A stretch of DNA of 40,724 nt from a virus: positions 1-40,724 of IMG/VR virus record IMGVR_UViG_3300031885_000046. One strand, given 5' to 3'. This document shows positions 1 to 40,724 of the stretch, piece by piece (position 1 is the stretch's first letter; each line of letters begins with the position of its first letter). The position numbers and the translations under genes were made by a program. A model generated the notes under the pieces. It was not told the DNA's origin. It saw only the letters and a list, made by a program, of their open reading frames with translations, and ran no database searches.

Positions 1-898
1 AAACGGTATACATCCCCGCCACCACCGCAGCCATAATCTCGGCCTCGGTATAACGGTCCAATTGTTTAAGGCTATCGATAACGGGAGACAGATAAGGGAG
101 TCCCCGGCTTTGCCCTGGCCTCAGCATCCGGTAAAGGTGGATGACGTTACGTAGTCCGGTTTTTTCACCAAAGGCCGGGATCACGTCCCAGGTTCCTCCG
201 GTTTGGGCATTTAAAAGATTTCCGGGATGGCTTTGGCGAATATGATAAGCAACGGGAATGCCCTCGATCGTTTTTTGGACTCCCGCAGCCAGAAGGTTGG
301 TATCTCTGACGTTGTCTCTATTGCAGATACGGTCCGCCTCGATGATCTGAAGTCTCATATCGTAGGGCAAGGGGAGCCGCTTGATCTTCGGGAGTAAAAT
401 AAAAACATCTCCGTTTTCGAGCGTCTGTCTAAAAACCAGTTCCTGGATCGAGGCGAAATTGAGGATCCGGCAGGCGTCGCATTCCTGTGATTCGGCCCAG
501 AGACGAAATTCGCGCTCCGTTTTCTTCTCCCAGACGTCGGCCTCCTGATCCGTAAATTTGAGAACGTCGCGATCCAGGCGTGCCTGAAGCTTTAATCCGG
601 TGCCGATTACATTTGTGGTGGCTGTGTTTACCGCTCCGGTCGCCAGGGGGGCATTCCGGATTAAATCGCGGCTGCGGTCTCGAAGCGTGGGGAGATCGGG
701 AAGGATTGCGGAGTCCGCATCGACACCATGCGGTTTCCATGTGGAAAGCGATCGCTTGGAGGTTGAAGCCCCAGTATATGAACCGACAATGGATAACATC
801 CAGCGTGCTTTGAATCGTTGATGGGCCGTAACGGGAGCAAAATATTCGATAATCCGATCAACGATGTTTTTCTCCGGAGGATTTAATTTGGTCATCAT
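1..898 (-). CDS. Portal protein, N-terminal part (cut by window start)
   Basis: Lambda gpB-type portal (phage portal, lambda family), the dodecameric ring at the capsid vertex through which DNA is packaged and to which the connector attaches. The frame is open from a double ATG at 898/895 to base 1. Reverse-strand translation begins MMTKLNPPEKN and contains NAPLATGAVNTATTNVIGTG, the hallmark segment of lambda-type portals. The ATG at 898 overlaps the stop of the preceding gene as ATGA, so the two are translationally coupled. The C-terminal part is at the other end of the window. Its overlap with bases 1-278 is about 90% identical in DNA and nearly identical in protein (visible changes I/V and Q/K). 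Joined, the gene has 544 codons, close to lambda gpB (533 residues). Confidence 0.93.
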   Translation of the reverse strand, partial: MMTKLNPPEKNIVDRIIEYFAPVTAHQRFKARWMLSIVGSYTGASTSKRSLSTWKPHGVDADSAILPDLPTLRDRSRDLIRNAPLATGAVNTATTNVIGTGLKLQARLDRDVLKFTDQEADVWEKKTEREFRLWAESQECDACRILNFASIQELVFRQTLENGDVFILLPKIKRLPLPYDMRLQIIEADRICNRDNVRDTNLLAAGVQKTIEGIPVAYHIRQSHPGNLLNAQTGGTWDVIPAFGEKTGLRNVIHLYRMLRPGQSRGLPYLSPVIDSLKQLDRYTEAEIMAAVVAGMYTV

Positions 899-1113
899 CC
901 CACCGGCGTCACGGCTCTCACCTTAATCCCGCCGTCGCTGAGTTCTTTAACTTTTCGATCCCAGGACATGATGTTCTCCTTGATCAACTTCCCATCGGCC
1001 CGGCTCAAAGACCGCCCACCGATCGAATAAGACTGTCCGGAAGCGACCTTATCGTCGGCCTCCATCCAGAGAGCCAATTTTGCTTCTGCCTGCGCAAGCG
1101 TGATTCCAGCCAT
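895..1113 (-). CDS. gpW-position head-tail connector-like protein (DUF6148-like)
   Basis: A 72-residue protein beginning MAGITLAQAEAKLALW with the segment SGQSYSIGGRSLSRAD, which I recognise as the DUF6148 pattern found beside portals in many siphophages. It sits exactly between the terminase block and the portal, the place of gpW in lambda, so it probably helps join head and tail or stabilises packaged DNA. The family assignment is from memory of the motif and the role is inferred from position. The stop overlaps the portal start (ATGA). The ribosome site is weak (AAGAGA about 9 bases upstream). Confidence 0.75.
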   Translation of the reverse strand: MAGITLAQAEAKLALWMEADDKVASGQSYSIGGRSLSRADGKLIKENIMSWDRKVKELSDGGIKVRAVTPVG

Positions 1114-1211
1114 TTGAAAAAGATTCTCTTATATTTCAATTTTGAAAGGAAGACCCATTTTGTGTATTTTGTGCCTTATTGTAGAAAATCTTTTATAGGA
1201 AAGGAGTATTT

Positions 1212-1403
1212 TTATGAATTTTTATGAACTTGGTAGGTTTTTATATAAAGGTCAACAGATTCTGAGGTTATTCGGAGGCCCCTAAGATTAGGGAATCTTG
1301 AATGACCGATAAGATAGCCATCTCTTACTAAATTCAAAACAGTATTGGGATGAACAGATAAAATTTCTGCTACTTCATCAACCCTTAGCAATCGCTTTTC
1401 CAT
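1212..1403 (-). CDS. Small helix-turn-helix protein (excisionase/MerR-like fold)
   Basis: About 63 residues from MEKRLLRVDEVAEILSVHPN. The pattern 'RVDEVAEILSVHPNTVLNLVRDGYL' followed by 'RITSESVDLYI' is the winged HTH_17/excisionase-like DNA-binding domain (helix, turn, recognition helix, then a 'resLdlyi' helix). I chose the ATG at 1403, which overlaps the upstream gene by 26 bases, rather than the ATG at 1466, which would overlap it by 89. It could bind the endonuclease gene region or regulate the moron; as an Xis it is far from int (20.9 kb), which argues against that. It follows a gene whose own C-terminus is a second HTH of the same type. Confidence 0.6.
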   Translation of the reverse strand: MEKRLLRVDEVAEILSVHPNTVLNLVRDGYLIGHSRFPNLRGLRITSESVDLYIKTYQVHKNS

Positions 1404-1992
1404 CTTTTTGTTCCATTTCTTCAAACCATTTTTTAACATCGGTTTTCCTAAATCTGATATGACCATAAAAGTTCAAGGTGGGCGGGAGATCCCTTTTCTC
1501 AGAAATCCATCTTTTAATTTTATTTGGGGTAACCTGAAGAATTGTTGCAAAATCATCTATTGTAAGCAAAACCTCTATCCCGAATAATTCTTCAATATTG
1601 AGATTTTCCCCTAATTTCATATTTTTCGAATGTTTTAACCATTCTTTCGCGCCTGTACGTGATTTCGTCTCTTCAAGGGTCATTTTCGCCTGCGTTGTCA
1701 ATTCAACATTTTGATCGAAAACTTCTCGAATGTACATCATTAATTTTTCAGATGGTTTAAACCATTCTCCATTCACCCGGGAATCTTGATATCGTAAATG
1801 CAAAGCAAACTCTTCTTCCCACGTACCCTTTTTAATGGCTAAGATATCAAAGGCGAATGGTAATCCACCCTGTAGATTCTGCAATCTTCGTACAGCTTTT
1901 TTGGCAATTCCTATTTTTACTAATTTATTATTGCACTCCTGAATAAAATATATTTGCCCTTCTTTTTGTGATCTGGGCATTCCGGGAATCAT
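1378..1992 (-). CDS. GIY-YIG/T5orf172-type protein with C-terminal HTH
   Basis: 204 residues. The N-terminal 85 residues carry the T5orf172/MUG113 pattern of the GIY-YIG superfamily: IYFIQ, then KLVKIGIAKKAVRRLQNLQ, a conserved Glu and His in EEEFALHLRY, and GEWFKPSEKL. The last 65 residues (LLTIDDFATILQVTPNKIKRW ... IRFRKTDVKKWFEEM) form an excisionase-like HTH. A plausible role is a homing-type or regulatory endonuclease whose HTH supplies DNA specificity; catalysis is not proven because MUG113-type members vary. It lies between terminase and connector genes, a place where lambdoid phages carry accessory genes. The start at 1992 has GGGGGAG just upstream and overlaps the previous gene's stop (ATGA). 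Confidence 0.65.
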   Translation of the reverse strand: MIPGMPRSQKEGQIYFIQECNNKLVKIGIAKKAVRRLQNLQGGLPFAFDILAIKKGTWEEEFALHLRYQDSRVNGEWFKPSEKLMMYIREVFDQNVELTTQAKMTLEETKSRTGAKEWLKHSKNMKLGENLNIEELFGIEVLLTIDDFATILQVTPNKIKRWISEKRDLPPTLNFYGHIRFRKTDVKKWFEEMEQKDGKAIAKG

Positions 1993-2156
1993 TTTCTCCC
2001 CCTTAAGAGTCTTCTAAAAAATGTTTTAATCCGGGTCCATTTCTTTGGCTTGCTAAAAGGCGCCCTGGGCTGACTCGTAAGTCTTCTAACATCCTTTTCC
2101 TTCAGATGAAGCCGGATCTTCATGCCGTTATCAAGAATCAGGACCGCTTTTCTCAT
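1989..2156 (-). CDS. Small basic hypothetical protein
   Basis: 55 residues, beginning MRKAVLILDNGMKIRLHLKE and ending RRLLRGRK; about a third of residues are Lys or Arg. The ATG at 2156 overlaps the stop of the glycosyltransferase-methyltransferase gene (TGATG) and has AAGGAG just upstream. Its stop overlaps the next start (ATGA). Coupling at both ends argues it is real although it is short. I do not recognise a family. The first 20 residues look like a beta-rich N-terminus and the rest is strongly cationic, so RNA, DNA or membrane contact is possible. Confidence 0.6.
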   Translation of the reverse strand: MRKAVLILDNGMKIRLHLKEKDVRRLTSQPRAPFSKPKKWTRIKTFFRRLLRGRK

Positions 2157-3442
2157 CAAAACTCCTTATACCAGATGGATTCGTAAATCCCGGTGATCTG
2201 GCCCAGAACATCATGGACCGCCTTCCAGACTTCGTTATAGTCGTGACCGCAAATGAGTCTTTTGCATTTCGGCAGCCAGAGCTCGATATCCTTTTTTACC
2301 GTTTCATAGGAATGATCTCCGTCGATGAAGACCATATCCGCATCGGTGTTATACATCTCGGCAGCATCCCGGCTGCTCATCTTCATAATTTCAAGGTTCG
2401 GATACTGGCCCACATTTTCCACAAATCTTTCATAGATCTTTTCTTTTTCAGCGCGGTCCCGCGTCGAAAATTGGGCATCCGGGCTCCCCTTGAAATGATC
2501 CACGCACCAGACCTTCCCCCGGCATCCTTCCAACAATGCCTTGGCCGATCTTCCTTTCCAACAACCAATCTCGACGACAGAACTCATTTCTTTCGCCCGG
2601 TCTTCCAACCATTCAAGCTCGAGTTCGGTGGTCCAGCCTTCGATATTGTTATCGATGGGACGATCCGGAGCTTGTTTTATGATCATCCTCTGCCAGTTGA
2701 CGGGGTAGGCAATGGGACCTTCCCAATGCAGGAGAGGAATTTGAGTATGACACCAGATTTCATATCCGATTTTTCTCGCCCGCTCGCAAAAAGCATAGTC
2801 TTCTGAATAATAATGACGGATACCGAAATCTCTTTCAACAAAAGCCAGCCACAAAGCCCAGCTCCCAGGAATATCAATATCATCACCTTCAAATTGCTTA
2901 AACCTTTCCCAATAGAGTTCGGGATAAGATTCGATCATTTTGACAAGGGCATCCTTTCTCATAAAAATAAAGCCACCGTTTAGCCATTTGATCTTGATCG
3001 TCCCATCTGGCCGCACAGACTCGCCGTGAAGAAACTTTGAGACCGGCATATTACCTTTGGGGCCTTTGTCTGTTTTAAAAGAATAGGTTGCACCGATGAT
3101 CGGTCGATCGCTCTGAATCATCATGTTGATGGCCTCGGCAGGAAAGCTCACATCTTCATCGAGAATAAAATAGTAATCATAGACATCCCCTTCATCATAA
3201 AGTTTCTTCCAGATACCCAATAGTGTGGATCGAGACCGATCGATGGTGCTTCCCGTTACCCTCTGGAAAAGAAATTGATGTTCCGGATTTTTTTCAACCA
3301 TCTCCACCAGGGAGTTCTCAAACATGGGATGAAATTCGAGTGAATAGGCTTTAAAATTTTTCAGCCCAATCTCCTGAGCCAGCTCCAGGACACGCTCTTT
3401 TTTCATTATTTTATACTGAGAGATCGCAACGAAGATCTTCAT
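2156..3442 (-). CDS. Fused glycosyltransferase (GT-A) and SAM methyltransferase
   Basis: 428 residues with two domains. Residues 1 to about 245 look like a GT-A glycosyltransferase: DYYFILDEDVSFP supplies the DxD-like metal site (LDED), followed by WLNGGFIFMRKDAL and HYYSEDYAFCERARKIGYEIW, typical of glycosyltransferases. Residues about 268-428 are a class I methyltransferase of the Methyltransf_24 type: SSVVEIGCWKGRSAKALLEG (SAM motif I, near residue 290) and DMVFIDGDHSYETV (near 367). It probably modifies a glycan or nucleotide-linked substrate in the infected cell or on the virion. It is an accessory gene inserted in the head operon between terminase and connector. The ATG at 3442 lies about 30 bases after the upstream gene. 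Confidence 0.8.
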   Translation of the reverse strand: MKIFVAISQYKIMKKERVLELAQEIGLKNFKAYSLEFHPMFENSLVEMVEKNPEHQFLFQRVTGSTIDRSRSTLLGIWKKLYDEGDVYDYYFILDEDVSFPAEAINMMIQSDRPIIGATYSFKTDKGPKGNMPVSKFLHGESVRPDGTIKIKWLNGGFIFMRKDALVKMIESYPELYWERFKQFEGDDIDIPGSWALWLAFVERDFGIRHYYSEDYAFCERARKIGYEIWCHTQIPLLHWEGPIAYPVNWQRMIIKQAPDRPIDNNIEGWTTELELEWLEDRAKEMSSVVEIGCWKGRSAKALLEGCRGKVWCVDHFKGSPDAQFSTRDRAEKEKIYERFVENVGQYPNLEIMKMSSRDAAEMYNTDADMVFIDGDHSYETVKKDIELWLPKCKRLICGHDYNEVWKAVHDVLGQITGIYESIWYKEF

Positions 3443-3475
3443 ACTTATCCTTCCTACCTCTGCCGCACTCAGGCA

Positions 3476-4228
3476 TTATTTCTCTGGAATCATCCCACGA
3501 GCTTTGACCGCTTCGAGTTCTTCTTCGAAAGAGGGAAAGTCCTGATCATCACCCATAAGAGAAGAAGAGGGTTTTTCTTCTCGTGATTGATGAGGCAGTA
3601 AAAGCTGGCCACCCCTGCGGAATGATTCAATGGTCTGGAGATCTCCCTCGAAAAAAATCTGCAACGGGTAATGCGTCTCCTTACGACCAGACCCATGCGT
3701 CTCCCTCAACACTCTTTTCAGCTTCAATGGGATCCCTGAAAAGCGGCCGATGAGACCGGTGAGATAATCGAATCCAGAATTTAAATCGATGATACTGTTC
3801 CGGCTACCTATATCGATTTGATAACAACCGGCGATGCTTACTTTTGGCAGAACGAAAATTAAATGGCCTCGGGGTCCGCATCCTTTACCCAAAGTCTCAC
3901 AAGGGCAGCTCCTCTCCTCCCGTTGATCCGCGCCATTGGATCGGCGAACTCGGACGCCATCTCCCAAACACTTCAATCCACCAGCACCCCACCATTCGAG
4001 TCTCTGAGGAAAAATAATTGCAGGATCGTTGACGGGAAACAGAATGTCGAGTTCCGTCGGCTTCTCTCCGTAGATCTTCTTCACTTCCGCAGGACAGACA
4101 AAAAAAGGAACTTCCTTAGGGTGTGTTTTACCACCTTCCGAAATAACTTTTTCGCCCAACCGGATCTTCCCGATCCTTGGCAGCCGGCGGATATCGGAGA
4201 GACCTTTTATTTTTGTAAAACCTTCCAT
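3476..4228 (-). CDS. Recombination-directionality-factor-like (Gp3-like) protein
   Basis: 250 residues starting MEGFTKIKGLSDIRRLPRIG, then KIRLGEKV, FFVCPAEVKKIYGEKPTELD, ILFPVNDPAIIFPQ and ISIAG-type 'GCYQIDIGSRNSI'. This resembles the family often labelled recombination directionality factor-like (Gp3-like). The cysteines in KCLGDG and SCPCETLGKGC could bind zinc. True Gp3 proteins reverse serine integrases, but this phage encodes a tyrosine integrase, so a role as RDF is doubtful here. The tail (residues 215-250) is acidic and low in complexity. GTGAGAA precedes the start. Encoded just after the terminase and a 53-residue gene, it may act in packaging or in head-operon regulation instead. 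Confidence 0.55.
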   Translation of the reverse strand: MEGFTKIKGLSDIRRLPRIGKIRLGEKVISEGGKTHPKEVPFFVCPAEVKKIYGEKPTELDILFPVNDPAIIFPQRLEWWGAGGLKCLGDGVRVRRSNGADQREERSCPCETLGKGCGPRGHLIFVLPKVSIAGCYQIDIGSRNSIIDLNSGFDYLTGLIGRFSGIPLKLKRVLRETHGSGRKETHYPLQIFFEGDLQTIESFRRGGQLLLPHQSREEKPSSSLMGDDQDFPSFEEELEAVKARGMIPEK

Positions 4229-4235
4229 TGGATTC

Positions 4236-4397
4236 TCACTTGAAATGGGAGAGGATGAGGTTCATCTTGCGTCTCAATATCCGTAGCGCTTCAATATGCG
4301 TTCGGAGTAATTTTATATAGAGGCCATCACAGGCTTTTTTGTCGAACCCTATTGGTTTAACATCCCATTCAATATCCAAATAACGAGGCACTTTCAT
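4236..4397 (-). CDS. Small hypothetical protein downstream of terminase
   Basis: 53 residues, MKVPRYLDIEWDVKPIGFDK to LRRKMNLILSHFK. The ATG at 4397 overlaps the terminase stop as ATGA and is preceded by AAAGGAG, a strong ribosome site inside the last terminase codons. Its C-terminal half is a predicted amphipathic basic helix. No family recognised. Confidence 0.6.
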   Translation of the reverse strand: MKVPRYLDIEWDVKPIGFDKKACDGLYIKLLRTHIEALRILRRKMNLILSHFK

Positions 4398-6433
4398 ACC
4401 ACTCCTTTCGAAATCTGCCTTCTCCGGTCTCCCTGATCCCGTAAAATAACTTTCACCCCACCATGATATTCCGGATCGGCCAGGGCAAATGCAATAACCG
4501 TCGCATCGAGTAAGTGATTCGCCTGTTTTTTCCGTATCCAGGCCGATTTTCCGTCTTTTTGGATCCTCTTCTCTTCCGCCAATAAATGATTAAGATACTC
4601 TTCATCGGTCTGGTTATGAAATGTGAAGAGACCGCTGATAGTCCTTTTTCTAAATTCAACTTGGCATTTTCCGCAAGAGAGCGACTCACCGGATAATATC
4701 TCTAATGTTTTGAATTTGTTCATTGTGTGACACTTCGGACATTCGTAATTATTTCTTGATAGATGAAACCAGAGAGCGTCCTTCATCATATCGGTGTTGA
4801 TTTCAAGAAGGATAACTCCGCCGGGGATTACTCTTCCTTTATCTCCCGGCATCTTCTCAATCCGGCTTTCTTTGACGCGGTGCGTCGAAGCGTGGGACAT
4901 CCCTTTCGTTCCAATCAATCCGGGTCTCTTCATTCTCCGTATAAAATCATAAGCCGCCGCGGTCATCGTCGTATCCACGGTCTCATATTGCCCGCCGCCC
5001 GTATCGATCCCAATTCTCCAGATCATAAATTGTCTATCCTCACCATCGATGCGATAAGTCCAGTGAGAAACCAATTTTTCCAGTTCGCTGGTATCATAAT
5101 CACCGGCGAGCCATCCGTAATGAACGAGATGAGAGCTCATATCAGGTTTCCATGCAATTATTGAAAACCAAAATCCTCCCTGTCCGGGATCGATTCCGCA
5201 TGTGAGAGCCACGGTATCTTTGGGACAGATCAATGGAGCCAGGTTGATCTTGTTTTTCATCAATTCCAGTTCCGTTTCCGAAAATACCACTTCTTCCCAG
5301 GGCCTGGCGGCATTATACATTCTCCAGTTCCGCATCGGTGCAAAGTCCTGGCCCCCTTCCAGTTTTTGATTCGCTTCAAGAAAGTCCTTTGCGATAATCC
5401 CGAATGTCCCCCCACTGAAAGGCGAATACCATTTTGGAAGATGGAAGCCGATCTTTTTGACTCGTCTGTCACTAAGCACATCATCGAGGGGTATCGTCTC
5501 TTCGGTCTTTGCCCGGATATTCTTCATAATCTGCTCACACGGATCCGGAATCAACCTCGCCCTCCATTCCCCTTTTGTGAGCATTCGGATCTTATCCATA
5601 TTCGATATCTTGCCCTGACAGGCTTCGCATTCATACCAGGCGATCTCCTCGACCACAACCGGATCATGGTCATCACCGAACCGGACATTCTCCCAGTAAA
5701 GGATTTGTATCACGCCACAATGGGGACAGGGAATCCAGTATTCAAAAACATACCGGCAACTTTTGAGTGCCTGCCAGATATTGCCTTCCGGCGCAGTAGG
5801 TGATGAAGCGAGGATCTCCTTCCGGTTTGAAAACGTTGTTGTAGTTTGCTCGATCCCCTTGATCGGATCGATCGCATGTTCACCGACCGCTTTTTTTATT
5901 TCATCCGCTTCATCCACGATTAAATACCGGTTTGACCTCGTCGTGGTTTGGCTCTCCGATCCTGCCCAGGCCATCGCCAGGACCATCGTCACAAAATTCA
6001 TCCGGAGTTTTGTATAGTCATCCGGATTGTCAGGTATTCGTTTCCGGATCTCTTCACAGGCCTGAAAAATCGGATCCAGTTTCGTTTCAAAATATTCCTT
6101 CGCTTTATCCCGGGTCGGCAAGAGAAAGGTTGCAGGACCTGGATCCTGCGCGATCACGTAAGAAATATATGGACATAACACCCCCATGGTTTTCCCAAGT
6201 TGTCGTCCCCAAACTAAAATAATCGTTTCGACAAAAATATTTTCGAGCGCCCGAAGCGGACCTTTGGTATAGGGAGTCCGGGAAATCCGGAGCAATCCGG
6301 GTTCCGCCGCCATCTTCTCCGAGAGCCGAACATTTTTTTGAATCCATTCCGGAATGGAAATGTCATCCGGTGGCCGCACCCTGTTTTTGATCTTGTTTAG
6401 AATATCGATTCTTAATTGTTGGTTTGGGTGCAT
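4394..6433 (-). CDS. Terminase large subunit, GpA family
   Basis: The packaging motor ATPase and nuclease. From the ATG at 6433 it is 679 residues (lambda gpA is 641); the open frame continues 93 codons further upstream but that part is the shadow of the small-subunit gene. Visible motifs: ATPase Walker A VWGRQLGKT (about residue 73-81), Walker B RYLIVDEADE (about 170), a coupling region, and nuclease-type acidic motifs LTCGIDPGQGG (about 414) and RIGIDTGGG. Two CxxC pairs (CPHC/CEAC and CPKC/CGKC) suggest structural zinc sites, as in many GpA terminases. It overlaps the small subunit by 71 bases, as a coupled pair. Confidence 0.93.
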   Translation of the reverse strand: MHPNQQLRIDILNKIKNRVRPPDDISIPEWIQKNVRLSEKMAAEPGLLRISRTPYTKGPLRALENIFVETIILVWGRQLGKTMGVLCPYISYVIAQDPGPATFLLPTRDKAKEYFETKLDPIFQACEEIRKRIPDNPDDYTKLRMNFVTMVLAMAWAGSESQTTTRSNRYLIVDEADEIKKAVGEHAIDPIKGIEQTTTTFSNRKEILASSPTAPEGNIWQALKSCRYVFEYWIPCPHCGVIQILYWENVRFGDDHDPVVVEEIAWYECEACQGKISNMDKIRMLTKGEWRARLIPDPCEQIMKNIRAKTEETIPLDDVLSDRRVKKIGFHLPKWYSPFSGGTFGIIAKDFLEANQKLEGGQDFAPMRNWRMYNAARPWEEVVFSETELELMKNKINLAPLICPKDTVALTCGIDPGQGGFWFSIIAWKPDMSSHLVHYGWLAGDYDTSELEKLVSHWTYRIDGEDRQFMIWRIGIDTGGGQYETVDTTMTAAAYDFIRRMKRPGLIGTKGMSHASTHRVKESRIEKMPGDKGRVIPGGVILLEINTDMMKDALWFHLSRNNYECPKCHTMNKFKTLEILSGESLSCGKCQVEFRKRTISGLFTFHNQTDEEYLNHLLAEEKRIQKDGKSAWIRKKQANHLLDATVIAFALADPEYHGGVKVILRDQGDRRRQISKGVV

Positions 6434-6878
6434 GTAGTGGCTTCGCCATTTGTTCCAAATAATAATTATGCTCTTTGCGAAGAAGCATTTCGATTTCTTT
6501 TTGATCTTTACATAGCACAAGAGCGGGCGACAATCTTTTAGCCAAACCTTTAATTCCTTGAGAAAATTCAACAACCAAAATCGAAAGTATTTCCTCGAGT
6601 TGTTCCACCGGAATAAGTTTTTTTTCCATCTCTGCGGCCTTACATTCATCCTGTCTCCGTTTCGCCCGTTCTCTACGAAGTTTCTCCTGTCGAATATCGC
6701 CGTAATCGTCACGCGGGCTCCAAATATTGTTCCTGATCCAATGCAGACAGTTCTTTAACGGATAGCATTTCTTTTTCTTGTTGTAAGGGAGGCCCTTCTC
6801 CCTCCAATGCCGAAGCGTTTCCCGACTAATCGTGAGTAAATAAACCATCTGTTTTGAACTGATTTGAAATTCATTCAC
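6363..6878 (-). CDS. Terminase small subunit, Nu1-like
   Basis: 171 residues. The N-terminus MNEFQISSKQMVYLLTISRE with TLRHWREKGLPY is a winged HTH like that of lambda Nu1, which recognises cos DNA. A highly charged helical middle follows (RQEKLRRERAKRRQDECKAA) and then LEEILSILVVEFSQGIKGLA, as in Nu1-type proteins. It directly precedes and overlaps the GpA-type large subunit. Nu1-type systems usually cut at cos sites, so a cos site would be expected close by. Confidence 0.82.
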   Translation of the reverse strand: MNEFQISSKQMVYLLTISRETLRHWREKGLPYNKKKKCYPLKNCLHWIRNNIWSPRDDYGDIRQEKLRRERAKRRQDECKAAEMEKKLIPVEQLEEILSILVVEFSQGIKGLAKRLSPALVLCKDQKEIEMLLRKEHNYYLEQMAKPLHAPKPTIKNRYSKQDQKQGAATG

Positions 6879-6977
6879 ACTTCCCTACCTGCAATGGTCA
6901 ACCTGAAAAAAGTTTGGCTCGCACGTGAGGATTGCGGGTTTACGCGTCTCATCGGTCAAGGCTCCTGGAAGGACCCA

Positions 6978-7535
6978 TCATTTAAACTTCACCTTTGATC
7001 GTTTCTCTAATTGATCCCAAAAGATCCACTTAAAATAGGCCAGGACGTCCGAGGATGCGATATCCCATATGGCACCCCTCACTAATGCCGGGATAGATGG
7101 ACCACGATTCACTTTCCAACTGAGTGGATATCGTTCTTTCCCTGTGCGAATCATCGCGCCGGTCCAACCCTTTTTCGAGGTCCTGATAAATGCGTGAGGG
7201 ATTCGCATCGCATTGCGCTTTTGCACAAATGCCGTTACGCCTTTGGCATCTTGAACCGCGTGGAAATGATGATAAAGGGAAAGGATCTTTCCTTTTACTC
7301 TAAACATAATTTCATTGGATGTCTGGGTCGTTCGCACTATTTCTATCGCCTCTTTGGCCTTTGAAGTTTCAATATTATAATTGCTCGTAACCAGATCGAC
7401 AATCTGCTTCTTGCCAAACGTCGCCGATTGATCAAGGGCCGATCTCATTGCCTTTCGAATCAGATCGCCGCTAAAGGTTTGTCTGAGATCCTCGAGGCCT
7501 TCTAATTTTAAATCCATCTTGAAAAGTTGAGCCAT
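6978..7535 (-). CDS. Minor tail protein Z-like
   Basis: 185 residues. The order LRQTFSGDLIRKAMRSALDQ, then FGKKQIVDLVTSNYNI, followed by beta-rich FRVKGKILSLYHHFHAV, IRTSKKGWTGAMIRTGK and a C-terminal basic helix, fits prophage minor tail protein Z (GPZ family), which helps tail completion. In lambda, Z lies between FII and U. Here that place (35.57 kb) has no Z and the gene sits upstream of Nu1 instead. The ribosome site AAAGGAGG-like precedes the start at 7535. Family identification is from pattern memory and is moderately certain. Confidence 0.65.
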   Translation of the reverse strand: MAQLFKMDLKLEGLEDLRQTFSGDLIRKAMRSALDQSATFGKKQIVDLVTSNYNIETSKAKEAIEIVRTTQTSNEIMFRVKGKILSLYHHFHAVQDAKGVTAFVQKRNAMRIPHAFIRTSKKGWTGAMIRTGKERYPLSWKVNRGPSIPALVRGAIWDIASSDVLAYFKWIFWDQLEKRSKVKFK

Positions 7536-7566
7536 AAGAAATTAACCTCCTTTCCGAGGCGGCCAG

Positions 7567-7767
7567 TTACCCATCGCTCGCCCAATAACTCAGTTCATCA
7601 TCGGCAGCTTCTTCTGGACTATCTTCAAGGCGAATTTCAAAAGCAGCACTTCCCAGGGGAGTTGAATCATCGCTCATCGCTTTTGTTTGTTCTTCTGCTT
7701 CTTCTTCAGATAATCCCCTTTCAATCATCCTCTCCTTGTATCGTTTTAACCATTCTTCCTTTTCCAT
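7567..7767 (-). CDS. Small acidic hypothetical protein
   Basis: 66 residues, MEKEEWLKRYKERMIERGLS then EEEAEEQTKAMSDDSTP; an N-terminal helix with a Glu-rich, acidic C-terminal half. AAAGGGGAAGAGAG precedes the start. Such short acidic proteins are common between phage replication and packaging genes; no function can be assigned. Confidence 0.5.
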   Translation of the reverse strand: MEKEEWLKRYKERMIERGLSEEEAEEQTKAMSDDSTPLGSAAFEIRLEDSPEEAADDELSYWASDG

Positions 7768-7779
7768 CTCTCTTCCCCT

Positions 7780-8004
7780 TTATATTCCTTCTGTAATGCT
7801 CGGCATTTTCATTCGCTCTGGATGCTCATTCTTGAACTTCACAAATTTACAAAAGATAACATCAACATGAACTTCACATGGAAAGGTTTCCTTACCTAAT
7901 AACTCAAATACCAAACCTTGGAAACCTTGCATCGCCTTTGCTACATCTTCTTTCTTATTAAGTGAAAATACCTTCTTGGTTTGGATTGGTTCATCCTTAT
8001 CCAT
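7780..8004 (-). CDS. Small hypothetical protein
   Basis: 74 residues from MDKDEPIQTKKVFSLNKKED. I prefer the ATG at 8004 because GGGGAGGAGGGG lies just upstream and the start then overlaps the RusA stop by 8 bases; the frame opens earlier, at 8037. It contains one short hydrophobic segment (FQGLVFELLG) and CEVHVDVIFCKF. No family recognised. Confidence 0.5.
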   Translation of the reverse strand: MDKDEPIQTKKVFSLNKKEDVAKAMQGFQGLVFELLGKETFPCEVHVDVIFCKFVKFKNEHPERMKMPSITEGI

Positions 8005-8380
8005 TTCCCCTCCTCCCCAGCTCATCACTTGTCTCAATAATTATTTTACCTTCGCGGCCCCATAATTTCGTGGCATGAATATCCCATATTCCGGAATCGT
8101 TCTTATAAATCGCATCACCCAAGGCCTTGATCAGATTATCGAGGTCCGGTTTATTTCGATGTGCCAAACCTTCTAATTGAGATTTTTTCTTTTCAGACCA
8201 GCTCTCGGGCATCGGCAAAACAAAAGTCACATGGCCACGGCAACATGGAAGATTAATCTTTCTCATACGACAAAGATCACAAAAATTCCAATATCGATTT
8301 GTGGCTGGTCTCTTTTTCCACTTGTCACCGTGAACCATACGGGGTTTAGCAATAGGACAAATATTATATACCATAAGCAT
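7997..8380 (-). CDS. rusA: RusA-like Holliday junction resolvase
   Basis: 127 residues. The signature NKPDLDNLIKALGDAIYKND followed by GIWDIHATKLWGREGKI matches RusA: paired acidic residues in the 'PDLDNL.KA..DA' motif and a later Asp coordinate metal for cleavage of four-way junctions. The N-terminal segment has CPIAKPR and a CDLC..C cluster not found in E. coli RusA. It lies in the leftward replication-recombination unit, where lambdoid phages carry RusA or Rap (ninR). It would resolve recombination intermediates before packaging. Confidence 0.8.
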   Translation of the reverse strand: MLMVYNICPIAKPRMVHGDKWKKRPATNRYWNFCDLCRMRKINLPCCRGHVTFVLPMPESWSEKKKSQLEGLAHRNKPDLDNLIKALGDAIYKNDSGIWDIHATKLWGREGKIIIETSDELGRRGNG

Positions 8381-8820
8381 TATGGAAGCCTTTTCCCTGC
8401 TTTATAAAGTTCGGCGGCCTGTTTAAAGGAAATGGGCCTAATATCAGGGTATTTCTTCTCCAATTCAAGCATCCCCCGATAATATTGTTCCTTTCCTCTT
8501 TCACCATTTAATTTTGCGAAAATTAATTTAAGGGAATCTTTTCCAATATTACTTTTGGTTACCTTTTCTAATTCGGTAAAGCTGGGCCATTCCTGCTTTA
8601 CGTCAGGATATGGTTTGTTAAGATATTTTTTGATCGTTGCGATCGTCGGGAAATACTCTTCCGCTTCAATTACATCTCGCATAGCATCTGAAAATTTTTC
8701 TTCTTCTTGATTTTTAAAATGCTCCCAAAACCAATCTACGCTGCCTTTCTCTATTTTTTGCCTGTAATTAAGACTTAAATTAGCCATATGCATATCAAAG
8801 AATTTTCTTTCCATGGTCAT
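8380..8820 (-). CDS. P-position replication protein (possible helicase loader)
   Basis: 146 residues, mostly helical. The pattern VDWFWEHFKNQEEEKFSDAM, VIEAEEYFPTIATIKKYLNK resembles phage helicase-loader proteins of the G39P type (N-terminal helical domain with a 'FPT' turn), but I am not certain. It directly follows the O-like initiator gene and overlaps its end, the place lambda P holds, and no other loader or DnaB homologue is visible in the genome. So a role in bringing host DnaB to the origin is a reasonable inference. Starts at 8820 and 8814 are both possible. Confidence 0.45.
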   Translation of the reverse strand: MTMERKFFDMHMANLSLNYRQKIEKGSVDWFWEHFKNQEEEKFSDAMRDVIEAEEYFPTIATIKKYLNKPYPDVKQEWPSFTELEKVTKSNIGKDSLKLIFAKLNGERGKEQYYRGMLELEKKYPDIRPISFKQAAELYKAGKRLP

Positions 8821-9553
8821 ATATCCCGTAAGGAGACTCTTTGGATTTATTCATTTTTAGTTTTAATTGTGTAAATTGTTTTCTTAGTTTTTTAGGTGAA
8901 AGAATATTGTTTTGCCAAAACTCATCTATTTGAGACCATTTAATGATCTCTTCAGCTTCCTCGGTTGTCCGTTTATCCTCTTTTATTAAAAGTCGTATAT
9001 CCTTATTCCAATTAGCCCAATTTGGTTCTTTTAGTTTTGGATCTCTCTCTTTTATGAGAGAAAAAAGAAGTTTCGAAAGTCGAGATTCGTCAGAATCGTC
9101 GACATTAGTTTTCTTTTGTATAGTTTCTTTTGTAGTTTCTTTTGTGGGTATCTCAGGGGATGACAGTTTTGTCATCTCAGGGGATGATAGACTATCATCT
9201 AAGGGGATGACAGATTTATGGTGTGTCATCTTAGGAGATGATAGATTCCACTTTTGATAATCTTTTTGAAAACCATAACTTACAGGTTTTCTATCATCTT
9301 GGGGGATGACAACTATCATCCCCTTAGATGATAGTTCCTTTAGTGTTCTATGTACCAACCGTCGATCCATACCTATTTCTCTTGAAAATTGTGATAATGA
9401 AATTCGGTCAGTCTTTTTGTGCCAACCATACGTTTTTCTTAAAAGATAAATAAGAACTCGTGTCTCATAAGAAGATAGATTAACCTTCCAAAGAGCCTCC
9501 AATATCTCATTTGCGATATTAGTGTGTCCATTTTCCAGTTGAGGGTTGGCCAC
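8795..9553 (-). CDS. O-like replication initiator
   Basis: 252 residues from a GTG at 9553 with AGGAAA upstream. Residues 1-100 match the phage replication protein O N-terminal winged helix: GHTNIANEILEALWKVNLSS, RVLIYLLRKTYGWHKKTDRI, IGMDRRLVHRTLKELSSKGM. As in lambda O, this domain should bind origin repeats lying inside its own gene. Repeats are indeed present: residues about 105-135 read as copies of LSSPEMT encoded by repeated DNA (9149-9334). The C-terminal half is charged and helical and probably contacts the next protein. Made from the leftward early promoter. Confidence 0.8.
   Translation of the reverse strand: MANPQLENGHTNIANEILEALWKVNLSSYETRVLIYLLRKTYGWHKKTDRISLSQFSREIGMDRRLVHRTLKELSSKGMIVVIPQDDRKPVSYGFQKDYQKWNLSSPKMTHHKSVIPLDDSLSSPEMTKLSSPEIPTKETTKETIQKKTNVDDSDESRLSKLLFSLIKERDPKLKEPNWANWNKDIRLLIKEDKRTTEEAEEIIKWSQIDEFWQNNILSPKKLRKQFTQLKLKMNKSKESPYGIYDHGKKIL
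9149..9334. repeat. Origin-type iterons inside the O-like gene
   Basis: Six palindromic repeats of about 18-22 bp with consensus CTATCATCTNAGGGGATGACAG (half-sites TCATC and GATGA). They lie at 9149-9166, 9171-9190, 9192-9213, 9225-9244, 9291-9311 and 9313-9334. The first three are 23-24 bp apart. Copy 6 has the opposite orientation to copy 5. Each repeat is itself nearly symmetric, like lambda O iterons. Flanking sequence is A/T-rich. The location inside an O-type gene makes this the most likely replication origin. Confidence 0.8.
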
Positions 9554-9625
9554 ATTTATTTCCTATTTTTTAGGGATGGGGACAGCGATCATATTAAGCC
9601 TTGATTCCCCTCTTTTCGCTGTTGA

Positions 9626-9648
9626 CCTCCCCATCCCCGCAGGGGAGG
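9626..9648. other. Small hairpin between annealing-protein and O genes
   Basis: CCTCCCC at 9626-9632 pairs with GGGGAGG at 9642-9648. It lies in the 106-base gap between two minus-strand genes. No run of U follows on either strand, so it does not look like an intrinsic terminator; it may affect mRNA stability. Confidence 0.4.
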
Positions 9649-9659
9649 ATAAAATCCTA

Positions 9660-10592
9660 CTAACTCTCCTTGTCCCCAAATTTCTTTTTGAGTTTATCCT
9701 TGTATTCTTGGACCTTGGGCATATCCGCCGGCAAGAGATTTTTTTCCCATTCGTGGAAATGTTTCCGATAGCCATTGCGAAGTTCAAAAACAGTCTTATA
9801 TCCATCAAGATGTTTAATCACTTCCGCAAGATATAAGGCGGATTGCTCTGGGGTAATTTTATTTTGCTCCTCTTTGGGGGTTTTCTTTTCGTTCTTAACT
9901 CGATTAGGTGGAGAGGAGGGCGATTCCCCGCTTGACTCCTCCGGTGAAGGTAGGGTTGGCTCTACGTCGATCACGCCTTCCATTTCCTCTGCAGGTGTGG
10001 GCGAATATCCGGCCAATACTACCACCCAGGAGAAGCGCGATCGTAACGCCTTCGCCATCGCTCGCGTCTGTGACATCGATTCAAGCTGGTAAAGAGGCAC
10101 GAGTTCAAACCCTACCTCGACTTTCTTTTTTTTTGGGAATGACTTGCCGGTTTTGGTATCCTTCTGCCAGATGATCTTATCTGAGCCCGGGTTGTCTTTC
10201 GAAAGACCGCCACCCTTGACGATATAGCGGTATTCGTATTTAGGGCGAGTATTCCATTTGCCCTCGTCTCTCCCACATCGCGCCTCAGCTGCACCGATCT
10301 CCTCACCATTTTGGATCACCACGGCTCGAGAGTTATAGCCTATAATATTTCCCTCACCATTGATGATCTCCCTGGTCCATTCGACTTTAGCGCCCGCACC
10401 GTAAAATTTTGAGACGGTTTGCCAGCCTTCAAATTCCAAATATTCTTTTTCCCCCCCAAGGTTCTTCGAGAGGCCGGCCATATCAACAATCTTCTTCAAA
10501 ACTCGGGCACAATGTGAAGCATATTCAATCTCTTTTTCGGGGTCTACCCTCTCCAATCCCTTCGATGGGACTATTGCTGGTGTATTTTCCAT
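9660..10592 (-). CDS. Probable single-strand annealing/recombination protein
   Basis: 310 residues. The core (about 40-210) has LEFEGWQTVSKFYGAGAKVE, then AAEARCGRDEGKW and PLYQLESMSQTRAMAKALRS with LAGYSPTPAEEM. This 'SMSQTRA.AKALR ... AGY..TPAEEM' pattern recurs in phage proteins near recombination genes and resembles ERF/Rad52-like annealing proteins, but I cannot confirm the family by eye. The C-terminal 90 residues are Ser/Pro/Glu-rich and then basic-helical. AAAGGAGA precedes the ATG at 10592. A partner 5'-3' nuclease could be the Cas4-like protein at 16.6 kb. Confidence 0.45.
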   Translation of the reverse strand: MENTPAIVPSKGLERVDPEKEIEYASHCARVLKKIVDMAGLSKNLGGEKEYLEFEGWQTVSKFYGAGAKVEWTREIINGEGNIIGYNSRAVVIQNGEEIGAAEARCGRDEGKWNTRPKYEYRYIVKGGGLSKDNPGSDKIIWQKDTKTGKSFPKKKKVEVGFELVPLYQLESMSQTRAMAKALRSRFSWVVVLAGYSPTPAEEMEGVIDVEPTLPSPEESSGESPSSPPNRVKNEKKTPKEEQNKITPEQSALYLAEVIKHLDGYKTVFELRNGYRKHFHEWEKNLLPADMPKVQEYKDKLKKKFGDKES

Positions 10593-10644
10593 AGATTCTC
10601 CTTTCGGGTGGAAATAAAAGGCTGCATAGAATCCCCTCCTTGTT

Positions 10645-11094
10645 CTATTCTCTTCCGAATTTTTCCTCGATTATATTGATAATCTCCCTGGCCACACCTT
10701 TCCGGAGAACCGCCAGGATCGCCTCCGGAGACGCCGTGGTAAGGGATGATTGAGCTACTCGACCCCGAGTCTTACGATGGGCCGATAGAATCGTATGCTT
10801 CCTTTTTTTAAGTTTTTCGGGAGATTGATTTTTCTTCTTCTTGCGATAATCGGCAAAATATTTCTTTCTACACGATTTACACTGGCCTTCGAACCCGTCG
10901 TTATTCTTGGGGTTTTTGCTGAAATAATCCTCCGTCTTAAGAAATTCTTTGTCGCATTTCATACAGGTCTTTTTTTCTGTTTCCATGACTCTCCTCCCGC
11001 AGCTCAGGCATTTGATCTCGGCCGGGGACGCGTAGTTCCCGGGATCATGAACGATCGAGCCGCCGCAATGGGTGCATTTCAAATCGAATGTCAT
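10645..11094 (-). CDS. Zinc-ribbon protein of the Cro operon
   Basis: 149 residues with two zinc-binding units. The first is C7-x2-C10 ... C29-x2-C32 (CTHCGGSIV and CLSCGRRV). The second is CMKCDKEF ... CKSCRKKY, with the 'F..dYFskn....dGfe..CK.C' pattern seen in bacterial and phage zinc proteins related to HNH or DNA-binding domains. A very basic stretch (RKKKKNQSPEKLKKRKH) follows. It is probably a nucleic-acid-binding regulator; being second in the leftward early operon it could be an antiterminator, but nothing proves this. No clear ribosome site precedes the ATG at 11094. Confidence 0.55.
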   Translation of the reverse strand: MTFDLKCTHCGGSIVHDPGNYASPAEIKCLSCGRRVMETEKKTCMKCDKEFLKTEDYFSKNPKNNDGFEGQCKSCRKKYFADYRKKKKNQSPEKLKKRKHTILSAHRKTRGRVAQSSLTTASPEAILAVLRKGVAREIINIIEEKFGRE

Positions 11095-11117
11095 AAATTT
11101 ATTGACAAAGCGTCAAT

Positions 11118-11324
11118 TTATTGATACAGATCAGATAAATCGGGGCGCAGATCTTTAACGGAAATCTTTCCCTTAGAAATACGTTTGAGAGCGCGAATCA
11201 ATTTGATCCCGGCCTGCATTTGGCCAGCAGAGACATTTCTAAGAGTCCCGTAATCATAGCCAATCTCTTTGGCGAGCTGCCCGATGGTGATCTGTCTGGT
11301 CTTGCAAAATTGATAAATCGTCAT
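11118..11324 (-). CDS. Cro-like HTH repressor
   Basis: 68 residues from MTIYQFCKTRQITIGQLAKE, with IGYDYGTLRNVSAGQMQAGI, a single HTH domain of the Cro/XRE type. It is the first gene leftward from the promoter that faces the CI-like gene, the arrangement of lambda cro. A GTG at 11345 would add seven residues; the ATG at 11324 fits the usual family length better, though its ribosome site is only GTGAGGGG some way upstream. Expected to bind the operators at 11367-11382 and near 12495. Confidence 0.7.
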   Translation of the reverse strand: MTIYQFCKTRQITIGQLAKEIGYDYGTLRNVSAGQMQAGIKLIRALKRISKGKISVKDLRPDLSDLYQ

Positions 11325-11366
11325 GGCAAATGGTTTACCCCTCACAACGTTCTTTTAATTTCATGA

Positions 11367-11402
11367 TGATTATTAATTATCAAACCATTTTGGGTTTGTC
11401 AA
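11367..11402 (-). promoter_or_regulatory. Leftward early promoter (PR-like) with operator dyad
   Basis: On the minus strand, -35 TTGACA (11397-11402), a 17-base spacer and -10 TAATTA (11374-11379). The dyad TGATTATTAATTATCA (11367-11382, form TGAT-N8-ATCA, 14 of 16 positions symmetric) covers the -10, so repressor binding would block polymerase. The 12-mer TGATGATTATTA (11364-11375) recurs at 12451-12462 near the rightward promoter. Confidence 0.7.
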
Positions 11403-11428
11403 GTTTTTTATGATCGTGGGTAATAATT

Positions 11429-12085
11429 ATGTCAGAAAAAATCTGGATATTTGGCCCAGCTTTAAAAAAAATCAGAGAAAACAAAACAAATATAATCCCG
11501 GCTGAACTGGCCAGGCGAATGAAAATAAAACCTTCAACGGTTTCTCAATGGGATCGAGGAGTTAACCCTATACGAGAGGATAATTTGGCACGATATTTGG
11601 ATATTATTGGAATAAGCATGGAAGAGTTTGCCAAAACATTAACGCAACCAGTTGAATTTCAAAGGATAATCCGCATTCCGGTTATAAGCCTTGATATGGG
11701 AAAGTTTGACGATTTATGGCACTTGAGTGACAAATTGTATCGTTTTCCTGTTGCATTAGAATTCATAACAATACCAGAAATTAAGGATTCAAATGCTTTT
11801 GCTCTTCAAATTAAAGATCAAGAAATGATAGACTGTCGTCTCGAAAAGGGTGATTATGTTGTTATAACCCCCAAAGTAAAATTTAGATCAAGAGAATATG
11901 GTCTAATTCTCATTAAACCCAAAAGTATGATTGCCATAAGAGAAATCCTCGATTTGGAAGATGGATATATTCGCCTTATCAGCACAGATCCGATGAAAAA
12001 CAGGGATGAAAAAGCAGAGGATATAAAAATTTATATGATTGATTCTGTGATCAAAAAACAAAGGAAAACGAAAGAAAGGAGATGA
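11429..12085 (+). CDS. CI-like repressor, probably not self-cleaving
   Basis: 218 residues. Residues 8-65 are an XRE-type HTH (IIPAELARRMKIKPSTVSQW). Residues about 80-205 follow the LexA/CI S24 fold: FALQIKDQEMIDCRLEKGDY, VVITP, then SMIAIREI and LISTDPM. In cleavable repressors the catalytic Ser precedes Met in 'GDSM' and a Lys follows later. Here the aligned residues are Glu132 (DQEM) and Arg171 (IAIREI), so the dyad seems lost and RecA-driven self-cleavage is unlikely. A -10-like TATGAT at 11409-11414 would start mRNA within about 8 bases of the ATG, so the message may be nearly leaderless, as from lambda PRM. No ribosome site is seen. Confidence 0.8.
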   Translation: MSEKIWIFGPALKKIRENKTNIIPAELARRMKIKPSTVSQWDRGVNPIREDNLARYLDIIGISMEEFAKTLTQPVEFQRIIRIPVISLDMGKFDDLWHLSDKLYRFPVALEFITIPEIKDSNAFALQIKDQEMIDCRLEKGDYVVITPKVKFRSREYGLILIKPKSMIAIREILDLEDGYIRLISTDPMKNRDEKAEDIKIYMIDSVIKKQRKTKERR

Positions 12086-12089
12086 GCCT

Positions 12090-12383
12090 ATGTATATCAG
12101 GGTTATTGTTTTTATTTGGATTATTTCCTCTCTTGTTTCATCGTCGGCATGGGCACAATATTACAAATGTGACACGGACAAGTTAACCCAAGGAATGGCT
12201 ATAAGTGAGGTAAGAAATATTTGCGGAAGACCTCACCACGTCAACAGATATGGAAGTTCATCCGGAGATACTGAACAATGGGTCTATAAAGAAGGCCGCC
12301 TCCAGGAACTCTATCTTTATTTTGATAACGGGCTTTATACTGGAATTTTTCAAAGATTTGGAGAGAAAAGAAGGCTACCATAA
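12090..12383 (+). CDS. Secreted DUF2845/BamE-like small protein
   Basis: 97 residues. Residues 1-23 (MYIRVIVFIWIISSLVSSSA then WAQ) form a signal peptide with a likely cleavage after AWA. The mature part has YYKCDTDKLTQGMAISEVRN, ICGRPHHV, WVYKEGRLQELYLYFDNGLY, the 'G.s..EV...CG.P ... W.Y ... yF.nG' pattern of DUF2845 and SmpA/BamE-like folds, with two Cys that could form a disulfide in the periplasm. It lies 4 bases after the repressor, in the place of lambda rexAB, so it is probably expressed in the lysogen and alters the host envelope (lysogenic conversion). Confidence 0.72.
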   Translation: MYIRVIVFIWIISSLVSSSAWAQYYKCDTDKLTQGMAISEVRNICGRPHHVNRYGSSSGDTEQWVYKEGRLQELYLYFDNGLYTGIFQRFGEKRRLP

Positions 12384-12450
12384 TGATTTCGGAGAAGAAT
12401 TTTTCTTTAATAATAGGTATTTAGAAAACTCAATATTTTTTTGTCAATAG

Positions 12451-12510
12451 TGATGATTATTAGTCATTTTTTTCTTGACAAAGGTTTTTGAATATGATAA
12501 TTCTACATCA
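12451..12510 (+). promoter_or_regulatory. Rightward early promoter (PL-like) with operators
   Basis: -35 TTGACA (12475-12480), 17-base spacer, -10 TAATTC (12498-12503). TGATAATTCTACATCA (12495-12510) has the same TGAT-N8-ATCA form as the dyad over the leftward promoter and also covers the -10. A second near-match, TGATGATTATTAGTCA, lies upstream at 12451-12466. It drives the gene at 12529 and the long rightward unit. Confidence 0.7.
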
Positions 12511-12528
12511 ATACAAGAGGAATCTAAA

Positions 12529-12633
12529 ATGGCAAACCAATCAAAGATTAAAATCCCTGGTATCTGGGCAGCGGTTTATGAAGCCCTAAGGGCTCTCAAA
12601 AGATTAGAGACCAAATGGGCAACCGGCCAATAA
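12529..12633 (+). CDS. Very small first gene of the rightward operon
   Basis: 34 residues, beginning MANQSKIKIPGIWAAVYEAL and ending TKWATGQ. AAGAGGAA precedes the ATG at proper distance, and it is the first open frame after the rightward promoter, about 20 bases into the mRNA. An amphipathic helix occupies most of it. The position is that of lambda N, but it is not Arg-rich, so an N-type antiterminator role is not supported. Confidence 0.5.
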   Translation: MANQSKIKIPGIWAAVYEALRALKRLETKWATGQ

Positions 12634-12659
12634 AGGGAAAAACAAGGGAGGTGATAAAA

Positions 12660-13000
12660 ATGATGAAAAGAATTTATATGGATCTTATAGAAGAGAATTA
12701 TTTGAGATTCAAAGTTTTGGCAAAAGCTGATAAGCGAACCATGAAAGATTTTCTTTTATACATCGTCGATGCTGCGAAAACAAAACCTCAAAGATCTATT
12801 TTAAAAACCACGTCCGAGCAGATCGTCAGGGATTTTCGGATGAATGAGGGATTCAATACCTATGAAGCAGCCCGGTCATTGAGGCCGCTCTGCAGGGGGA
12901 TCCGAAGACCCTTCTTTTTGATTCGATGGTTCAGGGCGATCATTACGAAGAGCTCGAGATCCAGAAGTGGATCCTCGGGATGATCCTCGAGGAATCCTGA
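12660..13000 (+). pseudogene. Ribbon-helix-helix-like gene with an apparent -1 frameshift
   Basis: The frame from ATG 12660 (GGAGGTGAT upstream) begins MMKRIYMDLIEENYLRFKVL then ADKRTMKDFLLYIV, a CopG-like ribbon-helix-helix pattern, and continues to NEGFNTYEAAR near 12875. From there the same frame turns into Arg/Ser-rich nonsense ending at 12983. The frame at +2 instead gives VIEAALQGDPKTLLFDSMVQ, GDHYEELEIQKWILGMILEES, ending at 13000. That reads like a natural C-terminus and has no start of its own. Restoring one G in the CCCGG run at 12871-12875 would fuse the two. It is therefore a mutation, an assembly indel or, less likely, a programmed shift. Confidence 0.6.
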
Positions 13001-13013
13001 AAGGGGAAAAATC

Positions 13014-13223
13014 ATGATCTATAAAGTCTATTTTAAAAATTATCTGCATGGTTCGGTCTCCCTCATCGGCGTACTCCCGGAAAAGCGGGAAACCCTGAGA
13101 GGTTTGACTCTCATCGCTTCCGGCCTGAAGTGGGCAAAATCGATGTTTGGAGGCCTGGTAAAAGACGCGTATGCATTGTTCATTATTCCATCTGATGAAA
13201 ACAAAGGAGGGCATCATGGTTGA
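13014..13223 (+). CDS. Small hypothetical protein
   Basis: 69 residues, MIYKVYFKNYLHGSVSLIGV then LPEKRETLRGLTLIASGLKW. AAAGGGGAAAA precedes the start, 13 bases after the previous stop. It looks like a compact alpha/beta protein with a beta-hairpin N-terminus; no family recognised. Its stop overlaps the next gene. Confidence 0.55.
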   Translation: MIYKVYFKNYLHGSVSLIGVLPEKRETLRGLTLIASGLKWAKSMFGGLVKDAYALFIIPSDENKGGHHG

Positions 13224-13440
13224 ACTGCGGATGCTTAACGGCGGGCCGAACTTCACCGTCATAGAAACATTCAATGGCCAGGGGATCCTGATCGCCCCCG
13301 GCATTCGCCGGGAATTTGGGAGCCTGGAAGAATTGAAAACTCAGATCACAGAGCTCGGGATTCAGATCAACGTAACCCACATACACGGATTCTCAGTTTT
13401 ACGAAGGAGGGAAAACGAAAACAGGAGTCATCCTGCATGA
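13216..13440 (+). CDS. Small hypothetical protein
   Basis: 74 residues from MVELRMLNGGPNFTVIETFN. The ATG at 13216 lies after AAAGGAGGGC, overlapping the preceding gene by 8 bases. The body has GILIAPGIRREFGSLEELKT then QITELGIQINVTHI, alpha/beta in character. It is followed 19 bases later by the first GGCNN array. No family recognised. Confidence 0.55.
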   Translation: MVELRMLNGGPNFTVIETFNGQGILIAPGIRREFGSLEELKTQITELGIQINVTHIHGFSVLRRRENENRSHPA

Positions 13441-13453
13441 AACGATATTGAAA
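13437..13453 (+). repeat. Flanking direct repeat, left copy
   Basis: ATGAAACGATATTGAAA, overlapping the stop of the preceding gene. The same word with one extra C (ATGAAACGCATATTGAAA) occurs at 14846-14863, just past the third array. The pair encloses the three arrays and two genes. Confidence 0.6.
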
Positions 13454-13459
13454 CGCCGC

Positions 13460-13556
13460 GGCATGGCGGGGCTCGGCGTGGCGGGGCTCGGCGCGGCGAG
13501 GCAAGGCGTGGCGCGGCATGGCTCGGCTGGGCATGGCAAGGCAAGGCGAGGCATGG
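13460..13556 (+). repeat. GGCNN pentamer array 1 (19 units)
   Basis: Nineteen consecutive 5-bp units, each GGC plus two variable bases, then a final GG, with no slip in phase. The NN series is AT GG TC GT GG TC GC GA AA GT GC AT TC TG AT AA AA GA AT. It begins 19 bases after the stop of the gene at 13216-13440 and ends in an A/T-rich stretch. Period five excludes a protein-coding reason. A GG every five bases also fits the two-layer G-quadruplex pattern G2N3. Confidence 0.95.
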
Positions 13557-13576
13557 ATATAAGAAGACAAAAGGTT

Positions 13577-13621
13577 GATAGGAGACCCGAAACCTATCCG
13601 ATGACCCCTAAAGATTGAGGG
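13577..13621 (+). other. Hairpins after array 1
   Basis: GATAGG (13577-13582) can pair with CCTATC (13593-13598), and CCCCT (about 13605-13609) with AGGGG (about 13618-13622). They occupy the 131-base stretch between array 1 and the next gene. No U-tract follows, so they are not clear terminators. Confidence 0.35.
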
Positions 13622-13687
13622 GAATTCCAAAACCTAAACGTGATCAAGCGAAGCATAGACTTCCGGGCATCACAAAAAAGGTGAAAA

Positions 13688-14263
13688 ATGGAAGAGACTC
13701 AAATTCATATTGTAACTGAAAGTTTGGCGGATATTTTGTTTGATCAATTTTTTGATCATAGCAAAGAGCCGAGACCACCGGAACAGAAGTTTTATCTCGG
13801 CGAGAAGAACCAGATAATGTTTCCCGCCCTCAATATTATGGCCTTTCTCTTTAATCAAAAGGGGAATTCCTGTGTGACCAAATTCGAGGGTAAAAAGAGA
13901 GGAGATTATATTTCAATGGGTTTCTCGCACATCTTTATCAACCCCCAGCTGATCCCATTCAGGGGAAAAGACCAAAAACCCGTCTTCTTTACCGATTTCG
14001 ATAACGGTCCATTCTACATTGTCAGGGCGGCTCCCACGACAAAGATGCCGGGAGGAGGTTTTATCAAACAGGAGGCCAAACCAAGACCGGCACTCAAAAT
14101 ACCCTGGAGTTTGGAATTTCAAATCACCCTTTACAAAAATCCTCTCATCAATGACGTGAAGCTTCGGAACTGGTTCGAGATGGGCGGGCTCTTGATTGGC
14201 TTTGGCACCTATCGGCCCCTGTTTGGCAGATTCAGAATAAAAACATGGGAAAAGAAAAATTAA
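13688..14263 (+). CDS. Hypothetical protein between GGCNN arrays 1 and 2
   Basis: 191 residues beginning MEETQIHIVTESLADILFDQ. It is alpha/beta with a hydrophobic, ordered centre (NQIMFPALNIMAFLFNQKGN, GDYISMGFSHIFINPQLIPF) and a C-terminal segment LRNWFEMGGLLIGFGTYRPL then FGRFRIKTW. The ending 'G..iG.yRP..GRF.i..W' recurs in phage hypothetical proteins, but I know no function. AAAGGTG precedes the ATG. It is the larger of two genes enclosed by arrays; base composition (about 45% GC) is unlike the GC-rich arrays beside it. Confidence 0.7.
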   Translation: MEETQIHIVTESLADILFDQFFDHSKEPRPPEQKFYLGEKNQIMFPALNIMAFLFNQKGNSCVTKFEGKKRGDYISMGFSHIFINPQLIPFRGKDQKPVFFTDFDNGPFYIVRAAPTTKMPGGGFIKQEAKPRPALKIPWSLEFQITLYKNPLINDVKLRNWFEMGGLLIGFGTYRPLFGRFRIKTWEKKN

Positions 14264-14275
14264 AGATTGTTTCGC

Positions 14276-14352
14276 GGCAAGGCGGGGCCAGGCAAGGCAT
14301 GGCTTGGCTTGGCGTGGCGGGGCAGGGCGTGGCGAGGCGAGGCATGGCATGG
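14276..14352 (+). repeat. GGCNN pentamer array 2 (15 units)
   Basis: Fifteen in-phase units from 14276 to 14350, then GG. NN series: AA GG CA AA AT TT TT GT GG AG GT GA GA AT AT. It starts 12 bases after the stop of the gene at 13688-14263. The unit order is not shared with array 1, so one was not simply copied recently from the other. Confidence 0.95.
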
Positions 14353-14368
14353 TCTTTAAAATCTCTTT

Positions 14369-14398
14369 GGTTAGTCGAAGCTCGAACTTCGGTTGACC
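14369..14398 (+). other. Perfect 12-bp RNA hairpin after array 2
   Basis: GGTTAGTCGAAG (14369-14380), loop CTCGAA, then CTTCGGTTGACC (14387-14398). As RNA all 12 positions pair, with several G-U pairs, which implies that RNA rather than DNA structure is kept. It ends 15 bases before the next start codon and could control access to its ribosome site (AAAGGA). Confidence 0.6.
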
Positions 14399-14413
14399 GG
14401 AAAGGAAAACAAA

Positions 14414-14677
14414 ATGGATCGAGATTCAGAAATGACAAGAGGAATGGCTGAAGAAGGAGCAAAGATCGTTCTGGAATATCTCAAGGGAACCAAAGAGGTG
14501 AGCGACAAAGTAAAGATCGCCATGGCGTCCGTCCATGTCCACGTGAAAATGAAAGCAACGGAAGCCAACGACGACACGAACCGTCTGGGTCTGGCGAAGT
14601 TGGTTTACAACGATCCCAAGGCCCGCGAAACCTACATCAAAAAGTCGATGCCTCATATGATGATTGAGAAGAAATAG
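14414..14677 (+). CDS. Small hypothetical protein between arrays 2 and 3
   Basis: 87 residues from MDRDSEMTRGMAEEGAKIVL. The ATG at 14414 has AAAGGA seven bases upstream; a TTG at 14393 lies inside the hairpin and is unlikely. The sequence is amphipathic helix (GAKIVLEYLKGTKEVSDKVK), then IAMASVHVHVKMKATEANDD and a basic tail. No family recognised. Its stop lies 6 bases before array 3. Confidence 0.6.
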   Translation: MDRDSEMTRGMAEEGAKIVLEYLKGTKEVSDKVKIAMASVHVHVKMKATEANDDTNRLGLAKLVYNDPKARETYIKKSMPHMMIEKK

Positions 14678-14683
14678 ATTCGG

Positions 14684-14770
14684 GGCTGGGCACGGCGGGG
14701 CTTGGCTAGGCCCGGCGTGGCCAGGCAAGGCTGGGCAAGGCAAGGCGAGGCAAGGCAAGACATGGCGAGG
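14684..14770 (+). repeat. GGCNN pentamer array 3 (17 units)
   Basis: Seventeen in-phase units from 14684 to 14768, then GG. NN series: TG AC GG TT TA CC GT CA AA TG AA AA GA AA AA AT GA; the sixteenth unit is GACAT, the only departure from GGC in the three arrays. It begins 6 bases after a stop codon. The last units resemble those of array 1 (TG .. AA AA GA). Confidence 0.95.
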
Positions 14771-14845
14771 GTTTTATTTTGATTTTCTTTTAGCCCTCTT
14801 TCTTTAGAACAAAGGGAAAAATGAGAGATAAATTCCTCTACATCC

Positions 14846-14863
14846 ATGAAACGCATATTGAAA
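14846..14863 (+). repeat. Flanking direct repeat, right copy
   Basis: ATGAAACGCATATTGAAA, matching 13437-13453 except for one extra C. It lies about 75 bases past array 3 and about 15 bases before the next start codon. Confidence 0.6.
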
Positions 14864-14878
14864 TACTAAGGAGGTGCC

Positions 14879-15070
14879 ATGACGATAATTGATGTCAAAC
14901 TAATGAAGATGCACGAATCTCTGGAGAGAATGTGGAATATCTTTTTTGTCCGGTGCAAAGACAGTTCGGCAGTTATCGATTATCTTCGTGAGAAAGAGAC
15001 CTGTCATAATCTGATGGCCGACATCTCTAAGGAGGTAAATGAGCCTGATCTCAAGAGAATGGTGCCCTAA
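14879..15070 (+). CDS. Small protein, paralogue of the membrane protein at 15507
   Basis: 63 residues; AAGGAGGTGCC precedes the ATG. The core ERMWNIFFVRCKDSSAVIDY with LREKETCHNLMADISKEV aligns with DRMWNLFCLKSRESDIVRSF, ILEKEACHNLIGEISRV in the protein at 15507-15785: RMWN, EKE-CHNL and the spacing are shared. This copy lacks the C-terminal membrane helix. It looks like one of a duplicated pair, a soluble and a membrane-anchored form. Function unknown. Confidence 0.62.
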   Translation: MTIIDVKLMKMHESLERMWNIFFVRCKDSSAVIDYLREKETCHNLMADISKEVNEPDLKRMVP

Positions 15071-15169
15071 GAAAAAAAGATTTAAGAAGAACCATTTCCA
15101 TAGAAAAAAGCAAAAGACCGATACTCCAAAGCCTCTTCTGCTTTTTAAGAAGATTTTCAGACCACAGGC

Positions 15170-15337
15170 ATGGGGATGATCCGGATAAAACTTATCGTTT
15201 TGAAATTGTGGATTTTAACATTTCGTCTTATATGGGGGGTACCGAGGGCCAACCTCATTGACGATGGGCGCCTCCTTCCCCGTTGTCTGTTCCGTAGAAG
15301 CGGGGTGCCCGCCACTTACCACTGGAGGAAGTTATGA
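15170..15337 (+). CDS. Possible small basic protein, or structured RNA
   Basis: An open frame of 55 codons (MGMIRIKLIVLKLWILTFRL then IWGVPRANLIDDGRLL...) whose stop overlaps the next ATG (ATGA). The first 22 residues are hydrophobic. No good ribosome site is seen. The same DNA can fold (CCCCG near 15278 with CGGGG near 15300, flanked by GGGC and GCCC), so a structured leader RNA is an alternative. Region 15071-15169 holds nothing else I can support. Confidence 0.35.
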   Translation: MGMIRIKLIVLKLWILTFRLIWGVPRANLIDDGRLLPRCLFRRSGVPATYHWRKL

Positions 15338-15525
15338 TCCAGATTTGTTATAGCAAATTTCATCAAGGAGATCGGAAATATGGAGAGAAGGAACCACTCT
15401 CGGATAAATCGGAGACGCATGGGGTCTGTTCCGAGTGCTGGCCCATGGAGTTAAAATATATCCGGGAAGAATACAAAAAATATAAGGAGAATCATGGAGG
15501 GGAGCGATGTTCCGGAAAGACGTGA
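15334..15525 (+). CDS. Small Cys/His protein
   Basis: 63 residues: MIQICYSKFHQGDRKYGEKE, then THGVCSECWPMELKYIREEY. CGGAGG-like GGAGGAAG precedes the start. The arrangement C5, H10, H29-x2-C-x2-C could bind one zinc, a form common in tiny phage-encoded proteins. A charged helix (REEYKKYKENHGG) follows. The stop overlaps the next gene by 19 bases. Confidence 0.5.
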   Translation: MIQICYSKFHQGDRKYGEKEPLSDKSETHGVCSECWPMELKYIREEYKKYKENHGGERCSGKT

Positions 15526-15785
15526 TGCGATACAAACGGATGGACCTTCATAAAAGAATCGATCGGATGTGGAATCTTTTCTGTTTAAAGTCCAGGGAGA
15601 GCGATATAGTGAGGAGCTTCATTCTCGAAAAAGAGGCCTGCCACAATCTTATCGGGGAGATTTCGCGGGTTGATCGAAAATCCATAATCGATATTCTTTT
15701 TCTCGCCATGGTTGTCCTCGCCATGATCGCCGCCTTTCTTTCCATTGGGCTGGTGATCTTCGCACCGGAATGGTTCAAAAGGTAA
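15507..15785 (+). CDS. Small membrane protein, paralogue of 14879 product
   Basis: 92 residues. Residues 12-55 repeat the RMWN ... EKEACHNLIGEI motif of the protein at 14879. Residues about 60-88 (IIDILFLAMVVLAMIAAFLS, IGLVIFAPEWF) form one strong transmembrane helix. GGAGGGGAG precedes the ATG at 15507. It may anchor a homologous cytoplasmic domain to the inner membrane, as in superinfection exclusion, but that is only an inference from topology and operon. Confidence 0.6.
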   Translation: MFRKDVMRYKRMDLHKRIDRMWNLFCLKSRESDIVRSFILEKEACHNLIGEISRVDRKSIIDILFLAMVVLAMIAAFLSIGLVIFAPEWFKR

Positions 15786-15788
15786 AAA

Positions 15789-16020
15789 ATGATCCTCTGT
15801 CCGATCTGTTTGACCAAATTCAATAAAGAAAAACATGAAATCTCGGGGCGGCATCAAATGCCCTTCTTGCAAACAGGAGATAGATAATATGACCGTAATT
15901 CAATGCATTCCCTTCGCCGACTGCATTACCCTCATTCGGACCGTAGGGATCAACAAAGATCCCGTTTCGATTCTTGCAATGTTTCGGGACGCAATCGGGA
16001 AATTACAAGAGATGTCATGA
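15789..16020 (+). pseudogene. Zinc-ribbon gene with an apparent frameshift
   Basis: Frame A from ATG 15789 gives MILCPICLTKFNKEKHEISG and then stops at 15887. Frame B gives GIKCPSCKQEIDNMTVIQCI and runs to 16020. Neither alone makes a whole zinc ribbon; together they give CPIC ... CPSC. Removing one G from the GGGG at 15844-15847 (about) joins them as HEISGGIKCPSC. The alternative is two separate small genes, 15789-15887 and one starting at ATG 15835 or 15889 (AGGAGAT upstream). The frame-B stop overlaps the next ATG. Confidence 0.5.
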
Positions 16021-16187
16021 CCAAGGATCGTCTTCAATGGATTATCTCCGGATTGGATTGGGAGCAACTCACGGAATGGGAAGAGCGGTTTGTTGAGAAT
16101 GTTGAAAAGTTTTTTGAGAAATCGGGATACCTTTCCGTTAATCAGGAGGATATTCTGGAAAGAATCTACCGGGAGAAGGGACAATGA
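16017..16187 (+). CDS. Small hypothetical protein
   Basis: 56 residues, MTKDRLQWIISGLDWEQLTE then WEERFVENVEKFFEKSGYLS. The ATG overlaps the previous stop (ATGA) and its own stop overlaps the next ATG. The composition is helical with many Trp and Glu residues. The phrase 'W..sGldw..Lt.wEerFve..e..f...g.ls..qe..Le.IyrekG' recurs in phage replication-region proteins, but no role is known to me. Confidence 0.6.
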   Translation: MTKDRLQWIISGLDWEQLTEWEERFVENVEKFFEKSGYLSVNQEDILERIYREKGQ

Positions 16188-16615
16188 AGATATATTCTGC
16201 GGAAGAATTAAATTACTGGCAGACAAGCAGATCCTCTTCGGATAGTTGGATTGATAAAGCGAAAAGGCAAATTCAATCACTGGGTGGAAAAGTCGAAGCG
16301 GAAGGATTTGGCCAGGATAGTGAAGGGAAGGCAGCTTTCATGATTGGGTTTTCCCTCAATGGGGATGGATTCAAAATCATCTGGCCGGTGATGAAGAGCA
16401 AAACCGGGAACGAAAGGGCGGCACGGATTCAAGCAGCCACCTCTCTTTATCATTATGTCAAGGGAGTTTGTCTATATGCTGCGGTTGTTGGACCTAAGCC
16501 GGCCTTTTTTAGTCATTTGATGCTCCCCGATGGCAAAATAGCTTCTCAATTAGCATCGGATAAATTAGCCGAAATGATACCGAGAATTTTAATGATTGAA
16601 AATAAGGGAAGATAA
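16184..16615 (+). CDS. Conserved phage hypothetical protein
   Basis: 143 residues. The region FMIGFSLNGDGFKIIWPVMK then SKTGNERAARIQAATSLYHY, VKGVCLYAAVVGPKPAFFSH, LMLPDGKIASQLASDKLA is a pattern I have met in many phage and prophage proteins of unknown function near recombination genes. It looks like an alpha/beta fold. It is coupled (ATGA) to the gene before and followed after 2 bases by the Cas4-like nuclease, so it may work with it. Confidence 0.65.
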   Translation: MKIYSAEELNYWQTSRSSSDSWIDKAKRQIQSLGGKVEAEGFGQDSEGKAAFMIGFSLNGDGFKIIWPVMKSKTGNERAARIQAATSLYHYVKGVCLYAAVVGPKPAFFSHLMLPDGKIASQLASDKLAEMIPRILMIENKGR

Positions 16616-16617
16616 GA

Positions 16618-17214
16618 ATGAACATCGATGCGTCGAATCTTGAGAAGAAGTTGATTGAATGGTCCGTAAACAATTCCGGATATGACGAGCACCGGGATTA
16701 TATTGGCCTCTCCACCCTCGCCGATTGTTCCCGCATTATCTATCACCGCTATTTCAACCGGGTCGGCTTGGCAAGAGAAGGCCATCTCAAAACCCGATAT
16801 TGTTATGAAGTTGAGGAAAACATCAAGGAGAGATTCCGGCGAATGGGTCTCTACTCCCCTGAGAAAGAAATCTCGATTTTCGATGGCCTCGTCAAGGGGC
16901 ATACGGATGGAGAGATATTGGGGTACCTCCTCGAGATCAAAACAGTCCCGGAGACGGATCATATCCCAAGATGCTCCGTTTATATCCCGGGAAAAGTATA
17001 TTGGCAGGTTCAGGCGTACATGCTTTACGGATCGTATAATCGGGCTTTTCTGATTTACCTCGCCAGAAAATTTGGTCTGTTTCGCGTTTTTATCGTTACA
17101 CGGGATGAATCGCTACAATCCAAAATCAATATCAGGGTCAACGATCTCGTTGAAGCAGTGAGGCGGCGAAAGATCCCGGCCTGTGAGTGTGGAAAGTGTG
17201 AGAAAAAGGGATGA
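16618..17214 (+). CDS. Cas4-like Fe-S PD-(D/E)XK nuclease
   Basis: 198 residues. The nuclease motif is HTDGEI (Asp97) ... LLEIKTV (Glu106, Lys108) followed by QVQAYMLYG (QxxxY type, residues 130-134), as in RecB/Cas4-family exonucleases. Cys37 (LADCSR) with Cys189, Cys191 and Cys194 (ACECGKC) gives the one-plus-three layout that holds a 4Fe-4S cluster in Cas4 and AddB. No CRISPR array or other cas gene is present, so this is a phage recombination nuclease, likely paired with the annealing protein at 9660-10592. It is coupled to the next gene by ATGA. Confidence 0.8.
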   Translation: MNIDASNLEKKLIEWSVNNSGYDEHRDYIGLSTLADCSRIIYHRYFNRVGLAREGHLKTRYCYEVEENIKERFRRMGLYSPEKEISIFDGLVKGHTDGEILGYLLEIKTVPETDHIPRCSVYIPGKVYWQVQAYMLYGSYNRAFLIYLARKFGLFRVFIVTRDESLQSKINIRVNDLVEAVRRRKIPACECGKCEKKG

Positions 17215-17417
17215 ATCTCAAAGATCTCATTACCCCGAAGGAGCTGGCGCGAAAACTTGGAGTCACGGAGCGGATCGTTTTTGAGTGGAGGAAAGAAGGA
17301 ATGCCAACGGTCAAGATCGGGAAATCGGTCTTCATTGTCCAGGAGAGTTTCCTCCGATGGATCGAAAAACTTGAAAAAGACCAAAACGCTCAGGATGCGT
17401 CAGGAGACGAGATTTAA
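17211..17417 (+). CDS. Excisionase-like HTH protein
   Basis: 68 residues: LITPKELARKLGVTERIVFE, WRKEGMPTVKIGKSVFIVQE, SFLRWIEKLEK. This is the HTH_17/excisionase-type winged helix. It is on the same strand as int, 3.5 kb upstream, and immediately precedes a cluster of phased repeats (17458-17527), so either Xis or a regulator of those repeats is plausible. The start overlaps the nuclease stop. Confidence 0.62.
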   Translation: MNLKDLITPKELARKLGVTERIVFEWRKEGMPTVKIGKSVFIVQESFLRWIEKLEKDQNAQDASGDEI

Positions 17418-17457
17418 GTTTCCCCATGCTCCAATATAGACCCCAAAAATTTGAGAT

Positions 17458-17527
17458 CATTTCGACCCGTTTCAACCCCGTTTCGTCACGTTTCGTCACG
17501 TTTTGGCATCGTTTCAAGACGCATTTT
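17458..17527. repeat. Six helically phased CGTTTC repeats
   Basis: CATTTC at 17458, then CGTTTC or CGTTTT at 17468, 17479, 17489, 17499 and 17510, and a weaker CGCATT at 17520. Spacings are 10, 11, 10, 10, 11, 10 bases, one turn of the helix. Two neighbours are identical (CGTTTCGTCA). They fill the gap between the HTH gene and the ParB-like gene and should bind one of the two proteins along one DNA face. Confidence 0.8.
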
Positions 17528-17540
17528 TAATATCCGTACC

Positions 17541-17565
17541 CCGGAATCGGCCCTTTCCGATCCGG
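17541..17565 (+). other. Hairpin before ParB-like gene
   Basis: CCGGAATCGG pairs with CCGATCCGG (one bulge) round a CCCTTT loop. It ends about 10 bases before the ribosome site TAGGAGG of the ParB-like gene. It could be a binding dyad or a translational control element. Confidence 0.45.
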
Positions 17566-17588
17566 CAACCATAAAATAGGAGGTTCCC

Positions 17589-19196
17589 ATGGAAATTTCA
17601 TATGAGATAATCCCGATTGAGAAGATCCACGTCTCCCCATTCAACCCGCGGCATCATGTGAACGAAAAGGCATTCCGGGAACTGGTTGAGAGTATCCGGA
17701 AAGTTGGGGTCCTCACCCCGCTGCTCGTCCGGCCGAACATGTCGGCACGGGATGGCTATGAGATTGCCGCCGGCCATCGGCGTTATAACGCTGCCAAAGA
17801 GATCGGCCTGTCCTCAGTCCCTGCCATCATCCGGGAGATGAATGATATCGAATTCCTCGAGATCATCACGATCGAGAACCTCCAGAGGGAAGACGTCCAT
17901 CCCCTCGATGAGGCCCAGGGATACCGGACCTTGATGGAAAAGGCCGGTTATGACGTAGCTGTGATTGCGGCAAAGGTCGGAAAAAGCGAGTCCTATGTCT
18001 ACCAGCGGCTCAAACTTGTCGAACTCATCCCGGAAGCCCAGAAGGCTTTTGCGGATGAAAAGATTACGGCCGGGCACGCGATCCTCATCGCCCGGCTCCA
18101 GCCCAATGATCAGAAGAAAGTGTTGGAAGATGGACTCCAAGATGATTTTGGAGGAAAAGAGATTGTAAGTGTCCGCGAGCTCGCCGATTATATTGAAGAG
18201 CAGATCCATCTCGATTTGAACTCAGCTTCATTTTCGAAGAAGGATCCCGATCTTTTACCGGGGGCAGGGCCCTGTACAATCTGTACGAAGCGGACCGGAT
18301 TCGTGCCGGCACTCTTTCCGGATATCAAGAAGAAGGATACATGCACGGATCCGGAATGTTTCCACGCCAAAGTCCAGGCCTTCATCGATAACTGGCTGAA
18401 GACCAAATCACAGGACAGCGACATCCCTCCACTGAAACTCGATGCCAATTATGATTACCGCAAAAAAAAGATACCGGAGGATCCTCAGACTCCGATCCCG
18501 GCCAGTTTCTACAGTGAGATTACCGATAAGCGAAAAGGGAGTTGCGAACACGCCAGGGAGGGCATCATCGTCGAAGGTCACTCCAAGGGGAAAGTCCTCA
18601 CTGTCTGCGTCGACCCTACCTGTAAAACCCATCGCGGCCGGTCCTCGTCAACAGGATCCGATCCGGAGATGGCAGCATATCACCAACGACAAAAGACGGA
18701 ACAGGAGAAAAGAAAAACGGAGGAGACGGTGCGCCTCCGGATCGTGGACGCTATCATAGCAAAGGTCCCGAAGGAACTTTCGAAGGACGATTATATTTTT
18801 CTGGCCGGCCAGTTTTTTGCCCAACTCTGGGAGGACTACCGGAGACGAATCGCGGCCCGCCACGGAATTCAGCCGATCAAAGAACAATATACCCGGGATT
18901 ATCAAAAGCCGATGCGAAAATATATCGGCGGACTTGATAAGATCGCCCTGCAGTGCCTTCTCATGGAGATGAGTCTCATCCGCAATCTCCCAGAACCATA
19001 CTCCGGCAGCCGGAGTGAAGACCCCCTGATTGAGACAGCGAAGCGATATCATATCGATCCGAAAGGGATCGAGGCCGAGGTCCGGAAAGAAACTAAAGAG
19101 AAGAAAACCAAGAAAGTGCACACGTCTGCAAAACGGAAAGAGAAAAAATGGGGGTTTCATTTTAATTTACCTTTAGTGAGCGGAAATATTTTCTGA
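17589..19196 (+). CDS. ParB-like DNA-binding protein
   Basis: 535 residues. The ParB/Spo0J N-domain is clear: IEKIHVSPFNPRHHVNEKAF, GYEIAAGHRRYNAAKEIGLS (nucleotide-binding box GHRR), ITIENLQREDVHPLDEAQGY (ENLQR box), then an HTH (VIAAKVGKSESYVYQRLKLV). Residues about 210-270 hold zinc-type cysteines (CTICTKR, DTCTDPECFHAK). The C-terminal part is long and charged. Homologues occur in phages and integrative elements; roles include partition and transcription control. The C-terminus (WGFHFNLPLVSGNIF) looks like readthrough past a former stop near 19147. TAGGAGG precedes the start. Confidence 0.85.
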   Translation: MEISYEIIPIEKIHVSPFNPRHHVNEKAFRELVESIRKVGVLTPLLVRPNMSARDGYEIAAGHRRYNAAKEIGLSSVPAIIREMNDIEFLEIITIENLQREDVHPLDEAQGYRTLMEKAGYDVAVIAAKVGKSESYVYQRLKLVELIPEAQKAFADEKITAGHAILIARLQPNDQKKVLEDGLQDDFGGKEIVSVRELADYIEEQIHLDLNSASFSKKDPDLLPGAGPCTICTKRTGFVPALFPDIKKKDTCTDPECFHAKVQAFIDNWLKTKSQDSDIPPLKLDANYDYRKKKIPEDPQTPIPASFYSEITDKRKGSCEHAREGIIVEGHSKGKVLTVCVDPTCKTHRGRSSSTGSDPEMAAYHQRQKTEQEKRKTEETVRLRIVDAIIAKVPKELSKDDYIFLAGQFFAQLWEDYRRRIAARHGIQPIKEQYTRDYQKPMRKYIGGLDKIALQCLLMEMSLIRNLPEPYSGSRSEDPLIETAKRYHIDPKGIEAEVRKETKEKKTKKVHTSAKRKEKKWGFHFNLPLVSGNIF

Positions 19197-19267
19197 CCCC
19201 GGAGGAGATCCGGATCATCCAGAAATACTATGATGGGACTTCCCTCCGGACGAACAAGATCCTCCAA

Positions 19268-19756
19268 ATGCTCGGGCCAAAATATCCGCGATGGTACATC
19301 AAACGGAAGGCGAACGAGATGGGCCTTTCCCATATTAAGAAAAATCCGGACTGGAATGAACAGGAGATTGAATTCCTGCATAAGAATTATCCCCGAAAGG
19401 GATGGACGGCTCTCATTAAAGGACTTCAGAAGATTAACGGCGGAATCTGGAGAAGTCCCACGGCGATCCAGTTGAAAGCGAAGCGGGAACATATCAATAA
19501 GCGAAGTGATGGGTTCACCATGCGGATGGTCGAAGAGCTTCTCGGAAGAGACCACAAGACGATTGCACTCTGGATGCAGAAAGGGTTTTTAGATTCCAAA
19601 AGAAAAGGGACCCGGCGGACTGAGGCCCAGGGGGGCGACATGCATCATTTCGAAGCAAAGGACCTCCGCGTCTTTGTCATCACCCATCCGGATGAGATCG
19701 ATTTGAGAAGGGTCGAACCGAGAAGTTTCATCCATCTCATCGCGGGGATGCTGTGA
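19268..19756 (+). CDS. Homeodomain/HTH protein, probably missing its true start
   Basis: 162 residues from the first ATG, but the same frame is open from 19166 and encodes YFLTPEEIRIIQKYYDGTSL then RTNKILQMLG, clearly part of a homeodomain-like (SANT/Myb-type) HTH. No ATG, GTG or TTG serves it. An ATG at 19148 is in frame but meets TAA at 19163. So either translation starts at a non-standard codon or the gene is damaged. The C-terminal half (FTMRMVEELLGRDHKTIALW, QKGFL, FVITHPDEIDLRRVEP) is a second HTH followed by a conserved phage motif. Probably DNA-binding. Confidence 0.6.
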   Translation: MLGPKYPRWYIKRKANEMGLSHIKKNPDWNEQEIEFLHKNYPRKGWTALIKGLQKINGGIWRSPTAIQLKAKREHINKRSDGFTMRMVEELLGRDHKTIALWMQKGFLDSKRKGTRRTEAQGGDMHHFEAKDLRVFVITHPDEIDLRRVEPRSFIHLIAGML

Positions 19757-19773
19757 GGTAAAAGGAAAGAAAA

Positions 19774-20010
19774 ATGGATCGAATAAGGATTATGGAAGAA
19801 GTTGATAAAGAACTCGAGCGGGCCAGAGAGAAATTTCCTTTCTGGCCACATGATATGATCCATGCTGCGGCGATTGTTGCAGAAGAAGCAGGTGAATTAA
19901 TTCAAGCGTCCCTTCAATATCACTATGAAGAAAAGACTACAATGGAAGAATGCGACAAAGAAGCTATTCACGCCCTGGCGATGTGCATCCGATTTTTGGA
20001 AGGAAAATAA
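19774..20010 (+). CDS. MazG-like nucleotide pyrophosphohydrolase-type protein
   Basis: 78 residues: VDKELERAREKFPFWPHDMI, HAAAIVAEEAGELIQASLQY then EAIHALAMCIRFLEG. The EEAGEL metal-binding helix and the later Glu/Asp helix (ECDKEAIHALAMCIRFL) match small phage MazG-like all-alpha NTP pyrophosphohydrolases. Such proteins clean the nucleotide pool or lower (p)ppGpp to delay starvation responses. AAAGGAAAGAAAA precedes the start. Confidence 0.72.
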   Translation: MDRIRIMEEVDKELERAREKFPFWPHDMIHAAAIVAEEAGELIQASLQYHYEEKTTMEECDKEAIHALAMCIRFLEGK

Positions 20011-20024
20011 GAAGGGATGCTTTA

Positions 20025-20222
20025 ATGACTCGAAAAGCCATAGATTGGATTATTTGTTCGCAGCGTGTCGAAGATCTCCGGCGATATTCTGGGCCAGTGG
20101 TGTGGATTAATGAATGTCTCCGATGCGGCACGGAGGAGCCGATCTATCAGGGCGCCCTGGACGTCCTGGTCTATCAGGGGAAGCGTTTTATAAACTTTCA
20201 TAAGAATTGTAAGGAGAAATGA
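20025..20222 (+). CDS. Small Cys-containing protein
   Basis: 65 residues: MTRKAIDWIICSQRVEDLRR, INECLRCGTEEPIYQ and FINFHKNCKEK. C-x2-C with a later H-x2-C could bind zinc, as in short phage treble-clef proteins. The start at 20025 follows GAAGGGATGC. The stop overlaps the following ATG. Confidence 0.55.
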   Translation: MTRKAIDWIICSQRVEDLRRYSGPVVWINECLRCGTEEPIYQGALDVLVYQGKRFINFHKNCKEK

Positions 20223-20905
20223 AAGAAACGGAATTGGCCAAACCAATCATCGCCTGGCTTCAAGACATGAAGTGGGATGTGTACCAGGAGGTTCAGGTTT
20301 TCAGCTATGGAGCGATCGCTGACATTGTTGGGCTCTTCAATGGTAGGACCTGGGTGATTGAAACAAAGACGGTGTTGAGCCTAAAGGTGATGGAGCAGGC
20401 GTATCACTGGAAGCCTTTTTCAAACCTCGTGTCCGTTGCTGTCCCGCGCGGTAGACGAGGAAGTATAGAATTTCCCTGGAGGGTGTTGGAGAGTTTTGGA
20501 ATAGGTCTTATCCGTGTTGTTGAGTCGTCGAATTGGGTGAACCACATGGAAGTCCCTGTTTGGGAGATAGAGGAGTTGGTTCGTCCTCAGGTGAATAGAC
20601 GTCCCGGAAAGCATCTAAAAGATTCGTTGAGCGAAGCGCATAAGACGTTTGCTGAGGCAGGGAACGCTAATAAGCTTAGGTGGTCACCATTTCAGCAGAC
20701 GTGCCTTGACGTAAGAAAGTTTGTGGAAAAGAATCCTGGTGCCGGGTTGAAGCAGATCATCGACAACGTCAAGACACATTATCAATCAGTGCAGAGCGCA
20801 AAGAACTGTATAGCCAAGTATATCCAAATGGACGTGCTCAAAGGTATTCGAAGCGAGAAGGACGGAAAGATGCTGAGGTTTTATTCCACAAATGAAATGA
20901 AATGA
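20219..20905 (+). CDS. PD-(D/E)XK-type protein with C-terminal HTH
   Basis: 228 residues. Glu24 (YQEVQVF), Asp35 (GAIADIVGL) and Glu48/Lys50 (WVIETKT) form a PD-(D/E)XK nuclease core in the first 60 residues, in the form seen in archaeal-type resolvases and MmcB-like repair proteins. Residues about 160-228 (CLDVRKFVEKNPGAGLKQII, then SAKNCIAKYIQMDVLKGIR) form a winged HTH. It may be a nuclease or a specificity factor coupled to the integrase gene next door (ATGA overlap). Codon use (more GTT, GTG and AAG) looks unlike its neighbours, which may point to recent acquisition. Confidence 0.65.
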   Translation: MKETELAKPIIAWLQDMKWDVYQEVQVFSYGAIADIVGLFNGRTWVIETKTVLSLKVMEQAYHWKPFSNLVSVAVPRGRRGSIEFPWRVLESFGIGLIRVVESSNWVNHMEVPVWEIEELVRPQVNRRPGKHLKDSLSEAHKTFAEAGNANKLRWSPFQQTCLDVRKFVEKNPGAGLKQIIDNVKTHYQSVQSAKNCIAKYIQMDVLKGIRSEKDGKMLRFYSTNEMK

Positions 20906-22128
20906 TTCAAACTTTGACTTCCATTACAAATACTGGTATAGTGCCGCCGATCCTTCCGAAGGAGGTTTTCGAGGGGATGGCGGGATCCTACGAGGAATAT
21001 CGGCCCGGTTGCTGGCGGGTTCGGTTCTATTTTAACGGCCGGCGTCTGGATATCTACCGGGACGAAGCCGGCAAACCCCTGCGGGCTGAATTCTATGCTC
21101 AGAAACTTCTCTTTTACCTCAACGGCCTCATCACCCAGAAGAAGTTCATTCCGGATCAATGGCGGAAGTCGAGTCCTTTTTCCTTGGACTCGGCCCTCGA
21201 TACCTGGCTGGAAAATTCCACGGCCTCGGAGGACACACGGACAACCTATCACTATGCAGTCAATAAATGGATCAAACCCTATTGGGGGAAATTCGATATC
21301 CGGGAGATCCAGAGTATCCACATTCAAAACTTTAATGCCCATCTGATGAGACAACCCTCCTGCGCCAAGGCTTCAGAGGGCAAGAGAATCTCTGACAAGA
21401 CTCGGAAGAACATTGTCGATACACTCTTTGTCTGCCTTAATTATTTTTATGAGATCATCCCTAAAATTCCGAAGAAACCGACCATCTCTTTTCAGACTCC
21501 CGGAATCCGCTGGCTCCGATTCGAGGAACAGGAAAAGATTTTTCAGAATATCCCGATCGAGGACCGGCCGATCTTTGATTTCATGCGATATACGGGCTGC
21601 CGGCCAAACGAGAGCTGTGGGCTTCAGCGAGCATCAGTCTATCTCTCCGATGGATATCTAATTCTGGATAAGACCGTAGGAGAAAGATCAGGAAGTCTCA
21701 AGACGAATACAAAGACCAAAATAGCCAAGCCCCTTCCGATCATCCCGGAGATCGCGGAGACACTGAAGCCGAAACATTTGGGACCCTATGTTTTTATGAG
21801 GCAGCATCAAAGGGACCTCATCCCCTATAACCGGAGAATCCTGGAGCGAATCTGGGCAAGCGCTTGCAAAAAGGCCGGGATCCGGATGCGGATGTACCAG
21901 GGGCTCAAACATTCCTTCGCCTGCCAGCGCCTCAATGCAGGTTATCCCTTAAAGGCGATCCAGGACATCCTCGGCCATACCTCGGCAAAGACCACGGAGC
22001 GCTATGCAAAATACGCCCTTGATTCCCTCGCCGAAGTAATGACCGGGAAAGTAATTCAAATAAAAAAGCTGGAAGAAAATGGTGGCATTTTTGTGGCACG
22101 TGGCAAAGAAGAGGCATCTAAGCCTTGA
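20902..22128 (+). CDS. int: Tyrosine integrase with an altered HxxR box
   Basis: 408 residues. An N-terminal arm-binding domain (CWRVRFYFNGRRLDIYRDEA, an AP2/Arm-like region) is followed by a SAM-like core-binding domain (about 95-190) and the catalytic domain. Catalytic residues seen: Arg234 (TGCRPNE), His359 (LGHTS) and Tyr368 (RYAKY). The usual H-x-x-R is Gln333-Gly-Leu-Lys336 (QGLKHSFA), so the second Arg is Lys. Similar 'TKHS' forms occur in some integrases I have seen. Residues about 152-163 (PSCAKASEGKR) are an insertion encoded by a small palindrome. It inserts and, with Xis, removes the prophage at attP just downstream. Confidence 0.9.
   Translation: MIQTLTSITNTGIVPPILPKEVFEGMAGSYEEYRPGCWRVRFYFNGRRLDIYRDEAGKPLRAEFYAQKLLFYLNGLITQKKFIPDQWRKSSPFSLDSALDTWLENSTASEDTRTTYHYAVNKWIKPYWGKFDIREIQSIHIQNFNAHLMRQPSCAKASEGKRISDKTRKNIVDTLFVCLNYFYEIIPKIPKKPTISFQTPGIRWLRFEEQEKIFQNIPIEDRPIFDFMRYTGCRPNESCGLQRASVYLSDGYLILDKTVGERSGSLKTNTKTKIAKPLPIIPEIAETLKPKHLGPYVFMRQHQRDLIPYNRRILERIWASACKKAGIRMRMYQGLKHSFACQRLNAGYPLKAIQDILGHTSAKTTERYAKYALDSLAEVMTGKVIQIKKLEENGGIFVARGKEEASKP
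21355..21380. repeat. REP-like palindromic insertion inside int
   Basis: CCCTCCTG at the left pairs with CAGAGGG at the right (one bulge), with an inner GCC/GGC. It is in frame and encodes PSCAKASEGK. 'AKASEG' peptides from the same kind of palindrome appear across many proteins of some bacterial genomes, which suggests the phage picked it up in its host. Confidence 0.5.
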
Positions 22129-22249
22129 TTATCAAGCGTTGCAGGGTAGCAAGCAAGGTTCGAATCCTTGCCCCCCAGTCTGTCATTTCAATAACTTATC
22201 TCATTTTTTTTGTGGTGCAAACGGGGTGCAAAACCAAAAATGGCACAAA
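22082..22249. other. attP: Candidate attP with tRNA-like core and arm sites
   Basis: The core 22154-22178 reads as a tRNA 3' end: T-stem CAAGG, loop TTCGAAT, T-stem CCTTG, then CCCCCCA and G73. G73 and the C-rich acceptor strand would suit tRNA-Gln. On the left, three GTGGCA words lie at 22082, 22093 and 22100, inside the end of int. On the right, GTGGTGCAAA (22212), GGGGTGCAAA (22223) and ATGGCACAAA (22240) form a second set. This is the layout of integrase arm sites round a core. No full tRNA gene is present here. Confidence 0.75.
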
Positions 22250-22297
22250 TTCTTCCATTTGAACGTTCCGATATCCAAACGATAGGAGGGAATGAAT

Positions 22298-22465
22298 ATG
22301 CGAAAAATAACATTTTTTTTAATATTGTTTGCGCTAATCCTGACAATGGGTTGTTCCGTGATTAAATCGGCGATCAAGTCATCTGGATTAGAAGAATATT
22401 TTTCTCACAGGATAGACATGGATGAACAAATCTTGGACGATTGGGTCTTTGATCTGCTTGAATAA
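22298..22465 (+). CDS. Small putative lipoprotein
   Basis: 55 residues. MRKITFFLILFALILTMGCS is a signal peptide ending in a Cys; the lipobox ILTMGC is slightly unusual (Thr at -3). The mature part is acidic (LEEYFSHRIDMDEQILDD). AGGAGGG lies seven bases before the ATG. It follows attP on the prophage edge, so it would be expressed in the lysogen and may be a conversion or exclusion factor. Confidence 0.55.
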   Translation: MRKITFFLILFALILTMGCSVIKSAIKSSGLEEYFSHRIDMDEQILDDWVFDLLE

Positions 22466-22590
22466 ATCATCGCTTGTGACGGTGGATTGAGCGAAGGCCA
22501 TATCTGCGAAAAATCATAAACCGATGGCGAGACCAATTACAAAGGCAATGATTCCGATGAGCCCTCAATTCGTTTTGGAAGGATTAGAAA

Positions 22591-23079
22591 ATGAATAATT
22601 GGAAGAATCGCCATATTTATAGACACGGAAATGAAATCAAAACAGCCGCTTTAACTGAATATGCAAAAGGTCTATCTACAATGCAAGTTGCTAATAAGCT
22701 CAAAATCAGTAAATATGTTGTTTGGAAATGGACAAAAGATGTCATGATCAACAGAAGTATCTCGGAGGCCAAATTAGGCAAGAATATTAATCATCCTGGT
22801 CCGCCCCCAGGTATTCAAAATCCAAACTTCAAAAGAGGATATAGGTTTGACAAGGGTTATATATCAATTAGTCTTGGTCAACGAGGCAAAGAGAAAAGAA
22901 AACATGTTTTGATTGCAGAAAAAGCGTTGGGAAGATCATTAAAAAAGGGAGAGATGATTCATCATATAAACAGAATTAAAACAGATAATCTAAATTCAAA
23001 CTTGATCATTTGCACTCGAAGTTATCATCGTTGGCTTCATTCAAAAGAATTCACATCCCGATTACAAGCCCTAAGGTAA
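22591..23079 (+). CDS. HNH homing endonuclease, HNH_3 type
   Basis: 162 residues. The N-terminus has an HTH (GLSTMQVANKLKISKYVVWK). The catalytic half is ISISLGQRGKEKRKHVLIAE, KALGRSLKKGEMIHHINRIK, TDNLNSNLIICTRSYHRWLH, with the H-H-N arrangement (IHHIN ... DNLNSNL ... H). Free-standing homing endonucleases of this type spread by cutting alleles that lack them. Its 3' end overlaps the convergent gene by 29 bases. The gap 22466-22590 before it holds nothing I can support. Confidence 0.82.
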   Translation: MNNWKNRHIYRHGNEIKTAALTEYAKGLSTMQVANKLKISKYVVWKWTKDVMINRSISEAKLGKNINHPGPPPGIQNPNFKRGYRFDKGYISISLGQRGKEKRKHVLIAEKALGRSLKKGEMIHHINRIKTDNLNSNLIICTRSYHRWLHSKEFTSRLQALR

Positions 23080-23515
23080 AAACCGTAAGGAGCCCTATTA
23101 AAATTAATTCCCAATTACTTTTTGGTTTACCGATTTCTGCTAATTTCAAACTTTTATCGGCGACCTCTTTCATCTGCTCGAAGTTCCGGTTGATGCCGGC
23201 AATCTCCCTCTCCTGAACCTTGATAATCCTTTCATTTAGATCGTTTTCTTTTCTCTCCAGATCGAGATCTTTCTGGACCAGGTCAAGGGACTTCTTCAGC
23301 TCGACGATTGTCTTGTCTTTCTCCCGATCGATCTCCTTCAAAAGATCCCGCTCCTGAAAACAGCGGTCTACCTCCTGCAGATCCCGGAGACCGATATCCA
23401 AAACGATGATTAAACCCTGGTCCTCATCGATGACGGCGGATTGTGCTAAGACCGAGAAAGGGACCAACCACAACACAAGTGCCAATAGAATCATTATTTT
23501 TTTTGATGTGGACAT
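23051..23515 (-). CDS. Coiled-coil secreted/membrane protein, possible spanin component
   Basis: About 154 residues from MSTSKKIMILLALVLWLVPF. A signal peptide ends near VLAQ; residues about 55-125 are a heptad-rich coiled coil (LDLVQKDLDLERKENDLNER); residues about 133-153 (WELILIGLLTVFTLGLVIGM) are a C-terminal membrane helix. Lying in the lysis cassette, it resembles a unimolecular-spanin layout but lacks a lipobox Cys, so the outer-membrane anchor is missing. The start lies inside the end of the HNH gene upstream. It is the last gene of the leftward unit. Confidence 0.5.
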   Translation of the reverse strand: MSTSKKIMILLALVLWLVPFSVLAQSAVIDEDQGLIIVLDIGLRDLQEVDRCFQERDLLKEIDREKDKTIVELKKSLDLVQKDLDLERKENDLNERIIKVQEREIAGINRNFEQMKEVADKSLKLAEIGKPKSNWELILIGLLTVFTLGLVIGM

Positions 23516-23937
23516 AAACCATGTATTCCTATCGCCCAATTGCAGTTCATACACAAAACGCGAAATCCTTTAGGATATTTATTGGTCTTTAACCATTGAT
23601 AGATATTCGTGCAATTTAATTCACTGGCTCTATGCTTATTTCCTCCTCCGTTGATATGATCCATCGTTAAAAATTCAATTGCTTTCTCTCCACAACACGC
23701 ACATTTAGGAGGATCACCACCATAAAATATCAAGGCTTCTGTTTTAAGTCTCCGTTTGGTATTCTTGTTCCACTCTTTAACTTTTTCAGGATGTCTTTCC
23801 TTAAATTTTTTGACATTTCTCCTCATACTTTCGGGATGAGATTTGGCCCATCGCTTTGCACGTTCATTACATAATTCTCGATTCTTTTCTCTCCATTCGG
23901 CATGATATTCCTTATTCGTTTTATTTTTATATCCCAA
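23494..23937 (-). CDS. HNH endonuclease (zinc-containing) inside the lysis cassette
   Basis: 147 residues from a TTG at 23937. The N-terminal half is basic and repeated in style (AERK-type HAEWREKNRELCNERAKRWA). The C-terminal half has CACCGEKAIEFLTMDHINGG, NKHRASELN, YQWLKTNKYPKGFRVLCMNC and NWAIG ... CPH, the Cys4 HNH form common in phages (C-x2-C, DH, H/N, C-x2-C). It sits between the two coiled-coil lysis genes and overlaps the next start by 22 bases, as if it had inserted between a spanin pair. Confidence 0.8.
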   Translation of the reverse strand: MGYKNKTNKEYHAEWREKNRELCNERAKRWAKSHPESMRRNVKKFKERHPEKVKEWNKNTKRRLKTEALIFYGGDPPKCACCGEKAIEFLTMDHINGGGNKHRASELNCTNIYQWLKTNKYPKGFRVLCMNCNWAIGIHGLCPHQKK

Positions 23938-23938
23938 A

Positions 23939-24355
23939 CTATTTTTCTCTTATGCGAATTGATTTTAAGCCTAACCGCCTTAAATCTTCAACAATTTTAT
24001 TTGGATCATCACCAATAGTAATGCTTTGTAACTGTCTTTCAAGCGCATGGACGTTTCCTTCCAACCGGGCGACCTCGGCGGCCGACTCGCTCGCCTGGCG
24101 CTGGATGATCAACTTCTCTTTTCTAAGACCTTCCTTCTCTCCCGCAAGCTTCGATATCTCATCCTCGCAATCCTTGATGTAAGCTTCTTTCTCCTCTATG
24201 ATCTGCGTTCTATCCTCCCTCAACTGATTCAGGGCTATATCATAGAGCTTCCGGGAAGCGGCCCAACCGGAAAAGGATTGCCAGGAAAAGAGGATGGCGA
24301 CCCCGAGGGCTGCCCATCCCCACCAGGGAATTTTTTTAAGCAAACTGAGAATCAT
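23939..24355 (-). CDS. Rz-like inner-membrane spanin candidate
   Basis: 138 residues. One N-terminal membrane helix (WWGWAALGVAILFSWQSFSG) and a long coiled coil (EDRTQIIEEKEAYIKDCEDE, ISKLAGEKEGLRKEKLIIQR), with the C-terminus outside: the topology of an i-spanin, which joins inner and outer membranes in the last step of lysis. It overlaps the holin-like gene (ATGA). The expected o-spanin lipoprotein is not evident; the coiled-coil protein at 23051 is the nearest candidate. Confidence 0.6.
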   Translation of the reverse strand: MILSLLKKIPWWGWAALGVAILFSWQSFSGWAASRKLYDIALNQLREDRTQIIEEKEAYIKDCEDEISKLAGEKEGLRKEKLIIQRQASESAAEVARLEGNVHALERQLQSITIGDDPNKIVEDLRRLGLKSIRIREK

Positions 24356-24573
24356 GCTTTTTTACCGAGGTAATCGGCAGCCTCGCGGATTCCGAGGAGA
24401 GCCAAAAAGGCGAAGATCCCGAACGTATCGAAGGCGCCTTTCTTCATCACGATATCGTAATTAAGATATCCTATGAAGCAGGCGCCCCAGAATTTAACTG
24501 AGGTCGTCTCGAGGATAACCTTCTTTGTGCCCCGGGTCAGCACGTCCCGGAGGGACATCTCTTTAAGTTGCAT
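24352..24573 (-). CDS. Holin-like membrane protein
   Basis: 73 residues. Two hydrophobic segments are seen, FWGACFIGYLNYDIV and FGIFAFLALLGIREAADYLG, with a basic amphipathic N-terminus (LRDVLTRGTKKV) and a charged end (GKKA). Position in a cassette with spanin-like and DUF5675 genes supports a holin, which opens the inner membrane on schedule. GGGGGAAAAGCC precedes the ATG. Confidence 0.6.
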   Translation of the reverse strand: MQLKEMSLRDVLTRGTKKVILETTSVKFWGACFIGYLNYDIVMKKGAFDTFGIFAFLALLGIREAADYLGKKA

Positions 24574-24584
24574 GGCTTTTCCCC

Positions 24585-24755
24585 CTATAACTTGTCTTTA
24601 ATCTTCCCCTTGAGCTTATCGAGAACGTCGTCCCGCTTCCCCTTGAGGATATCATCGAGGTTAAAATATTGGGGATTGTTTTTCATGACGAAAAATTCAA
24701 CGATAATCCCACTCACAAAACCAATCAACAGAGCAATTAGAATCCATAACCACAT
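24585..24755 (-). CDS. Small single-span membrane protein
   Basis: 56 residues: MWLWILIALLIGFVSGIIVE then FFVMKNNPQYFNLDDILKGK. One N-terminal membrane helix and a basic cytoplasmic or periplasmic tail (KLKGKIKDKL). Possibly a second holin or antiholin of the cassette. The start at 24755 has AAGGAAGTGATT upstream. Confidence 0.5.
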   Translation of the reverse strand: MWLWILIALLIGFVSGIIVEFFVMKNNPQYFNLDDILKGKRDDVLDKLKGKIKDKL

Positions 24756-24770
24756 TTAAATCACTTCCTT

Positions 24771-25181
24771 TTAAACAATTTCGATCCAGACACTTTCTCC
24801 CCTCAGCATGGCTGAGAGGATCTTCATTGAGAAGTTTTTCAAGGCCGCTACTGATTGCCCGACAAAATCTTCTCCTTTTGTCTGGCCGGTCAAAAGACAT
24901 CCTTCCGTGTTCTCCGCCGTGTTGCCGGCGTGGATCCGGACTCCGATGAATCCGGGCACGTCGACCAGCAGGAACATCAGACATTTGAAACGATCCGACC
25001 AATCCAAAATAATTCGGTACATTCCTCGAGGGATCGCCGTCCGGCCCGGGATTTTAATGCCTCCCTTCTCAAGAAAGCGGTCAACATCCTCAAGGACATA
25101 GCATTCCCGGACGCCATTGATATCGAGTTCTCCGATTGTTGATTTGGCTGAAGATGGCCCCCTTCCGAGGGTTAGGTTCAT
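24771..25181 (-). CDS. DUF5675 protein, probable lysis enzyme
   Basis: 136 residues. The pattern CYVLEDVDRFLEKGGIKIPG, RTAIPRGMYRIILDWSDRF, VDVPGFIGVRIHAGNTAENT, EGCLLTG matches DUF5675, a beta-rich family with conserved His (IHAGN) and Cys (GCLL) that recalls the L,D-transpeptidase/peptidase active site. Members often lie in phage lysis cassettes where no other endolysin is found, as here, so a cell-wall role is inferred. No signal peptide, so holin-dependent release is expected. ATGA overlap with the upstream gene. Confidence 0.68.
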   Translation of the reverse strand: MNLTLGRGPSSAKSTIGELDINGVRECYVLEDVDRFLEKGGIKIPGRTAIPRGMYRIILDWSDRFKCLMFLLVDVPGFIGVRIHAGNTAENTEGCLLTGQTKGEDFVGQSVAALKNFSMKILSAMLRGESVWIEIV

Positions 25182-25384
25182 CCGAATTTCCTCTTTCGGT
25201 CGAGATAATCGATGAACGATTTTAGATTCTTTTCTAAATCCTTCGCGTGTTCAATTAAGAGATCCAAATCTTTATTGACCCAGCATGTCACGCACGTCCG
25301 AAATTTTTCCCTCATGTGGCGGAAAGAAGTATCGATCCAGATATCGAGGGTTTTTCTTTGCTCTTCATTCATCATTATCGGCAT
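25178..25384 (-). CDS. Small hypothetical protein with CxxC
   Basis: 68 residues: MPIMMNEEQRKTLDIWIDTS, FRHMREKFRTCVTCWVNKDL then LIEHAKDLEKNLKSFIDYLD. Helical, with one CVTC. Three ATGs (25384, 25375, 25372) are possible; it overlaps the preceding gene's stop and the next gene's start. Confidence 0.45.
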   Translation of the reverse strand: MPIMMNEEQRKTLDIWIDTSFRHMREKFRTCVTCWVNKDLDLLIEHAKDLEKNLKSFIDYLDRKRKFG

Positions 25385-25626
25385 GTCATCTGATAAATGA
25401 TATAGACTACTCCCAGGGCAAAGGTGATCCCACCGGAAATCGCGGAGATGATTTTCAAACGGTTTGATTTGTATCGCTTCTTTGCATAATCACAACCCTT
25501 TTCATCAATATCAGCGATACATTTTCGAACAGAACTCACTCCCTGAAATAGAATCCAATTCTGCTCCGATTCCGGTCTTGCCTTAAAGTCCGTCTCCGAA
25601 ATATTGATTTCGAACCCATCTGTCAT
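25375..25626 (-). CDS. Small tail-anchored membrane protein
   Basis: 83 residues from MTDGFEINISETDFKARPES. GGGAGAGG precedes the ATG at 25626. The C-terminal helix (LKIISAISGGITFALGVVYI) spans the membrane, with a short end. The soluble part has HxxC-free charged helices and two Cys (KCIAD, KGCDYAKKRY). It resembles the XhlA-type hemolysin/lysis-associated proteins in layout (helical domain, C-terminal span), but the match is not certain. Confidence 0.5.
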   Translation of the reverse strand: MTDGFEINISETDFKARPESEQNWILFQGVSSVRKCIADIDEKGCDYAKKRYKSNRLKIISAISGGITFALGVVYIIYQMTCR

Positions 25627-25636
25627 AATCCTCTCC

Positions 25637-28324
25637 CTATAACGAAACCCACTGGATGGCACGGATTGAAAATGCCTGTTGATCAGGGGTTTCCCGGATC
25701 TCTAAAACCCTCCATTTTTTTCCTTCCCAGGGGGCCACAGGACAATCATTCAGCGTAAAATAATCGCCTCGCTCAAGAATTCGAACTCTGCGATTACAAA
25801 TAAGGGCGACAGTCGGCATAATATCTTTTTTTTGAATTCTCTGCCATTCCGCCACGTCATAAGCCATTTCATCAACTTGGATTGCTAAAAAAGAAACGTC
25901 TTCGGGAAGTTCTTCAGAAAGACCGGAAGCCTTGCGTTCTACTTGTTTAAAAAAATTTCCATATCTGCCTCTTGTCCGAAGACTCCAGTCAAAGTCATAG
26001 AGTGCGCGGATTACATTCTTGATTTGAGTCGATGACGTATGGCCAAAGACCGGATCGCCGATATAAATTGTCTTGTCGATTGTGAGAACCGACGACGGAG
26101 GCGTCGTATCATAGACCTTTCCCTCGATTTCCCGCAGTGCCGGCCAGGTTACTGCCCAACAGCTCTCAATATACAGGCGATGGTATCGATAAGCTGTAGA
26201 ATTGATAAAGGTCCAATTTTGCCAATTTTCATTATTCTGGACTTCTCCCTCAACCAAAGTCGTCCAATCGATATCGTTATTGGACCCCTGAAATTTGAAT
26301 TGTCTCAGACCTCCGTAGACGCCAGGATAATTGATATAGGGTTTAATCCTGACCAGGGTTAGAATCTTTGCATTGCCTGGCCCAAAATCATACTTCATCC
26401 ATTGCGGCGGGACGCCATTGGCCACCCAGCCGGTTGATTCATTGTCATCGAAAACGTTAGAGGCTGAGCCCGCATAGGTAGAACTTGCAGTAGCAGTGCC
26501 ACCCATAAATTGATCTGCGCTGATCTGAAAATGATTCCATGAAAGTTCGAATTTTCCACCATCTTCACGAAGCTGAGAACAGCATTGCCCATCAAGATTA
26601 CGGATGATTTCTTCGGGTGATCTGCCGATCTCAGAAAGGATCATTCCGAATTTATAACCTCCCGAAATCTGGTTTTTCTGAATTGTCCGGACAGAAGAAA
26701 AAGAATCTCCGATCTCCGAACCGGATCTCCCCAATAGACCCCGTAAGAAAAACCGATAGGTATCAGATGGGACCTCTATTAGAGCATTGAGGATCCCTGT
26801 ATAGGTTCCAGATCCGTCATCCTGATAACCTTCCCCATCGCAGGTCACCATCGGGACCAACTTACTCCAGATCGAATTTTCGCCGCCCGAAGCGATGTTA
26901 TCGAACTCGAGCTCAAGCCACATCTCATAGACACCGACAATTAACTGGACAGGATTTCCGGCATTCGTATGCGCGCGGCATGTGACTGTCGTTGGTACGG
27001 ATGTGCCGCTGAGTTTAATTTTTGCCGTATAGGTTGAGTTGCTTTGTCCCTGAATACCGATCGATATTGATTCAGGGGCCGTGAGATTAAAATATTCACC
27101 GGCCACAAATCCAAGATTCCAATTACAGACGACATGAACGTAAACTGCATTGGGAGTCAGACCGTTCCATGTTGGAAATGTCGCTGTAAAATAGGCATCC
27201 TTGTTCGAACCGACGGCCCCTGTGAGACCGACTCCACAGCCCGTTCCTTCGTCCTTATCTTTTAGATTCGCTGCGGCTCCCCAGGCCCCCATCCCGGAAT
27301 CATAAGTAAAAGAGGATCCTATGGGATTCCAGGGTTCTTCGATCTTGGATCCATGCGAATGCGCGCCCTGATTTTTAAGAAGATTTTTCGACGTGAATGC
27401 AATGGTTGATTTGCCACTATCGTTGAGATTGACGGTCCGATCTCCAGGGGCGACCCGAATGCCGGCAATATAAACATCGGAGATCGATTTCATTTTGTGG
27501 CCGGCAGCCAGATATTTATAGGTTGATTTGATTTCCCAGACAGGCTCGCCTTTTGTATAGGCGCGGGCCGGGGATCCCCGCGTGCAGCCGGTGAGTTTCT
27601 TATTCGTTGAATCCTTGCTGGTATACGTAATCTGCTCGATGCCAATCTGTACGGTTCCGGAAGATGGGAATGCGACCGGATAGTTCACGTCGGAGAGATA
27701 GATTTCCGTGGCCGTGGCGCTCAGATCCGAATAGAGCGTGCTCACGGCGCCAACGTTAACGGGATAGCAAGGAATATTCCTCAAAGATCCAATGACCTGA
27801 TTTTCAAATTTTCCAATTGAATCCGGTCCAGCATTCGGCCAATTGGTTCGATTGATTTGGGTAAAGACTTTTTTTGCGTCGATCAAGTGAAGGATCGAGG
27901 AAAGAGGCACCGTAAATGTTTCGGTTGCGATATCGCCGATTTCTCCAAACCCGAGCCGGTGCAGTTTTGTGGAGATATCCGTTCCCGGGATTTGACCGTT
28001 ATCGAGATAAAGAACAAAGAGATCCATTTCCCTCCGGGTGATCGGATTGGCAATAAAGAAATCGATCAGCTTCGCATAGGATCGAAACGCAATGTTTCTA
28101 AAGGCCAGATTGGCGCTGATGTTAAGATAACCTCCCGTTTGATTGATGGAATGAAGGGTCTCCGGGATATCAAAAAGATAGGCTTCATAGTCATGAGCAT
28201 TGAACTTAAAATTCCGGTCCGAAAAGTAGAGTATTTCTCCAGATAAGTAAATATGGGCAAAATAAAGTGGTTCTGAATGCGGACGTTCGATTAAGGGAAT
28301 TTGCGCCGGTGGAAAGGTTTTCAT
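25637..28324 (-). CDS. Large tail tip/hub protein with F5/8 type C domain
   Basis: 895 residues from the ATG at 28324 (the open frame begins earlier but those codons belong to the shadow of the gene before). Residues 1-230 are beta-rich (LYFAHIYLSGEILYFSDRNF, MDLFVLYLDNGQIPGTDIST). Residues about 605-736 look like a discoidin/F5-8C carbohydrate-binding domain: ATASSTYAGSASNVFDDNES, TGWVANG, FQGSNNDIDWTTLVEG, YRYHRLYIES. The last 100 residues resemble baseplate-hub endings (VALICNRRVRILERGDYFTL, EIRETPDQQAFSIRAIQWVS). It probably combines hub function and host sugar recognition. Confidence 0.65.
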   Translation of the reverse strand: MKTFPPAQIPLIERPHSEPLYFAHIYLSGEILYFSDRNFKFNAHDYEAYLFDIPETLHSINQTGGYLNISANLAFRNIAFRSYAKLIDFFIANPITRREMDLFVLYLDNGQIPGTDISTKLHRLGFGEIGDIATETFTVPLSSILHLIDAKKVFTQINRTNWPNAGPDSIGKFENQVIGSLRNIPCYPVNVGAVSTLYSDLSATATEIYLSDVNYPVAFPSSGTVQIGIEQITYTSKDSTNKKLTGCTRGSPARAYTKGEPVWEIKSTYKYLAAGHKMKSISDVYIAGIRVAPGDRTVNLNDSGKSTIAFTSKNLLKNQGAHSHGSKIEEPWNPIGSSFTYDSGMGAWGAAANLKDKDEGTGCGVGLTGAVGSNKDAYFTATFPTWNGLTPNAVYVHVVCNWNLGFVAGEYFNLTAPESISIGIQGQSNSTYTAKIKLSGTSVPTTVTCRAHTNAGNPVQLIVGVYEMWLELEFDNIASGGENSIWSKLVPMVTCDGEGYQDDGSGTYTGILNALIEVPSDTYRFFLRGLLGRSGSEIGDSFSSVRTIQKNQISGGYKFGMILSEIGRSPEEIIRNLDGQCCSQLREDGGKFELSWNHFQISADQFMGGTATASSTYAGSASNVFDDNESTGWVANGVPPQWMKYDFGPGNAKILTLVRIKPYINYPGVYGGLRQFKFQGSNNDIDWTTLVEGEVQNNENWQNWTFINSTAYRYHRLYIESCWAVTWPALREIEGKVYDTTPPSSVLTIDKTIYIGDPVFGHTSSTQIKNVIRALYDFDWSLRTRGRYGNFFKQVERKASGLSEELPEDVSFLAIQVDEMAYDVAEWQRIQKKDIMPTVALICNRRVRILERGDYFTLNDCPVAPWEGKKWRVLEIRETPDQQAFSIRAIQWVSL

Positions 28325-28328
28325 AGTT

Positions 28329-29105
28329 TTAGTCGAGCACCTCTTGGATGGTGAAGTCAAGACCCCAGCGCCCCATCGGCTCGGCGATGAAATTCGGCAG
28401 GGGTTCGGGAACCTCGGCGAAGAAAAGATCTCCCTCAAGATCCTCGATGTAAAAATTTTTGATCGAATCAATCACATCTTCGAATGTTTCGATATCGATT
28501 CTCTGGGCACTTCCTACCTTTGTAAGATGATAAGTTCTGCGGTCTCTCATCTCACCCCATTTCGTCTTCTGGGCATAGCCGGCCTTCGATTCCAGGCGAT
28601 TGATATTTTTCTGCTTGCCATAACCATAGCCAAGGTTTGGATTTCGTTCAAAAGCGAGTCTCTTCGTTAAAAATAACTCGCCGATCTCGGGATCGCTCGG
28701 AGGAGCTGCAATAGAAAACCGCCAATACCGGTGTTGGGCTTGCGTGAATGATTGCCGGTTGATGCCGGTCGCGGCTTCCCATGATTTGGCGGTGGTATAG
28801 TCTGTGTCATTGTCCGAAAATGCAAGCGTGAGGGTCAGTCCGGTCAGGTTGTGGTTCTCTCCAAGGATGATGGTGTCGATAGCAGGATATGGACCGGAGG
28901 CTCCGAGATCGGCTTTGATCTGAAAGGGATCCGGATGAGATGAGCCTTTGAAAAGCAATCCCTGGGCGCGATCGTAAAGCCGGTATTTTGGAAAAGAAGA
29001 ATTTTCCGATGTGACGGTGACTGTTCCGGACTCAAGATAGTTCTGATAATAGAGCTTGAGTTGATAGGTGGCAATGGATTCGACAACGATGGCAACGATA
29101 TTCAA
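28329..29105 (-). CDS. Tail tip-associated protein
   Basis: 258 residues from a TTG at 29105 (or a later start). The N-terminal 150 residues are beta-rich with DPFQIKADLGASGPYPAIDT, IILGENHNLTGLTLTLAFSD and HRYWRFSI, a jelly-roll like the F5/8C or distal-tail type. The C-terminal part has KWGEMRDRRTYHLTKVGSAQ, then FEDVIDSIKNFYIEDLEGDL, which resembles distal tail proteins that link the tube to the hub. It ends 5 bases before the hub gene. Confidence 0.5.
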   Translation of the reverse strand: MNIVAIVVESIATYQLKLYYQNYLESGTVTVTSENSSFPKYRLYDRAQGLLFKGSSHPDPFQIKADLGASGPYPAIDTIILGENHNLTGLTLTLAFSDNDTDYTTAKSWEAATGINRQSFTQAQHRYWRFSIAAPPSDPEIGELFLTKRLAFERNPNLGYGYGKQKNINRLESKAGYAQKTKWGEMRDRRTYHLTKVGSAQRIDIETFEDVIDSIKNFYIEDLEGDLFFAEVPEPLPNFIAEPMGRWGLDFTIQEVLD

Positions 29106-29121
29106 AGATTTAATCTCGCTT

Positions 29122-29580
29122 TCAAAGAAGGATCGGCCTTGAATGAATTCGGGCCTTTACGCTTAACCTTATGGACCCGCTTGACCATGCCGTCTTTGCG
29201 GTGGTGGTTGTTATGTCGCCCGCCTGGTAAGTAATGTCTCCTGGGTTGCCGGCTTCGTAGCGTATTAGCGAAAAGACGGTATTGTGGTATAGGGCTATTA
29301 AATCTCCCTTCTCAACTGGTATCCAAGCGGGTATGGTATTTATGCCCGCGGCGGAAGTGAAGGAATATTCGCCAAGGAAGACATAGTTTGTGCCATCATC
29401 CCTGAATATTTTTACCTTCATGGCTCCCACGCCACCCGCCCAAACGGTTAGCAGTTTTACGGTACCCCTTCCCGGCATTGAGGCGTCTACGTTGCCGGGG
29501 ACTTTTTTCGTTATTATTGTTGTATTTTGAGCAACAGTATCAGCGCCACCGGTTGAGCCGGCAGAATCTTGGTAAGCCAC
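29122..29580 (-). CDS. Small tail fibre-associated protein
   Basis: 152 residues from a GTG at 29580 (ribosome site GGAGG, spacing 6) read as MAYQDSAGSTGGADTVAQNT. Its start follows the fibre gene's stop by one base. It is beta-rich: VKLLTVWAGGVGAMKVKIFR, YVFLGEYSFTSAAGINTIPA, WIPVEKGDLIALYHN, a jelly-roll-like domain similar to phage adsorption appendages. Likely a fibre accessory or adhesin cap. Confidence 0.55.
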   Translation of the reverse strand: MAYQDSAGSTGGADTVAQNTTIITKKVPGNVDASMPGRGTVKLLTVWAGGVGAMKVKIFRDDGTNYVFLGEYSFTSAAGINTIPAWIPVEKGDLIALYHNTVFSLIRYEAGNPGDITYQAGDITTTTAKTAWSSGSIRLSVKARIHSRPILL

Positions 29581-29581
29581 G

Positions 29582-31333
29582 TTAAGCCTCCGTGTATTCG
29601 ATGTCGACGTAAAGTAATTTTGCATCGACGGCCAGGGTATCCGAGGCATGATCGGCGTCTCTTGTAATTTTACAGAGTACAGCATCATTGTTGGCTAATT
29701 CTCCAGCAGCTCCAGTCCAGATGCTTTCCTTTAAATATTCTGCTGTTCCGGGTGTTGTCTCTGCATTCAGGGCATGGTCAGTGAAAGCGGCGTCCCAAAC
29801 TTCAGGTGTCGTCGTATCCCTGCCCAAAAAAGAAACGATCCACATCACGTTCCCTGTCGTCGCATTGGCCTTCCATCCAATTCTGACCGTGATGTTGCCG
29901 GCGTTCCAATTTGAAAATCTGAATGGAGGAGAGGTTACTTTTTCATCCGTATCTTTGTCAAAACAAAGTTCTCCCCAATCAAAATTCGTTCCTTGAATCT
30001 GTGCAAAGGCTGCCCAGCCCGCGTTTACCCTTGTCTCGAAAGCAGCAGCAGGAATTCGAATCCGCTGTTTCCCTGAACCGCCGCCCCCGAAAGCTCCCCA
30101 AACATTCGCTTGATAACGTTCAAATTGAACAGTTGTCGAATTATAGATGATCATCCCATTAACAGGAGTCAGTGCATCTCGCTGAGTCGTGGTAAGCTGT
30201 GGGATTTGAAGATAATGGTTGGCACCATCAGTGATGATGATCTTTGCGGCGTTGCGAGTCCCGTCGGCAAAGAGATATTGAGGATGATCATCGTCACCCA
30301 GACCGGTTAGTTGTCCGTGATCACTGACACCTCCGAACGCAGCCCACGCGCCGGCCTGATACCGCTCGAATTGTCCGGTATTCGAATTATAGATAAGCAT
30401 CCCGTTGATGGGGGTTAATGCATCCCGCTGGGTCGTGGTGAGTTGCGGTACTTGGAGATAATGATCCGCGCCATCTGTGATGATGATCTTCAAGACATTC
30501 CGGGTTCCATCGGCAAGTAGATACTGGATGTGATCGTCATCGCCGAGACCGCTTAATCCGCCGTGATCCGTGACGCCTCCGAAGGCGGCCCAGGCGCCGG
30601 CCTGGTATCTCTCAAACTGAGCAGTGGTTGAGTTATAAATGATCATCCCGTTGACTGGGGTGAGATTATTTCGTTCCGTTGTCGTTAATTGAGGAACCTG
30701 TAGGTAATGACTGCCACCATCCGTGATGATAATTTTTGAGGCATTTCGATTTCCATCCGTCAAAAAATATTGACTATGATCATCATCACCCAAACCCGTC
30801 AACTGACCATGATCATTAACGCCACCCAAGGCTGCCCAGGTACCCGCCTGATACCGCTCGAATTGAGCAGTGGTCGAATTATAGATGATCATCCCATTAA
30901 CAGGAGTCAGTGCGTCCCGTTGGGTCGTGGTAAGTTGTGGGATTTGAAGATAATGGTTGGCACCATCAGTGATGATGATCTTTGCGGCGTTGCGAGTCCC
31001 GTCGACAAGAAAATATTGAGTATGGTCGTCATCAGCGAGACCTGTCAAGCCACCGTGATCAGTAACTCCACCTACACTCTGTTCGATCAATACATCTTCA
31101 AGCTTAAAGGTACTGATCGTGGATCCGCTGAATTCAATATCATATCGACCATTGGCGACATAAAAGGCCCACCGGCCCAAGGAATCTGTCTGGAAGGGAT
31201 TAGCTTGCGGAGTGACGCCATTATCGGAATAAATTGTAGGTTTGTTAGTAGTCCCTTGATTGAAGACGGTTACAGAAACGCTGGAGAGAGCACCCACTCT
31301 ACGGTCAAATACTGCGCCTTGGGTTTTTTTCAT
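29582..31333 (-). CDS. Tail fibre with four 82-residue repeats
   Basis: 583 residues. Residues 1-87 are an N-terminal attachment region (VFDRRVGALSSVSVTVFNQG, like the fibre N-domains that carry SGSTI...). Residues 88-415 are four tandem repeats of 82 residues, each starting DHGxLTGLxDDDHxQYF and holding RNAAKIIITDGANHYLQIPQ, QRDALTPVNGMIIYNSTTAQ and FERYQAG. Gly/Ser-rich GGGGSGKQ joins these to a C-terminal beta domain (about 420-583), probably the receptor-binding end. The repeat form (DHG.L.GL.DDDH.QY) is known from phage tail fibres. Confidence 0.78.
   Translation of the reverse strand: MKKTQGAVFDRRVGALSSVSVTVFNQGTTNKPTIYSDNGVTPQANPFQTDSLGRWAFYVANGRYDIEFSGSTISTFKLEDVLIEQSVGGVTDHGGLTGLADDDHTQYFLVDGTRNAAKIIITDGANHYLQIPQLTTTQRDALTPVNGMIIYNSTTAQFERYQAGTWAALGGVNDHGQLTGLGDDDHSQYFLTDGNRNASKIIITDGGSHYLQVPQLTTTERNNLTPVNGMIIYNSTTAQFERYQAGAWAAFGGVTDHGGLSGLGDDDHIQYLLADGTRNVLKIIITDGADHYLQVPQLTTTQRDALTPINGMLIYNSNTGQFERYQAGAWAAFGGVSDHGQLTGLGDDDHPQYLFADGTRNAAKIIITDGANHYLQIPQLTTTQRDALTPVNGMIIYNSTTVQFERYQANVWGAFGGGGSGKQRIRIPAAAFETRVNAGWAAFAQIQGTNFDWGELCFDKDTDEKVTSPPFRFSNWNAGNITVRIGWKANATTGNVMWIVSFLGRDTTTPEVWDAAFTDHALNAETTPGTAEYLKESIWTGAAGELANNDAVLCKITRDADHASDTLAVDAKLLYVDIEYTEA
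30089..31072 (-). repeat. Four tandem 246-bp coding repeats
   Basis: Units of 246 bp encode the 82-residue repeats of the fibre. By eye, the first (30827-31072) and fourth (30089-30334) share long identical DNA stretches, while the second and third differ from them largely at synonymous positions. Confidence 0.85.
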
Positions 31334-31367
31334 AATTCACAATATATGGGCGTATGGCAATGCGCCC

Positions 31368-32987
31368 CTACTCGTTGGAATAGGAGACGACGCCCTCAAC
31401 GTCTCTCCGGATGATCTGGCTGAGTCTTGACCTCTTATTCTCGAATCGCGTTACCAGCCCCTCCTCTATCTTTTCGATGCCCTCTCCGGTGATCCTCTGG
31501 TCAATCGTGACCGTAATCGTCCGACCATCGATGCTATCCAGTCTTTTTCTCAATTCTTCCGCCGCCTGGTTTGCGGAAGTAAAAGCGGTCGTATCGATCT
31601 CGATCTTCGTAGGTCCTTTGGTGACCTGCTCGATCTGTTTCTGCATCCGGTTGATTTCTTTAATCGAATTATCGACCATCTCCGAAACATTCCGGGTCAT
31701 CTCATCCGTGGCGACGTTGCTCCAGACCCGGACGCCGCCTTCTTCACCCTCAGCTTTCCAACCGGAAGGAGTTTTATACTTCTCGCCAACAGCTTTGAGC
31801 TGTTCCTCTATCTTGGCCCGAGCCTGTCCCATTTCCTCAGGCTTTAGGCCCAATGTTCCGAGCAGTCTATATTGTGCCATTACATCTTCAATCTCTTTTT
31901 TTGCGCCCATCTCGGTCTTCAGTCCAAGCCTTTCCAGGAATGCCATTGCCCTTTCCCGATTTTCCAACGACTTGAGTTGCCCCTTCAAAACATTGGATTG
32001 ATAGTCATAGAGATCGGACAATTTATAATTGTCTTCGATAATCTTTTCCGTGGCCGAAGCGATCGCTTTTAAAGCCGCTTCGGTCTGTAGAAGTGGACCC
32101 GGTTCTTTCGGAACGAATCGAGCCTCTGAAGGCCATTCACCAGCACCGGCTTTTTTCTTACCAAACTGGGGTTCTATAGGAGTCCACCATTTTTTCATCT
32201 CAGGATTGTCATTAAAATCCGTGGCTGCTCGTAACATATCATCGAGCATCGTTACAAAGCCTAAAGCAATCGGGGCAAACCTTAGTTTCATAGATTGCAG
32301 TCGTTCGTCGATCCGTTTAAATCCGTCTTCCGCTTTCGACCCTTTTTCAATGAGATCTCTACCTAATACGACCCCTAACTTCTCAGCTTCGGTATAAAAT
32401 TCTTTGATTCCATTGCTCCCCTTATTTAAAAAAGGAACCAATCTTTCTCCGCTCCGGCCAAAGAGATCAATTGCGATCGCAATTTTTTGGCCGCCATCTT
32501 CCATCTTTTTAAATCGATCCGCCAGATCCATCAGCATCTGGTCCAGGGGTTTCAGTTCTCCCGATGTGGTTTTTATCGATACTCCAAGTTTCTCAAAGAT
32601 CGTGTTGCCATCGGCCATATTGGAAGAGAGCCTCCGGATCCCGGTCGACATAGATTCAATATCCACGTCTGTCATTTTGGCAGCATATTGAAGCTTTTGA
32701 AAAGTATCTGTAGAAATCCCCATTACTTTTGACATGCGATCGATATTATTAAGCGAAGAAGCAACTTCCTTCCCAAAATTATAAATTTGCTGACCGGTAT
32801 GAAAAGCCCTTTCTCCAAGATTGATAATCGAATCGAGTTTGATGATTGAAAGGGAAGAGCTGATTTTTCCCAGACTTTCCTGGCCCTTGACGCCGACATC
32901 CACCAGCTTGCCGGAGATCTTATCCAGGACGATGGAGCCATCGTCTTCCACTTTAAACCGCGCGGTAAAAATCTTTTCGTCACCCAT
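31368..32987 (-). CDS. Tape measure protein
   Basis: 539 residues starting MGDEKIFTARFKVEDDGSIV. It has the typical layout: a beta start, helical stretch with FGKEVASSLNNIDRMSKVMG, then DTFQKLQYAAKMTDVDIESM, LDQMLMDLADRFKKMEDG and LFGRSGERLVPFLNKG, the conserved tape-measure block. The rest is mixed helix. It overlaps the T frame (TAATG). At about 1.5 angstroms per residue it predicts a tail near 80 nm, a short siphovirus tail; that figure is a rule of thumb. Confidence 0.88.
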   Translation of the reverse strand: MGDEKIFTARFKVEDDGSIVLDKISGKLVDVGVKGQESLGKISSSLSIIKLDSIINLGERAFHTGQQIYNFGKEVASSLNNIDRMSKVMGISTDTFQKLQYAAKMTDVDIESMSTGIRRLSSNMADGNTIFEKLGVSIKTTSGELKPLDQMLMDLADRFKKMEDGGQKIAIAIDLFGRSGERLVPFLNKGSNGIKEFYTEAEKLGVVLGRDLIEKGSKAEDGFKRIDERLQSMKLRFAPIALGFVTMLDDMLRAATDFNDNPEMKKWWTPIEPQFGKKKAGAGEWPSEARFVPKEPGPLLQTEAALKAIASATEKIIEDNYKLSDLYDYQSNVLKGQLKSLENRERAMAFLERLGLKTEMGAKKEIEDVMAQYRLLGTLGLKPEEMGQARAKIEEQLKAVGEKYKTPSGWKAEGEEGGVRVWSNVATDEMTRNVSEMVDNSIKEINRMQKQIEQVTKGPTKIEIDTTAFTSANQAAEELRKRLDSIDGRTITVTIDQRITGEGIEKIEEGLVTRFENKRSRLSQIIRRDVEGVVSYSNE

Positions 32988-33630
32988 TAGAAAAACCTCA
33001 CATTCATTTTTAGTTCCATGATTTGTTCGAGGACTCCGAGGTCCTCCCAGGTTTCAAAGGGGAGGTCGTTTCGCATGATCGGAAAGCCGGCCTTGATCAG
33101 CCGTCTCAGTCCTATCAGGTAATTCACATAAGGATGAATCTCTTTTGATTTTTTTTTCTCACAGATCTCACAGGCCCCTTTCCAGAATTCGTCACTCCCA
33201 ATCTCTTCTCTGCATTCTCTCTCTTCTTCTTCGCCGCAGACATTGGAGCCGAGAGACGCTTCAATATCCGCTATGAGTTTTTTTCGGGAATAAACTCCTT
33301 CCGGTGGAAAGCCTCTGCGCCGAGTTCCAGGATCAGGTCCGGAGCTTTGTTGCCGATCTTTTCCTTCCAGCCATTTTCCTCCGATGAAAGGCCGAGCAGG
33401 CCGGCAGGATCGGAAAAAGATTCAAGGACGGACAGCCCTGAATCAAAATTTACCCGGTAAAGCTTTTCCAGCCTCTCCGGGGATTCGTTTTCAGTGGATA
33501 TGATAGCCAGATGAAATTTCGCCCGAAATTTAAACCATTCATCCGTAGAAGGATGATGATAGACGAGACTTATTTTTTTCTCGGGATCGTCCGGATCTCG
33601 AAAGGTCAACTTTCCTTTTTCGTTATCCAT
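32987..33630 (-). CDS. Tail assembly chaperone GT, made by -1 frameshift
   Basis: Gene G (33271-33630) ends in TAG, but at 33277-33283 its codons read A AAA AAC, a classic -1 slippery heptamer. After slipping, the next codon is CTC and the frame stays open to TAA at 32987-32989 (LIADIEASLGSNVCGEEEER ... LGVLEQIMELKMNVRFF). 644 bases plus one re-read base make exactly 215 codons (214 residues plus stop). The T part has an acidic Cys motif (CEICEKKKSK). This is the lambda gpG/gpGT arrangement needed to assemble the tail tube round the tape measure. Confidence 0.85.
33271..33630 (-). CDS. Tail assembly chaperone G
   Basis: 119 residues from MDNEKGKLTFRDPDDPEKKI. It precedes the tape measure and follows the tail tube gene, the position of lambda G. 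The sequence has LVYHHPSTDEWFKFRAKFHL and a helical second half, as in phage tail assembly chaperones. Most ribosomes stop at TAG at 33271; a minority should shift to give GT. Confidence 0.82.
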   Translation of the reverse strand: MDNEKGKLTFRDPDDPEKKISLVYHHPSTDEWFKFRAKFHLAIISTENESPERLEKLYRVNFDSGLSVLESFSDPAGLLGLSSEENGWKEKIGNKAPDLILELGAEAFHRKEFIPEKNS

Positions 33631-33631
33631 A

Positions 33632-34930
33632 TTATGCTCCGTAATTCTCAACTTTGTTTTTCACATATAAGATCACAGATCCATAAGTATCATCCTCAAG
33701 GACCTGGAATGTGGCATCCTCGGCCAACCGCTTCTCACTCTCCTTCACCGGCGCCGTCATGATACCAACCTTCGGAAAAACGATCTCCACGGTGTATTTG
33801 TGGCCGGCTTCATATTCCACGGGATATTCCGCCTTGGCATAGAGGACAAAGGTCGTCTGGCTGGCCATCCATTGGCGAAGAATCGCCTCCCTCATCATCC
33901 GGTCAAACTTAACGGTTTGAACCCTTCCGCTCCGCAATCCCCGGTTGCAATAATCCATGCTTCCGGCTCCAGCCGTGTGATCCGGGGTGAGATTGTTATT
34001 GAACGTCCATTCGAAGCTATTGATATCGGCCTGAACTGCATGGCCTCCGAGAATGGCGGATCCGTTCCATTTGCCTCCGAAATTGATCGAGAAATCGGTC
34101 GGACGAAGCGGTGGCTCTGAAACACGGTTTGGGAAAGTCACCCAGGCATAACTCCCGTCCTCCTTGGCGTTATAGATAATTTTAAAATCACAGGCCGTAT
34201 GGGCGCCGCCCGGGGGCGTAATCGTGAGGACCGCAGGGACTGCCGCGCTTACCGCAGTAACGACCACATCCACCCATTCGAGCGTCGTTGGGACTTGACA
34301 TCGGACGTGATGAACATTATCGAGACGAGTCGGGGCATCCGCTCCCGAAACGGCATTGACAGCAAGAGTCAACGAAGCGCTATCATAAAAGCCACTCACG
34401 GTCTCTTCGATATTGTTGGTTGTTCTCTTCCCCGTACCCTTGATCTGAACTGCCAATTTCATCCATGCGTCTTTGACGAGAGAAAGGGTGAAAGAATCGA
34501 CAAAGCAAGAAGCCTGCCGCTCCGTGATGAGCCGTTTTCCGAGCCGATAGGCAAGCGTCAAAGAAGGATTGGAGCGCGCGGCATCCAGATCGCCGTCGAT
34601 CGGGCTGATGGTATGTTTCCATCCCGTGGCCCCGGCTGCCGCCTTGGAGTGCAGCCCTAAGGCATAGACTGTGATCAGAGCCACATGCTGGCATTGGGCC
34701 TTATCAAAATTCATGGCAAAGCTGAAGTTGCTACCGAGATTATAAACCGTATCCACTTCTTCCTTACCCGTGGCCTCGTCGGCATTGTCTTCAATCCGCG
34801 GGGCGAAATCGGGAATGGAAGCCCTGGCGGTAAGTATGCCGGTATCCAGGGTCTGCTCGGTATTGATGGCCGTTTCCTTGTTGTTTGCGGAAACGGCGAC
34901 CAGATTATGAGTGGATTGCATTGAGCGCAT
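33632..34930 (-). CDS. Major tail (tube) protein
   Basis: 432 residues. Start ATG at 34930 with GGAGGTGAG upstream, overlapping the previous stop. It is beta-rich with a repeated-domain feel: TARASIPDFAPRIEDNADEA, FSFAMNFDKAQCQHVALITV, DFSINFGGKWNGSAILGGHA then QADINSFEWTFNNNL. Length and position, between terminator and chaperone G, fit a tube protein with an extra C-terminal domain (residues about 300-432). Confidence 0.75.
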   Translation of the reverse strand: MRSMQSTHNLVAVSANNKETAINTEQTLDTGILTARASIPDFAPRIEDNADEATGKEEVDTVYNLGSNFSFAMNFDKAQCQHVALITVYALGLHSKAAAGATGWKHTISPIDGDLDAARSNPSLTLAYRLGKRLITERQASCFVDSFTLSLVKDAWMKLAVQIKGTGKRTTNNIEETVSGFYDSASLTLAVNAVSGADAPTRLDNVHHVRCQVPTTLEWVDVVVTAVSAAVPAVLTITPPGGAHTACDFKIIYNAKEDGSYAWVTFPNRVSEPPLRPTDFSINFGGKWNGSAILGGHAVQADINSFEWTFNNNLTPDHTAGAGSMDYCNRGLRSGRVQTVKFDRMMREAILRQWMASQTTFVLYAKAEYPVEYEAGHKYTVEIVFPKVGIMTAPVKESEKRLAEDATFQVLEDDTYGSVILYVKNKVENYGA

Positions 34931-35109
34931 TATTTCTCACCTCCCTTTTTAGCTTTGGGAGGGATGGCTTCTGTTTGCACCATTTCGAAACGCTTCTTCT
35001 CCTCTTCGGGTATCGAATCGTAGATCTCGGAATGGATAAACGAATGATACTCAAAGGGACCCTCCCGTGTTACCTGAAAAGCCTCTTCAAATGGTTTGAG
35101 CCGATACAT
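34930..35109 (-). CDS. Small protein before the tail tube gene
   Basis: 59 residues from MYRLKPFEEAFQVTREGPFE. AAAAGGAGGT lies upstream of the ATG at 35109. It has FEYHSFIHSEIYDSIPEEEK and a basic Lys/Gly tail. Short proteins here occur in several siphophages; no function is known to me. It overlaps the tail gene by one base. Confidence 0.55.
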   Translation of the reverse strand: MYRLKPFEEAFQVTREGPFEYHSFIHSEIYDSIPEEEKKRFEMVQTEAIPPKAKKGGEK

Positions 35110-35122
35110 TTTAGACCTCCTT

Positions 35123-35572
35123 TTATGGTTGAGTATAAGCATCGCCTCGAATCGTGCGATATTCGATTTGCATTGCGACTCTTACCTTTGCCACCTTATT
35201 TTGTTTTTGCTCTGCTTCTTTCCTACTACCCGTTATATCCGAAATCCCCGCGAGGCCGTTCCAGGTATCATCGATAAAAATCGCTTTTTCTATGTCCGCT
35301 TCGATAAGCCGTGCCGTTTCCGGAGAATCGGATCCAGAGACCGAGGCCTCAATCTCGATACTCAGCGTCCTGTCATAGATCCCGCAGCCAGGCGTTCTCG
35401 ATTCATCCCGATCTCTTAGATTCATCCCGGGAAGATCCGCAATGGCCAGGGGCAATTCCTTCCACCAGTTGACGTGTTGGCCGATGTTCGTTGCATATCC
35501 GTTGGCGACAAGGATCGTCTTAAATCGCGTATCGATTTTATCGACGATGAGTTGTTGAATCGGATCGGCCAT
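35123..35572 (-). CDS. Tail terminator-like protein (gpU position)
   Basis: 149 residues: PIQQLIVDKIDTRFKTILVA, LPGMNLRDRDESRTPGCGIY, RTLSIEIEASVSGSDSPETA, RLIEADIEKAIFIDDTWNGL, IQIEYRT near the end. An alpha/beta layout with 'I..dI..AI..D..w.gl' and a beta strand 'iqIeYrt' fits tail terminator/U-like proteins, which cap the finished tail. The position between the connector and the tube gene supports this. Confidence 0.68.
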   Translation of the reverse strand: MADPIQQLIVDKIDTRFKTILVANGYATNIGQHVNWWKELPLAIADLPGMNLRDRDESRTPGCGIYDRTLSIEIEASVSGSDSPETARLIEADIEKAIFIDDTWNGLAGISDITGSRKEAEQKQNKVAKVRVAMQIEYRTIRGDAYTQP

Positions 35573-35574
35573 CT

Positions 35575-35874
35575 CTATACCTGACTCTTGGAAAGCGGGA
35601 TTCTGACAGCTCCCGTTCCATCATTGACCGGTGTCTGCATGACGTAATGGGTGACCCCTCCGATCACGAGCGTCGAATTCTGGACCAGGGCGGAGACATC
35701 GGAATATTTCGCCTCGATCTCCATTTCCATGTTTTCAACCCCCAATGTCTGCATGAACGTCGGGAATGGAATGACGCGGATCGTTCCTCCGCCCGCAAGC
35801 GTGGCCACCACGGCAAACTCGGCCGTATCAAAAAAAGTGTCAAGATCCGTGAGAAGATCCTCGGCCAGACTCAT
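35575..35874 (-). CDS. Head-tail joining protein (FII-like)
   Basis: 99 residues: MSLAEDLLTDLDTFFDTAEF then EIEAKYSDVSALVQNSTLVI, GGVTHYVMQTPVNDGTGAVR. This is the 'gpFII/ATP-binding sugar transporter-like' pattern of small connector proteins ('f....FA..v...g..i.vi.d ...v.ig...Y.v....dgtG...i.L'). It is followed after 2 bases by the terminator gene. Confidence 0.7.
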   Translation of the reverse strand: MSLAEDLLTDLDTFFDTAEFAVVATLAGGGTIRVIPFPTFMQTLGVENMEMEIEAKYSDVSALVQNSTLVIGGVTHYVMQTPVNDGTGAVRIPLSKSQV

Positions 35875-35922
35875 TTAATAAAACTCCGAATAACACGAAT
35901 AGAAGAAACGAATGTCACGAAT

Positions 35923-36222
35923 TCATTTCTTCTTCGATTTTTTCTCTTTAGACACAGGCGTGAAGGTCTTTGCCGGTTCCTCTTCCTTTTTCTCCACCTT
36001 GATTTCCGAAATGGGCGTGATGTTCTGGAGAAGCGCCGCGTTCACCTCGCCGTCATAGCCCAATTCTTCACCGGCCTTGAATTCTATCGGCTGAACGATC
36101 TCGAAGATACCATCCCCTTGCGGCTTGAGTTGGTGCGCCCTTAACCCGGCCTGTTTCTCCGTGAGTTGTACCAGGCCATGAAAAAACCGGTACGATTTTG
36201 TATCGACGCGATATGTCTTCAT
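35923..36222 (-). CDS. Hypothetical protein after capsid gene
   Basis: 99 residues from MKTYRVDTKSYRFFHGLVQL. CAAGGAGG precedes the ATG at 36222. The first 70 residues are beta-rich (GIFEIVQPIEFKAGEELGYD); the last 35 are Lys/Glu-rich (KVEKKEEEPAKTFTPVSKEK) and probably disordered. Position suggests lambda FI, a packaging accessory, but no sequence match is claimed. Confidence 0.55.
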   Translation of the reverse strand: MKTYRVDTKSYRFFHGLVQLTEKQAGLRAHQLKPQGDGIFEIVQPIEFKAGEELGYDGEVNAALLQNITPISEIKVEKKEEEPAKTFTPVSKEKKSKKK

Positions 36223-36285
36223 TTGACCTCCTTGGAAAAGGGAGGGATCGCAGGATCCCTCCCGGATCATTTCGAAGCGTTACAA

Positions 36286-37215
36286 TCAGGTCATCGTCAC
36301 GCGGCATGCATGCTGCCAATAACCATAGGCCACGTTCCGGCTCGTCATAATCCCGTAATGATGTTTATCTTCATTGAACTCGAGCTCGGATCCCTCTGCA
36401 ACCGCACTCACCTGGATCGGTAATTCCTCCTGGCGGATAAAAGGCTTGACCTCTCCATCGACCCGGAATACGTCCAGAGAAGTTGTTAAGCTCGCAAGCC
36501 TGACATTGGTTACAGGCTGAACCCTGAAACCGGTCGCCGTGATGATATTGGGAAGACCGGTTGTAAGAATAAAATCCTTACAGGCCGCAGCAGCCACCGG
36601 ATAAAGACTGGGGGCAACCATGATGAGAAATTCTATGGCATTTTCGTTCATGGGTTCGCCCTTATCGTCTTTAAAGCCGACAATTGCCGCAATCGCCGCG
36701 AAGATGCAGGTCTGCATTTCCGCGGCCGTCGGAGCGGTCGTTACGGTGACATCGACGCTGATGTTATTGTCCTGCGTTCCGGAATCCCCCTCCGCATGGG
36801 CATCTCCGTAAAAATAGTCGTTGTCATAACAGACGCCGGTTGCCCCATTAAGAATCAGCGTGGAGATAAGAGAGGCCCAATGGGCATTTGCCCGGTCCGC
36901 CATTTCGCGAACTCTCGTCATCACCTGCCCGGTCTTATCTCTCCGGAGCTCCTCACCGAGAACCTCGAGGGTCGCCTCGAATTTTTTATTTACGACGGTA
37001 ATCCCGTTCTCGCGGAATCCTTTGGCCAGCCGCCCTCCGATCCACTCTCTCATGGCAGGAGTCATCCCGAGCCATTTATACGTCTCCGACTCCTGATCCG
37101 ACTTGAACGGAATAGGTGGAGAAACCTTCGGCACCCATTCCGCCCCCACGTTTTGTTCCAGGCGAGCATAGAACTCGCCGATAATCGCTCTTGATCCTAA
37201 TCCTTTAGCACCCAT
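36286..37215 (-). CDS. Major capsid protein, Mu gpT-like
   Basis: 309 residues: MGAKGLGSRAIIGEFYARLE, WVPKVSPPIPFKSDQESETY, KWLGMTPAMREWIGGRL, then CYDNDYFYGDAHAEG and EFLIMVAPSLYPVAAAACKD. This matches the Mu-like prophage major head subunit gpT family, an HK97-fold shell protein, of about the usual length (Mu T 305). In a genome whose terminase, portal and protease are lambda-type, this is a mosaic choice. A ribosome site GGAGGT lies before the start. Confidence 0.8.
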   Translation of the reverse strand: MGAKGLGSRAIIGEFYARLEQNVGAEWVPKVSPPIPFKSDQESETYKWLGMTPAMREWIGGRLAKGFRENGITVVNKKFEATLEVLGEELRRDKTGQVMTRVREMADRANAHWASLISTLILNGATGVCYDNDYFYGDAHAEGDSGTQDNNISVDVTVTTAPTAAEMQTCIFAAIAAIVGFKDDKGEPMNENAIEFLIMVAPSLYPVAAAACKDFILTTGLPNIITATGFRVQPVTNVRLASLTTSLDVFRVDGEVKPFIRQEELPIQVSAVAEGSELEFNEDKHHYGIMTSRNVAYGYWQHACRVTMT

Positions 37216-37262
37216 CTGGTATTACCTCCTTTCAAAAAGATCCGAAATTTAAAATTCAGGGC

Positions 37263-38027
37263 TTATGTTTCTCTTGCCCACGTCCCCTTCATGTCGGTGA
37301 TCGTCCAGCCGTTGGCGTCACCATATTCCAGATTGATATAGTCACCTCTGCGAGCCGTGGTCTTGGTGTTGAGAATGCTCTTATTATCCGCAGCGGTGAT
37401 ACCCGGTCCCTCGATCATGTCCGCCGCATTCGGAGCAACCTCTATCAATACCGTCCCGAAGGCCCCGATATTGACGACCTTGATTCCGCCAATTCCTTCA
37501 ACTGCCGGAAGGGTGATGATCTTGGCATCGGTATCGACAAACAGGGCCTTCCCGGAATGGGTTGCATTGAGGGTCGTGTTGGCGCTCACCGTCGCCGCCG
37601 TTTTCCCTGCATAGGGATCCACAAAGTTATCCACGTCGAAAGCCACAATCACGATGCCTGAGCTCACATACCTGTGAACGAAGCCGATAAAGATGCCGCC
37701 CGTCGGAAGAAAAACGAAGGTATCGTCATCCGTCGCATAAACGGGTTGCCCGATATCGGTGATCACCGCACCGCTCACGGAAAGCTGAACCAGGCCGGAT
37801 TTCCTCACCCGGACGTTTTTGGCTGCCGCGGCACCGAGCAAATTGTCACACTGGCTCTCCACAAAACCGACGAACACGTCGACCGAAGTCAAAGGTCTCG
37901 CGTGACCTGTGCCTACCACCACACCGATAGCCGATCCCTCATAAAGAATATCTGCGGCGATCACGGGGATCTCGTTGATCGTCCCAAGCTCGAAATTTCT
38001 TGCAATATCAGTTGATCGCGTTGTCAT
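37263..38027 (-). CDS. Capsid decoration protein (DUF2190-like) with extra domain
   Basis: 254 residues. Residues 1-130 fit DUF2190-type capsid decoration proteins: IPVIAADILYEGSAIGVVVG, PLTSVDVFVGFVESQCDNLL, VRVRKSGLVQLSVSGAVITD. Residues about 145-254 (NTTLNATHSGKALFVDTDAK, ITLPAVEGIGGIKVVN, YGDANGWTITDMKGTW) form an added beta domain common in decoration and fibre proteins. It overlaps the scaffold-like gene (ATGA). Confidence 0.72.
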   Translation of the reverse strand: MTTRSTDIARNFELGTINEIPVIAADILYEGSAIGVVVGTGHARPLTSVDVFVGFVESQCDNLLGAAAAKNVRVRKSGLVQLSVSGAVITDIGQPVYATDDDTFVFLPTGGIFIGFVHRYVSSGIVIVAFDVDNFVDPYAGKTAATVSANTTLNATHSGKALFVDTDAKIITLPAVEGIGGIKVVNIGAFGTVLIEVAPNAADMIEGPGITAADNKSILNTKTTARRGDYINLEYGDANGWTITDMKGTWARET

Positions 38028-38779
38028 TCCTTGTTACCTCCTTTCTGTAAGATACGAACATGGCCGGCCTCTTCGTGTCTCAAAAAGGCCAGGTATGAAT
38101 TGAAGCTGTTGTTGAATTCCTCGCGGATCTTCGGACTCTTATCCCATCTCTGCTTGGCCCTCTCCTCCACCGGGAGATTGGGATCAACGCCCTCCCCGTC
38201 AACAACGGGCGGGGTAGGCTGTGCGATGGGCTTAACCGCGTCCGAGGCAAGATTGCTGACAATACCGCTCCGGAGGTTTTTCTCCGCCTCGAGGATCTTG
38301 ACGGCCGCCTCGGGGCCGGTGGTCTTCCCGTCATATTTCAGACCGGCGATCAGTTTTTCATGACCGGGAATTAACTGTGCCTCGACCCCCTGGATGCGCT
38401 TGCGCTCCGATTCAGCCCCTTCTTTCTTACCCTGTTCTTTTCCATCGACCAAACCCTTGTCATATCCTTCCGCCAGAATAACCTGGAAAATATCAGGGTA
38501 AGCCCCCCTAAAACTTTCTTTGGTCACTTCATCTTTCATTTCGGATTTACCTCCTTTATCAGATTTTTTGGCAGCCTCGAATGTGCCGCCCCTGCTTTTA
38601 CAATGACTTTTGGCATCGCTTTCGGTCCAGACCTTTATGGAATAACGAAGGGCCTGGACTTCCGAGACTTCCTTGCCTTCTTTCTTCTTCCATCCATAAA
38701 TCACGTCGATGCACTTATTGTCGTGCTTCTGGTCGCATTCACCCCTGGTAAACCGATCATACTGATCGGGATCCGTCAT
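38024..38779 (-). CDS. Scaffold-like head protein
   Basis: 251 residues. The N-terminal 70 residues (CDQKHDNKCIDVIYGWKKKE, VQALRYSIKVWTESDAKSHC, KSRGGTFEAA) resemble the last part of some prohead-protease-type proteins. The middle is a charged coiled helix (KGLVDGKEQGKKEGAESERK, RIQGVEAQL) and the C-terminus is WDKSPKIREEFNNSFNSYLA then FLRHEEAGHVRIL, typical of phage scaffolds that hold the capsid before maturation. It lies between the S49 protease and the decoration protein. Confidence 0.6.
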   Translation of the reverse strand: MTDPDQYDRFTRGECDQKHDNKCIDVIYGWKKKEGKEVSEVQALRYSIKVWTESDAKSHCKSRGGTFEAAKKSDKGGKSEMKDEVTKESFRGAYPDIFQVILAEGYDKGLVDGKEQGKKEGAESERKRIQGVEAQLIPGHEKLIAGLKYDGKTTGPEAAVKILEAEKNLRSGIVSNLASDAVKPIAQPTPPVVDGEGVDPNLPVEERAKQRWDKSPKIREEFNNSFNSYLAFLRHEEAGHVRILQKGGNKE

Positions 38780-38798
38780 CCGTCAGCTATGCTCATTT

Positions 38799-39716
38799 TC
38801 ATAGGGCATCGGTTTTCTCCTTTTCCTCATCTTGAAGCATGCGGATTTTGTTATTTACAACCATCCTGGTATGTTCTGGAGTTCCGCGCTGGCTCAATCT
38901 TCCAACGGTTTGATCCAACGTCTCCATCCGGTCGACCAAGCCGGCATTGATCGCTTTTTGCCCCAGGAAGATTCTTCCGTCCGCCATATTACCCAGGACT
39001 TTTTCCTCGCTTACGCCGCGATTTCTGGCAACGTCGCGGACAAAAATGGAATAGACATGATCGACAATGTCCTGGATCGTCGCTCTGCCTTCCTCGGAAA
39101 GCGGTGCATATGAAGAAGCAATACGTTTATATTTTCCCGCCACAATTTCGGTGGTCTTGTAGCCTATTCTCTCCTCGGCCTTTGACACATCGACATGAGT
39201 CGCCACGACACCTATTGAGCCGACTTGAGTCGTATCGCCGCTCATGACGATTTCATCAGCAGCCGAGCCGATCCAGTAGGCAGCCGAACCCATCAAAGAT
39301 TCAGCGTAGGAAGTCATCGGTTTTCGACCCCGCAGACTATGGATATGATTTGCCAGCTCTTGGGTGCCGTCGACCGTGCCTCCCGGGGAATCGATATAAA
39401 ACAATAATGATTTGACATCGGGATCCTCCATGGCCGCGTTGATATCTCTCTCTAAAAGCTGCATGGAGGTCCCGCCTGATATATCCATAAATAAATTGGC
39501 CCGTTTGGCCAGGACGCCCTCGATAGAAATGATGGCAACGCCTTCAATGGTCTGGTAGGTCTTTTTCTTGTTACTAAGAGGTTTGCCAATTTGCGCTTCG
39601 ATCGCTTTGATATCGATCTTTTCCCCGCGCAGGTGGGTAAAATAAATATTCTGGATCTCGATCAGTTTTTCCGGGACAATCGCCCAGGGCGCAGTCAGGA
39701 TATCGAGAAGCTTCAT
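38799..39716 (-). CDS. S49 head maturation protease (gpC-like)
   Basis: 305 residues. Signature segments: GVAIISIEGVLAKRANLFMD, LFYIDSPGGTVDGTQELANH, YAESLMGSAAYWIGSAADEI (catalytic Ser in MGSAAY), then GSIGVVATHVDVSKAEE and EIVAGKYKRIASSYAPLS (general-base Lys near GKYKR). It is the SppA/gpC-type ClpP-fold protease that trims scaffold and portal in the lambda head. The start overlaps the portal stop (ATGA), with AAGGAGGT upstream. Confidence 0.9.
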   Translation of the reverse strand: MKLLDILTAPWAIVPEKLIEIQNIYFTHLRGEKIDIKAIEAQIGKPLSNKKKTYQTIEGVAIISIEGVLAKRANLFMDISGGTSMQLLERDINAAMEDPDVKSLLFYIDSPGGTVDGTQELANHIHSLRGRKPMTSYAESLMGSAAYWIGSAADEIVMSGDTTQVGSIGVVATHVDVSKAEERIGYKTTEIVAGKYKRIASSYAPLSEEGRATIQDIVDHVYSIFVRDVARNRGVSEEKVLGNMADGRIFLGQKAINAGLVDRMETLDQTVGRLSQRGTPEHTRMVVNNKIRMLQDEEKEKTDAL

Positions 39717-40724
39717 ACGAGACCTCCTTGGTTGATCTCTAAATGGTAGGGTGGCACTTGGTCGGGTAACTCTTTTTCCGTTGATGGTGCAACTGGCGTT
39801 TTTTTCTCGAACTCCATCCCGATCTCCTTCATCATCTCCCGTTCCTTTTTGATCCGGGGATAATTCGTTTCAAAGTCGCCACCGGTGAGATTGGTCGTCT
39901 CCTCATCCAGGGTTGAAAGCCCGATCTTCAATCGCTTCTCCGCGGCATCGACTTCCTTGACTGGATCGATCTGGGACGGCGCGTCACCGATCCAGAGGGC
40001 GCCGGCATAAGCTTTCTGCATGATCGGATCGCTGAAATACCCGGGCGCCCATATTCTTCCGGCTGCAATCGCCTCATAAAGCCAAATCTCATAAACGAGT
40101 TGACAGAAATTATCCGAGAGCCACTTCCTTCTCCCCCTGAAAAAACGCCAGGCCTCGAGGAGCGCTGCCCTCGATGCCGAATACGAAGAAGAAAAATGCC
40201 CAATCAGGATTTCGAAAGGAATCTCAAGAGCAACCCCGACTTGCTGCAGAATAGCCTTCACGAAGGGATCGAAAGAAGTATTGGGTCTTCCCGGATCTGC
40301 GGTCTCGATCGATTCACCGGTTTTTAAACCGACAATGGCGCCGCTTCCCATCTTGATATCTTCATCGCTCGCTTTAGCGGCCGCTTTGACATCCATATCG
40401 CCTATCATGTTCGTCGGGAATTGCCCGCCGGCTTCTGTCTTGATGAAAACGGTATACATCCCCGCCACCACCGCAGCCATAATCTCGGCCTCGGTATAAC
40501 GGTCCAATTGTTTCAGGCTGTCAATGACGGGAGATAGATAAGGAAGGCCGCGGCTCTGGCCCGGCCTCAGCATCCGGTAAAGATGGATGACATTACGCAA
40601 TCCTGTTTTTTCACCGAAGGCCGGGATCACGTCCCATGTCCCTCCGGTTTGGGCATTCAAAAGATTTCCGGGATGGCTTTTGCGGATATGATAGGCAACG
40701 GGGACACCCTCAATCGTCTTTTCG
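39713..40724 (-). CDS. Portal protein, C-terminal part (cut by window end)
   Basis: The frame is open from the window end at 40724 to TGA at 39713. It contains GLPYLSPVIDSLKQLDRYTE, AEIMAAVVAGMYTVFIKTEA, VALEIPFEILIGHFSSSYSA and SRAALLEAWRFFRGRRKWLS, the lambda portal core. The apparent ATG inside it is not its start: the codons before it continue the portal (AYHIRKSHPGN). The first 278 bases repeat those at 1-278 with about 90% identity. The charged C-terminus ends PPYHLEINQGGLV. Confidence 0.93.
   Translation of the reverse strand, partial: EKTIEGVPVAYHIRKSHPGNLLNAQTGGTWDVIPAFGEKTGLRNVIHLYRMLRPGQSRGLPYLSPVIDSLKQLDRYTEAEIMAAVVAGMYTVFIKTEAGGQFPTNMIGDMDVKAAAKASDEDIKMGSGAIVGLKTGESIETADPGRPNTSFDPFVKAILQQVGVALEIPFEILIGHFSSSYSASRAALLEAWRFFRGRRKWLSDNFCQLVYEIWLYEAIAAGRIWAPGYFSDPIMQKAYAGALWIGDAPSQIDPVKEVDAAEKRLKIGLSTLDEETTNLTGGDFETNYPRIKKEREMMKEIGMEFEKKTPVAPSTEKELPDQVPPYHLEINQGGLV

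Follow-up and report, generated by a model that had tools for sequence, protein, structure and literature searches.

The window, a stretch of 40,724 nucleotides that makes up positions 1 to 40,724 of IMG/VR virus record IMGVR_UViG_3300031885_000046, contains three arrays of GGCNN pentamers. We consider it very likely (probability about 0.93) that these arrays serve as guide tracts for three vrRNAs, belonging to a VIPR locus of a temperate tailed phage; the targeting step is inferred. VIPR (Viral Interference Programmable Repeat) has been described in Escherichia phage SUSP1 and in a Pseudomonas fulva prophage (PMC13142463, the preprint bioRxiv 2026.04.26.720920; PDB code: 36pp). It is a CRISPR-like, RNA-guided system that combines a phage-borne RAMP protein with vrRNAs of 9-16 GGY/NN pentamers, which end in a 3' tail. 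Double-stranded DNA is read by pairing with the NN dinucleotides, one base being skipped per unit, and competing phages and prophages are thereby repressed in a programmable way (PMC13142463). Thus, this is a kind of system that is already named, with a mechanism published in April 2026, and the window adds another locus to it. The literature on GGCNN arrays yielded nothing relevant, and the name was reached through the protein only. The phage setting is given by the IMG/VR record and by genes for a repressor, an integrase, a terminase, a tape measure and a Mu-like gpT head protein. The best phage matches are below 30% identity, and in the search for a host the terminase reached at best 34% identity in 297 genomes from the phylum of a Desulfobulbaceae MAG.

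The three arrays and their tails

Perfect in-phase GGCNN runs lie on the plus strand at 13460-13554 (19 units), 14276-14350 (15 units) and 14684-14758 (15 units). The third array goes on past 14758 with GACAT GGCGA, which brings it to 17 units and an end at 14768. A GG comes directly after every array, and with these two bases the putative guide tracts of vrRNA 1, vrRNA 2 and vrRNA 3 span 13460-13556, 14276-14352 and 14684-14770. The original prediction had given the sizes of 19, 15 and 17 units exactly, and its end points are those of the trailing GG. Our recount agrees with it that all units are in phase on the plus strand with GGC in 50 of 51, that C takes position 4 in 3 of 51, and that 19, 12 and 6 bases separate the arrays from the preceding stop codons, which end at 13440, 14263 and 14677. 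Other runs of four or more GGCNN units are absent from the rest of the window and from the minus strand. In-phase runs never exceed 3 units in 100 order-2 Markov windows of matching composition, so a chance origin of the arrays is excluded. An Rfam search of the window and 12 loci matched no family, and a scan of the array region for promoters and terminators gave no more matches than were seen in shuffles.

The likely 3' tail of vrRNA 1 (13557-13640, plus strand) contains the stems GATAGG/CCTATC and CCCCT/AGGGG, closed by AGGTT/AACCT, with an MFE of -18 and a z of -1.93. About 120 nt downstream of this array are nearly invariant in L439, a near relative, though the array itself differs; the counterpart stretch there folds differently. 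The tail of vrRNA 2 is a hairpin at 14353-14410 (plus strand), formed by GGTTAGTCGAAG/CTTCGGTTGACC (MFE -17, z -2.59). In L439 a T-G pair of this stem has become C-G and an A-T pair G-T, so that pairing is kept. After vrRNA 3, the region at 14771-14815 of the plus strand has an MFE of -12.3 and a z of -0.37, and a tail structure is unsupported there. A tail fold common to the three vrRNAs of the window was not found. Across the viral loci, among the matches listed, the last units of arrays are rich in AA, AG and GA, with AA making up 29% at the penultimate unit against about 8% in mid-array. Because of this enrichment, the final units may be tail and not guide.

The proteins of the cassette

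The order of the locus is vrRNA 1, vipr, vrRNA 2, a candidate vap (VIPR accessory gene) and vrRNA 3. The vipr gene (13688-14263, plus strand) encodes a Cas7-like RAMP protein of 191 aa that belongs to phrog_4652. Its family was found by an all-against-all comparison of the proteins that neighbour arrays: among the matches listed, one dominant family of about 200 aa is present in 88 of 117 loci, on the same strand and at a median of 34 bp from the array. The 72 aligned members gave no Pfam match, and 71 of them match phrog_4652, a group of unknown function. A profile of the family finds the PDB chain 36pp_D, "SUSP1 Vipr protein", with an E value of 6.7e-40, far above every other chain. The window protein by itself matches SUSP1 Vipr weakly (E 0.025), so that its identification as Vipr goes through the family profile.

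Structure prediction agrees with this assignment. AlphaFold2 models the window protein with confidence (pLDDT 93.9, pTM 0.88), and the best 50 Foldseek matches of this model in the PDB all belong to CRISPR effector complexes that contain Cas7-type RAMPs (Csm, Cmr, Cas7-11, types IV and VII). A viral structure library gave three significant matches, one of which is labelled "Cas system-associated RAMP superfamily protein". The Vipr of VIPR systems is a single-domain Cas7-like RAMP with a G-loop; in the window protein the conserved G-rich motif of the family is the C-terminal GFGTYRPLFGRF. As a control, the profile was run over viral and cellular loci. It recovers Vipr in 88 of the 120 viral loci, whereas the 110 genome loci in which GGCNN forms simple tandem repeats have no Vipr nearby; it is near 5 of 10 scrambled arrays of cellular genomes, or 7 of 10 when the whole genome is searched (all among the matches listed). 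Between the window and L439, vipr has 0.03 nonsynonymous against 0.57 synonymous changes per site, and the gene is therefore under purifying selection.

The open reading frame between arrays 2 and 3 (14414-14677, plus strand) encodes 87 aa and is probably helical. It differs from its L439 counterpart by 0.05 nonsynonymous against 0.56 synonymous changes per site, which again argues for purifying selection. A homologue in the locus L125 is 30% identical and also lies between two arrays, there upstream of vipr. There is no Pfam match for this protein, and its AlphaFold2 model, built from 3 sequences, shows helices only at a pLDDT of 67.5, too weak for a fold search. We regard the gene as no more than a candidate vap of the VIPR locus.

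Related arrays and the NN letters

The comparison with L439 separates what is kept from what is replaced. The Vipr protein of this locus is 93% identical to that of the window, and array, vipr, array, small open reading frame and array follow each other in the same order. Window positions 13477-14755 and L439 positions 5785-7059 are 84% identical in DNA, and the homology begins and ends within the outer arrays, so that phages seem to swap the cassette as one unit with arrays at its borders. The arrays of L439 have 14, 12 and 13 perfect units, compared with 19, 15 and 17 in the window. Its first tract sits in the same place as vrRNA 1, with unrelated NN letters, and for the three arrays the NN agreement between the loci is no better than for shuffled units (P 0.38, 0.48 and 0.91). 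Selection thus holds GGC, phase and tails while the NN letters are replaced, as is expected of guides. Outside the cassette, a 535-aa ParB-like protein is encoded at 17589-19196 of the window, part of which is common to L439 at about 71% DNA identity; a ParB-like neighbour (FAM9) directly adjoins the arrays in some other VIPR loci.

We scanned IMG/VR and a collection of cellular genomes for ten in-phase GGC units and obtained at least 120 IMG/VR matches. Among the matches listed, the NN letters are scrambled in 295 of 316 viral arrays and in 16 of 139 arrays from cellular genomes, where the others are simple tandem repeats. With gapped chaining, at least 406 scrambled arrays were found in at least 116 viral loci plus the window. 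The original prediction had put the arrays on the strand of the genes, and had named random places and strands in other genomes as evidence against its idea. Such randomness is not seen among the matches listed: of the 94 loci that carry more than one array, 93 have every array on the same strand, and for 168 of 211 array clusters both flanking genes share the strand of the arrays. Likewise among the matches listed, 92 of 179 clusters start no more than 30 nt from a stop codon. The genes around the clusters were called with a simple gene caller made for this purpose.

Several loci depart from this picture. In L151-L270, many of them Actinomycetota, near-identical simple GGCNN tandem repeats have no Vipr nearby; this is a different phenomenon with the same pattern. 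In some loci a 4-nt GGCA unit interrupts the arrays every 39-59 nt. In L072 (8676-9093), L099 (5277-5556) and L124 (3293-3469) this unit shifts the phase and leaves blocks of about 8-12 pentamers; such arrays are perhaps the "staggered arrays" of the preprint (PMC13142463). Arrays antisense to both neighbouring genes occur in L051 (1383-1422 and 10438-10586), L094 (6169-6228), L126 (4566-4615 and 8258-8322) and L144 (5346-5410). They are mostly without Vipr on the examined stretch, though L144 has one elsewhere, and in most cases a terminator-like hairpin comes immediately afterwards; these arrays have the look of vrRNA genes that stand on their own. In Listonella phage phiHSIC (L438 2060-2948; AY772740, about 12169-13058), ORF22 is a likely Vipr relative with a weak match (E 6e-3). 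Three arrays follow it with the pentamer GCANN, not GGYNN, and they overlie ORF21, which is annotated on the minus strand but is probably no real gene.

The NN letters themselves resemble genomic DNA. In a set of 3624 units, N1 is associated with N2 (chi-squared 87, 9 degrees of freedom), and the pattern correlates with the genomic bias of adjacent dinucleotides (r 0.74, permutation P 0.005). The association is much weaker for letters paired across GGC, with a log-odds spread of 0.058 against 0.16 for N1-N2. Taken together, this favours NN letters that are copied as neighbours, with consecutive units non-adjacent in the source; by themselves, these statistics do not establish a skip of exactly one base. 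The viral arrays, too, seldom have C at N1 (among the matches listed). We read this as a sign that GCC, which could pair with GGC, is avoided and that the guide would thereby be kept unstructured.

Searches for natural targets found none. Six xNN patterns of 8 or 9 units from the window guides had only chance-level matches in IMG/VR, and natural targets of these guides were not found among the collected array loci. The perfect skip-3 matches seen among those loci are arrays matching themselves and carry no target meaning. When 255 arrays were compared with about 1.1 Mb of VIPR-bearing loci, skip-1 matches showed no excess over shuffled guides or other skips. Two Dokdonella guides, with up to 2 mismatches allowed, had no match in 234 genomes of the Dokdonella family. 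The DNA searched for targets may exclude the rivals of these phages.

Proposed mechanism, rival readings and known systems

By analogy with the published system (PMC13142463), we propose how the locus may work, from loading through the one-base skip and DNA binding to repression. The tracts would be read as RNA from the coding strand. Most likely, one Vipr subunit would load onto each pentamer and grip its GGC, leaving each NN dinucleotide to pair with target DNA. Consecutive NN pairs would lie one skipped base apart (xNNxNN...), so that a 19-unit guide would read a gapped target of 57 bases. Binding would most likely repress genes of competing phages or prophages, or flip their lysogeny switch.

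Other explanations of the arrays have to be weighed against this proposal. TRAP, the trp RNA-binding attenuation protein, binds about eleven repeats of (G/U)AG-NN, a triplet with a two-nucleotide spacer. The arrays could thus be binding tracks for a TRAP-like ring protein, acting in cis as an attenuator or stability element on the mRNA. Their period of 5 and triplet-plus-two layout match the TRAP target, and they are intergenic and on the transcribed strand. However, the triplet is GGC and not (G/U)AG, and the associated protein is Cas7-like in fold, not TRAP-like. In addition, TRAP spacers are uninformative, and neutral spacers would drift, whereas here the spacer letters are wholly replaced between near relatives with all else kept, the number of units has changed, and the NN letters carry the genomic dinucleotide bias. 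We therefore regard a TRAP-like element as very unlikely.

We give hardly any credence to two-layer G-quadruplexes of DNA or RNA, one of the suggestions of the original prediction. A GG every 5 bases allows such folding in principle, but position 3 is held as C with the same strictness as the GG, and neither the rigid phase nor the presence of a RAMP protein beside the arrays would be explained, while the Cas7-like partner accounts for the period. Moreover, the simple GGCNN repeats of cellular genomes are without Vipr. Hypermutable slippage repeats with no guide role, possibly serving as recombination borders of a phage cassette, are also extremely improbable. The cassette is common to the window and L439 only between the outer arrays (window 13477-14755), so the arrays do coincide with module borders. 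Yet the unit order is scrambled without a majority NN, as the original prediction had noted against recent slippage, the arrays keep to one strand, Vipr adjoins them, and GGC is held across the family.

What that prediction had said of selection on GGC spacing holds, since GGC is kept both in L439 and across the family. Its protein-binding RNA was the right class of answer. It has to be revised in that the arrays are now read as guide RNAs beside the vipr gene instead of 3' untranslated elements, the last two bases of each unit, said to vary freely, as guide letters, and the form, for which it knew no named element, as the VIPR vrRNA (PMC13142463).

The VIPR reading also has support that is independent of the preprint: the family-wide co-orientation of the arrays, the Cas7-like protein that accompanies them and is missing from a clean negative control, the complete turnover of the guides between near relatives and the NN dinucleotide bias. 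With at least 120 IMG/VR matches to one strict pattern, sequence alone shows that uncultivated phages commonly carry VIPR guide arrays. This suggests that (GGCNN)n with scrambled NN could serve as a simple detector of VIPR loci.

The window shares with the published VIPR a profile-homologous RAMP protein, same-strand GGY/NN tracts beside vipr, several guides per locus, a phage-borne setting and hypervariable NN letters. It differs in that its tracts have 15-19 units, two of them exceeding the stated range of 9-16 (PMC13142463), in that its units are GGC only, without GGT, in that vipr sits between guides 1 and 2, and in that its candidate accessory protein has no recognised domain. These differences could define a VIPR subtype that has not been described before. 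It would be a self-contained cassette in which long strict-GGC guides of 15-19 units flank each gene, the small helical accessory protein has no likeness to the DNA-binding or enzymatic vap genes, and the arrays are the borders of exchange between phages. We find such a subtype unlikely.

With the Cas7 filaments of Class 1 CRISPR (Csm3, Cas7-11, Cmr, type IV and type VII), the locus has the Cas7-type RAMP fold in common, and there the guide is likewise read with periodic skipped bases (PMC13142463). Class 1 CRISPR-Cas itself was rejected, as the cassette consists of two open reading frames and pentamer arrays only, without CRISPR repeats and without other cas genes. A phrog match at 16618-17214 labelled "CRISPR/Cas system associated" was also set aside, being a RecE/YqaJ/Cas4-like exonuclease. 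The two kinds of guide differ in their period as well: the window has a pentamer with two reading bases, whereas Class 1 CRISPR Cas7 works with a six-base period and five reading bases.
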